Assembly (NCBI RefSeq): GCF_001428545.1
Contig: NZ_LMHZ01000014.1
Coordinates: 58,600-122,599 of the forward strand
DNA from: Noviherbaspirillum sp. Root189
GTDB lineage: Bacteria > Pseudomonadota > Gammaproteobacteria > Burkholderiales > Burkholderiaceae_D
Length of the DNA: 64,000 bases
Reading direction: 5' to 3'
The notes under the pieces were generated by a model that was not told the origin of the DNA, searched no databases, and worked only from the letters and a program-made list of their open reading frames with translations. Position 1 is the first letter of the stretch. Each line of letters starts with the position of its first letter. The translations under genes and the position numbers were made by a program. Shown in pieces: positions 1 through 64,000 of this stretch.

Positions 1-691
1 GTCGAAAATAAATCAGGTAGGCCACCGCACTGCATAGCAGCGCAAGCATGGCGGCGACCAGCACGATGAAGGGCGTGACTTCGGCTTTAATCGGTGACAG
101 CGGCAGGAAGGGTAACAGCACCAGCGCGGCACCGACCTGCGAGCCGGTTGCCATTAACGGCGGGGCAATGTCGCTCGATGTCTTTTTGGAGTAAGCGCCG
201 GCCAAACCGTAGCACAACGCCGCACCGGCGCAGGCCAGGGCGGCGATCAGCACCTGCGGTGTAAACGCCGCCGGACCGAGTCGCACCAGGAAGGCCACGC
301 CACTGACGCCGATCAGCAAGCCGACCAGTTTTCGTGCCGAGAGCCGTTCACCCAGGATGGCAGCGCCGACCAGTGCACCCCACAGCGGGCTGGTGGCATT
401 CAGGATCGCCGAGTAACCGGCCGGCAGCGTTAGCGCCGCATAAGAAAACAAGGAAAACGGCAATGCGGAATTGAGCGTGCCTATCAACACATACTGTTTC
501 CAGTTGGACTTGAAATTCATCGCGCGCTTGCTGATCGCCATGAACAACAACATCGCACATCCCGCCAGCGCGACACGGACTTCCGCTGTCCACAATGCGC
601 CGAGTACCGGTGCAACAATACGCAGGAACAGGAAGGATGCGCCCCAGATGGCGGCAAGGATCAGCAGACGGCAGATATCGGCGCTACGCAT
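1..691 (-). CDS. EamA/DMT family permease (C-terminus cut by window edge)
   Basis: Reading the minus strand from an ATG at 689-691 gives an open frame of 230 codons that runs off the window start, so the C-terminal part is missing. The product is a hydrophobic ten-TM type drug/metabolite transporter: the N-terminus has the EamA signature (AAIWGASFLFLR), and around residues 85-95 there is the proline/asparagine-rich loop (ILNATSPLWGAL) typical of the first EamA repeat. It resembles the second EamA protein at 3868-4758 in both motifs, so the two are probably paralogues. The substrate cannot be predicted. No partner gene is visible beyond the edge. Confidence 0.85.
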   Translation of the reverse strand, partial: MRSADICRLLILAAIWGASFLFLRIVAPVLGALWTAEVRVALAGCAMLLFMAISKRAMNFKSNWKQYVLIGTLNSALPFSLFSYAALTLPAGYSAILNATSPLWGALVGAAILGERLSARKLVGLLIGVSGVAFLVRLGPAAFTPQVLIAALACAGAALCYGLAGAYSKKTSSDIAPPLMATGSQVGAALVLLPFLPLSPIKAEVTPFIVLVAAMLALLCSAVAYLIYFR

Positions 692-964
692 GGCCACTCC
701 CGGATTCGTTAAGTGTCCAGCATAGGACAAGGCCGTACGACAGGCTGGCCGAAATCGGACATCGAAGCCACCGGCTTCTCATTTGTCTTGCATTGACCTA
801 TGACTGGACTCCTTTGTGTTGCACCCTCTTTGGCGTGAATGGTTGGCACGCGGTCCCCCTCGCAAGAGATAAATTGCATAGACCGCAATATGTTGATATA
901 AATGCAATTCCTGCAATATGCATTGTCGGCCTACTATTTCATTGCCTGAAGGGTCACTGTATCG

Positions 965-2251
965 ATGTCTCAAGCAGCGCGTATTAACGATCCCATTGGA
1001 CATAGCCCAAGCATGAGCTGGCTGGTGAATGGTGTGATGGCCGGTGCGGCAATCGGCCTTGGCACCATTGCCATTGCAGGAACCGGTGGATTAGCCGCAA
1101 CAGCAATCGTCGGCGGGCTCGTCGCAGGCGGTGCCGGCATTGGTGAGATGTTCAGCACTATGAGTTGGGTGCCCAAGGAAGTCTGCGGTGTCATCAAGGG
1201 AGCATGTTCCGGCAATGTCTTCACCAACGGCATACCGGCGGCCCGCGGGCATGTCGATGTCGTTGATTGTTACAAGCATTCGCCACCGTATCCTCCCATT
1301 GCAACGGGTAGTGCCACCGTCTTCATCAATGGTCTGCCGGCGGCACGTGTCGGCGACAAGGCCGGCTGCTCCGCCGTCATCAGCAGCGGATCGCACAACG
1401 TCTACATCGGCGGCGGTACCGTTCAGACGGACATGCTTGAACCGGAAAAACTGGTGCCGGATGGCGTGCATGTCGCGCTGCTTGTCGCGGGAGTAGGAAG
1501 TGCCATCGCACTAGGTGGGCCGATCATCGCGACGGCAGGGCTGATAGGCGGCGCGGCAGGGCAACTTGGCGGGAAATGGGTAGGTGGGAGAGTATTCGGT
1601 ATTGAATCGGATGGACAGAAGTGGGCCATGCTCGGTGGCTCTTTGCTAGGTGGTGTTGCAGGGGCCAAAAGTGGCGCAGGTATTGCAGGGAAGCGGACTG
1701 CTCAACTCCTATTGAAAAATCAGGGAGCCATAGAGGGGAAACCATACGGAGCAAATACAATCAGTCCAGGCGAAGCGTTGCGAGCGAAGTACGCTTACAT
1801 GACGGCTGAACAACGGGCAATTCGATTGGACGAGCTTGCCGAAGGTAATGCATATCGTCGTCTTCAAGAAATCGAATCATCGACCCCGGGCGCCCATTTC
1901 TTGGAAAAGCACGGTGCGAAAACCACTTTGCAATCACAACGTGAGCGAGCACAATCTGGCGCAAATCCGACTACCGGTATAGTTGAGACCTATGCCAATG
2001 GAAAGCCTAAGATCCCATCTTCGGCTACTCGTTTCCTCAGCAATAGAGATCAACTGAACGCGATTGATCGAGCACAAAATATTTACCGGTTCACAGGTGA
2101 CCCAACATTGGCTGAACGCCCAATCAATTTCAATTATTTGATCGGCGAGGGGTACAAGAAAACATCGTTGACGTACGGGCAGTCCTATTCTGCGCAGGTA
2201 TGGTTCCGCCAAGGGAACGTTAATACCGCATTTCCAATATGGGGACAGTAA
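965..2251 (+). CDS. PAAR-domain polymorphic toxin with TM segments and RNase A-like C-terminal domain (T6SS cargo candidate)
   Basis: The 428-residue protein starts with an AARINDPIGH motif of the prePAAR/PAAR type, then a Gly/Ala-rich membrane segment (about 20-60). The main PAAR repeats follow at about 80-155, with paired NGxPAARxGD-like turns and Cys/His residues. A second hydrophobic segment spans about 168-205. Such TM-containing PAAR proteins are loaded on the VgrG spike of type VI secretion systems. The C-terminal domain (about 300-428) has HFLEKHG (H311, H316), a SATRFLS strand, IGEGY and a final VWFRQG...NTAFP. This order resembles the RNase A-like CdiA-CT toxins; I infer that family from the motif pattern, not from a search. 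Base composition becomes AT-richer from about 1.6 kb onward. No VgrG or Eag chaperone is visible nearby. Confidence 0.75.
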   Translation: MSQAARINDPIGHSPSMSWLVNGVMAGAAIGLGTIAIAGTGGLAATAIVGGLVAGGAGIGEMFSTMSWVPKEVCGVIKGACSGNVFTNGIPAARGHVDVVDCYKHSPPYPPIATGSATVFINGLPAARVGDKAGCSAVISSGSHNVYIGGGTVQTDMLEPEKLVPDGVHVALLVAGVGSAIALGGPIIATAGLIGGAAGQLGGKWVGGRVFGIESDGQKWAMLGGSLLGGVAGAKSGAGIAGKRTAQLLLKNQGAIEGKPYGANTISPGEALRAKYAYMTAEQRAIRLDELAEGNAYRRLQEIESSTPGAHFLEKHGAKTTLQSQRERAQSGANPTTGIVETYANGKPKIPSSATRFLSNRDQLNAIDRAQNIYRFTGDPTLAERPINFNYLIGEGYKKTSLTYGQSYSAQVWFRQGNVNTAFPIWGQ

Positions 2252-2596
2252 ATGAATTCGAAAAATGAAATTTTTGACTTACTCAGTTTGCTGAAAGTTT
2301 TTGATGTTAACTATGCAAGTGAGGAGGATTGTAACGCTGTGCAGGATCTGGATGTCAACAATCCAGAGGATGTATCAAAAGCTGTCAATGCATTGCTTAC
2401 TTTGGAGTTCCGTAGCTATTTGCCGACTGTGCAGGCTCGACTGAAAGAATTACTTCGCTCGTGTCTCGATAATCCGGCAGAAGATTTTGAAAAATTGTTT
2501 GATCGTGTGGAGTTGGTGTTTGAGGATTCGGTTACTGATCGGCGTGCTTTTATGAGGACCTTGCTAAAAGAGTTGGAAGATCCTAGGAAGACTTAA
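2252..2596 (+). CDS. Putative immunity protein for the PAAR toxin
   Basis: A 114-residue acidic protein whose ATG follows the toxin TAA without a gap (TAAATG), so the two genes are translationally linked. It has no signal peptide or membrane segment and appears all-helical, which suits a cytosolic antitoxin binding an RNase domain. The gene is clearly AT-richer than the flanking housekeeping genes, as is the toxin tail, suggesting joint horizontal acquisition. I do not recognise the family from sequence; the role is inferred only from position, size and charge. Confidence 0.6.
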   Translation: MNSKNEIFDLLSLLKVFDVNYASEEDCNAVQDLDVNNPEDVSKAVNALLTLEFRSYLPTVQARLKELLRSCLDNPAEDFEKLFDRVELVFEDSVTDRRAFMRTLLKELEDPRKT

Positions 2597-2664
2597 ACTG
2601 TAAGTCTGGCCGTCATTTGAAGCAAATGGTGGAGCACAATTAAGCCGTGAATCAATTACTCGCT

Positions 2665-3867
2665 TTACATCTCGTCCAAAGGCAACGCACGCTGCCCCGA
2701 CGCCAGCACCGCGCCAAGCAACAAGGCCGCTGCTGAAAACACCAGGCCTCGCTGCAAGCCACCCGCCGCATCCGAAATCCAGCCGACAATCGTCGGCCCA
2801 ACGATCTGGCCGAAAGCGAACACCGTGGTAAAGCCACTGATGCCGGCCGACCAGGCATGCGGCGCAAGATTGTGCCGCACCAGTGCCGTCGTTGATGCGA
2901 CAACCGACAGGAATACCGCGCCGAACAGGATGCCGGATGCAAACACCGCCACCGGTGCCGACGAAAGGACCGGCAGCAATGTTGCGAGCGCCAGCAAGGC
3001 ATTCAGAATGGCGAGTGACTGCCCGCCCTTGAAGCGATCCAGCATGCCTGCCCAGATGCGCGAGGAAGCCAGCACCGCAATGCCCAGTGCGGCATAAAAG
3101 ACGGTAATGACCGATTGCTGCATGCCTTGCTCCTTGAGCAAGGCAATCACGAACGTCATGTAGCCGATATAGCCGACGCCAAACATGAAATAGCCGGCCA
3201 GCCCGAAGCCAAAGGCCCGTACCTTGAAAGTTCCACGGCCACTGGCGGTTGCCGTCGTCCCGTCAATGCTGTACGCCGGTCCGGTCATCGCAAGCGTCAT
3301 CAGCAGGCAGAGGCCACCGAGCGCAAACCATGCCCATTGCCACGCGTGTGCCGCGCCATGCGCGCTTGCCGCATCAATGCTTGCAGGCACCAGCAATGCG
3401 GCACTCGCGATACCAAACCCGGTGCCGCCGTAATACAGTCCAATCAGGAATCCGGCGCGCTGGGCATGCATGGCGCCCAGGCGTGCGGCCAGCACGCCGC
3501 CTGAAATGAAAATGAATGCGCTGGCGATTCCTGCGAGCACACGCTGCGTCAGCAGCATCGTCGCTTCCGTCACCACGCCGGACAGCAGCATGAACAGCGC
3601 GGTCAGGATGGCGCCGGCCATCAGTGCACGCTGTGCACCGAAGCGCCGCATCAATGCGGGGGTGACCAGCGCACCGACAAAATAACCGAAGGCGTTCGCC
3701 GTATTCATGGACCCGGCAAGCAGGTAAGACCAGGACAGGTCGGCTCGCATCGGTGGCAACAGCAGCGCATATGAAAAGCGCGACAGGCCAAGCGAAATCG
3801 CAGCACCCAGCGAGATGCCGAGCGCGGTCAGCAAAGGGCGGCGATCGGCGAGGCTGCTGTGCTCCAT
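2665..3867 (-). CDS. MFS transporter, YbfB/YjiJ-like
   Basis: A 400-residue protein with about twelve hydrophobic segments. The N-terminus (LGAAISLGLSRFSYALLLPP) and the following MRADLSW...AGSMNTANAFGYFVGAL stretch are typical of the YbfB/YjiJ branch of the major facilitator superfamily, whose substrates are poorly known. Its ATG (3865-3867) directly abuts the TAG of the upstream EamA gene (3868-3870), so the two permeases are co-transcribed and probably translationally coupled. Full family length; no frameshift seen. Confidence 0.85.
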   Translation of the reverse strand: MEHSSLADRRPLLTALGISLGAAISLGLSRFSYALLLPPMRADLSWSYLLAGSMNTANAFGYFVGALVTPALMRRFGAQRALMAGAILTALFMLLSGVVTEATMLLTQRVLAGIASAFIFISGGVLAARLGAMHAQRAGFLIGLYYGGTGFGIASAALLVPASIDAASAHGAAHAWQWAWFALGGLCLLMTLAMTGPAYSIDGTTATASGRGTFKVRAFGFGLAGYFMFGVGYIGYMTFVIALLKEQGMQQSVITVFYAALGIAVLASSRIWAGMLDRFKGGQSLAILNALLALATLLPVLSSAPVAVFASGILFGAVFLSVVASTTALVRHNLAPHAWSAGISGFTTVFAFGQIVGPTIVGWISDAAGGLQRGLVFSAAALLLGAVLASGQRALPLDEM

Positions 3868-4758
3868 CTAGGTGTCCTGTGCATGAACAGGGGAGCGCGA
3901 TGATGTCAGCACCAGTCCCATTGCCACCAGCACAATGACCCCACCGACAAGGGTCGACATGCCGACCGACTCATGCAGGAAGATAAAGGCCCACAGCATA
4001 CTGAACAAGGGAATCAGGAAGGACACGGACATCGCACGCGTTGGCCCGACCTTCACGATGAGCGGAATGAAAAGCGCTTGAGCCAGTCCGGAGGAGAGCA
4101 GCGACATCGCTGCGATACAGGCGAGCGCCGTGACCGATGGCATCGCGGGCGGCAAGGTGAAAGGCAGTGCGGGCACCATCATCAGGCCACCCAATGCGAG
4201 CGAGCCAGTCGCCATGGCGATCGGATGAATACCGCCTGGGCGACCGGTCTTTTGCACGATGATGCTCGACAGCGCATAGGACGCGGCGGAAACGAGACAG
4301 GCCGCAATGGCCAGCAAGGTCGACGGCGTCATCGCCACCGTGCCCACGCCAACCAGAATGCCGACGCCAACGACGCCGAGTACCAGGCCTGTCAGCTTGC
4401 GTATCGTCAGTCGTTCCGATAGCCAGATCACCGAAAATATCGCGCCAAACAAGGGCGCCGTGGCGTTCAGCACCGCCGAGTGGGCGGCGGGGATGTACAA
4501 CGCCGCAAATGAAAAGCAAGTGAATGGAATCACGCCGGCAAACAAGCCGACGATGGCAAACGGTTTGGCATTGCTGCGCCAGTTCATCTGCACACCGGTC
4601 AGCAGCGCAAACGCCATCAATGCCAGTCCGGCCAGTCCCGTGCGCAAGGCTGCAGTCAGTAGCGGACCGGTTTCGGGAACAGCGATGCGCAGGAAGATGA
4701 ATGAACCGCCCCAGATTGCAGAAAGGAATACCAGTTTGGCAAGGTCGGCTGAAGACAT
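3868..4758 (-). CDS. EamA/DMT family permease
   Basis: I place the start at the ATG 4756-4758 (MSSADLAKLVFLSAIWGGSF), giving 296 residues, because family members begin just before the first membrane helix. The frame is open 33 codons further upstream but that part is not membrane-like. Two EamA repeats are visible: the first has AIWGGSFIFLRIA and a VLNATAPLFGAIF loop, the second starts near residue 150. Predicted inner-membrane metabolite exporter of unknown substrate. It is the first gene of a two-gene unit with the MFS permease and resembles the truncated EamA protein at the window start. Confidence 0.85.
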   Translation of the reverse strand: MSSADLAKLVFLSAIWGGSFIFLRIAVPETGPLLTAALRTGLAGLALMAFALLTGVQMNWRSNAKPFAIVGLFAGVIPFTCFSFAALYIPAAHSAVLNATAPLFGAIFSVIWLSERLTIRKLTGLVLGVVGVGILVGVGTVAMTPSTLLAIAACLVSAASYALSSIIVQKTGRPGGIHPIAMATGSLALGGLMMVPALPFTLPPAMPSVTALACIAAMSLLSSGLAQALFIPLIVKVGPTRAMSVSFLIPLFSMLWAFIFLHESVGMSTLVGGVIVLVAMGLVLTSSRSPVHAQDT

Positions 4759-4999
4759 GGGGATGGGCGAGATGCTCAGGGGAAATAAAACGGTCGGTCG
4801 ATTGTAGCACCCGCACTCACTTGCTGCCGTGGCTGTTGGAATCGTGCGACACGCCACTTCAGACGCCTCAGTGCGTCAGGTATTGGTCAGGTATTGCATT
4901 GAGGCCGGACAAGCACTTTGTCCAATCCTGTATGGCGATTGATAGAAGCCAAAGAGGCAACATCCGAAAAGCAAAATAATCACGTCAAGGGAGAAACAC

Positions 5000-5413
5000 A
5001 TGTTGAAGCGATATTCTTGGCGGCTTGCGGACGTGCTGACGATGGCAATGCTGGCGATTCCACTCGTTGGCTGTGCTGACGCCGTAGGTGATTCGCGTCA
5101 TGCGCGGCAACCGCGGTCGGTGCCGAATCCGAATTCGGTATCGCAGCGCGCTGCCGATCGCGACAAGGAGGTGGCGGTCACGCACGATGCCACCGCTGCA
5201 GGTCAGCAGCTCATCCAGGCCGAACTCCGGCATTTCCATGTTTACCAACACTATCGTGCCGTGACCAGTGCAATGGATGAACCTGTCATGCGCAAGCCAG
5301 ATAGTGCGAAGGACGATGTTCGTGTGCAGCACGCCGCCATGACTTTTTCGGAGCGGCGCATGGATCCGGCGCTCAGCGATTGTCCGCTGCCGACAATGAC
5401 GGTGGCCGACTGA
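5000..5413 (+). CDS. Small putative lipoprotein, unknown function
   Basis: A 137-residue protein with a basic N-terminus, a hydrophobic stretch and a lipobox-like LVGC at residues 22-25, so it is probably a lipid-anchored envelope protein. The mature part is hydrophilic, rich in Arg, Asp and His, with no recognisable domain. A moderate Shine-Dalgarno (AAGGGAG) lies about 10 bases before the ATG. It stands alone between the EamA/MFS pair and the convergent moeB gene. I do not recognise the family. Confidence 0.6.
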   Translation: MLKRYSWRLADVLTMAMLAIPLVGCADAVGDSRHARQPRSVPNPNSVSQRAADRDKEVAVTHDATAAGQQLIQAELRHFHVYQHYRAVTSAMDEPVMRKPDSAKDDVRVQHAAMTFSERRMDPALSDCPLPTMTVAD

Positions 5414-5449
5414 GCATCGATCTTTCAACGACCGTTTTACAAATCAATT

Positions 5450-6259
5450 TTACGAATGGTGTGGCGTGGTGTGCGCGGTGTGTGTCGCATGTGTCGTCTC
5501 CGCCGCATGCGCTGACTTTCCGCACACCGGACAGGATGGATTGCGAGTAATGCGGATGCCGGTCCACTCCATGTTGCGCGCATCGAGCAGCAGCAAGCGC
5601 CCCGCCAGCGATTCCCCGATTCCCGCGACAAGCTTTAATGCTTCGGCTGCCTGCATGGTGCCGATGATCCCGACCAGCGGCGCGAATACACCCATGGTCG
5701 AACACAAGACTTCTTCATATTGCTGCTCTGGCGGGAACAGGCAGGCATAACAAGGCGTGTCGCCATGGCGTGAATCGAATACCGAGATCTGGCCATCAAA
5801 GCGTATCGCGGCACCAGACACCAGGGGCACCTTATGCTGTACGCAGGCGCGATTGACAGCGTGACGTGTCGTGAAGTTGTCGCTGCAGTCGAGCACCACG
5901 CTGGCTTGCGACGCCAGTTCCGCGAGACGCTCTTCGTCAGCGCGTTCGGAAAGTGCAACGACCTTAACCTCGGGATTGATCTGCGCCAGCGCCTGCCTGC
6001 CTGATTCGACCTTGGGCTGACCGACACGCGCTGTCGTGTGCAGGATCTGCCGCTGCAGATTGGTGAGATCGACGGTGTCGTTGTCGACCAGTGTGATGCT
6101 GCCCATGCCTGCCGAGGCAAGATAGAGGGCGGCGGGAGAACCGAGGCCGCCCGCACCGATGATCAGCGCATGGCCCGCCAGCAGGCTTTCCTGGCCTTCT
6201 ATGCCGATTTCATCGAGGAGGATATGTCGCGAATAGCGCAGGAGCTGGTTGTCGTTCAT
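5450..6259 (-). CDS. moeB: Molybdopterin-synthase adenylyltransferase / ThiF family
   Basis: E1-like enzyme that adenylates the C-terminal glycine of a small sulfur carrier (MoaD or ThiS type). The ATP-binding Rossmann motif GAGGLGSPAALYLASAG lies at residues 35-51, followed by the DLTNLQRQ motif (64-71) with the conserved arginine. A candidate catalytic Cys is C186. Zinc is expected to bind the C170/C173 and C243/C246 pairs. After the second CxxC the protein has an unusual His/Thr/Ala tail (about 251-269) encoded by a GTGT-rich stretch at 5459-5500. MoeB and ThiF cannot be separated by sequence alone; moeB is the usual name for this neighbour of the S41 protease in Burkholderiales. Confidence 0.87.
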   Translation of the reverse strand: MNDNQLLRYSRHILLDEIGIEGQESLLAGHALIIGAGGLGSPAALYLASAGMGSITLVDNDTVDLTNLQRQILHTTARVGQPKVESGRQALAQINPEVKVVALSERADEERLAELASQASVVLDCSDNFTTRHAVNRACVQHKVPLVSGAAIRFDGQISVFDSRHGDTPCYACLFPPEQQYEEVLCSTMGVFAPLVGIIGTMQAAEALKLVAGIGESLAGRLLLLDARNMEWTGIRITRNPSCPVCGKSAHAAETTHATHTAHTTPHHS

Positions 6260-6351
6260 GGCGGCGGTATGTCGTTCTTGTTGGGTGTGTAATATTGGCG
6301 GGGTTTGTTGATGCTGATGTTTCTAATGTTGCCGGTTGATGTCCACGCCGT

Positions 6352-6515
6352 CAGCTTCCCTCCCCCTTGCAGGGGGAGGGTTAGGGTGGGGCGGGCCGCG
6401 CAGGCTAGTGCGCTCGAGTTATCTACGGTGTTGACTCGACCAGCTTACGCCTCCGCGGCCCGCCCCATCCCAACCTTCCCCCTCGCCGGGCGCCCCTAAA
6501 AGGGGGAAGGAGCTG
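6352..6515. repeat. Intergenic inverted repeat (GC-rich REP-like pair)
   Basis: This fills much of the 438-base gap between moeB and the S41 protease gene. The arm GTTAGGGTGGGGCGGGCCGCG (6380-6400) is matched by its near-perfect complement at 6454-6474 (two mismatches). Outside these arms lie smaller CCCCCTTGCAGGGGG-type palindromes. The core GGGGAGGGTTAGGGTGG also occurs, inverted, in the repeat at 63.7-64.0 kb, so it belongs to a dispersed family. The rest of the gap holds no gene that I can support. Confidence 0.7.
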
Positions 6516-6645
6516 ATCAGCCCGAGCCCCGGACATCGAACATCGCAAATCACCTTAGCTAACAGCTTAGCATTATCGACCGGCCCCGACGCAAGACACT
6601 TTGCCATACACAGTATTCGCAGTCCTGCATCGACAGCCCATAAAC

Positions 6646-6671
6646 AAAGGGCCGCATCACTGCGGCCCTTT
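6646..6671 (-). terminator. Rho-independent terminator of the gpmA/envC/ctpA unit
   Basis: A perfect 11-bp stem (AAAGGGCCGCA / TGCGGCCCTTT) with a 4-base loop lies 26 bases past the stop of the S41 protease gene. Read on the minus strand the stem is followed by TTTGTTT. Confidence 0.8.
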
Positions 6672-6697
6672 TTACTTCAGCTTACTTTGCCAACGGC

Positions 6698-8176
6698 TTA
6701 CTTCTTGTCCCCGTTGCCATTGCCATTACCATTACCAGGTTTCTTCTCATCGTTAATGGTGTTTTCCTTCTTACTTTCGACCTTCGGTGCCTTCGACAGC
6801 TGAACCGGCAGGCCTTTCAGGTGGTTCAGCGCCTGTGCCAGCTGGAAGTCGTCCTTGCCGCCAAATTCCGTCGGCTTGCGCTTCTTTTCGAGCGCGGCCA
6901 GGCGTTGCTCTTCTTCAAGTTCATCGACCTTGCGGGCGGCTTCATCCTTGTCCTTGTCGTTCAGCAAGTGCTTGGTGAGGTCCGCCTCGCGCAGGCGCAG
7001 GCCATTGAGGCCATCGCCTTCCGCGGTTTCATCAACCAGCAGGTCCGGCACGATGCCCTTGGCCTGGATCGAGCGGCCGTTCGGCGTGTAATAGCGCGCG
7101 GTGGTCAGCTTGATCGCGGTATCCGCGGACAACTGGCGAATGGTCTGCACCGAGCCCTTGCCGAATGTCTGCGTGCCCATGATGGTGGCGCGCTTGTAGT
7201 CCTGCAGCGCACCGGCAACGATCTCCGACGCTGACGCGGAACCGGTATTCACCAGCACCACCATCGGCACCTTTTTGATCCCCTCGGGTAGCTTGGACAG
7301 CGGATCGCTGGTCGAGATGCGCGACGAGGTATAAGCGTCGCGACGTGCGTAATAGGTCTGCTTGGAATCCGGCAGCTGGCCGTTGGTCGAAACCACCGGC
7401 ACATCCTTTGGCAGGAAGGCCGCCGATACACCGATTGCCCCCGGCAGCACCCCGCCCGGATCGTTGCGCAGGTCCAGCACCAGGCCTTTCAGATTGGGTT
7501 CCTGCGCATAGATCGCGGAAATCTTCTTGGCCATGTCATCGACAGTTGGCTCCTGGAACTGCGATACGCGCAGCCAGGCGTAGCCCGGTTCGATTACCTT
7601 GGATTTCACGCTCTGCACGCGGATTTCCTGACGCACGATGCTGATGATGAGCGGCTTGTCCTCGTCCTTGCGGGCAATGGTCAGTGTGATCTTGGTATTG
7701 GGTTCGCCGCGCATGCGCTTGACGGCCTCATCGAGTGTCAGGCCTTTGACCGGGGTCGAATCGAGACGGGTGATCAGGTCGCCGGCTTTCAGGCCTGCCT
7801 TGAATGCCGGGGAGTCTTCAATCGGGGAGATGACCTTGACGTAGCCGTCTTCCATCCCGACCTCGATGCCGAGACCGACGAACTTGCCCTGGGTGCCTTC
7901 GCGCAGTTCCTTGAAGGATTTCTTGTCCAGATACGCCGAATGCGGATCCAGTGACGCCACCATGCCCGAGATCGCCTCGGTCAGCAGTTTCTTGTCTTCG
8001 ACGGGTTCGACGTAATCAGTCTTGATCAGACCGAATACCTCGGATAGTTGGCGTAATTCCTCCAGCGGCAGTGGCGAGCCGCTTTTCTGCGCGCTGGCCT
8101 CGAATTGCATCGAGCCTGCGATGCCTGCCACTACGCCTAAACCAATAAGGCCGAAGTTCTTCAGTTTGCTGCTCAT
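6698..8176 (-). CDS. ctpA: S41 family C-terminal processing protease
   Basis: A 492-residue periplasmic serine protease. An N-terminal signal/anchor (residues 7-28) is followed by a helical region with DPHSAYLD, a PDZ domain (about 95-175) and the S41 catalytic domain. The Ser-Lys-Gln arrangement is visible: S315 in GSASASE, then K340 and Q344 in FGKGSVQ, with the 25-residue Ser-Lys spacing known from CtpB and Prc. The substrate-binding DLRNDPGG motif is at 235-242. The C-terminus is Lys/Glu-rich and ends in a repetitive Asn-Gly tail. It lies 3 bases after the EnvC-like gene, which suggests a joint role in cell-wall turnover. Such proteases cleave envelope proteins near their C-termini. Confidence 0.9.
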   Translation of the reverse strand: MSSKLKNFGLIGLGVVAGIAGSMQFEASAQKSGSPLPLEELRQLSEVFGLIKTDYVEPVEDKKLLTEAISGMVASLDPHSAYLDKKSFKELREGTQGKFVGLGIEVGMEDGYVKVISPIEDSPAFKAGLKAGDLITRLDSTPVKGLTLDEAVKRMRGEPNTKITLTIARKDEDKPLIISIVRQEIRVQSVKSKVIEPGYAWLRVSQFQEPTVDDMAKKISAIYAQEPNLKGLVLDLRNDPGGVLPGAIGVSAAFLPKDVPVVSTNGQLPDSKQTYYARRDAYTSSRISTSDPLSKLPEGIKKVPMVVLVNTGSASASEIVAGALQDYKRATIMGTQTFGKGSVQTIRQLSADTAIKLTTARYYTPNGRSIQAKGIVPDLLVDETAEGDGLNGLRLREADLTKHLLNDKDKDEAARKVDELEEEQRLAALEKKRKPTEFGGKDDFQLAQALNHLKGLPVQLSKAPKVESKKENTINDEKKPGNGNGNGNGDKK

Positions 8177-8179
8177 GTG

Positions 8180-9622
8180 TCACCTAAAAGTAATCCACCC
8201 GGATGGGTCGATGGCACGGCCTTGATGCCGCATTTCAAAGTATAAACCCGATTGTTCGTTGCCGCCGCTATTGCCCGCGCTGGCGATGGTGTCCCCGGTG
8301 TTGACCATGTCGCCTGCCCTTTTCAGGACGGCCTGGTTATTTCCGTAGACTGTCATGTATTGGCCGCCATGGTCAATGATGATCAGATTGCCGAATCCGC
8401 GCAACCAATCGGCGAACACGACTTGTCCGCCCGCGACTGCCCTGACTTCGGCGCCTTCGATGGCGCGGATGAACAGACCTTTCCAGCTTGGTCCGTCACT
8501 GCGGCTGCCACCGAATCTTGCAATGAGGTCTCCTTTTACCGGCAGACGCAATTGCCCGCGCAGGCTGCTGAAAGCACGCCCGGCGCCAACGGCTTGGACG
8601 GCGGGTTCCGGCACGAGTTCATTTCGGGCCACCAATTTCGACGGCGGTTCATCGTTGTCAATTGCATCAGGATTGGCTTTCGCCGTCTTGCCTGAAATCA
8701 CCTTTGCTTTGCTTTCGGCTTCCCTTTTTGCCTTCGCCCGGGCCAGTTGCTCCTGCCGCTCATTATGCTCCCGTTGCTCGCGCCGGCGCTTTTCCAAAGC
8801 GGCAGCATCCGCCTTTCGCTGCTCTTCGATCAACTTTGCCAGTTTATCCACCAGGCCACCAAGCCGCTGCTCGTCGCGTTCGATGTTGCCGGCTTCCTTG
8901 CGCTGCCCGGCAAGCTTGCCCGAAAGCTGCGCCAGCAGGGCGCCACGGCGGGCCTTTTCCTTTTCCAGTTGGGCTTTCTGTTCGCGCTGCTCCCGGGCGA
9001 TGTCATCCAGTTCGTCCCTGGCTTCCTGGGTAGCGATCTTGTTGCTCTCGACCGCCGCCATGTTGGCGCGCAGGGAATCGATCAGTTTGGCCTGGGCTTG
9101 CGATACATAGCCCATGTACTGCAATTCGCGGTTGATCCGGTTGGGATTGTCGCCGGACAACAGCAGCTTGATACGGTCTTCCTTGCCCGCGACATACTGG
9201 TCGCGCAGGAGTAATGACAGCCGTTTCTGCTGGGTGTCGATGGTTTTGGCGAGGCGCTCCTGCTCATGGTTCAGCTGGGTCAGCCTGGACTGGGTCGCGC
9301 GCTGGTCGCCGGCCAGATCGCGCAGCGCGCGATTGGCGTCCGAAATGGCGGTTTCCGCCTGCGCCAATGCATCGGCGGCATGGCTTTTGGCTGCTTCGGT
9401 CTGGGTAATGTCGCGTTTCAGTGCGTTCAGCTTCTGCTGAAGCTCGGCACGTTCGGCTTCGGCAGCCTGCTTTTGTTTCGCGCGCTCGCTGGGCTTTTGG
9501 GCATGTGCCGGCGCCGACGCCAGCATGACCGCCATGCCAAGAACAGGGAGGATGCTCCTCAGGGACTGATGATGCTGCTTGAACAAGGAGATTCCTATCT
9601 GATGCTGGATGGACGGACCCAT
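8180..9622 (-). CDS. envC: EnvC-type murein hydrolase activator with degenerate LytM domain
   Basis: A secreted protein of up to 480 residues: signal peptide ending near AHA (about residue 40), long coiled coil (about 45-300, Glu/Arg/Gln/Ala heptads), low-complexity linker, then a LytM/M23-like domain (about 355-480). The zinc ligands of active M23 peptidases are absent: the first His site reads WKGLFI, and the HLH site reads GLYFEMR. This is the known state of E. coli EnvC, which activates the AmiA/AmiB amidases at the division site rather than cutting peptidoglycan. The translation start is uncertain because the first 20 residues are not signal-like. It lies between gpmA and ctpA, all on the minus strand. 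Confidence 0.85.
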   Translation of the reverse strand: MGPSIQHQIGISLFKQHHQSLRSILPVLGMAVMLASAPAHAQKPSERAKQKQAAEAERAELQQKLNALKRDITQTEAAKSHAADALAQAETAISDANRALRDLAGDQRATQSRLTQLNHEQERLAKTIDTQQKRLSLLLRDQYVAGKEDRIKLLLSGDNPNRINRELQYMGYVSQAQAKLIDSLRANMAAVESNKIATQEARDELDDIAREQREQKAQLEKEKARRGALLAQLSGKLAGQRKEAGNIERDEQRLGGLVDKLAKLIEEQRKADAAALEKRRREQREHNERQEQLARAKAKREAESKAKVISGKTAKANPDAIDNDEPPSKLVARNELVPEPAVQAVGAGRAFSSLRGQLRLPVKGDLIARFGGSRSDGPSWKGLFIRAIEGAEVRAVAGGQVVFADWLRGFGNLIIIDHGGQYMTVYGNNQAVLKRAGDMVNTGDTIASAGNSGGNEQSGLYFEMRHQGRAIDPSGWITFR

Positions 9623-9639
9623 GCGGCGATAATTCGCGC

Positions 9640-10386
9640 TTACTTGGACTTGCCCTGGCTGGCGACAGCCTTCATCGCGGCTTCGATCGTAGCCTGGTCC
9701 CCCAGATAATAGCTCTTGATCGGCTTGAGATCGGCGTCCAGTTCATAGACCAGCGGCTGGCCGTTGGGAATGTTGAGGCCGACAATGTCAGCGTCGCTGA
9801 TGCCGTCCAGGCTCTTGATCAGTGCGCGCAGGCTATTGCCGTGGGCCGAAATGATGATTTTCTTGCCAGCGCGAATTGCCGGTGCGATCGACTCGTCCCA
9901 GGCCGGCATGACACGGGCAACCGTGTCCTTCAGGCACTCGGTCAGCGGGATCTGTTCCTTGGAGAGGCCGGCGTAGCGCGGATCGTTGTACGAAGTGCGG
10001 GGATCGTTAAGTTCCAGCGGATTGGGCGGCGTGTCATAGCTGCGGCGCCATACCAGCACCTGCTCGTCGCCGTACTTGGCGGCGGTTTCCGCCTTGTTCA
10101 GGCCTTGCAGCGCGCCATAATGACGCTCGTTCAGACGCCAGTCATGTTTGACCGGCAACCACATCAAGTCCATTTCATCCAGGGTCAGCCACAGCGTGCG
10201 GATGGCGCGCTTGAGCACCGAGGTGTAGGCAAGATCGAAAGTAAAACCGGCTTCACGCAGAATGCGACCCGCTTCACGGGCTTCATTGATGCCTTTCTCG
10301 GTCAGGTCGACGTCGGTCCAGCCGGTGAAACGGTTTTCCAGGTTCCAGGTGGACTCGCCATGGCGCATCAAAACGATTTTGTACAT
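9640..10386 (-). CDS. gpmA: 2,3-bisphosphoglycerate-dependent phosphoglycerate mutase
   Basis: Glycolytic enzyme interconverting 3- and 2-phosphoglycerate in the cytosol. The 248-residue length is typical. The phosphorylated histidine lies in LMRHGES (residues 7-13), followed by the [19 protein letters not shown] motif. The second catalytic His is in [11 protein letters not shown], and the [16 protein letters not shown] segment is also family-typical. It heads the minus-strand unit gpmA-envC-ctpA and is divergent from the rhodanese-grxC-secB unit. Confidence 0.95.
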
Positions 10387-10470
10387 ATTGATTGATTAAA
10401 GGAAAGAAGTGAGAGAGTGGGTGAATTCAGTGGACTGAAGCGAATTGAAATACTAGATCGGCTTCTATTT

Positions 10471-10476
10471 TATAAT
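10471..10476 (+). promoter_or_regulatory. Candidate -10 box for the rhodanese/grxC unit
   Basis: A perfect TATAAT lies 40 bases before the rhodanese GTG. The best upstream match to a -35 box (TTGAAA, 10445-10450) is 20 bases away, longer than the ideal 17, so only the -10 is convincing. Confidence 0.4.
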
Positions 10477-10515
10477 GTTGGGATTGCTTAAAACCATTGA
10501 AACCACAGGAGTAGC

Positions 10516-10917
10516 GTGAAATTTCTGATTGATAACATCTGGCTGATCGGCATTGCCCTTATTTCCGGCGGTGCATTATTATGGCCAAACCTGCAGCGTC
10601 GCGGCAGCAAAGTAACGACCTTGCAAGCCACCCAGTTGATCAACCAGGGCAAAGCCGTGATCATCGACGTCCGTGAACCATCGGCCTTTGCCGCAGGCCA
10701 TTTGCGCGACGCCAAGAACATCCCGCTGAAGGAACTGTCGAACCGGATAGGCGAACTCGACAAAGCCAAGAATAAAACAGTGATCGCAGTCTGCCAGACC
10801 GGCGTGCAGTCATCCAAGGCCGCCGCACAGCTCAAGAAAGCCGGTTTCAACGAGGTGGTGAGCCTTGATGGCGGCGTCACTGGCTGGCAGGCACAGGGCT
10901 TGCCGATTGTAAAATAA
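10516..10917 (+). CDS. Membrane-anchored rhodanese-like protein
   Basis: A 133-residue protein with one N-terminal membrane helix (about 8-24) and a single rhodanese domain. The catalytic cysteine loop CQTGVQSS begins at C93; the DVREPSAFAAGH motif precedes it at 51-62. Rhodanese domains carry sulfur as a cysteine persulfide. The start is GTG with AGGAG four bases upstream; no ATG fits. It is the first gene of a run rhodanese-grxC-secB, an order seen across Burkholderiales, so a role in thiol handling is plausible but not shown. Confidence 0.85.
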   Translation: MKFLIDNIWLIGIALISGGALLWPNLQRRGSKVTTLQATQLINQGKAVIIDVREPSAFAAGHLRDAKNIPLKELSNRIGELDKAKNKTVIAVCQTGVQSSKAAAQLKKAGFNEVVSLDGGVTGWQAQGLPIVK

Positions 10918-10973
10918 CCCCAACATGTTCAATATCAGCGCGACGGCCTGTCGCGACGTAACGGAGTAACAAC

Positions 10974-11237
10974 ATGACCGCACGCGTCTTAATGTACAGC
11001 ACCGGAGTCTGCCCGTATTGCGTGATGGCAGAACGCCTGCTGAAAGCCAAGGGTGTCGATAACATCGAGAAAATCCGGGTTGACCTGCAACCCGAACAAC
11101 GCGCCGAGATGATGCAGAAAACCGGTCGCCGCACGGTGCCGCAGATCTACATCGGCGATACCCATGTCGGCGGTTTCGACGATCTCAGTGCGCTCGATCA
11201 TGCGGGCAAGCTGGACCAGTTGCTTGCCGCTGCCTGA
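10974..11237 (+). CDS. grxC: Glutaredoxin 3
   Basis: An 87-residue thioredoxin-fold protein with the dithiol active site CPYC (C13-C16), the cis-proline TVPQIYIG and the GGFDDL glutathione-binding motif. It reduces disulfides with glutathione in the cytosol. It lies 56 bases after the rhodanese gene and is followed by a strong terminator, so secB downstream is probably partly separated in transcription. Confidence 0.95.
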   Translation: MTARVLMYSTGVCPYCVMAERLLKAKGVDNIEKIRVDLQPEQRAEMMQKTGRRTVPQIYIGDTHVGGFDDLSALDHAGKLDQLLAAA

Positions 11238-11264
11238 TACGGCATTATCCGCAGCATCCGAGTA

Positions 11265-11294
11265 AAAAGGACGGCAGTCATGCCGTCCTTTTTC
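11265..11294 (+). terminator. Rho-independent terminator after grxC
   Basis: A perfect 13-bp hairpin, AAAAAGGACGGCA paired with TGCCGTCCTTTTT around the loop GTCA. It ends in a T run and lies 28 bases after the grxC stop. Confidence 0.9.
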
Positions 11295-11331
11295 CTTCCT
11301 ATTCTCAACGAAAGCTCAAAGAAAGCAGCGT

Positions 11332-11832
11332 ATGTCCGACCAAAACCAACAGCCCATCTTCCAGATCCAGCGCATCTACCTGAAGGACCTGTCGCTGGAA
11401 CAGCCGAATTCGCCGGCAATCTTCCTGGAGCAGGAATCCCCGAACATTGAAGTTGCGGTCGACGTTGGCGCTGAAGCGCTGGCCGAAACGATCTACGAAT
11501 CGACCGTCACCATCACCGTGACAGCCAAGATCAAGGATAAGGTTGCCTTCCTCGTCGAGGGCAAGCAGGCCGGTATCTTTGAAGCCGCCAACATTCCGCC
11601 GGAGCAACTCGATCCGCTGCTCGGCATCGGCTGCCCGAACATTATTTATCCGTATCTTCGTGCCAATATCGCCGACATGGTGACGCGCGCGGGTTTCCCG
11701 CCGGTGCACCTGGCCGAAATCAATTTCGAAGCCTTTTACCAGCAGCGCCTGCAGGCACTAGCAGAGCAGCAGCAACAGGAAGCTGGCGGTGCCGGTCTGG
11801 TGATGCCCGACGGCACAGCAGCCAAGCACTAA
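11332..11832 (+). CDS. secB: Protein-export chaperone SecB
   Basis: A 166-residue acidic cytosolic chaperone that keeps preproteins unfolded and passes them to SecA. Family motifs are clear: [15 protein letters not shown] near the N-terminus, [19 protein letters not shown] in the middle and [31 protein letters not shown] toward the end. A Gln/Ala-rich tail follows. The secB/gpsA neighbourhood is conserved in many proteobacteria. Confidence 0.96.
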
Positions 11833-11931
11833 GAGTATCAATAGCACCATAGCATCCAAGCACCGGTCAGGCCTGTGTCGGCGCAAGCCGCCGCACAGGC
11901 CGTGTCCTGCGTATAAAACAGGGAGTGAATC

Positions 11932-12378
11932 ATGAAATCCGCGCGACTATTCCTGTTGTCCGCTGCGCTGATGTGCGCAACCGCCGTCGCCCACGCGATC
12001 GAATACAAGTCCATCGGCCCGGCCCCCGCCGTGCTGTATGACGCACCGTCGCTGAAGGGACGCAAGGTCTTCATCGCACCGCGCGGCATGCCGGTCGAAG
12101 TGGTCCTGACCTATGGCGAATGGGTGAAGATACGCGATGCGGCAGGAGACCTGAACTGGGTTGAATCCAAGATGCTCGTCGCCCGGCGCAATGTCGTGGT
12201 CCGTGCGCCTGGAGCACGCGTACGCGAAGCCGCTGCCGATAATGCCGCAGTCAGCTTCAGCGCCGACAAGGGGGTATTGCTTGAACTGGTCGAAGTTGCG
12301 CCGGCCGGGTGGCTGAAGGTCCGGCACCGCGATGGGCCGAGCGGTTTTGTGAAGGCTGGCGAAGTATGGGGGGAGTGA
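11932..12378 (+). CDS. SH3-domain periplasmic protein
   Basis: A 148-residue exported protein with a clear signal peptide (MKSARLFLLSAALMCATAVA, cleaved near AHA). The mature part holds two bacterial SH3-like repeats, with conserved segments PVEVVLTYGEWVKIRD, LNWVESKM and VAPAGWLKVRHRDG. Such domains often bind peptidoglycan or proteins in the envelope; no ligand can be named here. It lies between secB and gpsA on the same strand. Confidence 0.8.
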   Translation: MKSARLFLLSAALMCATAVAHAIEYKSIGPAPAVLYDAPSLKGRKVFIAPRGMPVEVVLTYGEWVKIRDAAGDLNWVESKMLVARRNVVVRAPGARVREAAADNAAVSFSADKGVLLELVEVAPAGWLKVRHRDGPSGFVKAGEVWGE

Positions 12379-12475
12379 CGTCTGCTTGCGGCGCATTGTC
12401 AATCGCGTCGTCAATGGCATTGCCAGCGTTTATCGCTCCTATTTCCGTCATCGCAGCAAACACAACAAGTACAAC

Positions 12476-13486
12476 ATGAACATCAGCATATTCGGCGCCG
12501 GCGCCTGGGGTACGGCGCTCGCCATCGCGCTTGCCGATCATCATGACGTCGTGCTCTGGGGGCGAGACCAGCAAGCGATGCAGGATGCGGCCGCCAAACG
12601 TGAGAATACGCTTTACCTGCCGGGCTTTCCTTTGCCGGACACCTTGCGCATCGCAGATGATTTCGAGCAGGCAGTCGCCCATGTCACTGGCAGTGCCGGG
12701 AGTGCCGAGAGCCTGCTGATCGTCGCTTCTGCGGTGGCGGGCTTGCGGCCATTGGCGCAACGCCTGCAGGCCTATCCTATTCCCAATATTGTCTGGCTGT
12801 GCAAGGGCTTTGAGGAAAGCTCGCGCTTGCTGCCGCATCAGGTCGTACATGAAGTACTTGGTCATGGCATTCCGCATGGCGCGTTATCCGGCCCATCCTT
12901 TGCGCAGGAAGTAGCGCACGGGATGCCATGCGCGCTGACCATCGCGTCTCACACACCTGCCTTGTGCGACACGGTGGTCAATGCTGTGCATGGTCGTTCA
13001 ATTCGGGTCTATTCGACGGACGATCTTGTCGGGGTGGAAGTCGGTGGCGCGGTCAAGAACATCCTGGCCATCGCGACAGGCGTGGTCGACGGCCTCGGCC
13101 TCGGATTGAATGCGCGCGCCGCGCTGATCACGCGAGGCCTGGCGGAGATCACCCGCCTCGGCATGGCGCTGGGCGGACGTGCCGAAACTTTCATGGGACT
13201 TGCCGGTGTTGGCGACCTGATCCTGACCTGCACCGGCGACCTGTCGCGTAACCGCAGGGTAGGGCTGGGGCTCGCCGAAGGCAAGGATCTCGACACCATC
13301 GTGACCGAACTCGGCCATGTGGCGGAAGGGGTGCGCTGCGCGCAGGCAGTGCGCGCGCTGGCTGCCGATCAGGGCGTGGACATGCCAATCAGCAATGCCG
13401 TAGCCGCAGTCCTGTTCGATGGCGATTCACCGCGTGACATGGTGCACCGCCTGTTATCGCGCGATCCGCGCGGCGAAGCGCTTTGA
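12476..13486 (+). CDS. gpsA: Glycerol-3-phosphate dehydrogenase [NAD(P)+]
   Basis: Makes sn-glycerol 3-phosphate from dihydroxyacetone phosphate for phospholipid synthesis. I choose the ATG at 12476 (MNISIFGAGAWGTALA), giving 336 residues, because the Rossmann GAGAWG motif must sit near the N-terminus; the open frame 30 codons upstream is not family-like. Other motifs: GPSFAQEVA, the catalytic region VGGAVKNILAIATGVVDGL and TFMGLAGVGDLILTCTG. No strong ribosome binding site is visible at this start. Confidence 0.94.
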   Translation: MNISIFGAGAWGTALAIALADHHDVVLWGRDQQAMQDAAAKRENTLYLPGFPLPDTLRIADDFEQAVAHVTGSAGSAESLLIVASAVAGLRPLAQRLQAYPIPNIVWLCKGFEESSRLLPHQVVHEVLGHGIPHGALSGPSFAQEVAHGMPCALTIASHTPALCDTVVNAVHGRSIRVYSTDDLVGVEVGGAVKNILAIATGVVDGLGLGLNARAALITRGLAEITRLGMALGGRAETFMGLAGVGDLILTCTGDLSRNRRVGLGLAEGKDLDTIVTELGHVAEGVRCAQAVRALAADQGVDMPISNAVAAVLFDGDSPRDMVHRLLSRDPRGEAL

Positions 13487-13519
13487 CTTTCAATACCATC
13501 ACCCTAAGCGGCGGCAAGC

Positions 13520-13879
13520 TTACATGCTGCCGCCATTGCCCTTGCTGTCATCGCCTTTGCGCAGCATTGTCATCAGGACCGATGCATTGTCGAGCGCATT
13601 GATCGCATAGGGCGTTTTTCCCTGCAGATAGATCAGCTGCCCTGGCTGGAGCTGCTGATTTTTACCTTGCGCTTGCACTTCCACGATTCCCTCCAGGCAC
13701 TGCAGCGTCAACTCGCCTTCAACCGTGTGCTCAGGAATCGATTTGCCCTTTGGCAGCACCAGACGCATCACTTCGAAATCTTCCGTTCGCACCAGTGCAA
13801 TCGATGCAGAGTCGGTCAGTCTGTCGCCGAGCGGACGAATGTCGATCAGCTCGCCGGATGCGGGATGGTACAGGGACAT
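13520..13879 (-). CDS. Small cupin-domain protein
   Basis: A 119-residue single-domain cupin. The start ATG 13877-13879 is chosen because AGGAGAG lies just upstream on the minus strand; the frame is open further but that part is not cupin-like. The core shows PKGKSIPEHTVEGELTLQCLEG, a reduced cupin motif 1 with one His and Glu, and a motif 2 QLQPGQLIYLQGKTPYAI lacking the usual metal-binding His. It may therefore bind metal weakly or not at all. Convergent with gpsA. No substrate can be assigned. Confidence 0.75.
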   Translation of the reverse strand: MSLYHPASGELIDIRPLGDRLTDSASIALVRTEDFEVMRLVLPKGKSIPEHTVEGELTLQCLEGIVEVQAQGKNQQLQPGQLIYLQGKTPYAINALDNASVLMTMLRKGDDSKGNGGSM

Positions 13880-14500
13880 GGGCGCTCTCCTGGTGCAGAT
13901 TGTTCTTGATGTTGTCGAGACTGCATCAACATCCCGTTTGTTCCTTTGTTGCTGCGCATTCATGTTGCGTGCGGAGGCGAAGGTAAGCTTGTCCGCTATA
14001 GCGAAATAACGCACCGCTTTCAGCAATCATGCGTTCAACGGAGAACTCCCAATGCTTCCGTGGGGATTCAACAATATCAGAGGTTGATCGAATCGACCAA
14101 TAAGCCTCACCCGAGCTTGATATAAGCTTGATATGAGCAAGGAATCCGCCCTGCAAGTTTTTTTGTATCAATCGGCTCTGGCGGCAAACTATTTGAGATA
14201 TCTCAAGTCAGAGAAGTCGCGGCACAGGCACTGTGCCGCCTTCCATTCATTAGTATGTGAGCCGATGATTAATGCTCGCATGCGCCAAGCCGATGAGCAT
14301 TACATAATTACAAAGGCTCTGCCTGACGCAGACCGCCGATGGTGCCATGCAGCCATGTGGCTACCGGTGTAGTCTTGCCGATTCCAACCCGTGGACCGAA
14401 ACGGCGGCAGCTTGCTTTAGAGTAATAAGGCAGTCATCGGGCAATGGCATACTTCGGCCTTATACTAGTGATTCGTTTGTCAATCAACTACATTAACTCT
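13880..14500. other. Intergenic region before the gsp operon, with palindromes
   Basis: I support no gene here; the short open frames lack family features and codon bias. Two structures stand out. One is a perfect 14-bp palindrome TTGAGATATCTCAA (14193-14206). The other is a perfect 9-bp hairpin GCGGCACAG/CTGTGCCGC with a 3-base loop (14219-14239). Both lie upstream of gspG, as does a possible -10 box TATACT at 14461-14466. They could be operator or leader elements of the secretion operon; this is inference. Confidence 0.4.
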
Positions 14501-14965
14501 ATGCAAAAAAAACTCTCCTTTGCTCCCCGGCGCGCCCTGTCGCGTGCCGCAAGCCGTGGCTTTACCCTGATTGAAATCATGGTAGTGGTTGTCATCATGG
14601 GCATTCTCGCCGCACTGGTCGTCCCCAAGCTGATGGGGCGGGCCGACGACGCGCGCATCACGGCAGCAAGGCAGGATATCGCGACGTTGATGTCGGCACT
14701 CAAGCTGTACAAGCTGGACAACCAGCGTTACCCATCGACCGAACAAGGCTTGCAATCCCTGATCACCAAGCCCAGCAGCGGACCGGCTGCCAATGGCTGG
14801 AAATCCGGCGGCTATATCGACAAACTCCCCAAGGACCCATGGGGTAATCCTTATCAGTACCTGTCTCCCGGCGTGAAGGGCGAGGTCGACGTGTTTTCCT
14901 ACGGCGCCGACGGCCAGCCGGGAGGCAGCGGGAATGATGCGGACGTCGGTTCCTGGGACCTTTGA
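14501..14965 (+). CDS. gspG: Type II secretion major pseudopilin GspG
   Basis: Major subunit of the periplasmic pseudopilus that pushes folded exoproteins through the secretin. The ATG at 14501 gives 154 residues with a short basic leader and the prepilin peptidase site G|FTLIEIMVVVVIMGIL, including the conserved Glu at position 5 of the mature protein. The C-terminal part has the family DNQRYPSTEQGLQSL and PKDPWGNPYQY motifs and a Asp/Gly-rich calcium-loop-like end. First gene of a twelve-gene operon; its TGA precedes gspH by about 20 bases. Confidence 0.95.
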   Translation: MQKKLSFAPRRALSRAASRGFTLIEIMVVVVIMGILAALVVPKLMGRADDARITAARQDIATLMSALKLYKLDNQRYPSTEQGLQSLITKPSSGPAANGWKSGGYIDKLPKDPWGNPYQYLSPGVKGEVDVFSYGADGQPGGSGNDADVGSWDL

Positions 14966-14985
14966 TTCAAAGGATTTCAGCCTCA

Positions 14986-15474
14986 ATGAAAACCATCATG
15001 CCGCGCGCGTCACGTCATAACGCACGCGGTTTCACCCTGCTGGAATTGCTGGTGGTGCTGGTCATCGCCGGCCTCCTCCTGGGCATGGTGGCCTTCAATG
15101 CAATGCCGGGCGAGCGCCAGGTATTGCAGAACGAAGCGCAACGCATCGCCTTGTTGCTGCAACTCGCGCGCGACGAGGCGATCGTGCGCAACCGTCCCAT
15201 CGCCTTCGAGGCCGATAACAGCCGCTATCGTTTCCTGATCCGCGATGAAAAACAATGGCAACTGATTCCTCAGGACGATTTGCTGCATGAGCGCGAATTC
15301 GCCCGCGCCCCGATTGCGTTGTCCATCGCGCCCGCTATTGAAGCCAATGCCATGCCGCTGCGTATCGTATTCGGCCGCGAGCCTGTCGACAAACCTTTCG
15401 TGCTGACGCTGGCGATGGGCGAAGTGAGCGTTGCCGTGCGCGCCGACGGTGTCGGGCATTTTACGGTGGAATGA
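14986..15474 (+). CDS. gspH: Type II secretion minor pseudopilin GspH
   Basis: A 162-residue prepilin-like protein with the cleavage site G|FTLLELLVVLVIAGLLLG about 18 residues in. I use the ATG at 14986; an in-frame TTG at 14962 that overlaps the gspG stop is a possible alternative. The long central segment with LLLQLARDEAIVRNRPIAFE is the usual GspH feature. It probably caps or stabilises the pseudopilus. It ends with TGA one base before the gspI ATG. Confidence 0.9.
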   Translation: MKTIMPRASRHNARGFTLLELLVVLVIAGLLLGMVAFNAMPGERQVLQNEAQRIALLLQLARDEAIVRNRPIAFEADNSRYRFLIRDEKQWQLIPQDDLLHEREFARAPIALSIAPAIEANAMPLRIVFGREPVDKPFVLTLAMGEVSVAVRADGVGHFTVE

Positions 15475-15475
15475 G

Positions 15476-15871
15476 ATGCGCACCGCTCGCTCCCTTCGCT
15501 CTCCTCATGGCTTTACCCTGCTCGAAGTGCTGGTCGCGCTGGTGATTGTCGGTACTGCCCTGGGCGCAAGCCTGCGCGCTGTCGGCAGCCTCACCCAAAA
15601 CAGTTCGGGCCTGCGAGCCTCGATGATGGCGACCTGGTCGGCGGAAAACCGTCTGTCGATGATCAGGCTGACGCGCGAATACCCAGGCTTCGGCAAGCGC
15701 AGTTTCGATTGCACGCAAGGTGACCTCAAGCTGGTGTGCGAAGAGGAAGTGCTGGCCACGCCCAATCCATTTTTCCGCCGTGTCGAAGTCAGCGTGCTCG
15801 AAACGGACAACAACCAGCGCCGCCTGATCAAGCTGGCGCAGATCGTTCCTGATCCGAGAAGAACAAAATGA
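15476..15871 (+). CDS. gspI: Type II secretion minor pseudopilin GspI
   Basis: A 131-residue minor pseudopilin with the site G|FTLLEVLVALVIVGTALG. The start ATG lies one base after the gspH stop (TGAGATG), which decides the start. The C-terminal segment has the family pattern TWSAENRLSMIRLTREYP and ends overlapping gspJ by four bases (ATGA). GspI, GspJ and GspK form the tip complex of the pseudopilus. Confidence 0.92.
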   Translation: MRTARSLRSPHGFTLLEVLVALVIVGTALGASLRAVGSLTQNSSGLRASMMATWSAENRLSMIRLTREYPGFGKRSFDCTQGDLKLVCEEEVLATPNPFFRRVEVSVLETDNNQRRLIKLAQIVPDPRRTK

Positions 15872-16542
15872 CAAAGCGGAACGGGTTCACCTTGATCGAA
15901 CTGCTGGTCGCCATCACGGTACTGGCCATCGTCGCCGTGCTCGGATGGCGCGGGCTCGACAGCATCGTGCGTGCACGCCAGGCGCTCAACGCGGACCTGG
16001 ACCAGACGCGCGGCATGCAGCTGGCGTTTGCGCAGATGCAAAGCGATCTTGGAAGTATCGCGGACCCCAAAAATATCGGAGGGCGTTCCGTGCTCTCATC
16101 GCAGGCGGGACGCATTACGGTCGTGCGCAGCGTGTTCGCCGAGAACCAGCCGTCGCGCGTGCAAGTCGTCGCGTATCGCATTCGCGATGGCGTGCTGATT
16201 CGCAAGGAATCGATCCCAACCCGTAGCCTGGTGGAACTCGATGCGGCATGGCGTGCGATCCTTGCCGATACCGATACTGCCCCGATCGTGAGGCTGACAA
16301 GCGATGTGGCAGCCATGCCGATACGTGTCTACATCCCCAATAGCGGATGGCGGCAGGCGGAAGAAAACGCCAGCACCATCGCGGGTAGCGCGCAGCCGAA
16401 TGCGTCACTGCCTCCCGCCATGCAAGAACAGTTGGCGCAGGTGGCGGCGACGAACCAGCCGGTCGGGCTGGAGGTCACACTGCAATTGCGTGAGCGTTCT
16501 GCCGGCCTGGTAAAAGTGTTCCTGCTGGGGACTTCCGTATGA
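15868..16542 (+). CDS. gspJ: Type II secretion minor pseudopilin GspJ
   Basis: A 224-residue protein with the prepilin site G|FTLIELLVAITVLAIVAVLGWRGL. The start overlaps the gspI stop (ATGA) and its own stop overlaps gspK in the same way, so I-J-K are translationally coupled. Length and the C-terminal PVGLEVTLQLRERSAGLVKVFLL segment fit the GspJ family. Confidence 0.92.
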   Translation: MTKRNGFTLIELLVAITVLAIVAVLGWRGLDSIVRARQALNADLDQTRGMQLAFAQMQSDLGSIADPKNIGGRSVLSSQAGRITVVRSVFAENQPSRVQVVAYRIRDGVLIRKESIPTRSLVELDAAWRAILADTDTAPIVRLTSDVAAMPIRVYIPNSGWRQAEENASTIAGSAQPNASLPPAMQEQLAQVAATNQPVGLEVTLQLRERSAGLVKVFLLGTSV

Positions 16543-17546
16543 AGTCCCGGTCACTCAGGCGGCAGCATGGGGTCGCGGTGATTACGGCGCTGCTGCTGAC
16601 GACCCTGGCCATCACGATTGTTGCGAGCCTGTTCTGGCAACAGCAGGTACAGGTGCGTTCGATTGAAAACCAGCGACTGCAATTGCAGAAGCAGTGGATT
16701 CTGCGGGGCGCAATCGATTATGCGCGCGTGATTCTGACGGCTGACACGAGTACGACTATCGACAGTCTGGATGACCCTTGGGCGGTGCCACTGGCGGAAA
16801 CTCGCCTGGACGATTATGTAGAAAATGGACGGGCCGATACCGATGTGCCGGATGCGGTTCTTTCAGGGGGAATTGAAGATGCGTATGCCAGGTTCAATCT
16901 CATCAGACTTGTTAGTGGTAACCAGCCCAATCAGGAACAGGTGGCAGCGTTCAGGCGTTTGCTGACCTTATTGCAAATTGATCCCGGCTTGGCGCTTCCG
17001 GCGGCCACAACGATTGCCGCTGCATCGAAGCCCGCTGTCGGCACCGGCACCGGCACCAGCACGGGCACAGGCACAGGCACAGGCACAGGCGGAACGTCCA
17101 CAATCTCCGTCCCTGGCTCGGCACCGCAATTTATGGAGTTTAGACAAATCGACGATCTGTTATTCGTTCCTGGATACACGCCTGAAATACTAGAGAAGCT
17201 CAGAAATTTTGTCATTGTGCTACCGATGGAAGCGACCAGTGCTGCAATCAACATCAATACCGCACCAGCCGAGGTAATTGCGGCAATGTTCGATGGTGTA
17301 AATCTTTCGGATGCCAACACCATTGTTGCTTCACGTAAAGGGCGCCCGATCACTTCTTTCAGCGATACCCGTCTCGCCCCTTTATCAAAAGACCAAGGAG
17401 CGTTGAATACCAAAATTCGATTTAACAGCGAATATTTTCTGGTTTATGGCAAAGTACGCCTTAATCGCGCCGGCATGGAAATGCAAACCTTAGTGAAGCG
17501 CAATTCCAACCGTACCGCGCAAGTCATCTGGATACGCGAATTCTAA
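16539..17546 (+). CDS. gspK: Type II secretion minor pseudopilin GspK
   Basis: A 335-residue tip pseudopilin. The leader is followed by G|VAVITALLLTTLAITIVASL, which lacks the mature Glu5 as is usual for GspK. Family segments include GGIEDAYARFNLIRLV and the helix-hairpin-helix-like region AININTAPAEVIAAMFDGV. An insertion of Gly-Thr repeats (about residues 167-185) separates the two halves and looks like a recently expanded low-complexity linker. Start overlaps gspJ (ATGA). Confidence 0.92.
   Translation: MKSRSLRRQHGVAVITALLLTTLAITIVASLFWQQQVQVRSIENQRLQLQKQWILRGAIDYARVILTADTSTTIDSLDDPWAVPLAETRLDDYVENGRADTDVPDAVLSGGIEDAYARFNLIRLVSGNQPNQEQVAAFRRLLTLLQIDPGLALPAATTIAAASKPAVGTGTGTSTGTGTGTGTGGTSTISVPGSAPQFMEFRQIDDLLFVPGYTPEILEKLRNFVIVLPMEATSAAININTAPAEVIAAMFDGVNLSDANTIVASRKGRPITSFSDTRLAPLSKDQGALNTKIRFNSEYFLVYGKVRLNRAGMEMQTLVKRNSNRTAQVIWIREF
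17040..17093 (+). repeat. GGCACN hexanucleotide repeat inside gspK
   Basis: About nine tandem, slightly degenerate GGCACC/GGCACA units encode the Gly-Thr linker of GspK. Because the unit is six bases, unit gain or loss keeps the frame and only changes linker length. Confidence 0.85.
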
Positions 17547-17565
17547 TAAGAAAGAAAAACCTATC

Positions 17566-18816
17566 TTGAGCACACTGTATATCCGTCTACCTTCGCACGT
17601 CTTTGCAGAAAGCCTGCAGCCCGGCATGCCGCTGTACTGCGAGTACGCAATGGCCACCAATGGCGGAGCGCTGGAGCGCGAAGGCATGACCGCCTTGCCC
17701 GACATGACCGAATTGGTACGCAAGGCACAGCGCGTCGTGTTGCTGCTTGCGCCCGGAGACGTCACGCTGTTGCGCGTCAAAGTGCCGCCGCTGTCGCCGG
17801 CAAGACTCAAGGCCGCGTTGCCGAACCTGGTCGAAGATCAGTTGATGAGCGACCCGGAGGAGTGCGTCGTCGTTGCCGACAACACACGCAGCGATACACG
17901 CACTGTCGCCGTGGTGCAGCGCACCTGGCTTGAACTGCTGGCACGGACCTTCGTCACCATGGGTGCGCGTCGGATCGTCGCCTTGCCTGCGCAACTGTGC
18001 CTGCCATATCAGCGCGACATGGCCAGCGCCGCCGTTGCGGAACATGGTGAGGATATTGATGTTGCGGTACGACTGTCGGAACACGAGGGCATTGGTTTGT
18101 CTATTGTTGCCGACCAGCCAGAGTCCGCTGCATTCGAAGTGATGCAGTCGCTGGCAATGATGGTGCCGAACGGTGCCGTCACCCTGTACGTGCCGCAAGC
18201 CCGGGTACGCGATTACCAGGAATCGCTGAATATTGCGCCGACGCTCAATGAGCGCATTACTCTGCACGCAGACAACTGGCCACGCTGGATTGGTGCTGCC
18301 GACAAAGTGCAGGTCGACCTGATGACGGGTCTGGGCGCGTCAACCGGTCCCAAGTTTGACTGGTCTCGCTGGCGCTGGCCGATGGCGCTCGCCGTCGCTT
18401 TGCTGGCGGTAAATATTGTTGGCCTGAACGTCGACTGGATGCGCATGAAGCGCGAGGCCGAGTTCTTGCGCAACAGCATGGTACAGACCTACAAATCGGC
18501 GTTTCCGAAAGACACGGTGGTCATCGATCCGCTCGCACAGGTGCGTCAAAAGCTTGCGGCAGGCCAGCGGCAGTCTGGTCAACTCGCACCGGACGATTTT
18601 GTCGCTCTTGCGGCACAGTTTGGCGAGGCATGGACAAGTATCGGACAGGGCCCCAATGCTATCGCCGGACTGGAATACCGGGATCGCAGCCTGACGGTAA
18701 AGCTTAAACCGGACGCGAAAATCCCTGCGGATCAATTGACCAGTGCTCTGGCCTCTCGCCATCTTTCCGCAACCCAGCCCAATGCGGGCGTATGGCAAAT
18801 CAGGAGCGGCAAATGA
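17566..18816 (+). CDS. gspL: Type II secretion inner-membrane protein GspL
   Basis: A 416-residue protein with a cytosolic actin-like N-terminal domain that contacts the GspE ATPase, one membrane helix (about 267-288, PMALAVALLAVNIVGLNVDW) and a periplasmic ferredoxin-like domain. Start codon is TTG at 17566; there is no ATG near, and homologues begin with this STLYIRLPS segment. The motif VPPLSPARLKAALPNLVEDQL is typical. Its stop overlaps gspM (ATGA). Confidence 0.92.
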   Translation: MSTLYIRLPSHVFAESLQPGMPLYCEYAMATNGGALEREGMTALPDMTELVRKAQRVVLLLAPGDVTLLRVKVPPLSPARLKAALPNLVEDQLMSDPEECVVVADNTRSDTRTVAVVQRTWLELLARTFVTMGARRIVALPAQLCLPYQRDMASAAVAEHGEDIDVAVRLSEHEGIGLSIVADQPESAAFEVMQSLAMMVPNGAVTLYVPQARVRDYQESLNIAPTLNERITLHADNWPRWIGAADKVQVDLMTGLGASTGPKFDWSRWRWPMALAVALLAVNIVGLNVDWMRMKREAEFLRNSMVQTYKSAFPKDTVVIDPLAQVRQKLAAGQRQSGQLAPDDFVALAAQFGEAWTSIGQGPNAIAGLEYRDRSLTVKLKPDAKIPADQLTSALASRHLSATQPNAGVWQIRSGK

Positions 18817-19346
18817 ACGCCACCACCACAAGCCGCGCCCGCACGTCGGGCCTGAAGCAATCTTTCACCGATTTCTGGAGCGCGCGCAACAAGCGTGAAC
18901 AGAATATGCTGACGGCGGCGGCAGTCGTGATTGTCCTCGGCTTGCTGTACCTGCTCTTGGTCGACCCCGCGCTCAGCGGGCGAAGTACTTTAGAAAAGAC
19001 GCTGCCGGCATTGCGCCAGCAAGCGGCAGAAGTGCAAGCCTTGTCGCGGGAAGCGGCTGCGGCCGGCGGCGCCACAAACGCCAATACGCCGCCACCGCCA
19101 CCCATGACACGTGAAAGCCTTGAGGCTTCGCTGACAGCAAAGGGTCTGAAACCGCAAAACCTGACGGTGACCGGCGAACTGGCCAAGCTGCAGCTGAACG
19201 GCGTATCCTTCGCAGGCACGGTTGACTGGCTGGCGGAAATGCAGCGCAACGCCCGCATTGCCGTCGTCGATGCCGTGATCGAACCACAGGGCCAGCAAGA
19301 CACAGTCAACGCGACGCTGACACTGCGCCAGCAAAAACCGGAATAA
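18813..19346 (+). CDS. gspM: Type II secretion protein GspM
   Basis: A 177-residue bitopic protein with one membrane helix (about 33-50, LTAAAVVIVLGLLYLLLV) and a small periplasmic domain; it partners GspL in the assembly platform. The ATG at 18813 overlaps the gspL TGA and is preferred over the in-frame start seven codons earlier. A proline run (PPPPP) lies at about residue 90. Confidence 0.9.
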   Translation: MNATTTSRARTSGLKQSFTDFWSARNKREQNMLTAAAVVIVLGLLYLLLVDPALSGRSTLEKTLPALRQQAAEVQALSREAAAAGGATNANTPPPPPMTRESLEASLTAKGLKPQNLTVTGELAKLQLNGVSFAGTVDWLAEMQRNARIAVVDAVIEPQGQQDTVNATLTLRQQKPE

Positions 19347-19391
19347 GCCGGGATAAGCCTAAACAAGCAGCACAAGGGAGAAACAATAAAA

Positions 19392-20165
19392 GTGCGACGC
19401 CTCGTGATATGGTTGTTTGCTGCGGTGGTTGCCGTGGCGCTGACCGTGGTTGTGTTTTGTCCAGCGTCCTGGATGACGGTGCTGCTGGAGAAGCAGACCG
19501 GAGGCCGTCTGACGCTTGGTGATGCACAAGGTACGCTCTGGAACGGCTCCGGCTTTATCGGTGGGGCACCCAGTGCGGCGGACCCCGTTACACCGTTGTT
19601 GCCAGGAAGGTTTTCCTGGCGTCTGTCGCCGCTGGTGCTGTTGGGACAAGTAGATGTTGCATTGGAGAATGCCGAGTCGCTGGGACAGCCGGTACGGATC
19701 ACCGGCAGCTGGAATCAGTGGCAGGTTACGGCCGGTGGTGTAAATCTGCCGGCCGAGCGGCTTGCCGGTCTCGGTGCGCCGCTCAACACGATTCAGCCAT
19801 CCGGAAGCATGCGTCTGACCTGGACGCCGTTGCAGATTACGCGGCAGGGCAACGCGGTGGCGGTAAATGGCACGATGAACTTGCAAATGGAAAACATCGC
19901 GTCGCGTCTGTCACCGATCAAACCGCTGGGAGCTTACCAATTGATAATGGATTGGCGCGGCCAGCGGGCGCCGGTGGCGCTGACGAGTACCAGGGGACCC
20001 CTGCTGTTGAGCGGAACCGGCGAACTGGTCAATGGCAGGTTGCGTTTTTCGGGAAAGGCTGAAGCGGAAGAAGGGCAGGAAGAAAGGCTGGCAAATCTTT
20101 TGAATTTGCTGGGACAGCGCCGACGAGTCGGCGATAAGGATGTTATCGCGCTAGAGTTCAAATGA
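19392..20165 (+). CDS. gspN: Type II secretion protein GspN
   Basis: A 257-residue protein with an N-terminal signal/anchor (RLVIWLFAAVVAVALTVVVF) and a periplasmic beta-rich part with GDAQGTLWNGSGFI, the GspN hallmark. Start is GTG at 19392 with AAGGGAG about 11 bases upstream. GspN is present in a subset of type II systems and its exact role is not settled. It overlaps gspD by four bases. Confidence 0.9.
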   Translation: MRRLVIWLFAAVVAVALTVVVFCPASWMTVLLEKQTGGRLTLGDAQGTLWNGSGFIGGAPSAADPVTPLLPGRFSWRLSPLVLLGQVDVALENAESLGQPVRITGSWNQWQVTAGGVNLPAERLAGLGAPLNTIQPSGSMRLTWTPLQITRQGNAVAVNGTMNLQMENIASRLSPIKPLGAYQLIMDWRGQRAPVALTSTRGPLLLSGTGELVNGRLRFSGKAEAEEGQEERLANLLNLLGQRRRVGDKDVIALEFK

Positions 20166-22408
20166 AAAAAAATCAATCAGCAGAAACATTACAAGGTACG
20201 GCGCGCATGCGCCGTGTTGGCGCAGCCGCATTGCTGCTGTGTGCAATGGCGGGCATGCCGAACGTGAACGCCCAGGATCCCTCCTCGAATCAGGCCACGC
20301 TGAATTTTGTCGGTGCCGATATCGAGTCGGTGGTCAAGGCCATCGGCCATTACACCCGCACCACTTTCATTATCGACCCACGGGTCAAGGGCACGATCAA
20401 CCTGGTCTCCGAGAAGCCGGTCACCAAGCCGCAAGCATTGCAGATGCTGGCCTCGTCGCTACGGCTGCAGGGCTTTGCGATGGTAAGCAGCGGCGGCGTC
20501 ACCAAGGTGGTGCCGGAAGCGGATGCCAAGCTGCAGGCCGGGCCGATACAGGCGGGAGAAGTGCGTGGCGACCAGATCGCAACGCAGATCTTCCGTCTCA
20601 ACTATGAATCCGCACCCAACCTGGTGCAGGTGCTGCGCCCGCTGATTTCGCCGAACAACACGATCAACGTCAATCCCGGCAATAACAGCATCGTCATCAC
20701 CGACTATGCGGACAACCTCAAGCGTCTTGGCCGCATCATCGCCGCGCTCGATTCTCCGGCGGTCGGCGACCTTGATGTGGTGCCTGTCAAATACGCGGTC
20801 GCCACCGACATTGCGGTACTCGCCAACCGCTTGCTCGAACAGGGCGGCGCGGTCGCCGGTGGCGATGCGGGACGTGTCACGGTGCTGGCGGATTCCCGGA
20901 CCAATTCGGTCATCATCCGTGCGCCTTCCGTGGCGCGCGCCAATCTTGCCAAGTCGCTGATCGCCAAACTCGACCAGCAGACCTCGCAGCCGGGTAACGT
21001 CCACGTGGTGTACCTGCGCAATGCCGATGCGGTCCGGCTCGCACAAACCTTGCGTGCGGTGGTCGCGTCCGATCCGTCGGCCCAGGCCAACAATACCGCA
21101 GGCACCCAACAACAACCGCAGCAGCCGCAAGTGACCTCGCCAGGCCAGCAGGCCCAGCTCGGACAGGGCGCACTGAACCAGGGCCAGCAGACTCCCGCCG
21201 CGTTGCCAACCGGCGGCGCGGGCGGATTCATTCAAGCCGACCCGGCCACCAATGCCTTGATCATTACCGCCAGTGAAGCGGTGTATCGCAACCTGCGCGC
21301 AGTGATCGACCAGCTCGATGCACGCCGCGCGCAGATTTACGTGGAATCGCTCATAGTCGAAGTAACTGCCGACCGCGCGGCCGAGTTCGGCATCCAGTGG
21401 GCCGGTCTATCCGGCGATGCCACCAGCCGCTATCGTGTCGGCGGCGCGACCGGATTCACCACGGCGGGCGGTGGCAACAACCTGATCAGCCAGGCCGTTG
21501 CCAATGCGACCACAGGTAATCCGCTGCCGCCTGGTAACGGTCTGAACCTCGGCATTTTCCGCCAGGTCGGCGGTTCGCTGACGCTGGGTGCGCTGGCACG
21601 CGCGCTCGAATCCGAAGGCAACGCCAATATCCTGTCAATGCCTAACCTGATCACGCTGGATAACGAGGAGGCCCGTATCATCGTCGGCCAGAACGTGCCT
21701 TTCGTGACCGGTCAGTTCACCACCGCCGCATCCGGCGGTGCGGCCGGCGTCAACCCGTTCCAGACCATCGAACGCAAGGACGTCGGCCTGTCGCTGCGCG
21801 TGCGTCCGCAAGTGTCCGAAGGCGGCACGGTCAAGATGGCGATTTATCAAGAGACATCGAACATCCAGCCGACCAGCAACGCTTCCGACATCATCACCAA
21901 CAAGCGCTCAATTGAAACCAATGTGCTGGTCGACGATGGCCAGATCATCGTGCTAGGCGGCCTGATCGAAGACCGTGTTACCGATGGCAACGAACAGGTG
22001 CCGGTGCTCGGCGATATCCCGGTGGTTGGCAATCTGTTCAAATATCGCAGCCGCAATGGCCGGAAAACCAACCTGATGGTATTCCTGAAGCCCACGGTCT
22101 TGCGCAGTAACGAACAAAGCATGAGCGTGACCGGCGACCGCTATGAATACATACGGAACGTCCAGGGAAATTCGCAGTCCACTGATTCTCTCCTGCTGCG
22201 TGACATGACGACACCGGTTGCGCCTCCGCTCCAGAATGGACGGCCGGTCGGTGGCGATTTCGTCAACGTCGATCCACGCACCCCGGCGGCAACCACGCCA
22301 CCTGCAGGCACCGTGGACAACCCGCCGCCGCTTGCCCCTGGGCCAGCCCCTGCGGTACCGCCCGTACCGGATGCGGGAATGCCGCAGCGCACCCCCAACC
22401 CCAAATGA
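20162..22408 (+). CDS. gspD: Type II secretion outer-membrane secretin GspD
   Basis: A 748-residue secretin that forms the outer-membrane channel. After a signal peptide (cleaved near VNAQ, residue 38) come the N0 domain ([16 protein letters not shown]), N1-N3 domains with the [14 protein letters not shown] and [15 protein letters not shown] segments, a Gln/Gly-rich linker within N3 (about 309-356), and the secretin domain with VPFVTGQ and [23 protein letters not shown]. The C-terminal 50 residues are proline-rich. No pilotin gene is seen nearby. The start overlaps gspN (ATGA), so the signal peptide has a long polar n-region unless M16 is used. Confidence 0.95.
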
Positions 22409-22424
22409 AAGTAGGACAGTAGTA

Positions 22425-23864
22425 ATGAGCACAATCCTGACCGACGCCCGCCTTCTCCCGTACGCTTTCGCACGCGATCATGCACTGCTCGCGCGGCGCA
22501 GCGAGACGGCCGGCAATGCAGTTGAAGTGTGGGTGTCGGAGGCGACCGTGCCCTCGGCGATCGCCGAGGTCAGCCGCCGTTTCGGCCGGGTCAAGCTGAA
22601 GTCGCTTTCGCGCGAAGACCTTGAAACCGCCATTGCCAAAGCGTATGCCGGTTCCGGCAACGATGCCGCACAAGTGGTCGATGAAGTCGAATCCGACCTC
22701 GACCTCGCCAAGCTGATGCTGGACATGCCGGCCATCGAAGACTTGCTGGAATCCGCCGACGACGCGCCGGTGATCCGCATGATCAATGCGCTGCTGACCC
22801 AGGCGTTGCGCGAAGAAGCGTCGGATATCCATATCGAACCGTTCGAGCAGGTGTCGGTCGTGCGCTTCCGCGTCGACGGCGCCTTGCGCGACATCGTGCG
22901 GCCGAAGAAAGCGATACATGCTTCGCTGATTTCGCGTATCAAGATCATGGCCCAGCTCGACATCGCGGAAAAACGCTTGCCGCAGGACGGACGCATTACC
23001 CTGCGCGTCGGCGGCAAACCGGTCGACGTGCGGGTCTCGACATTGCCCACCGGCCACGGCGAACGCGCCGTGCTGCGTCTGCTCGACAAGGAAGGTGGCC
23101 GCATGGACCTGAGCCATCTGGGCATGAGTCCCGATGTGCAACAGCAGTTCGACAACCTGATTAGCCAGCCACACGGCATTGTGCTGGTGACCGGCCCGAC
23201 CGGTTCCGGTAAAACCACGACACTGTACGCAGCGCTGACGCGCCTGAACGCTCCGGCCACCAATATCCTCACGGTCGAGGATCCGATCGAATACGAATTG
23301 CCCGGCGTCGGACAGACCCAGGTCAATGCACGTATCGACATGACCTTCGCCAAGGCGCTGCGCGCGATCCTGCGTCAGGATCCGGACATCATCATGATCG
23401 GTGAGATCCGCGACCTCGAAACCGCGCAGATCGCGGTGCAGGCTTCGCTCACCGGTCACCTCGTATTGGCCACCCTGCACACCAACGATTCCGCGTCCGC
23501 CGTCACCCGTCTGCTCGACATGGGTATTGAGCCCTTCCTGCTGTCGTCGTCGCTGCTGGGTGTGGTTGCGCAACGCCTGGTGCGCAAGCTCTGTCCTGTC
23601 TGCAAACGCAACGACGGCCATGAGTGGCATGCGGTCGGCTGCGACAAGTGCGGCCATACCGGCTACCAGGGACGTGTCGGTATCTATGAATTGCTCACCA
23701 CCACCGACGAAATCCGCAAGCAGATCCACGACCGCGCCTCGGAAGCCGAGATCCGCGTCACCGCCCAGCGCGATGGCATGAAGACCATGCGTGAAGACGG
23801 CGAGCGCTGGCTGGCCGACGGGACCACCACGCCGGCCGAGTTGCTGCGTGTGGCGAAGGAATGA
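22425..23864 (+). CDS. gspE: Type II secretion ATPase GspE
   Basis: A 479-residue cytosolic hexameric ATPase that powers pseudopilus assembly. The ATG at 22425 has TAGGA just upstream, and the residues before it in the open frame belong to the overlapping end of gspD. Walker A GPTGSGKT lies at 257-264, the Asp box [10 protein letters not shown] at 281-290, Walker [13 protein letters not shown] at 319-330, the His box [13 protein letters not shown] at 344-356, and a zinc-binding tetracysteine at C390, C393, C406 and C409. Full length. Confidence 0.96.
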
Positions 23865-23921
23865 ACCCATGCCGCCCAACGACCGGCATGCACGACTGAT
23901 TTGATGGAAGCCTGAACCACC

Positions 23922-25142
23922 ATGCCCGCATTTCGCTACGAAGCCGTCGACGCCGCCGGCGCAACCAGGAAAGGCGTTGTCAATGCCGATAGTGCGCGCG
24001 CCGCACGATCGGACTTGCGTGCGCAGGGCCTGGTGCCCATTCTGGTCGATGCGATCGCAGCCCAGGTCGATGAACTCGGCCAGACCCGCAGCCGCGCCTT
24101 CGGCGACAAACTCTCGACCACTGAGCTGGCCTTGTTCACACGACAGCTGGCCAGCCTGCTGGAAGCCAGCCTGCCGCTGGAACAGGCGTTCACCGCGTTG
24201 CTGGAGCAGGCCGAGCGTCCCTATGTGCGTGACCTGATTGCATCGATTCGCTCCGAACTGATGGGCGGATCCTCCCTGTCCGACGCGCTGTCGCGCCATC
24301 CGCGCGATTTCGCCGATATCTATCGTGCGCTGGTTGCTTCTGGCGAACAGATCGGTCAGCTGTCGCGTGTGCTGTCCCGCCTTGCCGATTACATCGAGCG
24401 CCGTAATTCGCTGGTACAAAAGGTCAGGCTGGCATTCACCTATCCGGCTATCGTTACCGTGGTTGCGTTTGCCATCGTGATCTTCCTGCTTGCCTATGTG
24501 GTGCCGCAGATCGTCTCGGTGTTCGCCAATACCAAGCAAAAGTTGCCCTTGCTGACCGTCATCATGCTGGCGATCTCCGATTTTGTGCGCAGCTACGGCT
24601 GGATCGTCGCATTGCTTGCAGTCGGCGGCTTCCTGTTATGGCGGCGCGCGCTGAAAAATCCCGACATCAAATTCCGCTGGCATCGATGGCTACTGACCGC
24701 GCCGCTCTACGGCAAGTTCGAGCGCAGCCTCAATACCGCCCGTTTTGCCAGCACGCTGGCGATTACGACCGGGTCCGGCGTGCCTATCCTGCGTGCGCTG
24801 CAGACCAGCCGCGATACCTTGTCGAACGTCGCCATGCGCGAACAGGTGGAAGAGGCCACCACCAGCGTACGTGAAGGCGTAGGCCTGGCGCGTGCGTTGT
24901 CAGCGCACAAGCATTTTCCACCCATGCTGATCCACATGATCCGTGCCGGCGAAGTGACCGGCGAGCTGCCGGCCATGCTGGAACGCGCATCGAATGCGCA
25001 GGAAGCCGATCTGGAACGCCGGGCGCTGACGATTGCCGGCTTGCTGGAGCCGGCGCTGATTCTGGTGATGGGCGTGGTGGTGCTGCTGATCGTGCTGGCG
25101 GTGCTGATGCCGATTATCGAGATCAACCAGCTGGTGCGTTGA
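23922..25142 (+). CDS. gspF: Type II secretion platform protein GspF
   Basis: A 406-residue polytopic membrane protein with two copies of the T2SSF domain (about 70-195 and 270-395), each with LFTRQLASLLEASLPLEQA- or FASTLAITTGSGVPILRAL-type starts, and three membrane helices. It anchors GspE and the pseudopilus base. It follows gspE by 57 bases. Confidence 0.95.
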   Translation: MPAFRYEAVDAAGATRKGVVNADSARAARSDLRAQGLVPILVDAIAAQVDELGQTRSRAFGDKLSTTELALFTRQLASLLEASLPLEQAFTALLEQAERPYVRDLIASIRSELMGGSSLSDALSRHPRDFADIYRALVASGEQIGQLSRVLSRLADYIERRNSLVQKVRLAFTYPAIVTVVAFAIVIFLLAYVVPQIVSVFANTKQKLPLLTVIMLAISDFVRSYGWIVALLAVGGFLLWRRALKNPDIKFRWHRWLLTAPLYGKFERSLNTARFASTLAITTGSGVPILRALQTSRDTLSNVAMREQVEEATTSVREGVGLARALSAHKHFPPMLIHMIRAGEVTGELPAMLERASNAQEADLERRALTIAGLLEPALILVMGVVVLLIVLAVLMPIIEINQLVR

Positions 25143-25192
25143 AGGCGAATGCCAGAACCACCGGTGTGAGGAATTCCGGGAGGAATACAACT

Positions 25193-25219
25193 ATGAAAAA
25201 GAATAAAGGATCGAGATGA
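25193..25219 (+). CDS. Eight-codon upstream ORF overlapping the gspC start
   Basis: An ATG preceded by the strong Shine-Dalgarno GGGAGGA starts an ORF encoding MKKNKGSR. Its TGA overlaps the gspC ATG (ATGA). The better ribosome site of the pair belongs to this mini-ORF, so it may deliver ribosomes to gspC by termination-reinitiation. Function as a peptide is unlikely. Confidence 0.45.
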   Translation: MKKNKGSR

Positions 25220-26097
25220 AGCGCTTGCCGCTCGCCGTGAGCTTCGTATTGTTCGTTTTGTTGTGCGCCTCGATTGCGTACTGGGGAATGCAGCTCTTCA
25301 AACCGCCGCTGCGCCCGGTCGCCGCGCCGCCCAGAGCTGCTGCCCCGGAAATCCGGCCCGACGCCGCCACGGCATTATTTGGTGGCCGTGCCGCACCGGC
25401 GCAGGCCGCCAGCAATTATCAGCTGCGCGGTGTAATCTTTTCCGGCAATGCACGTGACAGCATCGCCATCCTGAGTGCCGATGGCAAGCCGCCGCAAGCG
25501 GTACGAGTCGATATGGAGATATTGCCGGGCGTAACCGTCAAGGAAGTCCACCGTGGTTATGTGCTGCTTTCGGACAATGGCGCTACCAAGCGCGTCGAGT
25601 TGCCGGAAGATGCGAAAAGCGGAGGCGTCACTGCGGCACCGGTTCCTACTGCGCCGGCCGTGCCCGCCATGCCAAGTCAGCCGGGCCGCAACTTTCCTGC
25701 GCCGGCACGCCCACCGGCAGCCACGCCACAGCAACAGCAGCAGCCGGCGGTGCCGAATAACACCACGCAGCCGGCACGGCCCGCGCCGCCTAATGCTGCT
25801 CTTGGGGCGCCTCAGGTTGGCATACCGCAACCGGCGACACCTGCCACCGGAGTGCCTGCGACGCCGGTACCAGGCGCGGCTGGCCAGCCAACCACTGCGC
25901 CGCCAACCGTTGTTGTCAACCCGCCGGCGGGTACGCCATCTGCCGGGCAATCCGTTGGCGGTGGTGTGCCGCTCCCGAATACGCCGCAAGTGCCTAACGT
26001 GCCGAATGCAGTCAACATGGCACCGAGTCCGGTTCCTGGCGGGCCACCAGCAAGCGGCAGCACGGCGCCTGGTGAGCCGCCACTGCAAAGTCGTTAG
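25216..26097 (+). CDS. gspC: Type II secretion protein GspC, PDZ-less
   Basis: A 293-residue inner-membrane protein that links the platform to the secretin. One membrane helix (about 6-25) is followed by the homology region (about 60-130: NYQLRGVIFSG, SIAILSADGKPPQAVRV, GVTVKEVHRGYVLLSDNG). Where many GspC proteins carry a PDZ or coiled-coil domain, this one has about 160 residues rich in Pro, Ala, Gln and Thr. It is the last gene of the operon, after gspF, whereas other Burkholderiales usually have gspC between gspF and gspG. Confidence 0.85.
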   Translation: MKRLPLAVSFVLFVLLCASIAYWGMQLFKPPLRPVAAPPRAAAPEIRPDAATALFGGRAAPAQAASNYQLRGVIFSGNARDSIAILSADGKPPQAVRVDMEILPGVTVKEVHRGYVLLSDNGATKRVELPEDAKSGGVTAAPVPTAPAVPAMPSQPGRNFPAPARPPAATPQQQQQPAVPNNTTQPARPAPPNAALGAPQVGIPQPATPATGVPATPVPGAAGQPTTAPPTVVVNPPAGTPSAGQSVGGGVPLPNTPQVPNVPNAVNMAPSPVPGGPPASGSTAPGEPPLQSR

Positions 26098-26367
26098 GGC
26101 AAATTTCTGCGGATCGCCGATTTGGCAAATGTCGAATTGGTGAGCGGAAAAGCTGATCGGTTTGGCGTGCAGACATGGCACCGGCCAGTTGTCGATCCAA
26201 TTTTATAAATCAAGTGTAGGGAGATGGGGGAGCGTGACGGTGCCTTTTTCGTACGGCATCAACGCACAGGCATCGACGCATAGGCCTCACTGATGCGGAT
26301 CAGGGCAGGCTGGATACGGTGTGTATCGAGTCTGCCTGCGTCGTGGTAACTTCCAGCAAAGGCGGCG

Positions 26368-26565
26368 TTAATCTGCGCCGGTCTTGCCGAGCACCTTGCT
26401 CAGCAGTTTCTCTGTGACCGATCCCCCCGGTTGCTTGCTCTCCGGAGATTGCGCCGCTTTCTGTTTAACGCCGGCCACCACCACATTGCGGCCTTTCAGT
26501 GGCCGCTGCGATGGCTCGACGCGTATGGTCATCTTCTGACGTTTTGCCAGGGCCTTGTTCGCCAT
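26368..26565 (-). CDS. Small basic conserved-type hypothetical protein
   Basis: A 65-residue Lys/Arg/Gln-rich protein (starts MANKALAKRQKMTIRVEPSQ). GGAAAGG lies about nine bases upstream of the ATG. It follows hslU on the same strand with a 17-base gap, so it is probably in the hsl transcript. It has no membrane segment or known domain. The family is not recognised; codon use looks genuine. Confidence 0.55.
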   Translation of the reverse strand: MANKALAKRQKMTIRVEPSQRPLKGRNVVVAGVKQKAAQSPESKQPGGSVTEKLLSKVLGKTGAD

Positions 26566-26582
26566 GCCGGAGGACCTTTCCT

Positions 26583-27932
26583 TTACAGGACGTAGCGCGA
26601 CAGGTCTTCGTTGACCGCGAGGGCGCCAAGTTTATCGTCAACATATGCAGCATCGATGGACACCGTCTTGCCGGACGATTCGCTCGCCGTGAACGACATT
26701 TCTTCCAGCAGCTTTTCCATGACCGTGTACAGCCGGCGTGCGCCGATGTTCTCGGTTTTTTCATTGACTGAAAACGCGATTTCGGCCAGACGCTGAATGC
26801 CCTCGGGCGCAAACTCGATCTTGACGCCTTCGGTGGCGAGCAGCGCTTCGTATTGGCGCGTCAGGCAGGCATCGGTACTGGTCAGGATACGTTCAAAGTC
26901 GGCGATGGCCAGCGACTCCAGTTCGACACGGATAGGAAAACGCCCCTGAAGCTCGGGAATCAAGTCTGAGGGCTTGGCCAGATGGAAGGCACCCGAGGCG
27001 ATGAACAGGATGTGATCGGTCCGGATCATGCCGTACTTGGTATTGACGGTCGTGCCTTCGACCAGCGGCAGCAAGTCGCGCTGCACGCCGGCACGCGAGA
27101 CATCGGCACCGCCGACTTCCGAACGGGTCGCAATCTTGTCGATTTCATCGAGGAAAACAATGCCGTTCTGCTCGACGTTGGCAATAGCCTTCTGCTTGAG
27201 TTCGTCTTCATTGACCAGCTTTGCGGCTTCCTCGTCGATCAGGATCTTCATCGCATCCTTGATCTTCATTTTGCGCTTCTTCTTGCGGCCGCCGCCAATT
27301 CCCGAGAACATCGACTTGATCTGCTCGGTCATTTCTTCCATGCCGGGAGGTGCCATGATTTCCATGTGCGGCGCCGCTTCTGCGACATCGATCTCCACTT
27401 CACGATCATCCAGCGCACCTTCACGCAGGCGCTTGAGGAAAGTCTGGCGGGTGCTGTTGCTACCAGCACCACTCTCGCTATCGCTCGTGCTTGGCGTGGA
27501 GCTGAAACCGAAATCGCGTGCCGGCGGCACAAGGATATCGAGCACGCGTTCTTCCGCTGCATCCTCGGCACGGGTGCGCACCTTGCGCATTTCCGACTCG
27601 CGGGTCTGCTTGATGCCGATATCGATCAGGTCCCGGATGATGGTGTCGACGTCGCGGCCGACATAACCGACTTCGGTAAACTTGGTCGCCTCAATCTTGA
27701 TGAAGGGCGCATCCGCCAGCTTGGCCAGGCGACGTGCAATCTCGGTCTTACCCACGCCGGTCGGGCCGATCATCAGAATGTTCTTCGGAGTGATTTCGTG
27801 GCGCAGCGGATCGGCGACCTGCTGGCGGCGCCAGCGGTTACGCAGCGCGATGGCGACTGCGCGCTTGGCGCGCGACTGGCCGACAACGTGCTTGTCGAGT
27901 TCGGAAACGATCTCTTGGGGTGTCATGTTCAT
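26583..27932 (-). CDS. hslU: ATP-dependent protease ATPase subunit HslU
   Basis: AAA+ unfoldase that feeds substrates to the HslV peptidase. The 449-residue protein has [17 protein letters not shown] at the N-terminus, Walker [10 protein letters not shown], the pore loop GYVGRDV, a Glu/Arg-rich I domain with [15 protein letters not shown], Walker [12 protein letters not shown], and a C-terminus ending in DLSRYVL as needed to dock into HslV. An ATG two codons downstream is an alternative start. It lies 40 bases after hslV. Confidence 0.96.
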
Positions 27933-27972
27933 GATAGGTATTAGGTATTCGCGAAGTGTCGACGTATTTGTA

Positions 27973-28509
27973 TCAGTCGAGAGTTTCGATGGTATGCGAC
28001 AGGTTGGTGTAGATGCAGAGTTCGCCCGCGATGGTCAGCGCTTTCTTTACAATCTCTGCTGGGGGCAGGTCGGTGTTTTCCTGCAGGGCTTTGGCGGCGG
28101 ACTGCGCGTACACACCGCCCGAACCAATCGCGCCGATGCCACTTTCCGGTTCCAGTACATCGCCGTTGCCGGTAATGATCAGGGTTGCTTCACGATCGGC
28201 GACCAGCAGCATCGCTTCCAGACGTCGCAGGATGCGGTCGGTACGCCAGTCCTTCGCCAGTTCGACGGAAGCACGCAGCAGGTTGCCCTGGTGTTTTTCC
28301 AGCTTGGCTTCAAAACGCTCAATCAGCGTGAAGGCGTCGGCGGTGCCGCCAGCAAACCCCGCCAGGACTTTGCCCTGGTACAGCTTGCGTACCTTGCGGG
28401 CCGTGCCTTTCATGACGACGTTGCCAAGAGTCACCTGACCATCACCGCCAAGCGCGACGGTATTGCCGCGTCGCACTGAGAGGATGGTCGTGCCGTGAAA
28501 TTGTTCCAT
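27973..28509 (-). CDS. hslV: ATP-dependent protease peptidase subunit HslV
   Basis: A 178-residue proteasome-like threonine peptidase. The mature N-terminal nucleophile is T7 after the short propeptide MEQFHG, in [23 protein letters not shown]. Other family segments are [24 protein letters not shown] and [16 protein letters not shown]. It forms the cytosolic quality-control protease with HslU downstream. Heat-shock control is usual for this pair; I see no certain sigma-32 box in the 204-base upstream gap. Confidence 0.96.
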
Positions 28510-28713
28510 GCTTGCCTCAAAGGAATCAGAGTCTGTAATTCATCGCAGATGAGGGCGGCACCGGTTAATACAAGTGTCGGTGACAATGCGTCCACATGCG
28601 GAACTGAACGAAGCCAGACAAAACGATAGTGCACGGTAGCGTGCGGCAGTACGGGATAACGGAAGGAAAGAGGCCGGTCTGGCGACGGAGCGAAGCCGTC
28701 TTTATATCACGCG

Positions 28714-30171
28714 TCAGTTCTTGCGCGGGACGATGCGGACGATGTCCTTGAGACCGATCACATTGAGTAGCGCATGAACCAGATGGTTGACATGGTGAAA
28801 CTCCAGCGCCTTGCCATTGCCGCAAAACGGACTGAGCCCCGTCAGCAGGCGGCCTGCCGCATTGAAATCGATCCTGTTCAGGCGTGAGCAGTCGATGACG
28901 GCGGGATCATGGTCATCGGAATAGCTGGCGATGGCAACGATCAGGTCATCGATGCGTCCTTCGACCACCGGCGGCATCATGAAGCCTTCGGCCTTGGGAG
29001 CGGCCGCCGCCAGTTCGGCGGCGGCAGTCGTCACCTTGTTTTGGGGCGCGACGAAGGCGGGTGGCGAAACTTCGAAGGTCACGCAATAATCGATGCTGAT
29101 TTCTTCGAATTCCTTTTCGCGGTTCAGCAGGCGCAGCACTTCCAGCAGCAGTAGCCAGGCATCTTCAGTGTCGTCGCGACGACCGACTTCGACGATGCCA
29201 CGAATCTTGTCGGCCAGCTCCGACGCGCCGACCAGGATCAGGTCGTGTCCGGACTTTTGCAGCTTGTGCAGGATACCGAGCAGGAGGCCGCAGCCGGCGG
29301 CATCCACTTCTGTAACGCGTACGAATTCCAGGCGCAGGGTATGGAAGGTTTCGGCAAGTTTCTGGATGCGCTCGATCTGTTTGGCGCAGTTGGCGTCGAG
29401 TCGTGCGCTAAAGGGCACCATCGGCGTCGTGCCGGAAGCGTTTGCCTGCGGTGCGTCACATGACTCGGGACCGCTCCATGCAGGTGGCGAAGTCTCGAAC
29501 TTGCCAGCGAATTCAATCGCCAGATTTTCAAATTCCTGCTGCTTGCCATTGATCTGGTACAGATCCAGCAGCATCAGCCACGCGGTTTGCGTGACATTGC
29601 CGAGATCGTCGGCACCGATGGCGGCGAGCAGCATTTGTTCAACCACGACGGATTGGCCATTGGCGAACATGATGGCGGCTTCTTCAATAACAGCTTCCGC
29701 TTCCGATGTGGGAGTGGCAATGTTGCTGACCGCGGTCTGCCCATCAAGAAGAAACTCTGTCGTGCTGCCCATATCCGCGCTCAGCGGTTGCAAGGTCAAT
29801 GTAGGCTCGGCCGCCGGTCTGTGCGACGTTTCCCTGGCAAGTTTGGGCACTTCGGCCCGGTTTCCGGAGGGAGATGGGGTGATTGAATTTGAAGCAGGGG
29901 CGCTTGGCTTCGCAAGGGACGGTTTGACCTTTGGACCCAGCGTTGTCGCCACATTGACGAACTCGGAAGACATCTCCGATTCGATCGCATCAATCTTCAG
30001 TGCGGTCTGCAGCGCAGTTTGTGCATCTCGCTTGGCTGCCAGGGCCTTGGTATTTGCCCGATCTGCATCAGTGGCGGATCTGGAGGAGGGCTTCTTTGCG
30101 CGAGAAGCATCTTTCTCGGCAAGCTTTGCCGGCTGACGATCCTTCTTTCCAAAAAGCGAAAAAATACCCAC
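28714..30171 (-). CDS. Two-repeat STAS/TPR-like cytosolic protein
   Basis: A 485-residue protein with a hydrophilic Lys/Ala/Ser-rich N-terminal third, then two copies of one unit. In each, a helical segment (AWLMLLDLYQINGKQQEFENLAIEF at 197-221 and AWLLLLEVLRLLNREKEFEEISIDY at 338-362) is followed by an F-E-x-SPPA-W/F turn and a STAS-like domain (about 250-330 and 400-485). The signatures VTEVDAAGCGLLLGIL and LNRIDFNAAGRLL resemble anti-sigma antagonist folds but lack an obvious phosphorylatable serine. No signal peptide. Function unknown; the helical segments look like those in FimV-type proteins. Confidence 0.65.
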   Translation of the reverse strand: MGIFSLFGKKDRQPAKLAEKDASRAKKPSSRSATDADRANTKALAAKRDAQTALQTALKIDAIESEMSSEFVNVATTLGPKVKPSLAKPSAPASNSITPSPSGNRAEVPKLARETSHRPAAEPTLTLQPLSADMGSTTEFLLDGQTAVSNIATPTSEAEAVIEEAAIMFANGQSVVVEQMLLAAIGADDLGNVTQTAWLMLLDLYQINGKQQEFENLAIEFAGKFETSPPAWSGPESCDAPQANASGTTPMVPFSARLDANCAKQIERIQKLAETFHTLRLEFVRVTEVDAAGCGLLLGILHKLQKSGHDLILVGASELADKIRGIVEVGRRDDTEDAWLLLLEVLRLLNREKEFEEISIDYCVTFEVSPPAFVAPQNKVTTAAAELAAAAPKAEGFMMPPVVEGRIDDLIVAIASYSDDHDPAVIDCSRLNRIDFNAAGRLLTGLSPFCGNGKALEFHHVNHLVHALLNVIGLKDIVRIVPRKN

Positions 30172-30682
30172 TGTGTTCCCAACTCAAAGTTGCCGGCCTT
30201 CTTCGCGATAGAAAAGAAGGAAAATACAATTGTATAAAGGTAACACATCCCTTGGCCAGGTTGTCATGCGGGAGACCGAAAACATGTTTTTTTGTTATGT
30301 TTCTGTGGTTTCCCGCTTGTGTCACGCTTCAACAGTGCTCAATTTCTCGTCATGCCTATTTCAAGCCCAACGGATATCAATCGATATCAACGGGTATGGT
30401 TGCGGTCGAACGTAACTAGGAGCGGATTTCATCGTCTGTACTGTCGCCTCGGTCCGCCTTGACGCGCAGGACGGCGTTGCTTGTCGCTTGTGTGGCCCGC
30501 CACACGGCACTTCGCGCGCCTTGTCCTGCACGCCATCCGCTCTAGCATTGTGAAAGGAGCAATCAGTGCTTTGCTGACTGGCATATTTGCCAATAACGTG
30601 GTCCCAAAAGCAAACAAGCGTACGAGGCTATGCGTCGTACGCTTGCGGCGTGGGAGGAAGGCCGGATGGCTCCGGCCCGAAC
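30172..30682. other. Intergenic region between the STAS-like gene and dksA
   Basis: No gene is supported in these 511 bases. Near the STAS-like start is a perfect 12-bp palindrome ATACAATTGTAT (30224-30235). It overlaps a minus-strand sequence TATACAAT that could serve as a -10 box. The dksA terminator lies at the other end. The remainder shows nothing notable. Confidence 0.45.
30615..30645 (-). terminator. Probable terminator of dksA
   Basis: A perfect 11-bp stem CAAGCGTACGA/TCGTACGCTTG with a 9-base loop lies 37 bases past the dksA stop. On the minus strand it is followed by TTTGCTTTT, an imperfect T run. Confidence 0.65.
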
Positions 30683-31606
30683 TTAGTCCCCGTATAGCTT
30701 CTGCTTGAGTTCGCGGCGCTGTTGCGCTTCCAGTGACAGCGTCGCGGTCGGACGAGCCAGCAGGCGCGGAATGCCGATCGGTTCGCCGGTCTCTTCGCAC
30801 CAGCCGTATTCACCGGCGTCGATGCTCGCGATGGATTGCTGCACCTTCTTCAGCAGTTTGCGTTCGCGATCACGGGTACGCAATTCCAGCGCATGCTCTT
30901 CTTCGATCGTCGCACGATCGGCAGGATCCGGCACCAGGACGGTCTCACGCAGGTGCTCGGTTGTCTCACCGGCGTTTTTCAGCAGGTCTTTTTCAAGCTG
31001 CTGCAAGCGCGCCTTGAAGAACGCCAGTTGGGCCTCGTTCATGTAATCCTTCTCACTCATCTGAAGGATCTGCTCTTCGGTCAACAGGGTGCCATCCGGG
31101 ACGGCGGGGGTCGATTTAGTTGTTTTGGTAGCCACTTCGCTTACTTTCGAAACTGCGGGTTTTTCCATTGTATCTATTAATCCGGCACTTGCATTGTTAC
31201 CGCTCATGGAAGAGCCGGGCGTCTCTTTGGAACCGACCTTCGTCGCGGCCGTCGTCGACGGTCGCTTCGAATTTGTTACTGCCTTGCTGGCTGCCAGGGA
31301 GGTCTCCGATGCCAGGGTGGTTCGTGACCTGGCTGCTGCCGTTTTCGGTGTCGTCCCCCCGGCATTCATATTTGCCGCTGTCTTTGCAGCGGATTTAACT
31401 GTGCTTTTTACCGTGCTTTGGGGGGATTTGGCAATCGATTTTGTTGCTGCCGGGGGATTTTTGCGCGCCGACGCGGTTTTGGGCACTGCACTGTCCATTT
31501 TTACCGCATCGCTGCCAGCCGCTTTTCCGCTGGACGGGGTTCGTGACTTTGCCGCGGTCTTGACGGCGCTGCGTTTCGTGACTGACCTTGTAACGGTTGC
31601 ATTCAT
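30683..31606 (-). CDS. dksA: DksA-family RNA polymerase regulator with long basic N-terminal extension
   Basis: Binds the RNA polymerase secondary channel and acts with ppGpp at stringent promoters. I choose the ATG at 31606, with GAGCGAGG upstream, giving 307 residues. Residues 1-165 are a low-complexity Lys/Ala/Thr/Ser-rich extension. The DksA core starts at about 173 (LLTEEQILQMSEKDYMNEAQLAFF). The coiled-coil tip keeps D227, D230 and A232 (DPADRA). Of the four zinc cysteines of E. coli DksA only the first remains (C270, CEETG; then SLEAQ), so zinc is probably not bound in the usual way. A later start near M147 would give a normal-length DksA. Confidence 0.88.
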   Translation of the reverse strand: MNATVTRSVTKRSAVKTAAKSRTPSSGKAAGSDAVKMDSAVPKTASARKNPPAATKSIAKSPQSTVKSTVKSAAKTAANMNAGGTTPKTAAARSRTTLASETSLAASKAVTNSKRPSTTAATKVGSKETPGSSMSGNNASAGLIDTMEKPAVSKVSEVATKTTKSTPAVPDGTLLTEEQILQMSEKDYMNEAQLAFFKARLQQLEKDLLKNAGETTEHLRETVLVPDPADRATIEEEHALELRTRDRERKLLKKVQQSIASIDAGEYGWCEETGEPIGIPRLLARPTATLSLEAQQRRELKQKLYGD

Positions 31607-31768
31607 GATGCCCTCGCTCAGTGAAACACCCAATACTCAGCTCCCGGCCTGAAACCCTTGCTGCGTTCGCGGCAAAACCGGGCTATATCAAGCGGTATAC
31701 GACGTGCCTGTATATCTTGCCAGATGACACTCCTTATTGCATGAATAAAAATCAAAAACGACAGCAGT

Positions 31769-32818
31769 TTATACCAAACACTGTTCCAGACCTTGGACAA
31801 ACGTTTCCTTGGGCAGGTTTTTGCCGATGAAAACCATCTTGCTGCCACGCGGTTCCGCGTCGTCCCATTTAGCACCGATATCGGTACCCATCATCTGGTG
31901 CACGCCCTGAAAAAGCACTTTCCGATCCGCATCCTCCATCCAGAGCACGCCTTTGTAGCGCAACATGCGGGGACCAAAAACCTGCACCAGGCCACCCAGG
32001 AATTCATCCAGCCGTGCCGTGTTGAACGGGCGGTCACTGCGAAAGACAAACGCCGCGATATCGTCCGAATGGTGCGCATGATGATGATCGTGGTGATGGT
32101 CGCCGCTGTGATCGTGGCCGCAATGTTCGTCGCAGTCGTGGTCATCGTGCGCATGCTCTTCAGCAGCCAGGAAATCCGGGTCGATCTCGAGCTTGTCGTT
32201 GAGATTGAAGCCGCGCAGGTCGAGTACCTCGCCGATCGGCACCTTGCCAAAATCGGCTTTTGCCATTGATGCGCGCGGATTGATGCGTTTGAGGCGGGCT
32301 GTTAGCGCTTCGACCTGTTCGGCAGTGGACACGTCGGTCTTCGACAACAGCAGCTTGTCGGCAAAGCCGACCTGGCGCTGTGCTTCCTCATGTTCATCGA
32401 GCTGCTGCATGGCATGCCGCGCGTCGACGACGGTTACCACCGCATCGAGCAGGAAGTACGACGCGACTTCATCGTCCATGAAAAACGTCTGGGCAACCGG
32501 TCCCGGATTGGCCAAGCCGGTTGTCTCAATCACCACATGGTCGAAGTTGAGTTCACCAGCCTCACGCTTTTGCGCGAGCGAACCGAGTGCAACGATCAAA
32601 TCGCCGCGGACGGTGCAGCAGATGCAGCCATTGTTCATTTCCACAATTTGTTCCTTGCTATCCTGCACCAGGATTTCATTGTCGATATTTTCCTCGCCAA
32701 ACTCGTTTTCAATCACGGCGATGCGATAGCCGTGCGGTTCGCGCAGGATGCGGTTGAGCAGGGTGGTTTTGCCGGCGCCGAGAAAGCCGGTCAGGATCGT
32801 GGCAGGAACAAGTGTCAT
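31769..32818 (-). CDS. COG0523/CobW-family GTPase with His-rich metal region
   Basis: A 349-residue G3E P-loop GTPase of the type that acts as a zinc or other metal chaperone. Walker A GFLGAGKTT lies at 11-19; the metal-binding GCICC motif at 64-68; the switch segment VVIETTGLANP at about 95-105; the base-recognition SKTD at 159-162. Residues 222-250 hold a dense His/Asp cluster (EHAHDDHDCDEH onward), a likely metal store. The C-terminal CobW domain follows. It lies 12 bases after a Zur-like gene, which supports a role in zinc limitation. Confidence 0.88.
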   Translation of the reverse strand: MTLVPATILTGFLGAGKTTLLNRILREPHGYRIAVIENEFGEENIDNEILVQDSKEQIVEMNNGCICCTVRGDLIVALGSLAQKREAGELNFDHVVIETTGLANPGPVAQTFFMDDEVASYFLLDAVVTVVDARHAMQQLDEHEEAQRQVGFADKLLLSKTDVSTAEQVEALTARLKRINPRASMAKADFGKVPIGEVLDLRGFNLNDKLEIDPDFLAAEEHAHDDHDCDEHCGHDHSGDHHHDHHHAHHSDDIAAFVFRSDRPFNTARLDEFLGGLVQVFGPRMLRYKGVLWMEDADRKVLFQGVHQMMGTDIGAKWDDAEPRGSKMVFIGKNLPKETFVQGLEQCLV

Positions 32819-32830
32819 GGGTGCTTCCTT

Positions 32831-33316
32831 TCATTGTGCGCAATCAGCGCACCATCCTTTGATCGTGAATTCGATATCGTGGCTCTGGAAGCCCTTGCCC
32901 AGGCTTTCCTCAAGCGCATTGCGCAGCAAGCCCGCTTCCGCGATGCTGTCAAGGCAAAATACCCTGGCGCAACGTGTGCACTTGAAATGCCCGTGCTGAT
33001 GATGCGGCGCGGCGTCGCCTTGCGCGCCGTGTTCGGCACCCGCGCTATAGCGGAACACGCGGTCGTCGCCCGCGATCTTGTGAGCGAGACCGGCGTCGGT
33101 CAGGCAATCCAGTGCGCGGTACAGCGTAACGCGATCCATGTCGGTGAATGCGTCCTGCATGTCCTGATGGGAAAAGGCACGTTCGGCGTCCAGCAGGGCC
33201 GCCAGCACCTTGACCCGCGCGCTCGTGAGGCGCACGGCCGCGTCGCGCAATTGCACTTCCGCGCGGGCAATGCTGGCTTCGGCAGGGCTGTAGGATGGCT
33301 TTGCTTTGATATTCAT
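32831..33316 (-). CDS. zur: Fur-family regulator, probably Zur
   Basis: A 161-residue winged-helix metalloregulator. The DNA-binding half has LTSARVKVLAALLDAERAFSHQDMQ and MDRVTLYRALDCLTDAGLAHK; the regulatory half has the His cluster HHQHGHFKCTRCARVFC and a second CxxC at the C-terminus (WCADC), which bind structural zinc. The co-transcribed COG0523 GTPase makes zinc the likely signal. Fur or PerR identity is less likely, because the usual Fur HHDH motif is replaced by HHQHGH. Confidence 0.82.
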   Translation of the reverse strand: MNIKAKPSYSPAEASIARAEVQLRDAAVRLTSARVKVLAALLDAERAFSHQDMQDAFTDMDRVTLYRALDCLTDAGLAHKIAGDDRVFRYSAGAEHGAQGDAAPHHQHGHFKCTRCARVFCLDSIAEAGLLRNALEESLGKGFQSHDIEFTIKGWCADCAQ

Positions 33317-33359
33317 CGGATTGCCGCGATATCGGAGGCGAAAGTAAAATTATGACGCA

Positions 33360-33380
33360 TTTTGCAATCAAGTTGCAAAA
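33360..33380. promoter_or_regulatory. Candidate Zur operator
   Basis: A perfect inverted repeat TTTTGCAA-TCAAG-TTGCAAAA, 44 bases upstream of the zur ATG and within its likely promoter. Fur-family proteins bind such AT-rich dyads. Autoregulation of the zur/COG0523 unit is inferred from position; the sequence is not matched here to a defined Zur box. Confidence 0.45.
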
Positions 33381-33445
33381 AATAGGCATTCTCAAACCGT
33401 CATGCAGCGGCTTCCCCAGGCATAGAACCTCAGGAACCTCAGGCT

Positions 33446-34648
33446 TCACGCTTTATGCAGCATCAGTCCTTTCAAGTATTCGCCTTCCGGAAAGCTGGTC
33501 GTCATCGGGTGATCGGCCCCGGCCGACAAGCGCTTCAGGATACGGGCATCGACCTTGGCGTCGTTGGCTGCGCCGGCGACGATTTTCTGGAACAGGTCTG
33601 CGCTGATCGCGCCTGAGCAGGAGTAGGTGAACAGCAAACCGCCTTCGCGCAATAACTGGAAGCCCAGCAGGTTGATGTCCTTGTATGCGCGTGCGGCGCG
33701 GTCCACGTGATCGGGCGAGGAGGCGAACTTGGGCGGGTCGAGCACAATCAGATCGAAGCTTTTTCCCTGTTCGCGGAAAGCACGCAAGGCCTTGAACACA
33801 TCCGCGTCCTGCCATTCGGCTTTGGCCGGATCGAAGCCGTTAAGCTGCACATTGCGCTTTCCGATGGCAAGCGCCTCGCCGGAAGAGTCGATTGATATGA
33901 CGCTGCGGGCATCGCCTTTCAGGGCGGCCAGCGAAAAGCCGCCGGTATAGCAGAAGCAATTGAGCACGTCGCGACCTGCGGCGTGTTCCATCACCAGTCG
34001 ACGGTTATCACGCTGATCGACATAGAAACCGGTTTTGTGTCCGGTCTTGATGTCGACTGCATAGCGCACGCCGTTTTCGGTGACGGGCGTTTCATCGCCG
34101 GGTTCATTGCCAGCCAGCGTGCCGATGATCAGCGGCAGGCCTTCACGCTCGCGCACCGATGCGTCGGAACGCTCATACACATTCGGGCAACCGGTTTCCG
34201 CGATCAACGCCTGCACAATCGGTACTTTCCAGGCATCAACGCCGGCGGACTGGAATTGACAGACCAGGTGTCCCTGTTTGCCCGCATACCAGTCGACAAC
34301 CAGACCCGGGAAACCGTCCGCTTCGCCAAAGATGAGCCGGATGGCATCGGACCCCTTCACCATCGCCATGCGATAGGCAATCGCTTTTTTGATGCGACGC
34401 TTGATCAGCGCATGGTCGATCGGTTCGTTTTCATTGAAGCTCCAGACCCGCGCACGGATCTGCGACTTGGGACTGTAGGCGGCGCGGGCAAGGAATTGTC
34501 CTGAAGCGGATTGCACGACAGCGGTGGTGCCCGGTTTGTTCTTTTCCTCCGGCTTGCCTTCGATACGTTCGATGGCGGTCGGAAAGATCCATGGATGGCG
34601 GCGCAGCAAGCTTTTTTCCTTGCCGGGTTTGAGAGTGATGGTAAGCAT
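33446..34648 (-). CDS. rlmI: Class I SAM-dependent rRNA methyltransferase, RlmI-like
   Basis: A 400-residue protein built of an N-terminal PUA domain (MLTITLKPGKEKSLLRRHPW, residues 1-80), an EEHEE-type linker domain with IFGEADGFPGLVVDWY, and a Rossmann methyltransferase domain with the SAM motif DVLNCFCYTGGFSLAAL and the catalytic-type motif LIVLDPPKFA. RlmI makes 5-methylcytosine 1962 in 23S rRNA; the paralogue RlmK or another C5-MTase cannot be excluded. The ATG at 34648 is chosen because the PUA domain starts there; the open frame upstream is unrelated. Confidence 0.87.
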   Translation of the reverse strand: MLTITLKPGKEKSLLRRHPWIFPTAIERIEGKPEEKNKPGTTAVVQSASGQFLARAAYSPKSQIRARVWSFNENEPIDHALIKRRIKKAIAYRMAMVKGSDAIRLIFGEADGFPGLVVDWYAGKQGHLVCQFQSAGVDAWKVPIVQALIAETGCPNVYERSDASVREREGLPLIIGTLAGNEPGDETPVTENGVRYAVDIKTGHKTGFYVDQRDNRRLVMEHAAGRDVLNCFCYTGGFSLAALKGDARSVISIDSSGEALAIGKRNVQLNGFDPAKAEWQDADVFKALRAFREQGKSFDLIVLDPPKFASSPDHVDRAARAYKDINLLGFQLLREGGLLFTYSCSGAISADLFQKIVAGAANDAKVDARILKRLSAGADHPMTTSFPEGEYLKGLMLHKA

Positions 34649-34781
34649 GTCTGATCGGGCGCGGTTATCTGTTGGGGCGAAGTGTATCGCTGAATTGCAT
34701 TGGGAAGCGTGACACCATGGCAGTGTCGTTTTATGCGGTGCACCACACTCTTTAGCGCTGTGGTGACGCATCGAGGGCGCT

Positions 34782-35765
34782 TCAGGCGCCGGAATCCGCT
34801 TTCTTTTTTGCCCGCGGATGCGCAGCATCGTACACCTGTGCAAGCCGCTGGAAATCCAGCGAGGTGTACACCTGCGTGGCCGCAATCGACGCATGTCCGA
34901 GCATTTCCTGCACCGCGCGCAAATCGCCGGAAGACTGCAATACATGGGATGCGAAGGAGTGCCGCAGCACGTGCGGATGCACATTTGCGGGGATACCGAG
35001 CGCCTGCGCGTGGGCTTTCAGGCGGAATTGCAGGATGCGCGGCGTTATTCGCACACCGCGGTCGGACAAAAACAGTGGGCGCGGGTCCAGTCGCACCAGC
35101 GTGTCGCGCACTGCCAGCCAGGCGCGCAAGGCTTCCATCGCGGGACCGCCGACCGGCACCTTGCGCTGCTTGTTGCCCTTGCCGGTGACATTTACTTCGG
35201 CTTCGGCAAAGTCGATCCAGCCTGCGGACTGGTAATCGCCTTCCTTCGTAAAACGCAAATCGAGCGACGTCAGTTCCGATACCCGCAGGCCACTGGAATA
35301 GAGCAATTCGAACATCGCGCGATTACATAACTGGCCGGGAGCCTGGGCATCTTTTCCCGGCGTGCCTTCAGCGACCACGCGTACCGCATCGTCGGCCGAC
35401 AGCGCCTTCGGCAAAGGCTTGCTGCGCTTGGGCGCCTTGACACCGTCGACCGGATTGGCGGCCAGTGTTTCCTGATCGGCCAGCCATTCGAAGAAGCCGC
35501 GCCACGCTGACAGCTTGCGTGCGATTGAGCGCGGGTTCAGGCCTTTTGCATGAAGCTGCGATGCAAACTTGCGAATATGGAAGTGACCCACTGCAGCCAT
35601 TGCCAGCGAACCCGGCAAGGCTTCCACCATCAACGCCAGGTCGAGCAGGTCGCGCTGGTAATTGGTAACGGTATGCGGAGACAGCTTGCGCTGTTTTTCC
35701 AGATGGTCGAGGTAGCCGGCAATGCGGGCCCGGTTGGTCTCCTGTGACACGGTGTGTTCAGGCAA
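34782..35765 (-). CDS. xerC: Tyrosine recombinase XerC
   Basis: Resolves chromosome dimers at dif with XerD. The N-terminal SAM-like core-binding domain (about 10-100) is followed by the catalytic domain with R161 (SSGLRVSELTSL), H265 and R268 (HPHVLRHSFASH), H291 (LGHASI) and the nucleophile Y300 (TQVYTSLD). The 327-residue frame opens with a TTG that overlaps the end of the DUF484 gene; a GTG five codons later is an alternative. The dapF-DUF484-xerC order is the common proteobacterial arrangement. Confidence 0.93.
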   Translation of the reverse strand: MPEHTVSQETNRARIAGYLDHLEKQRKLSPHTVTNYQRDLLDLALMVEALPGSLAMAAVGHFHIRKFASQLHAKGLNPRSIARKLSAWRGFFEWLADQETLAANPVDGVKAPKRSKPLPKALSADDAVRVVAEGTPGKDAQAPGQLCNRAMFELLYSSGLRVSELTSLDLRFTKEGDYQSAGWIDFAEAEVNVTGKGNKQRKVPVGGPAMEALRAWLAVRDTLVRLDPRPLFLSDRGVRITPRILQFRLKAHAQALGIPANVHPHVLRHSFASHVLQSSGDLRAVQEMLGHASIAATQVYTSLDFQRLAQVYDAAHPRAKKKADSGA

Positions 35766-36426
35766 GCAGGCAGTTCATGGAGGCGCTGGCGATCTCGGCA
35801 ATCTTCGACAGGTAGTCGGTTGCCATTTCAGATCCGAAACGGTCCGGATCGGGGGAGCCGAGCACCAGCAGGCCAAACGCTTCCGGTGCGCCGCCGACAC
35901 GCAACGGCAGCATCGCGATCGACTTGACCGATTCGGCATCCTCGAGCCAGGCAGCAGCTTCGAAATCCTGGTTGGGACCGCAATAGGGCGCTGTCAATCC
36001 ATGGCAAAAAATCTTTGCATCGTCCGATACCGGCGCGGCGAACCAGGTATGGGCAAATTCCTCGGCCACGCCCCAGATACGCAGGGTGACGTGCGGCACC
36101 GAAAATATGGTCTGCAAGCCAATGACCAGGGTATGCGGCATATCGACATCATTGCGTGCCAGCAGCAACGAGCGTGTCCACAACAGAAATTTTTGCGTGA
36201 TCGCGTCGTTTTCCTGCGCAATGCGCAGCAACTCCGCCAGCCGTAATTCATGTGACTTGATCTTGTCACGCAAGACTTCCATCTGGCGCTCCTGCAGCGA
36301 GACAGCACGTCCGGCCAAAGGACTGGTCAGCTTGACCCGCGCGAGCAGTTCACTATGTTCTTCAAAAAAGTGAGGATTGTCCGACAGGAATTCGGCGACG
36401 GCGTTGGAGTCCAGTTCGTAAGTCAT
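35758..36426 (-). CDS. DUF484 family protein
   Basis: A 222-residue cytosolic protein. The ATG at 36424-36426 (MTYELDSNAVAEFLSDNPHFFEEHSELLARV) begins where the family begins. The first 90 residues are helical with a coiled coil, and the C-terminal part is GAF-like (VTLRIWGVAEEFAHTWF...; MLPLRVGGAPEAFGLLVLGSPDPDRF). It sits between dapF and xerC and overlaps the xerC start, the position in which DUF484 (YigA) is found in many proteobacteria. Function unknown. Confidence 0.88.
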   Translation of the reverse strand: MTYELDSNAVAEFLSDNPHFFEEHSELLARVKLTSPLAGRAVSLQERQMEVLRDKIKSHELRLAELLRIAQENDAITQKFLLWTRSLLLARNDVDMPHTLVIGLQTIFSVPHVTLRIWGVAEEFAHTWFAAPVSDDAKIFCHGLTAPYCGPNQDFEAAAWLEDAESVKSIAMLPLRVGGAPEAFGLLVLGSPDPDRFGSEMATDYLSKIAEIASASMNCLLA

Positions 36427-36622
36427 AGCGCAGTGTGGTGATGGTCGCAGCATTCGGAGGCCTGCATTGTCGCGTGCTGCTTCTTGCGTTAAGGCATGCC
36501 CGAGGTAAGGCGTGATTTTAACCGACATCCCGGCCCGCATGACGCCGTATTCGGAGGGAAAGGCAAGCCACGCAACTGTCCGATGCGTCGGATGTAGGGC
36601 GCGGCGGTGCGTCGCAGGATTG

Positions 36623-37474
36623 TCAAATTTCCATTTCGCCTTCAAACACCGTCACTGCCGGACCTGTCAGCATTACCGGAGAACCTGTGCCGGCCCAGGC
36701 AATTGACAACTCGCCACCGCGAGTCGCCACCTTGACTGGGGAGTCCAGCAGGCCGCGGCGAATACCAGCGACGACCGCGGCGCAGGCGCCGGTACCGCAG
36801 GCCAGGGTTTCCCCGGCGCCGCGTTCGAAGACGCGCAGCCTGATGGCGTGGCGATCGATGATTTCCATGAAACCGGCATTCACCCGCCGGGGGAAACGCG
36901 GGTGGTGTTCAATTGCAGGGCCATCAACATTGACGGGCGCCGTGTCGACATGCTCGACTACCTGCACCGCATGCGGATTGCCCATCGAGACGACGGAAAT
37001 CCATGTGGTCTTGTCATTGACGTCGAGCGGCCACAAGCTGTCACCACCTTCCGGTTTCGCTTCCAGGCCAGCAGCGTTGAACGGTACTTTTTCCGCATCC
37101 AGGATGGGTGCGCCCATATCGACGGTAATACGGCCGTCGGCTTCAAGTCGGGGCTCGATCACGCCAGCCATGGTCTCCACCCTGATAGCACGCTTGCCGG
37201 TCAGTCCCTTGTCGGTAACGAACCGGACAAAGGCGCGGGCGCCGTTGCCGCATTGCTCGACTTCACCGCCGTCGGCGTTGTAGATGCGATAACGGAAATC
37301 GACATTGTCCGACTGCGGCTTTTCCACAACCAGCATCTGGTCCGCGCCAACGCCGAAACGGCGGTCTGCGAGCGCCTTCCATTGCTCCGGCGTGAAGTCG
37401 ATGTGCTGGCTGATCGCGTCAATGACAACGAAATCATTGCCGGCCCCATGCATTTTGGTGAATTTGAGTTTCAT
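36623..37474 (-). CDS. dapF: Diaminopimelate epimerase
   Basis: Converts LL- to meso-diaminopimelate for lysine and peptidoglycan synthesis. The 283-residue protein has the N-terminal [19 protein letters not shown] and the two catalytic cysteines C75 ([10 protein letters not shown]) and C226 ([10 protein letters not shown]), one in each of the two pseudosymmetric halves. A 196-base gap without a gene separates it from the downstream DUF484 gene. Confidence 0.96.
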
Positions 37475-37538
37475 GCGAAAATTATAGTCGCTAGAGCAGA
37501 TTTCATTTTTGCGAGCGTCGTCCGATATTCAGGGTTCT

Positions 37539-38438
37539 TCAGGACTCCAGCGGCACAGTGGCCGGACTGTTTGCTGCGTACACGCTGGGCACACCCGGCG
37601 GCCGGGTCTTGAAACGTTTGTGCGCCCAAAAGTATTCGGACGGCGCTTCCCTGACACGATCCTCGATAAATGCATTCATATGGCGTGTTGCCGCCACCAT
37701 GTCCGTGCCGGGATAGTTTTCCCAGGCCGGGAAAAACCTGACTCTCCAGCCGCGATAACCGGGCAGGAACGTGGCGATGACCGGAATCACCTTGGCGCCG
37801 GTGGCTGCAGCGATCCGTGCCGGGGCGGTCAGCGTGGCCGCCGGAATGCCGAAGAAGGGCACGAATTCCGCATCCTTTTCGCCGAAATCCATATCCGGCA
37901 GCATGAAAAAAGGCAAACCTTCCCGCATTGCACGGATGATGGGTTTGACACCTTCCGCCCGGGAGAACAGCTTTACCGGGCGAAAGCGGGTACGTCCCTT
38001 GCGCAGCGCTTCATCGAATACCTGATTTTGCTGACGGGTATAGATGGAGCACAAGGCTGACTCGAGCATCACGGCGACGCCGGCGACATCGAGGCAGACA
38101 AAATGCGGACAAAGCAGGATGGTCGGCCCTGACGCAATGGCTTCAAGTGGCACGCCCGGTTCAATCACCAGCAAGCGTTTCAGACGTGCGTCGGAACCCC
38201 ACCACAATATGCCGCGCTCCAGCACACTGCGTGCATAGCCCTGGAAATGTTTCCTTGCGATATTGTGTCGCTCGCGCTCAGATATCTCAGGCATGCACAG
38301 CCGCAGGTTGGTGAGCGTAATCTTGCGGCGTGAACGTACTGTCGCAAACAGTAAAGTGCCGATCGCGTCGCCAATGCGGCCTAAAACGGGAAGGGGCAGC
38401 CAGTGCAGCAGCCACATCAGGCCTAGCAGCAATCTCAT
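37539..38438 (-). CDS. Lipid A biosynthesis acyltransferase (LpxL/HtrB family), second copy
   Basis: A 299-residue inner-membrane acyltransferase with an N-terminal membrane helix and the catalytic H-x4-D motif in CPHFVCLD. It also has an IYTRQQN segment and RAMREGLPFFMLPDMDFG, and ends with SEYFWAHKRFKTRPPG as in lauroyl/myristoyl transferases that add secondary acyl chains to lipid A. Its ATG overlaps the TAA of the upstream paralogue by one base (TAATG). Acyl-chain specificity cannot be read from sequence. Confidence 0.9.
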   Translation of the reverse strand: MRLLLGLMWLLHWLPLPVLGRIGDAIGTLLFATVRSRRKITLTNLRLCMPEISERERHNIARKHFQGYARSVLERGILWWGSDARLKRLLVIEPGVPLEAIASGPTILLCPHFVCLDVAGVAVMLESALCSIYTRQQNQVFDEALRKGRTRFRPVKLFSRAEGVKPIIRAMREGLPFFMLPDMDFGEKDAEFVPFFGIPAATLTAPARIAAATGAKVIPVIATFLPGYRGWRVRFFPAWENYPGTDMVAATRHMNAFIEDRVREAPSEYFWAHKRFKTRPPGVPSVYAANSPATVPLES

Positions 38439-39289
38439 TAATCAGTTTCCTGTTCGTTGGGAGGAGCGACGCCGTCCGGAACCTTGTATCGGTGGTAGCT
38501 CCAGAAATATTGTGCCGGACATTGCGCAATCATGTGTTCCATGGCGGCGTTGGCAGCGGTAGCCTGCGTCAGCGCTGATTCGCCAAGCGCCCCGGGCAGT
38601 TCCACCATACGCATGACATAACCTTTGCCATGAGGCAGCCGTTCCGCAAAGGTAATGATGACCACCGCACCAGTCATCTGCTGCAGTTTGCCCGGCAAGG
38701 TCATGGTGTAGGCGGGCCTGCCGAAAAAAGGTGCCCATATACCTTCGCCGTTTTGCGGCACCTGATCCGGCAGCAATCCAATCAGTTGGCCCTGGCGCAA
38801 GGCTTTCAGCAACATCCGTACGCCAGACAGATTGGCCGGCGCCAGCTTCAGTTTGCCACGTGCCCGTGCGCCTTCGATCAAGGGTTTGAGCGCAGCTTTG
38901 TGCGGCGGGCGATACAACACGGTGAGGGGCTTTTGGGCACCGACGACTTGTGCTGTGATTTCGAAGCAGCCGAGATGGGGCGTAAGAAAGACCACACCAC
39001 GTCCGGTTTGTAGCGCGGCTTCCACGACCTCCCAGTTTTCTATGCGCACGCTGCTGGCCACGCGCTGCGGATCTGCGCACCAGACGAATGGGAGTTCCAT
39101 GACATTCTTGCCAGCCTCGCTAATTGCCGACGATAAATGCTCTCCGAAGCCCGCCGCCTCGATGTTGTTTTTTAGTCTGCGCCGATAAGAAGGTGTCAAC
39201 AGGTAGACCAGCCAGCCAAGGATTGCGCCGATTGCATGTAACACCGGCAACGGCAACCTGGCGAGCAGGCGAAAAAGTATGACGAGCAT
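38438..39289 (-). CDS. Lipid A biosynthesis acyltransferase (LpxL/HtrB family), first copy
   Basis: A 283-residue paralogue of the following gene, with H-x4-E (TPHLGCFE), LPDQVPQNGEG and a C-terminal AQYFWSYHRYKVPDG. I prefer the ATG at 39287-39289 (MLVILFRLLARLPLPVLHAIG); an upstream TTG at 39352 would add 21 residues. The two enzymes together probably give a hexa-acylated lipid A. The gene is divergent from metK. Confidence 0.9.
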   Translation of the reverse strand: MLVILFRLLARLPLPVLHAIGAILGWLVYLLTPSYRRRLKNNIEAAGFGEHLSSAISEAGKNVMELPFVWCADPQRVASSVRIENWEVVEAALQTGRGVVFLTPHLGCFEITAQVVGAQKPLTVLYRPPHKAALKPLIEGARARGKLKLAPANLSGVRMLLKALRQGQLIGLLPDQVPQNGEGIWAPFFGRPAYTMTLPGKLQQMTGAVVIITFAERLPHGKGYVMRMVELPGALGESALTQATAANAAMEHMIAQCPAQYFWSYHRYKVPDGVAPPNEQETD

Positions 39290-39361
39290 TAAGATGCGCT
39301 TTAGAAAATTTTGTGATTTTTTTCCAGACGCGTAAAATATCACATGATCCAATTCATTTTG

Positions 39362-39367
39362 TATGAT
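39362..39367 (+). promoter_or_regulatory. Candidate -10 box of metK
   Basis: TATGAT lies just before the SAM-II-like element, at a distance that would start the transcript a few bases before its first stem. No good -35 box is visible. Confidence 0.35.
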
Positions 39368-39378
39368 ATGAAGCGGAT

Positions 39379-39434
39379 ATCCGCCGAGTTAATGACAACT
39401 TGCGAGGCGGAATACAAATTTCGCTAAAGCGTCG
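39379..39434 (+). promoter_or_regulatory. SAM-II-like riboswitch before metK
   Basis: The leader folds as the compact SAM-II pseudoknot: stem CCGCC (39381-39385) with GGCGG (39406-39410) encloses a loop with TTAA and TTGC. The 3' tail AATACAAATTTCGCTAAAGCGTC can pair back into this loop, GAC (39394-39396) with GTC (39431-39433) and GCGA (39402-39405) with TCGC (39421-39424). The loop TTAA...TTGC and tail AAAT..GCTAAA are the conserved parts of SAM-II as I recall them. It ends about 60 bases before the metK ATG. SAM binding would lower synthesis of SAM synthetase. Confidence 0.65.
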
Positions 39435-39493
39435 CAGGCACATTGGTTATGGCCGCGACATGGTCCTCACCAACTATTGATAGGAAGCCTGCG

Positions 39494-40657
39494 ATGGCAA
39501 ACGAATACCTCTTTACCTCCGAATCCGTTTCCGAAGGTCATCCTGACAAGGTCGCCGACCAGATTTCGGATGCAATCCTCGATGCAATCCTGACGCAAGA
39601 CCCGAAAGCCCGTGTCGCAGCCGAAACGCTGTGCAACACCGGTCTCGTCGTGCTGGCCGGCGAAATCACCACCACCGCGAATGTCGATTACATTACCGTC
39701 GCCCGCGACACCATCAAGCGCATCGGGTACGACAATGCCGACTACGGCATTGACTACAAGAGCTGCGCCGTACTGGTCGCGTACGACAAGCAATCCCCGG
39801 ACATCGCCCAGGGCGTCGACGAAGGCAAGGGCATCGATCTTGATCAGGGCGCGGGCGACCAAGGCCTGATGTTCGGCTATGCCTGCGACGAGACCCCGGA
39901 ACTGATGCCGGCCGCGATCTACTATGCCCACCGCATCGTCGAGCGCCAGTCGCAACTGCGCAAGGACGGTCGCCTGCCCTGGCTGCGCCCGGATGCGAAG
40001 TCGCAAGTCACACTGCGTTATGTCGATGGCGTGCCGGTCGCCATCGATACCATCGTGCTGTCGACGCAACATGCGCCCGAGATCGAGCACAAGACCATTG
40101 AAGAAGCCGCGATCGAAGAAATCATCAAGCCGGTCGTCCCGCAGGAATGGCTGAAAAATACGCGTTACCTGATCAATCCGACCGGACGGTTCGTGATTGG
40201 TGGTCCGCAGGGTGATTGCGGCCTCACCGGCCGCAAGATCATCGTCGACACCTACGGTGGCGCAGCACCGCACGGCGGCGGCGCATTCTCCGGTAAGGAT
40301 CCGTCCAAGGTGGATCGTTCCGCCGCCTATGCCGGTCGTTACGTCGCAAAGAACATCGTTGCCGCAGGCCTCGCAAAGCGCTGCCAGATCCAGGTGTCCT
40401 ACGCGATCGGCATCGCGCGTCCGACTTCGGTCATGGTGACTACCTTCGGTACCGGCAAGATCAGCGACGAGCATCTGTCGCAACTGGTGCAGGAATTGTT
40501 CGACCTGCGTCCCAAGGGCATCGTGCAGATGCTGGACCTGCTGCGCCCGATCTACGGCAAGACTGCGGCTTATGGCCACTTTGGCCGTGAAGAGCCGGAG
40601 TTCTCGTGGGAGCGGACCGACAAGGCCGCAGCGTTACGCGCCGCTGCCGGTTTGTAA
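39494..40657 (+). CDS. metK: S-adenosylmethionine synthetase
   Basis: Makes SAM from methionine and ATP in the cytosol. The ATG at 39494 has AGGAAG upstream and gives 387 residues starting [23 protein letters not shown]; the 17 codons before it are not family-like. Further motifs: the [21 protein letters not shown] signature and the P-loop-like [19 protein letters not shown]. It is the first of several methyl-cycle genes here (metK, ahcY, metF). Confidence 0.97.
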
Positions 40658-40660
40658 ACT

Positions 40661-41638
40661 ATGTCCACACGGCGGCGGTATCGGCACTCTCTGTCGATCA
40701 TGCGGATCTGCCAGACCGCCGCCGCAGTTTCGCTGGCCGCAGCCCTTGTGCCGGGTAATGCGGCCACCACATCTCCAGCCTCTAAACCTTCTGTCTCCGC
40801 TGCCCCCGCAGCAGTCAATCCTGACTGGTGTGAGCGCCTGACGCCGCGCTTGCCCGGCATTTCTGTCGCCAGCTGCAAGGCCGGCGGTCTCGTTCCGGTC
40901 GGTGCCATGTCACGCAAGGGTTTTCCCATCCTGATGCGTACGGTTCCCGCTGCGGCCAATGGCAAGCAGGAAGCGAAGCGCGTTTTGCTGCTGGGCGGGA
41001 TCCATGGCGATGAATTGACCGCTGCAGCCATCGTTTTCGAATGGATGAAGTGGCTGCCAACGCCGGCCGCGCAACAATTTCATTGGCACATTGCACCGGT
41101 GGTCAATCCGGACGGTTTGCTCGCGCACAAACCGCAGCGCGTGAATGCCAACGGCGTGGATCTCAACCGCAATTTCCCAACACCCGGATGGGAAAAGGAT
41201 GCCAAACATTACTGGACCAAGACGACCGGCAAGGATCCGCGTCGTTTCCCCGGCCAGTCGCCGCTGTCGGAACCGGAAACCCGTTGGCTCAATGAAGAAA
41301 TGGAACGCTTCCGGCCGGATGTCATCATCTCGGTCCATGCGCCTTTCGGCGTGCTCGATTTCGATGGCCCGGCCAAGGCCCCGCGAAAATTCGGCCGACT
41401 GCATTTCAGCCGCGTCGGCGTTTATCCCGGTTCCCTGGGCAACTATGGCGGGATGCACAAGAACGTGCCGGTGATTACGATTGAATTGCCGAATGCGCTG
41501 AAGATGCCGCCATCGGATGAGGTGCAGCGGATCTGGGGCGATATGCTGGTCTGGATTGCGCGCGATGCGCCGTCAAAGGCCGGCAAGTTCGATGTCCCGG
41601 GACCGCGCATTGCATCGAAGGTCTTGGTCGAGCACTGA
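40661..41638 (+). CDS. M14 family zinc carboxypeptidase, MpaA-like
   Basis: A 325-residue exported protein (signal-like segment about 14-36). It has the M14 zinc ligands in GGIHGDE (His and Glu) and the third His in ISVHAPFG, the substrate-binding NANGVDLNRNFP motif and a candidate catalytic Glu in ITIELPNAL. The pattern matches murein peptide amidase-like carboxypeptidases, which trim peptidoglycan peptides. A signal sequence suggests a periplasmic site, whereas E. coli MpaA is cytosolic. It starts 3 bases after metK, so both are likely in one transcript although no functional link is evident. Confidence 0.85.
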   Translation: MSTRRRYRHSLSIMRICQTAAAVSLAAALVPGNAATTSPASKPSVSAAPAAVNPDWCERLTPRLPGISVASCKAGGLVPVGAMSRKGFPILMRTVPAAANGKQEAKRVLLLGGIHGDELTAAAIVFEWMKWLPTPAAQQFHWHIAPVVNPDGLLAHKPQRVNANGVDLNRNFPTPGWEKDAKHYWTKTTGKDPRRFPGQSPLSEPETRWLNEEMERFRPDVIISVHAPFGVLDFDGPAKAPRKFGRLHFSRVGVYPGSLGNYGGMHKNVPVITIELPNALKMPPSDEVQRIWGDMLVWIARDAPSKAGKFDVPGPRIASKVLVEH

Positions 41639-41695
41639 CCTGAAAACAAGCCCGAACGCTAAAGCATTTTGGACTTCGGGCCAGCAGGACTACGG

Positions 41696-41701
41696 TATAA
41701 T
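41696..41701 (+). promoter_or_regulatory. -10 box of the ahcY transcript
   Basis: A perfect TATAAT ends 7 bases before the SAH riboswitch, the expected position for its transcription start. The -35 region (around TTGGAC/CTTCGG) is weak. Confidence 0.5.
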
Positions 41702-41708
41702 CTTTTAT

Positions 41709-41780
41709 TCCAAGGAGCGTTGCAGCACGGTGTTCCACATCGTGTCAGGCTTGGATATCTTTTTCGCAACGGCGCTCACG
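41709..41780 (+). promoter_or_regulatory. SAH riboswitch before ahcY
   Basis: The element matches the S-adenosylhomocysteine riboswitch: CCAAGGAGCGTTGCAGC at the 5' side, TCAGGCTTGG in the middle and GCAACGGCGCTCACG at the 3' side. The main stem pairs GAGCG..TTGC with GCAA..CGCTC. A second stem pairs CACG with CGTG, and the pseudoknot pairs CCAAG (41710-41714) with CTTGG (41750-41754). SAH binding is known to raise expression of the downstream ahcY, which removes this toxic by-product. Confidence 0.9.
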
Positions 41781-41817
41781 TTACTTTTTTCTATCTTTAT
41801 CAGGAAAGGAGGGCGTG

Positions 41818-43236
41818 ATGAGCGCCGTTATCTCGAACACCACATCCCAGGATTTCTTCGTCGCCGATCTGAGTCTTGCCGACTGGGGCCGCAAGGAAAT
41901 CAAAATTGCCGAAACGGAAATGCCTGGCCTGATGGCCATCCGTGAGGAATTCGCCGCTGCGCAGCCGCTCAAGGGCGCGCTGATCACCGGCTCGCTGCAC
42001 ATGACCATCCAGACCGCCGTGCTGATCCAGACACTGGAAGCGCTTGGCGCACGCGTACGCTGGGCATCGTGCAATATCTACTCGACACAAGACCATGCCG
42101 CTGCAGCCATCGCTGCCAACGGCACACCGGTATTCGCATTCAAGGGCGAAAATCTGGATGAATACTGGGACTTCACCCACCGCATCTTCGAGTGGCCGAA
42201 CGGCGAATTTTCGAACATGATCCTCGACGACGGCGGCGACGCGACACTGCTGCTGCATCTTGGCACCCGTGCTGAAAAAGACATCAGCGTCCTCGCCAAG
42301 CCGGATTCGGAAGAAGCGGTCTGCCTGTTCAATTCGATCAAAAAGAAGCTCGCCACCGATCCGACCTGGTACTCGACCCGCCTGTCGAAAATCCAGGGCG
42401 TGACCGAAGAAACCACGACCGGCGTGCATCGCCTGTACCAGATGCACAAGGAAGGCAAGCTGGCTTTCCCCGCCATCAACGTCAACGATTCCGTCACCAA
42501 GTCCAAGTTCGACAACCTGTACGGCTGCCGTGAATCGCTGGTCGACGGCATCAAGCGCGCCACCGACGTCATGGTTGCGGGCAAGGTTGCCGTGGTCGCT
42601 GGCTATGGCGATGTGGGCAAGGGTTCGGCACAGGCATTGCGCGCCTTGTCGGCACAGGTATGGGTGACTGAAATCGATCCGATCTGCGCGCTGCAGGCCG
42701 CCATGGAAGGCTATCGCGTCGTCACCATGGACTATGCCGCCGAACACGGCGACATCTTCGTCACCGCAACCGGTAACTACCATGTGATCACGCACGAGCA
42801 CATGAAGAAGATGAAAGACCAGGCGATTGTCTGCAACATCGGTCACTTCGACAATGAAATCGAAGTCGCCGCCTTGAAGCAATACACTTGGGAAAACATC
42901 AAGCCGCAAGTGGACCACGTGATTTTCCCCGACGGCAAGCGCATCATCCTGCTGGCGGAAGGCCGCTTGGTCAACCTCGGTTGCGGAACCGGCCACCCGT
43001 CGTATGTCATGAGCTCGTCGTTCGCCAATCAGACGATTGCACAGATCGAACTGTTCACTAACACCAAGGCGTATCCGGTTGGCGTATATACGCTGCCGAA
43101 GCACCTGGACGAAAAGGTCGCGCGCCTGCAGTTGAAAAAGCTGAATGCACAACTGACTGAACTGACTGAAGAGCAGGCCAGCTACATCGGCGTGAAGCAG
43201 AGCGGTCCGTACAAGCCGGATCACTACCGCTACTAA
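41818..43236 (+). CDS. ahcY: S-adenosylhomocysteine hydrolase
   Basis: Splits SAH to adenosine and homocysteine, keeping methyltransferases from product inhibition. A 472-residue protein starting at the ATG 41818 with GGAGG at good distance; a GTG one codon earlier is less likely. It has [34 protein letters not shown], the NAD-binding [21 protein letters not shown], and the C-terminal KPDHYRY that completes the NAD site of the neighbouring subunit. The gene is followed, after a gap of about 180 bases, by a holin-like gene and metF. Confidence 0.98.
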
Positions 43237-43416
43237 CATAGCCAAGCCGCTTCGGCGGCGCATTGCCAGGGCAGGGCGCAGTGGTTTCGTTTGCATCCTT
43301 GCCGCTGGCGAGCGTCGCGGTTGTCTGCTCAGGCAAGTCCGTAGTTGCTTGGCCCGGTTGTGCTTGCCGCACAGCCGGGCTCCCTGTTTCTGCATTGCCG
43401 GCGAGAGGAGGTCGAC

Positions 43417-43758
43417 ATGCGTTTGCTGCTTACCTGGTTGATCAATGCCGCGGCGTTGTTCGCGGTGCCTTACCTGTTGAAGACGGTGTATATCGAAAAC
43501 TTCGTGGTGGCGTTGATCGCGGCCCTGGTGCTCGGACTCGTCAATACACTGATCCGTCCCATCCTGTTGTTGCTGACGCTTCCGGTCACGCTGCTGACAC
43601 TGGGGCTGTTCATTTTTATTGTCAACGGCATCATGTTCTGGCTGGTAGCCAATTTCGTCAGCGGTTTTTATGTCGCGGGCTTGTGGTCCGCCGTTGGCGG
43701 CGCCATCCTGTACAGCCTTATCTCGTGGGCACTCTCTGGTCTCTTGCTCAAAAAATGA
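43417..43758 (+). CDS. Phage-holin superfamily IV-like (DUF/4-TM) membrane protein
   Basis: A 113-residue protein with four hydrophobic helices and the loop LGLVNTLIRPILLLLTLPVTLLTLG, characteristic of the Mycobacterial-type 4-TMS holin family that is widespread in bacterial chromosomes. The ATG at 43417 has a strong GAGGAGG just upstream. Its stop overlaps the metF ATG (ATGA), so metF translation is coupled to it. The holin name reflects homology; no lysis function is implied. Confidence 0.8.
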   Translation: MRLLLTWLINAAALFAVPYLLKTVYIENFVVALIAALVLGLVNTLIRPILLLLTLPVTLLTLGLFIFIVNGIMFWLVANFVSGFYVAGLWSAVGGAILYSLISWALSGLLLKK

Positions 43759-44591
43759 CACAGAAAAATTTCAGCATCGAGTTTTATCCTCCGAAGACGC
43801 CCGAAGGCGTGGAAAAGCTGCGCATCACGCGCGCGAAACTGGCCGAACTGCAGCCGAAATATTTTTCGGTGACCTTCGGCGCGGGCGGTTCCACCCAAAG
43901 GGGCACGCTTGAAACCGTGCTCGACATCCAGCGCGAAGGGCATGAAGCGGCGCCGCATCTGTCATGCATCGGCAGTTCGCGTGACAGCCTGCGGGCCATT
44001 CTCAACGAGTACAAAGCGAATGGTATCCGCCGCCTGGTTGCCCTGCGCGGCGACCTGCCGAGCGGTTATGGCGCGTCGGGCGAGTTCCGTTATGCCAATG
44101 AACTGGTGGAATTCATTCGCGCCGAAACGGGTGACTGGTTTCACATCGAAGTAGCCGCGTATCCGGAAACCCATCCGCAAGCGAAATCGCCGCAGGATGA
44201 CGTGCAAAGCTTCGTGCGCAAGGTGAATGCCGGCGCCAATGCGGCGATCACCCAGTACTTCTACAACGCCGACGCCTATTTCCGGTTTGTCGACGACGCG
44301 CGCAAGGCCGGTGCCGACGTACCTATTGTCGCCGGCATCATGCCGATTACGAACTATTCGCAGCTGATGCGGTTCTCCGACATGTGCGGCGCCGAAATCC
44401 CGCGCTGGATTCGCCTCAAGCTGGCCAGCTATGGCGACGATACCGAATCGATCAAAGCCTTCGGGCTCGACGTCGTGACGGGATTGTGCGAAAGGCTGTT
44501 GGCTGGCGGCGCACCGGGCATGCATTTCTATACCTTGAACCAGGCTGCGGCAACCACGGCATTGTGGAAGCGGCTGAATCTGTCGGCATGA
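43755..44591 (+). CDS. metF: 5,10-methylenetetrahydrofolate reductase
   Basis: FAD enzyme that makes 5-methyl-THF for remethylation of homocysteine. The 278-residue protein begins MTQKNFSIEFYPPKTPEGVEKL at an ATG overlapping the preceding stop. It has the FAD-site segments SVTFGAGGSTQRGT and GIRRLVALRGDLPSG, AYPETHPQA and DVPIVAGIMPITNY. With ahcY and metK it forms the methionine/SAM cycle set of this region. Confidence 0.96.
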   Translation: MTQKNFSIEFYPPKTPEGVEKLRITRAKLAELQPKYFSVTFGAGGSTQRGTLETVLDIQREGHEAAPHLSCIGSSRDSLRAILNEYKANGIRRLVALRGDLPSGYGASGEFRYANELVEFIRAETGDWFHIEVAAYPETHPQAKSPQDDVQSFVRKVNAGANAAITQYFYNADAYFRFVDDARKAGADVPIVAGIMPITNYSQLMRFSDMCGAEIPRWIRLKLASYGDDTESIKAFGLDVVTGLCERLLAGGAPGMHFYTLNQAAATTALWKRLNLSA

Positions 44592-44659
44592 AATGATGCA
44601 GCTTTAGTATTGCGGCATTGGCGTATTGAAGTGCCAACTACTGACGAAGTACTGAAAAG

Positions 44660-44687
44660 AAAAGCGGCACATCGTGCCGCTTTTTTT
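44660..44687 (+). terminator. Terminator of the ahcY-metF unit
   Basis: A perfect 11-bp stem AAAAGCGGCAC/GTGCCGCTTTT with a 3-base loop, followed by more T. It lies about 70 bases after metF and could also serve the convergent gene. Confidence 0.9.
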
Positions 44688-44737
44688 ATGAAAATTGTAT
44701 TGGCATTGAAGCACAGCGAGCGCATGACCTTCCAAGC

Positions 44738-45304
44738 TTAGTCCCCAGCCTCAAGCTGCAGCGATTCGGTCATGACCACGTCGAGCGCAATGTCATGGAT
44801 GTCTGGCGCAAAGCTCACCATCGCCATTGTGTAAGCAATACCAATCGCAAGCGGGCGGGCTTCGGCGGCAAGTGTGCGATCGTAAAACCCGCCGCCATAC
44901 CCGAGACGAAAACCCTGGCGGTTGAAACCGACGCAGGGAACAAGAATAGCCTGCGGTGCGACGGCAGTCGAGGATACCGGAATGGCAACGCCGAACGCGT
45001 CTTTTTGCATCGGCTCGCCCGGCGTCCATGCGTTATAGCGAAGCGAGGCATTATTTTCCACGACAACTGGTAATGCCAGTTTTACACCACGCGCAGCGAG
45101 TACCTCATAAGCTTCCGATAAATCCGGTTCACTCCGTATTGGCCAATACACACCGAGTACATCGACAGGATGCCATTCCAGCCACGCGAGCAAGCGTTCG
45201 CCGATCAAACGATCCGAATGGCGACGAACTTCCGCGGCGATGCCTTGTCTGTTGGCAAGCAGTTGCCGACGCAACGCGGTTTTGACTGAACTTGATTCCG
45301 GCAT
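44738..45304 (-). CDS. 5-formyltetrahydrofolate cyclo-ligase
   Basis: Converts 5-formyl-THF to 5,10-methenyl-THF with ATP, so it feeds the same folate pool as metF next door. I place the start at the ATG 45302-45304 (MPESSSVKTALRRQLLANRQ), giving 188 residues; an ATG seven codons earlier is possible. The family signature is GFNRQGFRLGYGGGFYDRTL with the ATP-binding glycines; VYWPIRSEPDLS is the other conserved segment. Convergent with metF and divergent from slt. Confidence 0.9.
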   Translation of the reverse strand: MPESSSVKTALRRQLLANRQGIAAEVRRHSDRLIGERLLAWLEWHPVDVLGVYWPIRSEPDLSEAYEVLAARGVKLALPVVVENNASLRYNAWTPGEPMQKDAFGVAIPVSSTAVAPQAILVPCVGFNRQGFRLGYGGGFYDRTLAAEARPLAIGIAYTMAMVSFAPDIHDIALDVVMTESLQLEAGD

Positions 45305-45399
45305 AGTGATGATGCATCTCTCCATGTTCTCACATGCTATTCTAGAAGTTATGACCCTAGCGTGACCCCAGCACTTTTTAAAGAAAGCGGTTTTTTTAA

Positions 45400-47367
45400 A
45401 TGTTTCCAATGAAATGGATGGCCGGCGTGGCGCTTGCCGCTGCCTCCGCAGCGATATTGGCACCCGTGGCCGAAGCCAAGAAGCCAGCCCCGGCCCCGCG
45501 TCCCGCCGCAAACTTTGCCAGTGATGACGATGCCTTTCTGGCATTGCGCGATGCCGCGCGCAACGGCGACATCGGCCGCACCGGTGAACTCGCCGCCCGC
45601 CTTGGCAATTATGCCATCCCTTCGTATGTCGACTATTTCCAGTTGCGTCCTCGCATCACCATCGCGTCGGAACAGGAAATCCGCGATTACCTGGCACGTT
45701 ATGACGGACAGGCGATTGCCGACCGGTTGCGTAATGACTGGTTGCTGGAACTCGGTCGTGCGCGTAACTGGACGCTGTTCGATGAACAATATCCGCAGTT
45801 TGTACTCAATGACGACACGCAGCTTAAATGCTATGCATTGATGTCGAAAGCGGCAAAGGGCCAGAACGTCGCCAAGGAGGCGCGCGCCGTGCTGGTGGCG
45901 CCGCAGAATTATGGCGAAGCCTGTCCGGCATTGATTACTTCGCTGGCGCAAGCTGGCCAATTCACCGCCGACGATATCTGGGAACAGGTCCGGCTGATCG
46001 CGGAGTCCGGCGTTCCCGGATCGATTCGCCGCATTGCGCCACTGACCGAAGTCAGCGAAACCACCTTGATGCAGGCGCTTGAGAAACCCGACGCGGTTCT
46101 GGCGCGCGGACCGGGAAATGGACGTGCCGCGCATGAAGTCTTCATTCTCGCGCTCGGTCGTAGCGCCAAGAACGATATTGAACGCGTTGTGCCGAAATTG
46201 GTCGCGGCAGCCGATCGCCTCAATGAACGTGAACTGGCGCAGGCATGGGCACAGATCGCTTTGCAGGCTTCGTTGAAGCTTGCGCCTGAGGCTGCCATCT
46301 TCTGGCACCGCACCACGGGAGCGACACTGTCGCTCGAAGCGCAGCAATGGAAGGTGCGCGCCGCACTGCGCGTGGGTGAATGGAAGCTGGTGAGAACCAC
46401 CATTGAGTCCATGCCTGCAAGCCTGGCGGACGACCCCACATGGATCTACTGGCTGGGCCGCGCCTATCGCACCGAAGGCAAGATCGAACAGGCCCAGAAA
46501 CTCTTTGAATCGATTTCCGACCAGACCAACTTCTATGGCCAGCTCGCGCTGGAAGAACTCGGTCGCAAGATCGTCATCCCGCCGCGCGCGCAGCCGGTGA
46601 GTGCGGAAGAACTTGCACCGATGGCCGGGAACGCCGGATTCCGCCGGGCACTGAAGTTCTTCGACCTCGACATGCGTTTCGAAGGCTATCGTGAGTGGAA
46701 CTGGGAACTGCGCAAGATGAACGATCGCCAGCATCTTGCCGCCGCTGAATTTGCGCGCCAGAAAAATGTGCTCGACCGCATGGTCAACACTTCGGATCGC
46801 ACGAAGTCGGAATTCGACTTCACACAGCGTTTCCCGTCGCCGCACAGGGATGTGATGCAAGCGTCCACCGAACGGCTTGGGCTGGACCTTGCCTGGGTGT
46901 ATGGACTGATTCGCCAGGAGTCGCGATTTATTCAGAACGCGCGTTCGCATGTCGGCGCATCCGGCCTGATGCAGTTGATGCCGGCCACCGCGAAGTTCGT
47001 TGCCCGCAAGATCGGCATGAATGATTTCTCACAGCACCAGGTGAACGACATCAATACCAACATCATCCTTGGCACCAACTATCTGAACATGGTGCTTAAC
47101 GACCTCGATGGATCGCAAGCCATGGCGACGGCCGCGTACAACGCCGGGCCGGGACGTCCGCGCGCCTGGCGTTCGACCCTGACGCGCTCGGTCGATGGTG
47201 CGATTTTTGCCGAGTCGATTCCGTTCAATGAAACCCGCGATTACGTGAAAAAGGTATTGTCGAACGCGACTTATTACGCGGGGGTATTCGAAGGCAAGCC
47301 GCAATCGCTCAAGGCACGTCTTGGCACGGTGGCGCCGAAAGGCTTCGCGCCCACCGAATTGCCTTGA
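45400..47367 (+). CDS. slt: Soluble lytic murein transglycosylase (Slt70-like)
   Basis: A 655-residue periplasmic enzyme that cleaves glycan strands of peptidoglycan, leaving 1,6-anhydro ends. Signal peptide to about residue 26 (ending EAK), then a long alpha-superhelical U/L domain (about 40-480) and the catalytic domain with E507 in LIRQESRF, followed by SHVGASGLMQLMPATAK and AAYNAGPGRPRAW. The full length matches the Slt70 family. ATG at 45400 or three codons later. Confidence 0.93.
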   Translation: MFPMKWMAGVALAAASAAILAPVAEAKKPAPAPRPAANFASDDDAFLALRDAARNGDIGRTGELAARLGNYAIPSYVDYFQLRPRITIASEQEIRDYLARYDGQAIADRLRNDWLLELGRARNWTLFDEQYPQFVLNDDTQLKCYALMSKAAKGQNVAKEARAVLVAPQNYGEACPALITSLAQAGQFTADDIWEQVRLIAESGVPGSIRRIAPLTEVSETTLMQALEKPDAVLARGPGNGRAAHEVFILALGRSAKNDIERVVPKLVAAADRLNERELAQAWAQIALQASLKLAPEAAIFWHRTTGATLSLEAQQWKVRAALRVGEWKLVRTTIESMPASLADDPTWIYWLGRAYRTEGKIEQAQKLFESISDQTNFYGQLALEELGRKIVIPPRAQPVSAEELAPMAGNAGFRRALKFFDLDMRFEGYREWNWELRKMNDRQHLAAAEFARQKNVLDRMVNTSDRTKSEFDFTQRFPSPHRDVMQASTERLGLDLAWVYGLIRQESRFIQNARSHVGASGLMQLMPATAKFVARKIGMNDFSQHQVNDINTNIILGTNYLNMVLNDLDGSQAMATAAYNAGPGRPRAWRSTLTRSVDGAIFAESIPFNETRDYVKKVLSNATYYAGVFEGKPQSLKARLGTVAPKGFAPTELP

Positions 47368-47447
47368 GGGTTAAGCCACCGCCCGGGCGCTGTACATAGC
47401 GTGGTGCCTTGACGGTTTGGCAAACGCCCGCAAAAGCTTTATCCTCG

Positions 47448-47486
47448 AATGCCGCGTTGCAGCGAATTTATCTGCAGCGCGGCATT
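47448..47486 (+). other. Hairpin upstream of the GST gene
   Basis: A near-perfect 15-bp stem, AATGCCGCGTTGCAG with CTGCAGCGCGGCATT (one G.U pair in RNA), around a 9-base loop. There is no T run, so a terminator role for slt is only possible, not shown. The GST start is 36 bases downstream. Confidence 0.5.
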
Positions 47487-47522
47487 GATGCTTCCAGAGC
47501 CCGATAAGAATGGACACGACGT

Positions 47523-48236
47523 ATGCAAAGTACAGAACTTGACCCCACCCTGTCGCAGACCCTCGATGCCGCCGGCAAGGCAGGCTACAAGCTGGTCATC
47601 GGTAACAAGAATTACTCTTCCTGGTCGATGCGGCCCTGGGTTTTGATGAAGGCCTTCGGTATTCCGTTTGAGGAGGTGCGCGTTTCACTCGGCCGCCCCG
47701 AGACGTCCTCGCTGATCGCGCGGCATACATCGGCGGGGCGGGTGCCCGTATTGGTTGCGGGCGAAACGACGGTGTGGGATTCCCTGGCTATTTGCGAATA
47801 CCTGGCCGAACAGTTCCCGGACAAGGGCATGTGGCCGCAGGAAGTGACGGCACGTGCGATGGCCCGGTCCATCTGCGCTGAAATGCATTCGGGATTTACC
47901 GGGGTGCGTTCGGCGATGTGGATGAACATCAAGGCCAGCTTTCCCGGCAAGGGACGCACCACCGAAGCGCAGAACGACATCGCCCGCATCTGCGAAATCT
48001 GGGACGACTGCCTTGTGCGCTCCGGACCGCATCATTTCCTGTTCGGCGACTTTTCGATTGCCGACGCCTACTACGCTCCCGTCGTCATGCGCTTCCGCAC
48101 CTATGGCGTCTGGTTGCCGCCGGCGTTGCAGGCTTATGTCGATCGCGTGGTTGCGCATCCTGCGGTCGCGCGCTGGATTCATGAGGCGCTTGAAGAAAAG
48201 GAAGCGCTGGAAAAGTACGACGTCTACCCGGATTGA
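47523..48236 (+). CDS. Glutathione S-transferase family protein
   Basis: A 237-residue cytosolic protein. The N-terminal thioredoxin-like half has NKNYSSWSMRPWVLMKAFGIPFEE, with the SSWS serine motif typical of a bacterial/zeta-like GST subgroup, and the glutathione-binding RVPVLVAGETTVWDSLAICEYLAE. The C-terminal half is helical. The substrate is unknown. It ends 10 bases before cca and probably shares its transcript. Confidence 0.87.
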   Translation: MQSTELDPTLSQTLDAAGKAGYKLVIGNKNYSSWSMRPWVLMKAFGIPFEEVRVSLGRPETSSLIARHTSAGRVPVLVAGETTVWDSLAICEYLAEQFPDKGMWPQEVTARAMARSICAEMHSGFTGVRSAMWMNIKASFPGKGRTTEAQNDIARICEIWDDCLVRSGPHHFLFGDFSIADAYYAPVVMRFRTYGVWLPPALQAYVDRVVAHPAVARWIHEALEEKEALEKYDVYPD

Positions 48237-48246
48237 TTGCTGCGCA

Positions 48247-49488
48247 ATGAAAACCTATGTTGTCGGTGGCGCGGTCCGTGATGCACTGCTGGGACTGCCG
48301 GTACAGGACCACGATCATGTCGTGGTTGGGGCGACGCCGGAACAGATGATTGCCCAGGGCTTCACGCCGGTCGGCAAGGACTTTCCTGTCTTTCTGCATC
48401 CGGAGACGCACGAGGAATACGCGCTCGCTCGTACCGAGCGCAAGACCGCACCCGGCTACAAGGGCTTCGTATTCCATGCCGATGCCAATGTCACGCTCGA
48501 GCAGGATCTGATCCGTCGTGACCTGACCATCAACGCCATGGCACGCGGCGACGACGGGGAGATCGTCGATCCCTTCGACGGACAGCGCGATCTGCAGGCG
48601 CGCGTCTTCCGGCATGTCTCTGACGCCTTCGCCGAAGACCCGGTGCGCATCCTGCGTGTGGCGCGCTTTGCCGCTCGCCTTCCCGACTTCAGCGTCGCCC
48701 CGGAAACCAATCAACTGATGCGCAAGATGGTCGACGCCGGGGAAGTGGACGCCCTGGTGCCGGAACGCGTGTGGCAGGAATTATCGCGCGGCCTGATGGA
48801 AATCCGGCCATCGCGCATGTTTGATGTCTTGCGCGAGTGCGGCGCGCTCGCGCGCATCCTGCCTGAACTGAATGTGCTGTGGGGTATTCCCCAGCCGGAA
48901 CAGCATCATCCCGAAATCGATACCGGCGTGCATGTGATGATGGTGATCGATTACGCGGCCAGCCAGGGGTACGGTCTCGCCATTCGCTGCGCGGCGCTGC
49001 TGCATGACCTTGGCAAGGGCGCCACGCCGCCGGAGCAGTGGCCCAGACACTACGGCCATGAAGGCCGCAGTGTGCAACTGGTCGAGCAGGTCTGCAAGCG
49101 ACTGAAGATTCCCAACGATTGCCGCGATCTCGCCGTCATGACGGCACGTGAGCACGGCAACATCGGGCGTGCCTTTGAGTTGCGCGCCAATACCTTAGTC
49201 AGCCTGCTTGAACGCTGCGACGGATTTCGCAAGCCTGAACGCTTCGTTGACATGCTGCGCGCATCCGAATGCGATAGTCGCGGCCGCACCGGCTATGCGG
49301 ACACGCCGTTTCCGCAGGCGGCCTATCTGGAAGCGGCGTTGCGTGCAGCGCAATCGGTCAATGCCGGTGAAGTAGCAAGGCGCCATGCCAGCCAGCCGCA
49401 ACGCATCGCGGAGGCAATCCATGCCGCTCGTGTCGATGCAGTGAGCCAGGTTGTCAACGCGTCAAGGAGCGAAGGCGGACCTGCCTGA
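48247..49488 (+). CDS. cca: CCA-adding tRNA nucleotidyltransferase (multifunctional, with HD domain)
   Basis: Adds or repairs the 3' CCA of tRNA. A 413-residue protein from the ATG 48247 (MKTYVVGGAVRDALLGLPVQDHDHVVVG), which contains the nucleotidyltransferase GGxVRD and DxD motifs. DLIRRDLTINAMA and the RILRVARFAARLPDF segments follow. The C-terminal HD phosphohydrolase domain has CAALLHDLGKG (about 250). This is the multifunctional class I form of beta- and gammaproteobacteria. Confidence 0.95.
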   Translation: MKTYVVGGAVRDALLGLPVQDHDHVVVGATPEQMIAQGFTPVGKDFPVFLHPETHEEYALARTERKTAPGYKGFVFHADANVTLEQDLIRRDLTINAMARGDDGEIVDPFDGQRDLQARVFRHVSDAFAEDPVRILRVARFAARLPDFSVAPETNQLMRKMVDAGEVDALVPERVWQELSRGLMEIRPSRMFDVLRECGALARILPELNVLWGIPQPEQHHPEIDTGVHVMMVIDYAASQGYGLAIRCAALLHDLGKGATPPEQWPRHYGHEGRSVQLVEQVCKRLKIPNDCRDLAVMTAREHGNIGRAFELRANTLVSLLERCDGFRKPERFVDMLRASECDSRGRTGYADTPFPQAAYLEAALRAAQSVNAGEVARRHASQPQRIAEAIHAARVDAVSQVVNASRSEGGPA

Positions 49489-49999
49489 GCGGCGCAAGTC
49501 ACATCGCCGCAGGCAGGCGACTTCGTCATACCTTTCATTGTGGCGCCGCATCTGCTGCTCCCGCAGTAGTGCGTTTCCCTGTGGTTTATCCGCACAAATA
49601 ACGATGATTCCATATGGGAACATCTAGTAGCTTTTCGCATCCAACCGACGCTCAATGATTGACAGAATTCTTGAGTGCGCCCATCAACGTGACGACGTCA
49701 TGTATTCATGTATACCAGTGAACACCATGCATAAGACTGGACCGTCGGTGTAATGCGGCATGCGCATGCGGAGGGCGCAGTACATATTACTTATGTCACG
49801 CATGGCATGGATCGGAGCGCAATGCCATATCGGTACGCACGCCAATGCCATTCAGGCCATGCGGTTCCGCTTGCTAGTTTACAGTGCCGTTGCCCTCACC
49901 TAAGATACGGCGGCTAGTCAAACGTGACGAAAGCAAAGCCTTACCTGCCGTCCCTATAAAGACTGGCGGCCGACCATCATCATCGAGGATATTTCCGAC
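49489..49999. other. Intergenic region before the ThDP-enzyme cluster
   Basis: 511 bases in which I support no gene. It marks the change from housekeeping genes to the accessory cluster. It is less GC-rich in its middle (about 49590-49780). A partial dyad GCATGCGCATGC lies at about 49758-49769. No convincing promoter pair, att site or tRNA remnant is visible. GAGGA at 49985-49989 serves the following ATG. Confidence 0.4.
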
Positions 50000-51820
50000 A
50001 TGCGCTTTAACAATTCGCTCGCATCAACCGATGCGGGCTGGCCGGAACCACAGGTTTCACCGCCCCTCAATATCGCCGGGCTTCTGATTGCCTATCTGGA
50101 GCAGCTAGGGGTAGAACAGGTGTTCGGGGTACCCGGAGGCGCGATCGAACCAATTTACAATGCACTTGCACAAAGCAGCCGGCGCGGTGGCCCGCGTCCC
50201 GTGGTGGCGCGTCATGAAGCGGGCGCGGCGTTCATGGCGGACGGCTATACCCGCGAGACCGGCGCACTTGGCGTCGTCTGCGCTACTTCCGGTCCGGGTG
50301 CCACCAATCTGATCACGGGCGTGGCATGTGCTTACGACAACGGCATCCCCATGCTGGTGATTACAGGGCAGCCTGCCTTGCCGGGCTTCGGGCGTCGCGC
50401 CTTACAAGAGTCGTCCTGCACCGGCATCAACACCGTGGGCATGTTCCGACACTGCACACAATACAATTCCCTTGTCTCCCATCCCCAACAGCTGGAAGCA
50501 AAACTCATCGCCGCCCTGATGCGTGCGACACGTACGCCGCGTGGACCTGTCCACCTGAGCATTCCGCTTGATATTCTCAACAGTCCGGCGACAGTCGCTG
50601 CACCGTCGTATGACTTGCGCACCCTGCTCAAGCCGTCATCGATGCTGGATCAACAGGCGGTAGACAGCTTGTCGCTCATGCTGCGGGATGCCCGCAATCC
50701 GGTGCTGCTGATTGGCGGCTGGTGCGGCGAAGCGATCGCCTCCATTTTGCGTGTCGCCGAGCTGAGACAGGTGCCTTTTGTGACCACGCCAGACGGCAAG
50801 GGTCTGGTTGATCCGCGCCATCCGTTGTACCGGGGCGTGTTCGGTTTTGCCGGCCATGCGTCGGCAGAAGCGGCGCTACGCGACAGATCGGTGGACCTGA
50901 TTCTCGCCGTCGGCACCAGCATGAATGAATGGACCAGCAGCGGCTGGAGCGATTCCTTGCTCAATACCCGCCTCGTGCATGTGGACGAGTCCGATGACCA
51001 TCTTGCCCGGACGCCAATGGCAAAGCTGCACGTGTCCGGCCGCATCCTGACCGTGTTTGAAAAATTGTTCGCGCAGCTTGATACGGTTGCCACGACGACT
51101 AGTCCAGATGCTGATGTCGCCACGGTTACGGCCACAACCACAGTCACAGCGTGTCATGAGGCGCTACTGTTCACGCTGCCGGCCGGGCCGGCGCAGCCCC
51201 CGGATGCAAAGGTCAAGCCATCGCAGCTGATGCATGACCTGGGCCGCCTGTTTCCCGCAACGACGCGGTATCTCGCCGATGCCGGCAATAGCGTCGCCTG
51301 GGCGGTGCATCACCTGGCGCCGCAATTCGCGCATCCCGATGAGCGCAGCACCAGCAGCCATGGCGGCTGGCTGCGTACCACCATGGATTTCGCCCCGATG
51401 GGTTGGGCTATCGGCGGCGCTGTCGGGACCGCACTCGGTAATCCGGACGGGCCGGTGGTATGCATCACCGGCGATGGCAGTTTGATGATGAACGGCCAGG
51501 AGTTGTCGGTTGCCGTCGCCGAAGGATTGACCGTGATTTTTGTCGTGCTCAACGATGCCGCGCTCGGGATGGTCAAGCATGGGCAACGGCTCGCGGGCGC
51601 GGAGCAGATTGCGTTCGCGCTCCCGCCGACCGACTTTGCCATGCTGGCGCGTGCGCTCGGTGCCGAAGCGCATACCATCCGTACCGCGGCCGACCTGAAT
51701 GCGCTGGACATCGATGCGATCTGCGCGCGCAAGGGGCCGACGCTGCTCGACGTCTTTATCGATCCCGAAGAAGTGCCGCCCATTAGCGTCCGCATGCGCG
51801 TGCTTGGCACGCTGTTGTGA
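50000..51820 (+). CDS. ThDP-dependent enzyme, acetolactate synthase large-subunit family
   Basis: A 606-residue protein with the three domains of the family. The Pyr domain has VFGVPGGAIEPIYNAL and the activating Glu E73 (RHEAGAAFMADGY). The central domain has PVLLIGGWCGEA (about 234-245). The PP domain has the ThDP/Mg motif GDGS starting at 491 and ending at N518 (LNDAALGMVKHGQ). Unlike anabolic IlvB no regulatory small subunit is adjacent; instead two citrate-synthase-fold genes follow. The family decarboxylates 2-oxo acids and transfers the aldehyde to an acceptor. The linker at about 361-400 is unusually Thr/Ala-rich. Exact reaction unknown. Confidence 0.8.
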   Translation: MRFNNSLASTDAGWPEPQVSPPLNIAGLLIAYLEQLGVEQVFGVPGGAIEPIYNALAQSSRRGGPRPVVARHEAGAAFMADGYTRETGALGVVCATSGPGATNLITGVACAYDNGIPMLVITGQPALPGFGRRALQESSCTGINTVGMFRHCTQYNSLVSHPQQLEAKLIAALMRATRTPRGPVHLSIPLDILNSPATVAAPSYDLRTLLKPSSMLDQQAVDSLSLMLRDARNPVLLIGGWCGEAIASILRVAELRQVPFVTTPDGKGLVDPRHPLYRGVFGFAGHASAEAALRDRSVDLILAVGTSMNEWTSSGWSDSLLNTRLVHVDESDDHLARTPMAKLHVSGRILTVFEKLFAQLDTVATTTSPDADVATVTATTTVTACHEALLFTLPAGPAQPPDAKVKPSQLMHDLGRLFPATTRYLADAGNSVAWAVHHLAPQFAHPDERSTSSHGGWLRTTMDFAPMGWAIGGAVGTALGNPDGPVVCITGDGSLMMNGQELSVAVAEGLTVIFVVLNDAALGMVKHGQRLAGAEQIAFALPPTDFAMLARALGAEAHTIRTAADLNALDIDAICARKGPTLLDVFIDPEEVPPISVRMRVLGTLL

Positions 51821-51833
51821 CAAATCATCATTC

Positions 51834-52667
51834 ATGAAAGACACCGAATTGACCGAAAGACCGCTTCCGCTCATCCATACCGAAATCTGGAATGAAGACC
51901 CCGAACCCGGGAATCGCTACGCCGCTCGTGCCGCATATTGCCGTGGTTATGATGTATTCGGCGAGATGGTGGGCAATGCGCGCTGGGTGGAAATGCTGTT
52001 CCTGTTGTTTCGCCCGGAATTGCCCGCGCCGGCCGCGCTCGACTTGCTCGAGGCGCTCGCGGTGGCGCTCGCCAATCCCGGACCGCGTGATCCCTCGGTA
52101 CATGCCGCCATGTGCGGCGGCATTGCCGGCTCCAATGCGGCCGCGTCGCTGATCGCCGCCTTATCGGTCGGCGCCGGGCGTTACCACGGTGCGCGCGATG
52201 TGCATGACGCAATGCGGTTATGGACCAGGTGCGGCATGGATCTGGCCGCATGGAAGGCTTGTCTCGCTCCCGTACCCCAGGAAACAGCAGATACCTGGCC
52301 GCAAGCGGAACATCCTCCGGGCTTCGAGCCGCATGCCGCCGTCACGCCGGGCGCAACGCTGACGCTGCTTGAAAGACTCGAGGCAATCGCTCGCATCGCT
52401 GCATTACCGCGCCTTGGCTGGCTGCTCGAGCAGCGGGAAGCGCTGGAGCAGGCGACAGGGATGGGTCTGGATATGTCAGGCGTTGCCGCTGCAGCCTTGG
52501 CCGATCTCGGGTTCGAGCCGTCGGAAGGCGAAATGCTGTACCTGCTGTTACGCCTGCCCGGCGCGGCAGCGCATGCACTGGAACAGCAACGCAAGGACTA
52601 CACGCAGTTCCCGTTTTACGCGGTTGAACTGGAAGACGACCCGGCCGAAAAGAAGGAGTCGGTATGA
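51834..52667 (+). CDS. Citrate-synthase-superfamily protein A (citryl-CoA lyase-like)
   Basis: A 277-residue protein starting 13 bases after the ThDP-enzyme stop. Its shape is that of the citrate synthase fold without the N-terminal region: helices with GYDVFGEMVGNARWVEMLFLLF, then the CoA/oxaloacetate-site-like SVGAGRYHGARDV with H118 at the position of citrate synthase His274, and GLDMSGVAAAAL with D213 at the position of Asp375. The GxGHR segment holding His320 is not visible. Homologues are often named citryl-CoA lyase. It overlaps the next gene (ATGA), so the two proteins are made together and may form a heteromer. Reaction unknown. Confidence 0.7.
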   Translation: MKDTELTERPLPLIHTEIWNEDPEPGNRYAARAAYCRGYDVFGEMVGNARWVEMLFLLFRPELPAPAALDLLEALAVALANPGPRDPSVHAAMCGGIAGSNAAASLIAALSVGAGRYHGARDVHDAMRLWTRCGMDLAAWKACLAPVPQETADTWPQAEHPPGFEPHAAVTPGATLTLLERLEAIARIAALPRLGWLLEQREALEQATGMGLDMSGVAAAALADLGFEPSEGEMLYLLLRLPGAAAHALEQQRKDYTQFPFYAVELEDDPAEKKESV

Positions 52668-53497
52668 GCGGACACAATGCAAAAGCGCCGGTTGCCAGGG
52701 GATCGGCCTTGCTCGATGAGCACGCGGGTATCCTTCGCACCCGGGTGGGTGCCTGCTGGCCCGGCAGCCGGGCGGTATTCCGCGGGGTCGACCTGCACCA
52801 GGAATTCCATGATGCGGACTGGATGGCGCTTTACCTCTACGGCATTACCGGACGTCGTTTTACTCCGCAACAGATCAAGCTGTTGCATGGCATCTGGACC
52901 AACACCAGCTATCCCGACACGCGCCTGTGGAACAACCGGATTGCGGCACTGGCCGGCAATGTGCGTAGTTCGCCGATACTCGGTCTGGCGGCGGCGCTGT
53001 CGGTATCGGAAGCGCGTATTTACGGCGGTGGCCCGGGGCTGCGGGCGATCGACTTTTTCCAGCGCGCGGGCAGGGCGGTCGATGCAGGACAATCGTTGCG
53101 GGCCTTCGTGCAAGAAGAACTGGCGGCGCGCTACATCTATGGCTACGGCCGCCCGATCGAGGCGCATGATGAGCGGCTGCCCTGGTTGTCGGGACTCGCG
53201 AAGTCGCTGGGCCTCGCCGACGGACGGTATTTCCGGATGGCGTTCGAGGTGGAGCGCACGCTGGCTGAACTTGGCAAGCCTTCGCTCAAGATGAACTATG
53301 CGGCGATGACGGCGGCACTTGGCGCCGACATGGGCTTGTCGGTCCGGGAATTCCAGATCTTCCGGCTGCCGTTGTTCCTTGCCGGGATGCCCCCCTGCCT
53401 GGTGGAAGCCGCACACAAGCCCGAAGGCACACTGTTCCCGACGCCTTGCGACGGCATCGCCTATGAAGGCGTCGGCAAGCGCCCTTGGCAGAAGTGA
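52664..53497 (+). CDS. Citrate-synthase-superfamily protein B, catalytic residues lost
   Basis: Also 277 residues and overlapping protein A by four bases. The fold is recognisable: FTPQQIKLLHGIWTNTSYPD, then RIYGGGPGLRAIDFF where citrate synthase has its His274 loop, GYGRPIEAHDERLPWL where it has GxGHRxxxxxDPR, and LKMNYAAMTAALG where it has VDFYSA. By my alignment the three catalytic positions read Gly121, Arg163 and Asn211, so it should not act as a citrate synthase alone. A non-catalytic partner of protein A, or a different reaction, is inferred. The CoA-site-like C-terminus is kept (GMPPCLVEAAHKPEG). Confidence 0.65.
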   Translation: MSGHNAKAPVARGSALLDEHAGILRTRVGACWPGSRAVFRGVDLHQEFHDADWMALYLYGITGRRFTPQQIKLLHGIWTNTSYPDTRLWNNRIAALAGNVRSSPILGLAAALSVSEARIYGGGPGLRAIDFFQRAGRAVDAGQSLRAFVQEELAARYIYGYGRPIEAHDERLPWLSGLAKSLGLADGRYFRMAFEVERTLAELGKPSLKMNYAAMTAALGADMGLSVREFQIFRLPLFLAGMPPCLVEAAHKPEGTLFPTPCDGIAYEGVGKRPWQK

Positions 53498-53616
53498 AAG
53501 TGCATTTGGCAATGCTGTTGCAGCCGGCTGAAAAATTTGCTTGCCGGAATGGACTGTAGAACATCGTTGCACTAGACTGTCACCGCATTGCACAACCATA
53601 TCAGCGAGGGGAACAC

Positions 53617-55728
53617 ATGAGACACATCTATGCGCTTCCCCTGGCAATGGCTACCATGGCTGGCGTGGCCCTGTCGCATGCACCGCTTACCCTGGCCGCC
53701 GATATAGGGGAAGAAGAAGACCTCGCGCTGGTATACGGCGACAAGTCCACCATCAGCATCGCCACCGGCAGCAAGCAGCAGCTGCGCCGGGCGCCGGCGG
53801 TCGCTACCGTGATCACCGCCGAGGATATCGCCGCCATGGGCGCGACCGATCTCGATGAAGTCCTGGAGACGGTGCCCGGCATCCACGTCAGCAATGCACC
53901 CAACACCTATAGCTCGCTCTACCTGATCCGCGGCATCTACAGCAGCCAGAATCCACAGACACTGATGCTGCAGAACGGCATCCCCATGACAACCCTGTTT
54001 CAGGGGAATAAGGGCACCATCTGGGGCGGCTACCCGGTAGAAAACATCGCGCGTATCGAAATCATCCGTGGCCCGGGCTCGGCCTTATATGGTGCCGACG
54101 CGTATTCCGGTGTCATCAACATCATCACCAAGACCGCAGCCGATTTGCAGGGAACCAGCGCCGGCGTGCGCGCCGGCTCCTTCAATACCCGCAGCGCCTG
54201 GGTCCAGCATGGCGGCAAGGCGGGTGATATCGATGTCGCCGCCTATCTGCAGGTAGGCAGCACTGACGGTCAGCGGCGCATTATCGAAGCCGATGCCCAG
54301 TCCGCCCGGGACGGCACTACCGGCACCCGGGCCAGTCTTGCGCCCGGACCGGTCAACGTTGGCTATGATGCACTCGATGCCCACCTGACGCTCGGCTACG
54401 AGAAATGGCATCTCAACGTCGGCTACAAGCTGCGCGACGACCTGGGCACAGGCGCCGGTATCTCCTCCGCGCTGGACCCGATCGGCAAGGAGAAGAGCGA
54501 GCGTTTCAACACAGACCTGTCATGGACCGATAACCATCTGGCCAATGGCTGGGGCGGTGGCGCCACGGTCAGCTATTTCGAATACCGGCAGCGGGTCCCG
54601 GTCAATCTGCAACTGCTGCCGCCGGGGGCGCGTTTCCCGACCGGGTCCTTTCCGGAGGGGATGATCGGCCATCCGGATACCTCGGAGCGACAGCTGCGCT
54701 TGTCCGCGTTCGCCACCTATTCCGGCATCGCCAACCACAGCCTGCGCTTTGGCATCGGTCACGACGATCTCAATCTGTATGACACCCGCACGATCAAGAA
54801 CTACATATTCAATTCTGCGGGCGTTCCGGTTCCCGCCGGGCCGGTGGCCGATTATTCGCTGATCCAGCCTTTCATGCTGCCGCAACGCCGCCAGGTCGAT
54901 TACCTGTACGTGCAGGACGAATGGCAACTGGCACGCGACTGGGCGCTGACGGCCGGCGTACGGCATGACCGCTATTCCGATTCCGGCGGCACTACCAATC
55001 CACGGGTGGCGCTGGTGTGGGATGCGGCGCTCGACCTGACCGCCAAGCTGTTGTACGGACGCGCTTTCCGCGCACCATCGTTCTCCGAACAGTACAGCAT
55101 CAACAACCCGGTTCAGCGCGGCAATCCGGATCTGAACCCCGAAACAATCTCCACTCTGGAGACGGCTTTCTCATGGCAGGCAAGGCGTGACCTGCAGCTC
55201 AATCTGAGCGTGTTTCGCTACACCATGGATGACATCATCCAGGCCACGCCCAATCCGGCTCCGGCCCTTGGCTCGACCTTCAACAATACTGGCGGCCAGC
55301 ATGGGCACGGCATGGAGCTCGAAGCGGTCTGGGATGCCACCCGCACTGTGCGCCTGTCAGGAAATTATGCCTATCAGCGCTCGATCGATGAATCGACAGG
55401 TGCCGATGCCGGCTATGCGCCGCATCATCATCTGTACACACGCGCCGACTGGCGCTTCACCAGCGGCTGGCTGGCCAGCACGCAGCTGAACTGGGTAGCG
55501 GAGCGCAAGCGTCCGGCTGGCGACCCTCGTCCGCCGGTTGCCGATTACAAGACCGTGGACGTTTCCCTGCGCACCAGCCATGCCAGGGGACAGTGGGGAT
55601 TCGCCGCCACGGTACGTAATCTTTTCAATGCAGACATACGAGAGCCCAGTCCCGCTCCCGGCCTGATTCCTCACGATCTGCCCCAGGCACCTCGCGCATT
55701 TTACTTACAGGCGGTGTACAGCATGTGA
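53617..55728 (+). CDS. TonB-dependent outer-membrane receptor
   Basis: A 703-residue gated porin for energy-dependent uptake of a scarce ligand. Signal peptide to about residue 28 (ending LAA), a possible TonB box in the acidic stretch EEEDLALVYG, the plug domain (about 55-175: APAVATVITAEDIAAMG, LDEVLETVPGIHV, IEIIRGPGSALYGADAYSGVINIITK) and a 22-strand barrel ending in an aromatic-rich strand (FYLQAVYSM). FecA-type signalling extension is absent. It follows the citrate-synthase pair by 119 bases on the same strand. Ligand unknown; siderophore, cobalamin-like or other metal complexes are possible. Confidence 0.88.
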   Translation: MRHIYALPLAMATMAGVALSHAPLTLAADIGEEEDLALVYGDKSTISIATGSKQQLRRAPAVATVITAEDIAAMGATDLDEVLETVPGIHVSNAPNTYSSLYLIRGIYSSQNPQTLMLQNGIPMTTLFQGNKGTIWGGYPVENIARIEIIRGPGSALYGADAYSGVINIITKTAADLQGTSAGVRAGSFNTRSAWVQHGGKAGDIDVAAYLQVGSTDGQRRIIEADAQSARDGTTGTRASLAPGPVNVGYDALDAHLTLGYEKWHLNVGYKLRDDLGTGAGISSALDPIGKEKSERFNTDLSWTDNHLANGWGGGATVSYFEYRQRVPVNLQLLPPGARFPTGSFPEGMIGHPDTSERQLRLSAFATYSGIANHSLRFGIGHDDLNLYDTRTIKNYIFNSAGVPVPAGPVADYSLIQPFMLPQRRQVDYLYVQDEWQLARDWALTAGVRHDRYSDSGGTTNPRVALVWDAALDLTAKLLYGRAFRAPSFSEQYSINNPVQRGNPDLNPETISTLETAFSWQARRDLQLNLSVFRYTMDDIIQATPNPAPALGSTFNNTGGQHGHGMELEAVWDATRTVRLSGNYAYQRSIDESTGADAGYAPHHHLYTRADWRFTSGWLASTQLNWVAERKRPAGDPRPPVADYKTVDVSLRTSHARGQWGFAATVRNLFNADIREPSPAPGLIPHDLPQAPRAFYLQAVYSM

Positions 55729-55838
55729 CGGTGCGACCGTCCGCGACACCACATTTCCAAGCTTCAGGGCGGTAGATCGCCGTCCTGCGAACCGACCGCA
55801 CGCCGCGCTGGTGATACCAGGCGAGCCGGACCGATACG

Positions 55839-57098
55839 ATGGATAACAGACCCAGTACTTATTACCAACCGCCGTTTGTCACCAAATTCAACCGCCGCAC
55901 GCGCTTGTGGAATTTGTTTGGCCAAAAGAAGATTGATTTGTCCGAGGCATCGTTGATCGAGGCCGCCCGTGCTGAAACCGGGCTGGAGCGCTTCGGCGAT
56001 GAAAGTTTTCTGCCGCCGCTGCGCGCCTTGCTGCACGCGCTTGAAACGGAAGCCGAACTCAATCCGTTCGGACGCTTCAATGCACGCATGCGCACCATCC
56101 GTTCGCTGAAAAACCGCCTGTGGGCGAATGCCTGTTTCGAAGCGCATCCGGAAATCCTCGAATGCCGGATCGAAGCTCCGATTGTGATTGTCGGTCCGCA
56201 TCGTTCCGGTACCACGCGTCTGCAGCGAATGATGGCGACCGATACGCGCCTGCAGCACCTGAAGACCTGGGAAGGATTCAATCCCGCGCCGCGTCCCGGC
56301 TTGCCCGACATGGGCAAGCAGCTGCGGCGCGATGAGGTAAGGCAGTTTCTGGATCTCGGCCGGCAAATCTATACCGGTGGCTATATCGCGCACCCGATGG
56401 ATGCCGACTGGCCGGAAGAAGACATGCTGCTGCTCAACCATTCCTTCTGCGGCTTTTCGGTGCTTGGCATGTTTAACATACCGAGTTATTACCGCTGGTT
56501 CCTCGAGTATGACAAGACCGAGGTATACCGTTATACCGCCAAGCTGATGAAGCTGATTTCGTGGTCGCGCGGCGACGCTGACGACAAGCGCTGGGTGCTC
56601 AAGAACCCGCAGCACATGCTGGATCTTGATGTGCTGATGAAGGTATTCCCTGATGCCCGGTTGGTATTCACTCATCGCGACCCGATCAAGACCGTGGGCT
56701 CCGTCATGTCGCTGATGTGGCATTTTGCGGTCCAGCATACCGACCTGCCATGTCGTGCATCGACGCGCGACGTGTGGATGGATTTCTGCGAGCAAGCTGC
56801 GCGGCGTGCCATGGAACAGCGCGAGCATCTTGCCGCCGCCCAGCAAATGGACGTCCACTATGAGGAAATGAACCATGACTGGCGCGCTGCCATGCGGCGC
56901 ATCTATGCGTTCGGCGGCATGGAATTCACCGCGCAGGTTGAACAGGCCATGCACGACTGGCTCGACAACAGCGAAAAAGAAAACCTGCATGGCGGCCACC
57001 GCTATGCACTCGAAGATTTCGGCACCAGCGCAGCAGAAGTCGACCGTCGCATGATGTTCGTGCGCGAACGCTACGCCGTCGCTTACGAGGGAAAATGA
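55839..57098 (+). CDS. PAPS-dependent sulfotransferase family protein
   Basis: A 419-residue cytosolic protein of the Sulfotransfer_3 type. The 5'-phosphosulfate loop GPHRSGTT is at 119-126, after the strand APIVIVG. The 3'-phosphate site is the Arg/Ser pair in RLVFTHRDPIKTVGSVMSL (about 274-292). Such enzymes move sulfate from PAPS to hydroxyl or amine groups of small molecules, lipids or carbohydrates. Its TGA overlaps the ATG of an APS kinase gene (ATGA), which would supply PAPS. The acceptor is unknown. Confidence 0.82.
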   Translation: MDNRPSTYYQPPFVTKFNRRTRLWNLFGQKKIDLSEASLIEAARAETGLERFGDESFLPPLRALLHALETEAELNPFGRFNARMRTIRSLKNRLWANACFEAHPEILECRIEAPIVIVGPHRSGTTRLQRMMATDTRLQHLKTWEGFNPAPRPGLPDMGKQLRRDEVRQFLDLGRQIYTGGYIAHPMDADWPEEDMLLLNHSFCGFSVLGMFNIPSYYRWFLEYDKTEVYRYTAKLMKLISWSRGDADDKRWVLKNPQHMLDLDVLMKVFPDARLVFTHRDPIKTVGSVMSLMWHFAVQHTDLPCRASTRDVWMDFCEQAARRAMEQREHLAAAQQMDVHYEEMNHDWRAAMRRIYAFGGMEFTAQVEQAMHDWLDNSEKENLHGGHRYALEDFGTSAAEVDRRMMFVRERYAVAYEGK

Positions 57099-57748
57099 AC
57101 GCGCGCGACAAATTTGCCGGGAGCACCACAATCAGTTCTCGCGTCAGTAATGACGTGACCTGGCAGGCTAGCAAGGTCTCGGTGGACGATCGCGTACGCC
57201 TGTTGCAACAACAGCCTGCGACTGTATGGTTGACCGGCTTGTCCGGTGCGGGAAAATCCACGATTGCGTATGAACTGGAACGGCGCCTGATCGCTCGTGG
57301 TCAGGCTGCCTTCGTGATGGATGGCGACAACGTGCGGCACGGCCTTAATCGCGACCTTGGCTTTTCTCCTTCGGACCGCAGTGAGAACATCCGGCGAATT
57401 GCGGAAGTGGCAAAGCTCTTTAATGAAGCCGGGATGCTGGTGATTACTTCCTTCATTTCACCCTACTGCTCCGACCGGGCCATGGCGCGCGAGATCATTG
57501 GCGCTGACCGTTTTATCGAAGTCCATCTGGCGACGGAACTGCGTGTCTGCGAAGAGCGCGACCCCAAGGGTTTGTATCGCAAGGTGAGGGCAGGTGAGAT
57601 CCGGGAGTTTACTGGTATCAGCGCCCCTTATGAAACACCCGGCCAGCCGGATCTCCGGATCGATACCGGCTGCATGACGCTCGACGCCAGCGTGGAAGCC
57701 ATTCTGGGTCTGCTGGAATCGCGGCTTGGAGCGGAGCCCCATGAATAA
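57095..57748 (+). CDS. cysC: Adenylylsulfate (APS) kinase
   Basis: Phosphorylates APS to PAPS. The 217-residue protein has Walker A GLSGAGKST (48-56), the APS-binding DGDNVRHGLNRDLGFS, the lid with SFISPYCSDRAMAR, and EFTGISAPYETP near the C-terminus, all intact. It is a stand-alone kinase not fused to ATP sulfurylase. It overlaps the sulfotransferase gene, so PAPS production is genetically tied to the sulfotransferase rather than to cysteine synthesis; no other cys gene is near. Confidence 0.92.
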   Translation: MNARDKFAGSTTISSRVSNDVTWQASKVSVDDRVRLLQQQPATVWLTGLSGAGKSTIAYELERRLIARGQAAFVMDGDNVRHGLNRDLGFSPSDRSENIRRIAEVAKLFNEAGMLVITSFISPYCSDRAMAREIIGADRFIEVHLATELRVCEERDPKGLYRKVRAGEIREFTGISAPYETPGQPDLRIDTGCMTLDASVEAILGLLESRLGAEPHE

Positions 57749-57861
57749 TTTACGCCACATCCGGTCATGGAACGGTACAACACGCCGGGGTTTGCCGTTT
57801 GCCAGAATGGGCTTTGCGCTATCCGTGGTTCGCGTCCGTCGTGCAGTGTGTCCTTGACAAT

Positions 57862-58905
57862 ATGGCCGCAGTCCTCTTTCCGCTGATCAGTCGTTTTACG
57901 TCTGGCACACGCATCCTGTGCGTGGCGCTCGGCCTGTTTTCGACTATTGCGTCGGCACCGTCCTGGGCGGCGGGTGCGGCCGGGCATATCATGCTCGCCG
58001 AGGCCGGCGATCCGCCGCGCCGGGCCGATGCGCCGGCCCCTGGTTCGGTAGCTGTCGTGTATCCCGACCTCGGCGAGCCGTACCGCAGCATTTTTGCCAC
58101 CATTATCGAAGGCATTCAGGATGGGGCGAAGTCCGCCGTCCACCTTTATGCTGTCGCGCCCAATACCGATACCGCCGAGCTGAATGCCGGCCTCCGGCGG
58201 CATGGTGCCAAAGTGGTCATTGCACTTGGTCGCCAGGGCTTGAAGGCGGTGTCCGCCATCGAGCGCGAGATTCCCCTGGTGGTCGGCGGTGTGCTGGCCA
58301 TGCCGGAAGGCGATCACCGCAGCGTGACCGGCATCAGTCTGACGCCGGACCCTGCCTTACTGTTCAGTCGCCTGCGCGGACTGGCGCCTTCGGTCAAGCG
58401 TGTGACGCTTGTCTACAATCCGCACCACAACGAATGGCTGGTACGCCTTGCGCGCGAAGCCGCCAGGGCACAAGGGCTGGAACTGATTGCGCTTGAAGCA
58501 CGCGACCTGGCCAGCGCCGCGCGCCTGTACGAAAACGCGTTTGCCGGCAGCGACAGCAAGCGCGACGCGATCTGGTTGCCACAGGACGCGACCACGGTCG
58601 ACGAAAGCACCATCCTTCCTCTTGTGCTCAAGGAGGCCTGGAACAGGAACGTACCTGTCTTTTCCAGCAGTTTCCTGCACGTGAAAAAAGGCGCACTGTT
58701 TGCGCTGTACCCGAACAATGTGGAACTTGGTCGCACGCTTGCCGCCTCGGCACTCGGCGTGCTTGCCGGTGATTCGCGCCGACGCGGCATGTTTCCGCTT
58801 CGTGATGTACAGATGGCAGTCAATGTCCGGACCGCCAGCCATATCGGTTTAAGTTTCGGGTACCAGCAGCAGCGCAGTTTTGACGCCATTTTTCCGGAGC
58901 AATGA
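57862..58905 (+). CDS. ABC-type substrate-binding protein (PF04392-like)
   Basis: A 347-residue exported protein. I use the ATG at 57862; an upstream TTG at 57799 would add 21 residues. Signal-like segment to about residue 37 (ending SWA). The mature part has the two-lobed periplasmic-binding fold: VAVVYPDLGEPYRSIFATIIEGIQDG, LRRHGAKVVIALGRQGLKAV, VKRVTLVYNPHHNEWLVRLAREAA, and a C-terminal VELGRTLAASALGVL. No permease or ATPase gene accompanies it. It lies next to a sensor kinase, so it may present a ligand to that receptor. Confidence 0.78.
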   Translation: MAAVLFPLISRFTSGTRILCVALGLFSTIASAPSWAAGAAGHIMLAEAGDPPRRADAPAPGSVAVVYPDLGEPYRSIFATIIEGIQDGAKSAVHLYAVAPNTDTAELNAGLRRHGAKVVIALGRQGLKAVSAIEREIPLVVGGVLAMPEGDHRSVTGISLTPDPALLFSRLRGLAPSVKRVTLVYNPHHNEWLVRLAREAARAQGLELIALEARDLASAARLYENAFAGSDSKRDAIWLPQDATTVDESTILPLVLKEAWNRNVPVFSSSFLHVKKGALFALYPNNVELGRTLAASALGVLAGDSRRRGMFPLRDVQMAVNVRTASHIGLSFGYQQQRSFDAIFPEQ

Positions 58906-58997
58906 TGAACACCAATACTTCGCCTGTTCAACTGCAACGACACTTACACGCCGTCCCGCACACGCGTCCTTGCCTGACGCGCTCCATTGTTTCCTGA
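58905..58997 (+). CDS. Possible 30-codon ORF between the binding protein and the sensor kinase
   Basis: An ATG overlapping the last base of the binding-protein stop codon (ATGATG) opens a 30-residue frame that ends 6 bases before the sensor kinase ATG. The kinase start has no visible Shine-Dalgarno, so translation through this frame could deliver ribosomes to it. The peptide itself has no recognisable feature and may not matter. Confidence 0.3.
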   Translation: MNTNTSPVQLQRHLHAVPHTRPCLTRSIVS

Positions 58998-59003
58998 GCC
59001 GCC

Positions 59004-62000
59004 ATGCTTCGTCACTATTTCAGCCGTACCGGTTTCCGTCGGCAACTGACCATTACGGTGAGCGCTGCCATCCTCGGGCTCGCGCTGTTTTCTTCCCTGA
59101 TGAATTCCTGGGAAGCCAGCCGCCGCATGGAAGGCTATCTGGTCGAGCAAGGGCAGCGCATCGCCGAAAACCTGGCCCGCCAGAGCATCCTCGCGCTCCT
59201 GTACCGTTCTCCGGACAATGTACGCGACGGCATCGCCGCCACGCTGGCATTTCCCGACGTGCTGCAGGTCGAGATCACCGACGCGGCCGGCAAACCCCTG
59301 CTTTCACAATCCAAACCAGGCGCCAATGTCTCGGGTGCCGGAGCGCAGCGAACGGAATGGAGCGCCGGGAACCCGCATGCCGTGCTCGACAATGAAACCG
59401 GCAAGCACTGGTACTTCACCGCACCGGTCTATGGTGGCCAGAGCGACACATCGCCGTTCGAAATGCATGACAACAAAGCGCAATTGCTTGGTTATGTTCA
59501 TGTCGTCATCGGCAAGGGAACATTGAACCGGCTGGTCACGTCGCTCCTGATCGGCAATCTCGCCATTACGTTGTCGTTCGCCGCGGTCCTGCTGGGCATC
59601 ATGCGCCTGCTTGCGCGACACACGATCAAGCCGCTCAATGCCTTGTCGCGGCTGATGGGCCGTGCCGAAGCGGGCGAATCCGGCATGCGCGCCGTGCCGG
59701 GCGGACCGCGCGACATCGTCGAGATGGCGCACGCCTTCAACAAGATGATGGACGTGCTGGAAGAGCGCGAAGCAGAGCTCAAGCAGTCGCGCGACGATGC
59801 GGTACGTACTGCGCTGACCAAGACGCAGTTCGCGGCCACCGTCAGCCATGAAGTGCGCACACCGCTCAACGGCGTGGTCGGCATGCTCGACATGCTCAAG
59901 GAAATGCATCTGACCAAGCGGCAGCAGGAGTGCGTCGATATTGCCTGGAATTCTTCCCACACACTGATCGAGCTGATCAATGACATCCTTGATTTTTCAA
60001 AGATGGAAGCTGGCAAGCTCGAACTCGAAGAAATCGAGTTCGACTTGCGCAAGCTGGTGGAAGAAGTCATTGAGCTGCTGGCCAGGCAGGCGCAGCAGAA
60101 AGGGCTGGAAATCGGCTACCTGATGGCGCCGGAGGTGCCGGAGCGCCTACGCGGCGACTCGCTGCGCCTGCGCCAGGTGTTGCTCAATCTGATCAGCAAC
60201 GCGGTCAAGTTCACCGAGCACGGTGAAGTGGCCATAACCATTTCGGCGGCACCGGATGCGGACGATAAGCTGATGTTGCGCTTTGATGTATCGGACACCG
60301 GCATCGGCATGAGCAAGGACGCGGTCAAGCATATCTTTGAATCATTTGCGCAAGCCGATCGTTCGACCACCCGCAAGTATGGTGGCACCGGGCTCGGCCT
60401 TGCCATTTGCAAGCAGCTCGTGGTCCTTATGCAGGGCGAGATCGGTGTCTCCAGCGAACTCGGCAAAGGCAGCACTTTCTGGTTCCAGGCACGGTGTTCT
60501 GCCGGGACCGCCCAGGTCGCCATTGCTCCTGGTCCTGTTCATGCCCCTGCCTCAGCGCCTGCGCCGATCGATGACAGCAATTTGCGCGGCATCAGGGTGC
60601 TGGTGATCGACGAAAGCAGGATTGTGCGCAGCTTCCTGTGCCAGAGCCTGGAACAGGCGGGCATGCGTTGCCATGCCGTTACCAATGGGCCGGAAGCCCT
60701 TTCGGAACTCGCGCGTGCGGAACAATCGCGCGCTCCGTATGCGCTGGTCATCCTCGACGTCGCCACCACCGACGATCGCGGAACTGACCTGATACGCCGG
60801 CTACGTGTCGAAATCGGTACCGTGGTGCCACGCTTGCTGGCACTCGACCGATACGCATCGCCAATGGTCAACAGCGCGCTGGGCGCTGATCTCTACCTCG
60901 GCAAGCCGTTGCGGCGGGAACGCCTGATGGAAGCAGTGCGCCGCCTGCTGCCCGGCACGCCCGTGCCAGGCAGCGCGTTTGCCGCCAGCGCGCCGGTTGC
61001 CACCGCAACAGTCGCTGCCAAGGATTACCGCGTCCTGGTCGCCGAAGATAATCGCACCAACCAGATGGTGGCCGGCGGCATGCTCGCCATGAACGGTTGC
61101 GAATGCCAGATTGCCGCCAACGGCCGTGAAGCTGTCGAGGCGGCACGCCATGGCCGCTTCGACCTGATCCTGATGGACTGCAGCATGCCGGAAATGGATG
61201 GTTACGAGGCAACCGCCCATATCCGTAACTTCGAGGAGACGCTGGGCTTGCGCACGCCGATCATCGCGATGACTGCCAATACCCAGCCTGGCGACGCGGA
61301 GAAATGCCTGGCTGCCGGCATGGATGACTATCTTGCCAAACCGATTACCTTGGTGGAGTTGCGGCAAAAGCTCGAGCGCTGGCTCGCACGTCTTGAACCA
61401 AGCGGACGTGCGGTATTACCGGAAGTCGAAACGCATGAAGCCGATGGCAGCCCGCTGGACCATGAAACGTTCGACAAGCTGCGCGAAATTCTCGGGCCGG
61501 CGCTGGAACAAACCGTGACTCCCTTCCTCGAAGACACGCCCGGTTATCTGAACGGGCTGGAGCAGGCGGTGCAGGAATTGAATGCCGACGCCGCGCGCGC
61601 CATGGCGCATTCGATCAAGGGCAGCAGTGGCAACCTCGGCGCACTGAATCTTGCGCAGATCGCCAAGGAGGCGGAAGAACTGGCCATCGACCATCGTATC
61701 GGTGAAATCCGTCCCCTGCTCGGACGTCTGCGCCAGGCCTTCGATGAGGTCTCCGCAGTGCTGGGCGCTGAGGTCTTGATTGACGATCGCCTGAGTGTGC
61801 GTGAAGACGACGAAGCGCCGCAAGTGCTGGTGGTCGATGATGATCGCAGCACCCGTAGTTCGTTGCGGCATACCTTGCAGCGCGACGGCTTCCGCGTGGA
61901 AGAAGCCGCCGATGGCGCACAGGCGCTGCAGATGCTCAAGCGCATGCAGCCGGATGTGATCCTGATGGATGCGGTGATGCCGGTCATGGATGGCTTTGCC

Positions 62001-63530
62001 GCTTGTGCACGGGTGCAGGAGTTGCCGAATGGACGTTCTATCCCGGTGCTGATGATTACGGCGCTGGAAGATAATCAGTCGGTGGAGCGCGCGTTCGCGG
62101 CCGGCGCCAGTGACTACATTCCCAAGCCGATTCACTTTGCGGTACTGTCGCAGCGGGTACGGCGCATCATTGAAGCCAACCAGGCCGAGAAGCGCATCCG
62201 GCATCTGGCCTATAACGACATCCTGACCGGATTGCCGAACCGTGCCCTTTTCATGGACCAGCTTGGCCGCCGTATCGAGCAGGCGCGCGTCGCAGGGGAG
62301 TCCGTTGCGGTGCTTTTCCTTGATCTGGATCGCTTCAAGAACGTCAACGATTCGCTCGGCCACGATGCCGGTGACCGCTTGCTGGTCGCTGTTGCACAGC
62401 GTCTGCGGCGCAGTGTCCGCAATGCCGACTGTGTCGCCCGTCTTGGTGGTGATGAGTTCACCGTGGTGCTGGCCGAGATCGTCGGCCCGAATGCCGCCGT
62501 GACCGCCGCGCAGAATATCTGCCGCGCCTTGTCGACGCCATTCGAGATTGATGGCAACGATATTTTTGTCACCGCCAGCGTCGGCATTTCCATGTACCCC
62601 AATGATGCAACCGATGTCGGGACCTTGCTCAAGCATGCGGACACGGCGATGTATCGCGCGAAGAAAACAGGCAGCGGCTTCCAGTTTTTTGAAGCCTCGA
62701 TGGAACATTCGATTTCCGAGCATGTACGTCTGGAAAACGATCTGCGCCGTGCGCTGGAACGCAAAGAGCTCGAAGTTTATTACCAGCCGCAGGCACGTGT
62801 TGACACAGGCAAGATCATCGGCGCGGAAGCGCTGGTGCGCTGGCGCCATCCGACGCGCGGCATGGTGTCGCCCGCCGAATTCATTCCGCTCGCCGAAGAG
62901 ACCGGGCTGATCAGTTCCCTCGGTGAGATGGTATTGCGGACCGCATGTAGGCAGTTGCAGTCATGGATCGCTGCGGGATTCTCGCCGATCCGCATCGCTG
63001 TCAATCTGTCGGTGAAGCAGTTGCTGAAAAAGGATTTTGCTTCATCGGTCGAACAGGCCCTGGCGGATACGGGACTGTCGCCGAGTCTGCTGGAGCTGGA
63101 AATCACAGAGAGCACCTTGATGGAAAATGCGCAGGATACGCTGGAGGCTTTGCATCGCTTGCGCAGCCTTGGGGTGCGACTGTCGATTGACGATTTTGGT
63201 ACGGGATATTCCTCCCTGTCTTACCTGAAACGCTTCCCGGTTGACATTATCAAGATCGACCGGTCGTTTGTACGGGATGTGCCGCATGATGCGGATGATG
63301 CGTCGATTGTTACGGGGATTATTGCGCTGGCGCATAGCTTGCGGCTTGAGGTGGTGGCGGAGGGGGTCGAGACTGCGTCGCAGCTGGGGTTTTTGAAGGA
63401 TCGGGATTGTGATTTGATGCAGGGGTATTTTTTGAGCAAGCCGGTGCCGGCGGAACAGTTTGCTCGCGAGTTGCTGTCGGTGGCGCAGCCGGAGTGGAAG
63501 GGGATGACCGGGAGTTTGCCGGGGGTGTGA
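59004..63530 (+). CDS. Hybrid sensor histidine kinase with three receiver domains, Hpt, GGDEF and EAL
   Basis: A 1508-residue membrane signalling protein. Two membrane helices (about 15-33 and 182-203) bracket a periplasmic sensor of about 150 residues. Then follow HAMP (about 205-258), HisKA with H282 (SHEVRTPLNG), HATPase (N-box LLNLISNAVKF, DTGIGM, GGTGLGL), REC1 (D585; the switch Thr is not evident), REC2 (D725, MDCSMPEMDGYEA), Hpt (H869, AHSIKGSSGNLG), REC3 (D989), GGDEF (1148-1152) with an intact RxxD I-site at 1139-1142, and EAL (1275-1277) with DDFGTGYSSL. Both c-di-GMP synthesis and breakdown look possible. It is the last gene of the cluster, next to a binding protein. Confidence 0.9.
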   Translation: MLRHYFSRTGFRRQLTITVSAAILGLALFSSLMNSWEASRRMEGYLVEQGQRIAENLARQSILALLYRSPDNVRDGIAATLAFPDVLQVEITDAAGKPLLSQSKPGANVSGAGAQRTEWSAGNPHAVLDNETGKHWYFTAPVYGGQSDTSPFEMHDNKAQLLGYVHVVIGKGTLNRLVTSLLIGNLAITLSFAAVLLGIMRLLARHTIKPLNALSRLMGRAEAGESGMRAVPGGPRDIVEMAHAFNKMMDVLEEREAELKQSRDDAVRTALTKTQFAATVSHEVRTPLNGVVGMLDMLKEMHLTKRQQECVDIAWNSSHTLIELINDILDFSKMEAGKLELEEIEFDLRKLVEEVIELLARQAQQKGLEIGYLMAPEVPERLRGDSLRLRQVLLNLISNAVKFTEHGEVAITISAAPDADDKLMLRFDVSDTGIGMSKDAVKHIFESFAQADRSTTRKYGGTGLGLAICKQLVVLMQGEIGVSSELGKGSTFWFQARCSAGTAQVAIAPGPVHAPASAPAPIDDSNLRGIRVLVIDESRIVRSFLCQSLEQAGMRCHAVTNGPEALSELARAEQSRAPYALVILDVATTDDRGTDLIRRLRVEIGTVVPRLLALDRYASPMVNSALGADLYLGKPLRRERLMEAVRRLLPGTPVPGSAFAASAPVATATVAAKDYRVLVAEDNRTNQMVAGGMLAMNGCECQIAANGREAVEAARHGRFDLILMDCSMPEMDGYEATAHIRNFEETLGLRTPIIAMTANTQPGDAEKCLAAGMDDYLAKPITLVELRQKLERWLARLEPSGRAVLPEVETHEADGSPLDHETFDKLREILGPALEQTVTPFLEDTPGYLNGLEQAVQELNADAARAMAHSIKGSSGNLGALNLAQIAKEAEELAIDHRIGEIRPLLGRLRQAFDEVSAVLGAEVLIDDRLSVREDDEAPQVLVVDDDRSTRSSLRHTLQRDGFRVEEAADGAQALQMLKRMQPDVILMDAVMPVMDGFAACARVQELPNGRSIPVLMITALEDNQSVERAFAAGASDYIPKPIHFAVLSQRVRRIIEANQAEKRIRHLAYNDILTGLPNRALFMDQLGRRIEQARVAGESVAVLFLDLDRFKNVNDSLGHDAGDRLLVAVAQRLRRSVRNADCVARLGGDEFTVVLAEIVGPNAAVTAAQNICRALSTPFEIDGNDIFVTASVGISMYPNDATDVGTLLKHADTAMYRAKKTGSGFQFFEASMEHSISEHVRLENDLRRALERKELEVYYQPQARVDTGKIIGAEALVRWRHPTRGMVSPAEFIPLAEETGLISSLGEMVLRTACRQLQSWIAAGFSPIRIAVNLSVKQLLKKDFASSVEQALADTGLSPSLLELEITESTLMENAQDTLEALHRLRSLGVRLSIDDFGTGYSSLSYLKRFPVDIIKIDRSFVRDVPHDADDASIVTGIIALAHSLRLEVVAEGVETASQLGFLKDRDCDLMQGYFLSKPVPAEQFARELLSVAQPEWKGMTGSLPGV

Positions 63531-63613
63531 GGGGAGGCTTCTTTTCTCTTCGGTGAATCGGTGCTGTTTGTTCTTCGTGGATGCTTGCCGGGACTGGCCC
63601 CGGCGGGCCACTC

Positions 63614-63639
63614 ACTTTCTTTGCTTCGCCAAAGAAAGT
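63614..63639. repeat. Short inverted repeat ACTTTCTTTG/CAAAGAAAGT
   Basis: A perfect 10-bp dyad with a 6-base loop, about 85 bases past the sensor kinase stop. It is the first of three nested dyads and may work as a transcription terminator, though there is no T run. Confidence 0.7.
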
Positions 63640-63651
63640 AAGCAAAGAAAG

Positions 63652-63727
63652 GCGGGCCAAAACGGGAAGCGAAACAAACTCGCCTGCGGCTCAGACAGGT
63701 TTCGCTTCTTTATCCGTTTTGGCCCGC
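63652..63727. repeat. Long imperfect hairpin GCGGGCCAAAACGG...CCGTTTTGGCCCGC
   Basis: A 14-bp perfect outer stem (63652-63665 with 63714-63727) is continued by a 10-bp inner stem GAAGCGAAAC/GTTTCGCTTC (63666-63675 with 63699-63708), separated by a 5-base bulge on one side. Confidence 0.8.
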
Positions 63728-64000
63728 GCTCTTTTGGCGTCTGCACAGGGGGGGTTTTAAACCCATCCCCACCCTAACCCTCCCCTTGAAGGGGAGGGAA
63801 CTGCGGCTCGCTGCGCATCGCATTGCCGAATACTGAATGCCGAATGCCGAATGCCACGGCCGGCGTTTCGGTTGCCGACACTTTCTGCAGACGGTGATAC
63901 AACCCCATCACTTCCCACGATCAAGAACGTTCCCTCCCCTTCAAGGGGAGGGCTAGGGTGGGGATGGGTTGAAACACCCCTGTGCAGACGCCAAAAGAGC
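63728..64000. repeat. Large inverted repeat with about 70-base arms, reaching the window edge
   Basis: The left arm 63728-63798 (from GCTCTTTTGGCGTCTGCACA to the AAGGGGAGGG end) and the right arm 63932-64000 are reverse complements with only a few differences. Inside each arm is the palindrome CCCTCCCCTTGAAGGGGAGGG or its twin. The 133-base spacer holds no gene. The right arm stops exactly at the window edge, so the structure may extend further and also pair the hairpins to its left. The core is shared with the 6.4-kb repeat. Confidence 0.85.

Follow-up and report, generated by a model that had tools for sequence, protein, structure and literature searches.

A ThDP enzyme and two citryl-CoA-lyase-fold proteins as the likely synthesis end of a putative cassette for making, recapturing and sensing one small molecule

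The three genes at positions 50000-53497 of the window (the whole stretch of 64,000 nucleotides from Noviherbaspirillum sp. Root189 that was analysed) are likely the synthesis end of a longer cassette, which would make, take back and sense a single small molecule. The preliminary description of this DNA treated them as a dedicated three-gene cassette. The dedicated character was borne out, as the ThDP enzyme and the two proteins here termed A and B co-occur across the order and the class; the extent was drawn too short, since the run goes on to a receptor, a binding protein and a sensor. We read the whole as a cassette that would synthesise, recapture and sense a signal derived from an acyloin, in this strain probably sulfated, and give this reading a probability of roughly 0.45.

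The run covers 50000-63530 and consists of eight genes, all on one strand (Table 1). The layout given before, i.e., a ThDP gene, a 13-base gap (51821-51833) and two 277-residue genes overlapping by ATGA (52664-52667), was found exactly so. The ATG of A (51834) sits within a longer mechanical open reading frame that begins at 51699, and the PF04392 gene may have an alternative start, ATG 57862, ahead of a stretch that was judged by eye to be signal-peptide-like. Promoter- and terminator-like sites were not more frequent than in shuffles. No exporter was found in the gene run, and further partners, exporters included, may have escaped detection.

Table 1. Genes of the run, in window coordinates
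Feature	Position	Strand	Remarks
ThDP-dependent enzyme, acetolactate synthase superfamily, not IlvB	50000..51820	+	606 aa, ATG start
A, citryl-CoA-lyase-fold protein	51834..52667	+	277 aa; first catalytic His and Asp absent
B, second citryl-CoA-lyase-fold protein	52664..53497	+	277 aa, ATG start; His/His/Asp all absent
TonB-dependent outer-membrane receptor (TBDR)	53617..55728	+	recurs with the cassette
Sulfotransferase (Sulfotransfer_3)	55839..57098	+	
Adenylyl-sulfate kinase (APS kinase; PAPS supply)	57095..57748	+	ATGA overlap with sulfotransferase
Periplasmic substrate-binding protein (PF04392)	57799..58905	+	
Membrane sensor	59004..63530	+	sCache_4, HAMP, HisKA, HATPase_c, three receiver domains, Hpt, GGDEF, EAL

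A neighbourhood search showed that the three genes recur together and are not rare companions. Of 200 order genomes, this one counted, the same 11 contain both A and B (E < 1e-100), in adjacent position, and 13 contain the ThDP enzyme (E ≤ 1e-100), all 11 A/B genomes among them; a class-level draw of 368 other genomes yielded B in 41. Within 80 relatives, A and B are neighbours on one strand in all 79 in which both genes are visible, and the start codon of B is placed for a 4-base overlap with A in 76 of these 79. Flanking genes of the 80 loci were identified by codon scoring and direct tblastn; clustering of open reading frames gave mostly shadow reading frames. Where B is flanked by about 10 kb on both sides (51 loci), the ThDP enzyme and A are each present in 51/51, the binding protein is matched in 36 and the TBDR in 47, although matches to the TBDR, and most of all those to the kinase query, include generic family members. 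The 20 loci fetched from 42 class-level hits contain A in 17, the ThDP enzyme in 15, the TBDR in 16 and the binding protein in 14 cases. Chance neighbourhood was ruled out by the well-flanked loci, the 11-genome co-occurrence and the 79/79 adjacency; the co-occurrence statistics take no account of phylogeny. One order genome (G062) contains the TBDR, sulfotransferase, ThDP enzyme, binding protein and kinase and lacks A and B. No plasmid-borne relative of B was detected at E 1e-5. An SDR dehydrogenase, matched in 27 of the 80 loci, was the sole extra recurrent gene recognised.

The ThDP enzyme is predicted from its sequence to be an alpha-hydroxy-beta-keto acid (acyloin) synthase. Its TPP_enzyme N, M and C domains all pass the Pfam cut-offs, in agreement with the acetolactate-synthase-family label that it was given before. 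The possibility that it is an ordinary IlvB, whose small subunit lies elsewhere, was ruled out: the enzyme reaches 300.9 bits with the IlvB model TIGR00118 (cut-off 538.35), and the genome has a distinct IlvB of 783 bits on contig C23, where the single IlvN match of the genome adjoins this other ThDP gene. With the ScyA model it scores 218 bits (cut-off 1020) and with a ScyA-related model 240.7 (cut-off 1000). ThDP motifs are kept in an alignment of 69 rows, from which relatives below 500 bits were excluded, with Glu73 in 67 rows (the other two are gapped) and with both the GDG Asp492 and Asn518 in 69/69. The best PDB matches are BbmA (8x3x) and CsmA (8x3z). A 2025 paper (PMC12395478) relates CsmA to CybE, which is an alpha-hydroxy-beta-keto acid synthase, and BpmA, the spelling in that text, is equated here with BbmA.

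The citrate-synthase-superfamily label of A and B was upheld at the level of fold. Both score under the gathering score of 27 for Pfam Citrate_synt (18.7 and 22.7 bits, respectively), but Foldseek comparison of their AlphaFold2 models (mean pLDDT 88 and 80) with the PDB placed citryl-CoA lyase 6hxp at the top for both (E 1.2e-9 for A, 1.0e-8 for B). A matches 6hxp also by sequence (E 7.3e-11), B has no such match at E ≤ 1, and with the NCBIfam citryl-CoA lyase models A reaches at best 61 bits, compared to cut-offs of 193-261, and B 32 bits. The position of the first catalytic His is occupied in A by Pro (54/59) or Ala (5/59) and in B always by Pro (60/60), and the catalytic Asp was found in none of the 59 A and 60 B sequences; both residues are missing as well at the class-level loci (17 A and 20 B sequences). 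The second catalytic His, located in the HGGA loop, is replaced in B by Tyr (56/60) or Phe (4/60), with no His in the adjoining column, and in A a His stands at position 118 in 2/59 (window included) or at 117 in 7/59, the loop alignment being uncertain by one column. Among class-level A sequences 7 of 17 have His in the column of the His of L101, the genome's own lyase-like protein, and six of them belong to a divergent group of seven, which, judging from the alignment, probably keeps the second catalytic histidine, so that lyase-like chemistry is possible in some A. Stops flagged in the A match of G035 and the B match of G016 are normal gene ends.

The acyl-CoA condensation envisaged in the preliminary description is weakened by the absence of the first His and Asp from A and B; moreover, none of the eight genes within 50000-63530 was found to encode a CoA ligase domain. 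Might A and B then be no enzymes at all? They could form a heteromer that serves the ThDP enzyme as scaffold or regulator, a role that small subunits have for acetolactate synthase, and this would be compatible with any of the other readings. The loss of two catalytic residues from every aligned sequence, as well as the presence of the ThDP enzyme in G062, where A and B are absent, fit such a role, which we nevertheless regard as rather unlikely, since both proteins have many invariant charged and polar residues, which suggest an active site of another kind.

In other species, too, the cassette is accompanied by the receptor, the binding protein and the sensor. At stricter limits the receptor (550 bits) was found in 64 and the binding protein (200 bits) in 47 of the 80 loci, and residues 1-262 of the sensor were matched in 49 of them (E ≤ 1e-15), with outputs that differ widely in length. 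Kinase domains are present in 33 and GGDEF together with EAL in 24 of the 44 sensors scanned; the cassette usually has as its companion a membrane sensor whose output runs through a kinase or c-di-GMP. This companion speaks against a metallophore pathway, in which the ThDP enzyme, A and B would build a carboxylate ligand, the TBDR would retrieve the metal complex, and binding protein and sensor would regulate the process. That the TBDR lies next to the synthesis genes at most loci is what such a pathway would predict, and the receptor resembles heme, siderophore and B12 receptor models; it passes, however, no cut-off among the 25 models listed, and the Pfam matches of the eight genes contain neither an inner-membrane importer nor an NIS-synthetase or NRPS domain, which makes this explanation improbable.

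The receiver half occurs also by itself. The binding protein (E ≤ 1e-20) was found in 16 of the 200 order genomes, i.e., the 11 A/B genomes, G062 and others, and in 12 of the 13 ThDP-positive ones, own genome included. Three of the 16 (G037, G071 and G120) have the genes for the TBDR, the binding protein and the sensor next to one another, with no match to A or B at E ≤ 1e-3 and none to the ThDP enzyme at E ≤ 1e-100. Such genomes would fit equally well with a nutrient from the environment as the ligand, detected by receptor and binding protein and cleaved inside the cell by the ThDP enzyme, A and B. Enzymes of the ThDP and citrate-lyase-fold families are able to work in the cleaving direction, and one lyase histidine is probably kept in the divergent group of A. 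A catabolic route appears unlikely to us all the same: the eight genes lack an inner-membrane permease domain, two of the lyase's three catalytic residues are gone throughout, and the ThDP relatives nearest among solved structures are linked with biosynthesis. Moreover, the sulfotransferase and APS kinase would spend energy on adding sulfate, and the PAPS expense points to synthesis. Sulfation itself is not a core step, since the sulfotransferase was matched in 10 and the APS kinase in 9 of the 80 loci.

In the proposed signal pathway, the ThDP enzyme would join two 2-oxo acids to an alpha-hydroxy-beta-keto acid or acyloin, which a heteromer of A and B would remodel through a non-canonical active site and not by the acyl-CoA mechanism of citrate synthase. 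In this strain the sulfotransferase would sulfate the product with PAPS supplied by the APS kinase. The product would then exit the cell, be brought into the periplasm by the TBDR and be bound there by the PF04392 protein, and the sensor would read it and alter its output by phosphorelay and c-di-GMP; genomes that have the receiver half alone would be listeners. The signal reading draws on the co-occurrence of synthesis, receptor and sensor genes, on the receiver-only loci, on BbmA and CsmA as the nearest solved relatives, the latter related to CybE (PMC12395478), and on G062, which retains the five genes named above although A and B are absent. The absence of an inner-membrane permease domain fits periplasmic sensing. 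Against it stand the lack of an exporter in the run, the cassettes without a TBDR or binding-protein match close by (L064, L069, L189 and L191), the absence of A and B from G062, and the fact that receiver-only genomes suit a nutrient as well.

Only tentatively, and with some doubt, can this be extended to a widespread new class of signals, in which a ThDP-made acyloin would be finished by a citrate-synthase-fold heteromer with a new active site in place of the classical residues, recaptured by a TBDR and passed by a binding protein to kinase and c-di-GMP outputs, also in receiver-only listeners. About one-tenth of the sampled species (B in 41/368) may make an undescribed metabolite that has a receptor of its own and acts on a kinase or c-di-GMP; genera such as Massilia, Rugamonas, Roseateles, Gallionella and Sulfuricella are represented. 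If true, signalling would gain a new chemistry, the citrate synthase fold would be put to a new use in which its key catalytic residues are lacking, and TonB-dependent receptors would take part in listening. Producers and listeners could be compared directly, as some genomes have the synthesis half and others do not.

The statement that no described pathway with this exact gene set is known agrees with searches of the open-licence literature, in which none was found. With enzymes of the BbmA/CsmA/CybE/ScyA type the cassette shares the ThDP enzyme family, yet its enzyme scores far under the ScyA cut-off, and the CybE pathway is described with an ammonia-lyase and a CoA-ligase (PMC12395478), neither of which domains was found in the eight genes. 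IlvB/IlvN has the same three ThDP-enzyme domains but is encoded separately in this genome, and the cassette enzyme stays at 300.9 versus 538 bits. A and B share their fold with citryl-CoA lyase, the C-domain of ATP-citrate lyase and citrate synthase; they differ from these in lacking the first His and the Asp, in that few A and no B sequences have the second His, and in being a pair of proteins instead of one, with scores below the NCBIfam cut-offs. Among autoinducer systems, LuxP/LuxQ pairs a periplasmic binding protein with a sensor kinase, and CqsA/CqsS uses an alpha-hydroxyketone signal. The cassette is like them in that synthesis and sensing genes co-occur and that its binding protein adjoins a membrane kinase, and unlike them in its ThDP chemistry, its citrate-lyase-fold pair, its TBDR and the GGDEF/EAL domains within the sensor.

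The cassette may serve the synthesis, recapture and sensing of a single molecule, a reading to which we give slightly less than even odds (roughly 0.45). What is observed is which genes are present, how they are ordered and how often they occur together, along with the folds predicted for A and B and the residues these have lost. The places of the three core genes given in the preliminary description, together with the 13-base gap between the ThDP gene and A and the ATGA overlap of A and B, were borne out by the window sequence. The genes of the run are listed in the table below; an inner-membrane permease was not found among them. Eight-gene content and order are identical in two Noviherbaspirillum relatives (L007 and L008), and the order ThDP-A-B-receptor-binding protein-sensor is seen again in many other loci.

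Genes of the cassette run and their positions in the window
Gene	Position	Strand	Remarks
ThDP enzyme	50000-51820	+	all three ThDP-enzyme domains above cut-off
A	51834-52667	+	citrate synthase family match, below family cut-off
B	52664-53497	+	citrate synthase family match, below family cut-off
TonB-dependent receptor	53617-55728	+	downstream of B
sulfotransferase	55839-57098	+	
APS kinase	57095-57748	+	4-base overlap with sulfotransferase
PF04392 binding protein	57799-58905	+	
sensor, 1508 residues	59004-63530	+	sCache, HAMP, kinase, receiver, Hpt, GGDEF, EAL domains

When one genome per species was scanned with a B profile, 115 relatives were confirmed, and the best 80 of them were taken further. 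Wherever A and B could both be seen (79 loci), they lie side by side on the same strand, and in 76 of these loci the B start codon, chosen by script as the one closest to the overlap-giving place, is placed for a 4-base overlap with A. At E <= 1e-10, the 51 loci flanked by about 10 kb at both ends match the ThDP enzyme and A without exception (51/51 each), the receptor in 47, the binding protein in 36 and an SDR in 20; across all 80 loci, many cut by contig ends, the numbers are 76 (ThDP), 79 (A), 70 (receptor), 51 (binding protein), 27 (SDR), 10 (sulfotransferase) and 9 (APS kinase). Rare co-occurrence of the core genes, which by the preliminary description would have refuted its inference, is contradicted by these counts. 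The SDR gene is absent from the window's own run; in L009, L015, L021, L054, L066, L077, L078, L080 and other loci it either separates ThDP from A or sits at another place in the cluster. Loci from Geobacter and Desulfuromonadaceae (L031, L035, L072, L074) have a ThDP gene that is just 36-39% identical and lies on the opposite strand. ThDP-A-B occurs twice in tandem in the Pseudomonadales locus L068 (7341-14582), whose ThDP genes share 48% and 55% identity with that of the window, and the Rhodocyclales locus L077 (4704-11814) carries ThDP and SDR, then extra A/B copies (A B A B B), downstream of which lie transglutaminase and lytic-transglycosylase genes.

In an order survey of 200 genomes, own included and partly shared with the 80 loci, B (E < 1e-100) and A occur in an identical set of 11 genomes; this set, together with G062 and G083, makes up the 13 with the ThDP enzyme (E <= 1e-100). 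Weaker matches of B (ten, in ten genomes) and of A (five in five genomes, one being an additional match in the own genome) were excluded. Hypergeometric p for five pairings, with the own genome removed and phylogeny ignored, ranged from 6e-11 to 5e-17. A class-level draw yielded B in 42 of 369 genomes, own included (E <= 1e-20), with scores in two groups, 244-437 and 147-187 bits, and one partial match at 91 bits. Twenty of the 42 hits were fetched, several stopping at contig ends, and contained A in 17, ThDP in 15, receptor in 16 and binding protein in 14; one stretch (L185, G334:C1:3257639-3258292) holds a lone B, with A, ThDP, receptor and binding protein unmatched in 18.6 kb.

The receptor looks specific to the cassette, since the next-best match in the own genome reaches 35% over ~190 residues and receptors of the order-survey cassette genomes are 43-67% identical to the window's over almost the full length. 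The N-terminal 262 residues of the sensor are matched in 49 of 80 loci. Adding ten order-survey stretches, a few of them drawn from genomes already among the 80, and four receiver-type stretches brings this to 62 of 94. Domain scans of 44 sensors showed kinase domains in 33 and both GGDEF and EAL in 24. Three order-survey genomes (G037, G071, G120) carry adjoining receptor, binding protein and sensor genes, with zero matches to A/B (E <= 1e-3) or ThDP (E <= 1e-100). G120 also holds an orphan receptor (L154, G120:C5:140116-142140), 63% identical to the window's, other cassette genes being unmatched in 19.5 kb. Of the 13 ThDP-positive genomes in this survey, 12 also carry the binding protein. 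In G062 a single run unites receptor, sulfotransferase, ThDP enzyme, binding protein and kinase, A/B being absent; the ThDP enzyme of G083 is more distant (51% identity), and in 18 kb other cassette genes were not found, bar generic kinase similarity. In G159 ThDP, A and B share a short contig, the binding protein lies on a different one and the receptor is not matched. Another four genomes, G020, G067, G088 and G150, show just a more distant receptor (38-41% identity), and in G195, a genome 86% complete, the binding protein is present and the receptor unmatched at threshold.

The citrate-synthase-type fold proposed earlier for A and B is upheld by their predicted structures (mean pLDDT 88 and 80), because the best PDB match of either model is citryl-CoA lyase 6hxp. 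Residues were compared in two alignments, one of the window's A and 58 of 77 relatives, the other of the window's B and 59 of 80. A/B representatives were also aligned with three references from the own genome that keep the catalytic residues, namely two citrate synthases and the citryl-CoA-lyase-like protein L101. The first catalytic His is replaced in A (Pro 54, Ala 5 of 59) and in B (Pro 60/60), and the catalytic Asp is found in 0/59 and 0/60; both are missing from the 17 A and 20 B class-level sequences, and direct alignment of A with 6hxp gives the same changes. The second His is Tyr (56) or Phe (4) in 60 B sequences; in A, His stands at 118 in 2/59 (window's included) and at 117 in 7/59, the loop alignment being uncertain by one column. 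An Arg aligned with one of those in the citrate synthase site is kept in 59/59 A and lost from B, which has its own invariant Arg in a GYGRP stretch (60/60); invariant positions are numerous in both alignments. From the lost first His and Asp we infer that A and B lack citrate synthase catalysis, and they may form a heteromer with a different active site or a scaffold. Against such a loss in A counts the HGGA-loop His of a divergent group, which probably retains the second catalytic His: it occupies L101's own His column in six of seven divergent A (L174-L180) and one nearer A (L189). The aligned site Arg is Ser in 5/7 of this group and Lys in one nearer A. Of the suggested acyl-CoA condensation or cleavage, the fold stands and the chemistry is weakened. 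The divergent A/B subfamily (L172-L180 in class-level genomes, B at 147-187 bits) is still close to receptor genes, with binding protein and sensor in most; A was matched in L174-L180, upstream of B.

An ordinary IlvB with its small subunit elsewhere, the other alternative of the preliminary description, was ruled out: with the model for biosynthetic acetolactate synthase, whose cut-off is 538 bits, the cassette enzyme reaches 300.9, and the genome's sole IlvN match adjoins a separate ThDP gene on contig C23 that reaches 783 bits with this model. The genome's other ThDP matches, the C23 gene included, share 27-34% identity with the cassette enzyme. When the window's enzyme was aligned with 68 relatives (those from the 80 loci that score >500 bits), all 67 rows with a letter at the column of the catalytic Glu kept it, and the GDG Asp and the Asn after it were kept in 69/69 each.

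Under the proposed single-molecule mechanism, the ThDP enzyme would form an acyloin-type product on which A/B would act as the following step; the product would then be sulfated, exported, imported to the periplasm and bound, with signalling to follow. Synthesis is favoured over catabolism because sulfation consumes PAPS, and sensing over nutrient or metal uptake because the run lacks an inner-membrane permease and the sensor is recurrent, neither argument being decisive. Searches of the open-licence full-text literature listed no paper on a comparable gene set or pathway, and PMC12247030 has none of the sought terms. The closest solved relatives of the ThDP enzyme are BbmA and CsmA; according to PMC12395478, CsmA and a second enzyme, spelled BpmA, are relatives of CybE, which converts two 2-oxo acids to an alpha-hydroxy-beta-keto acid.
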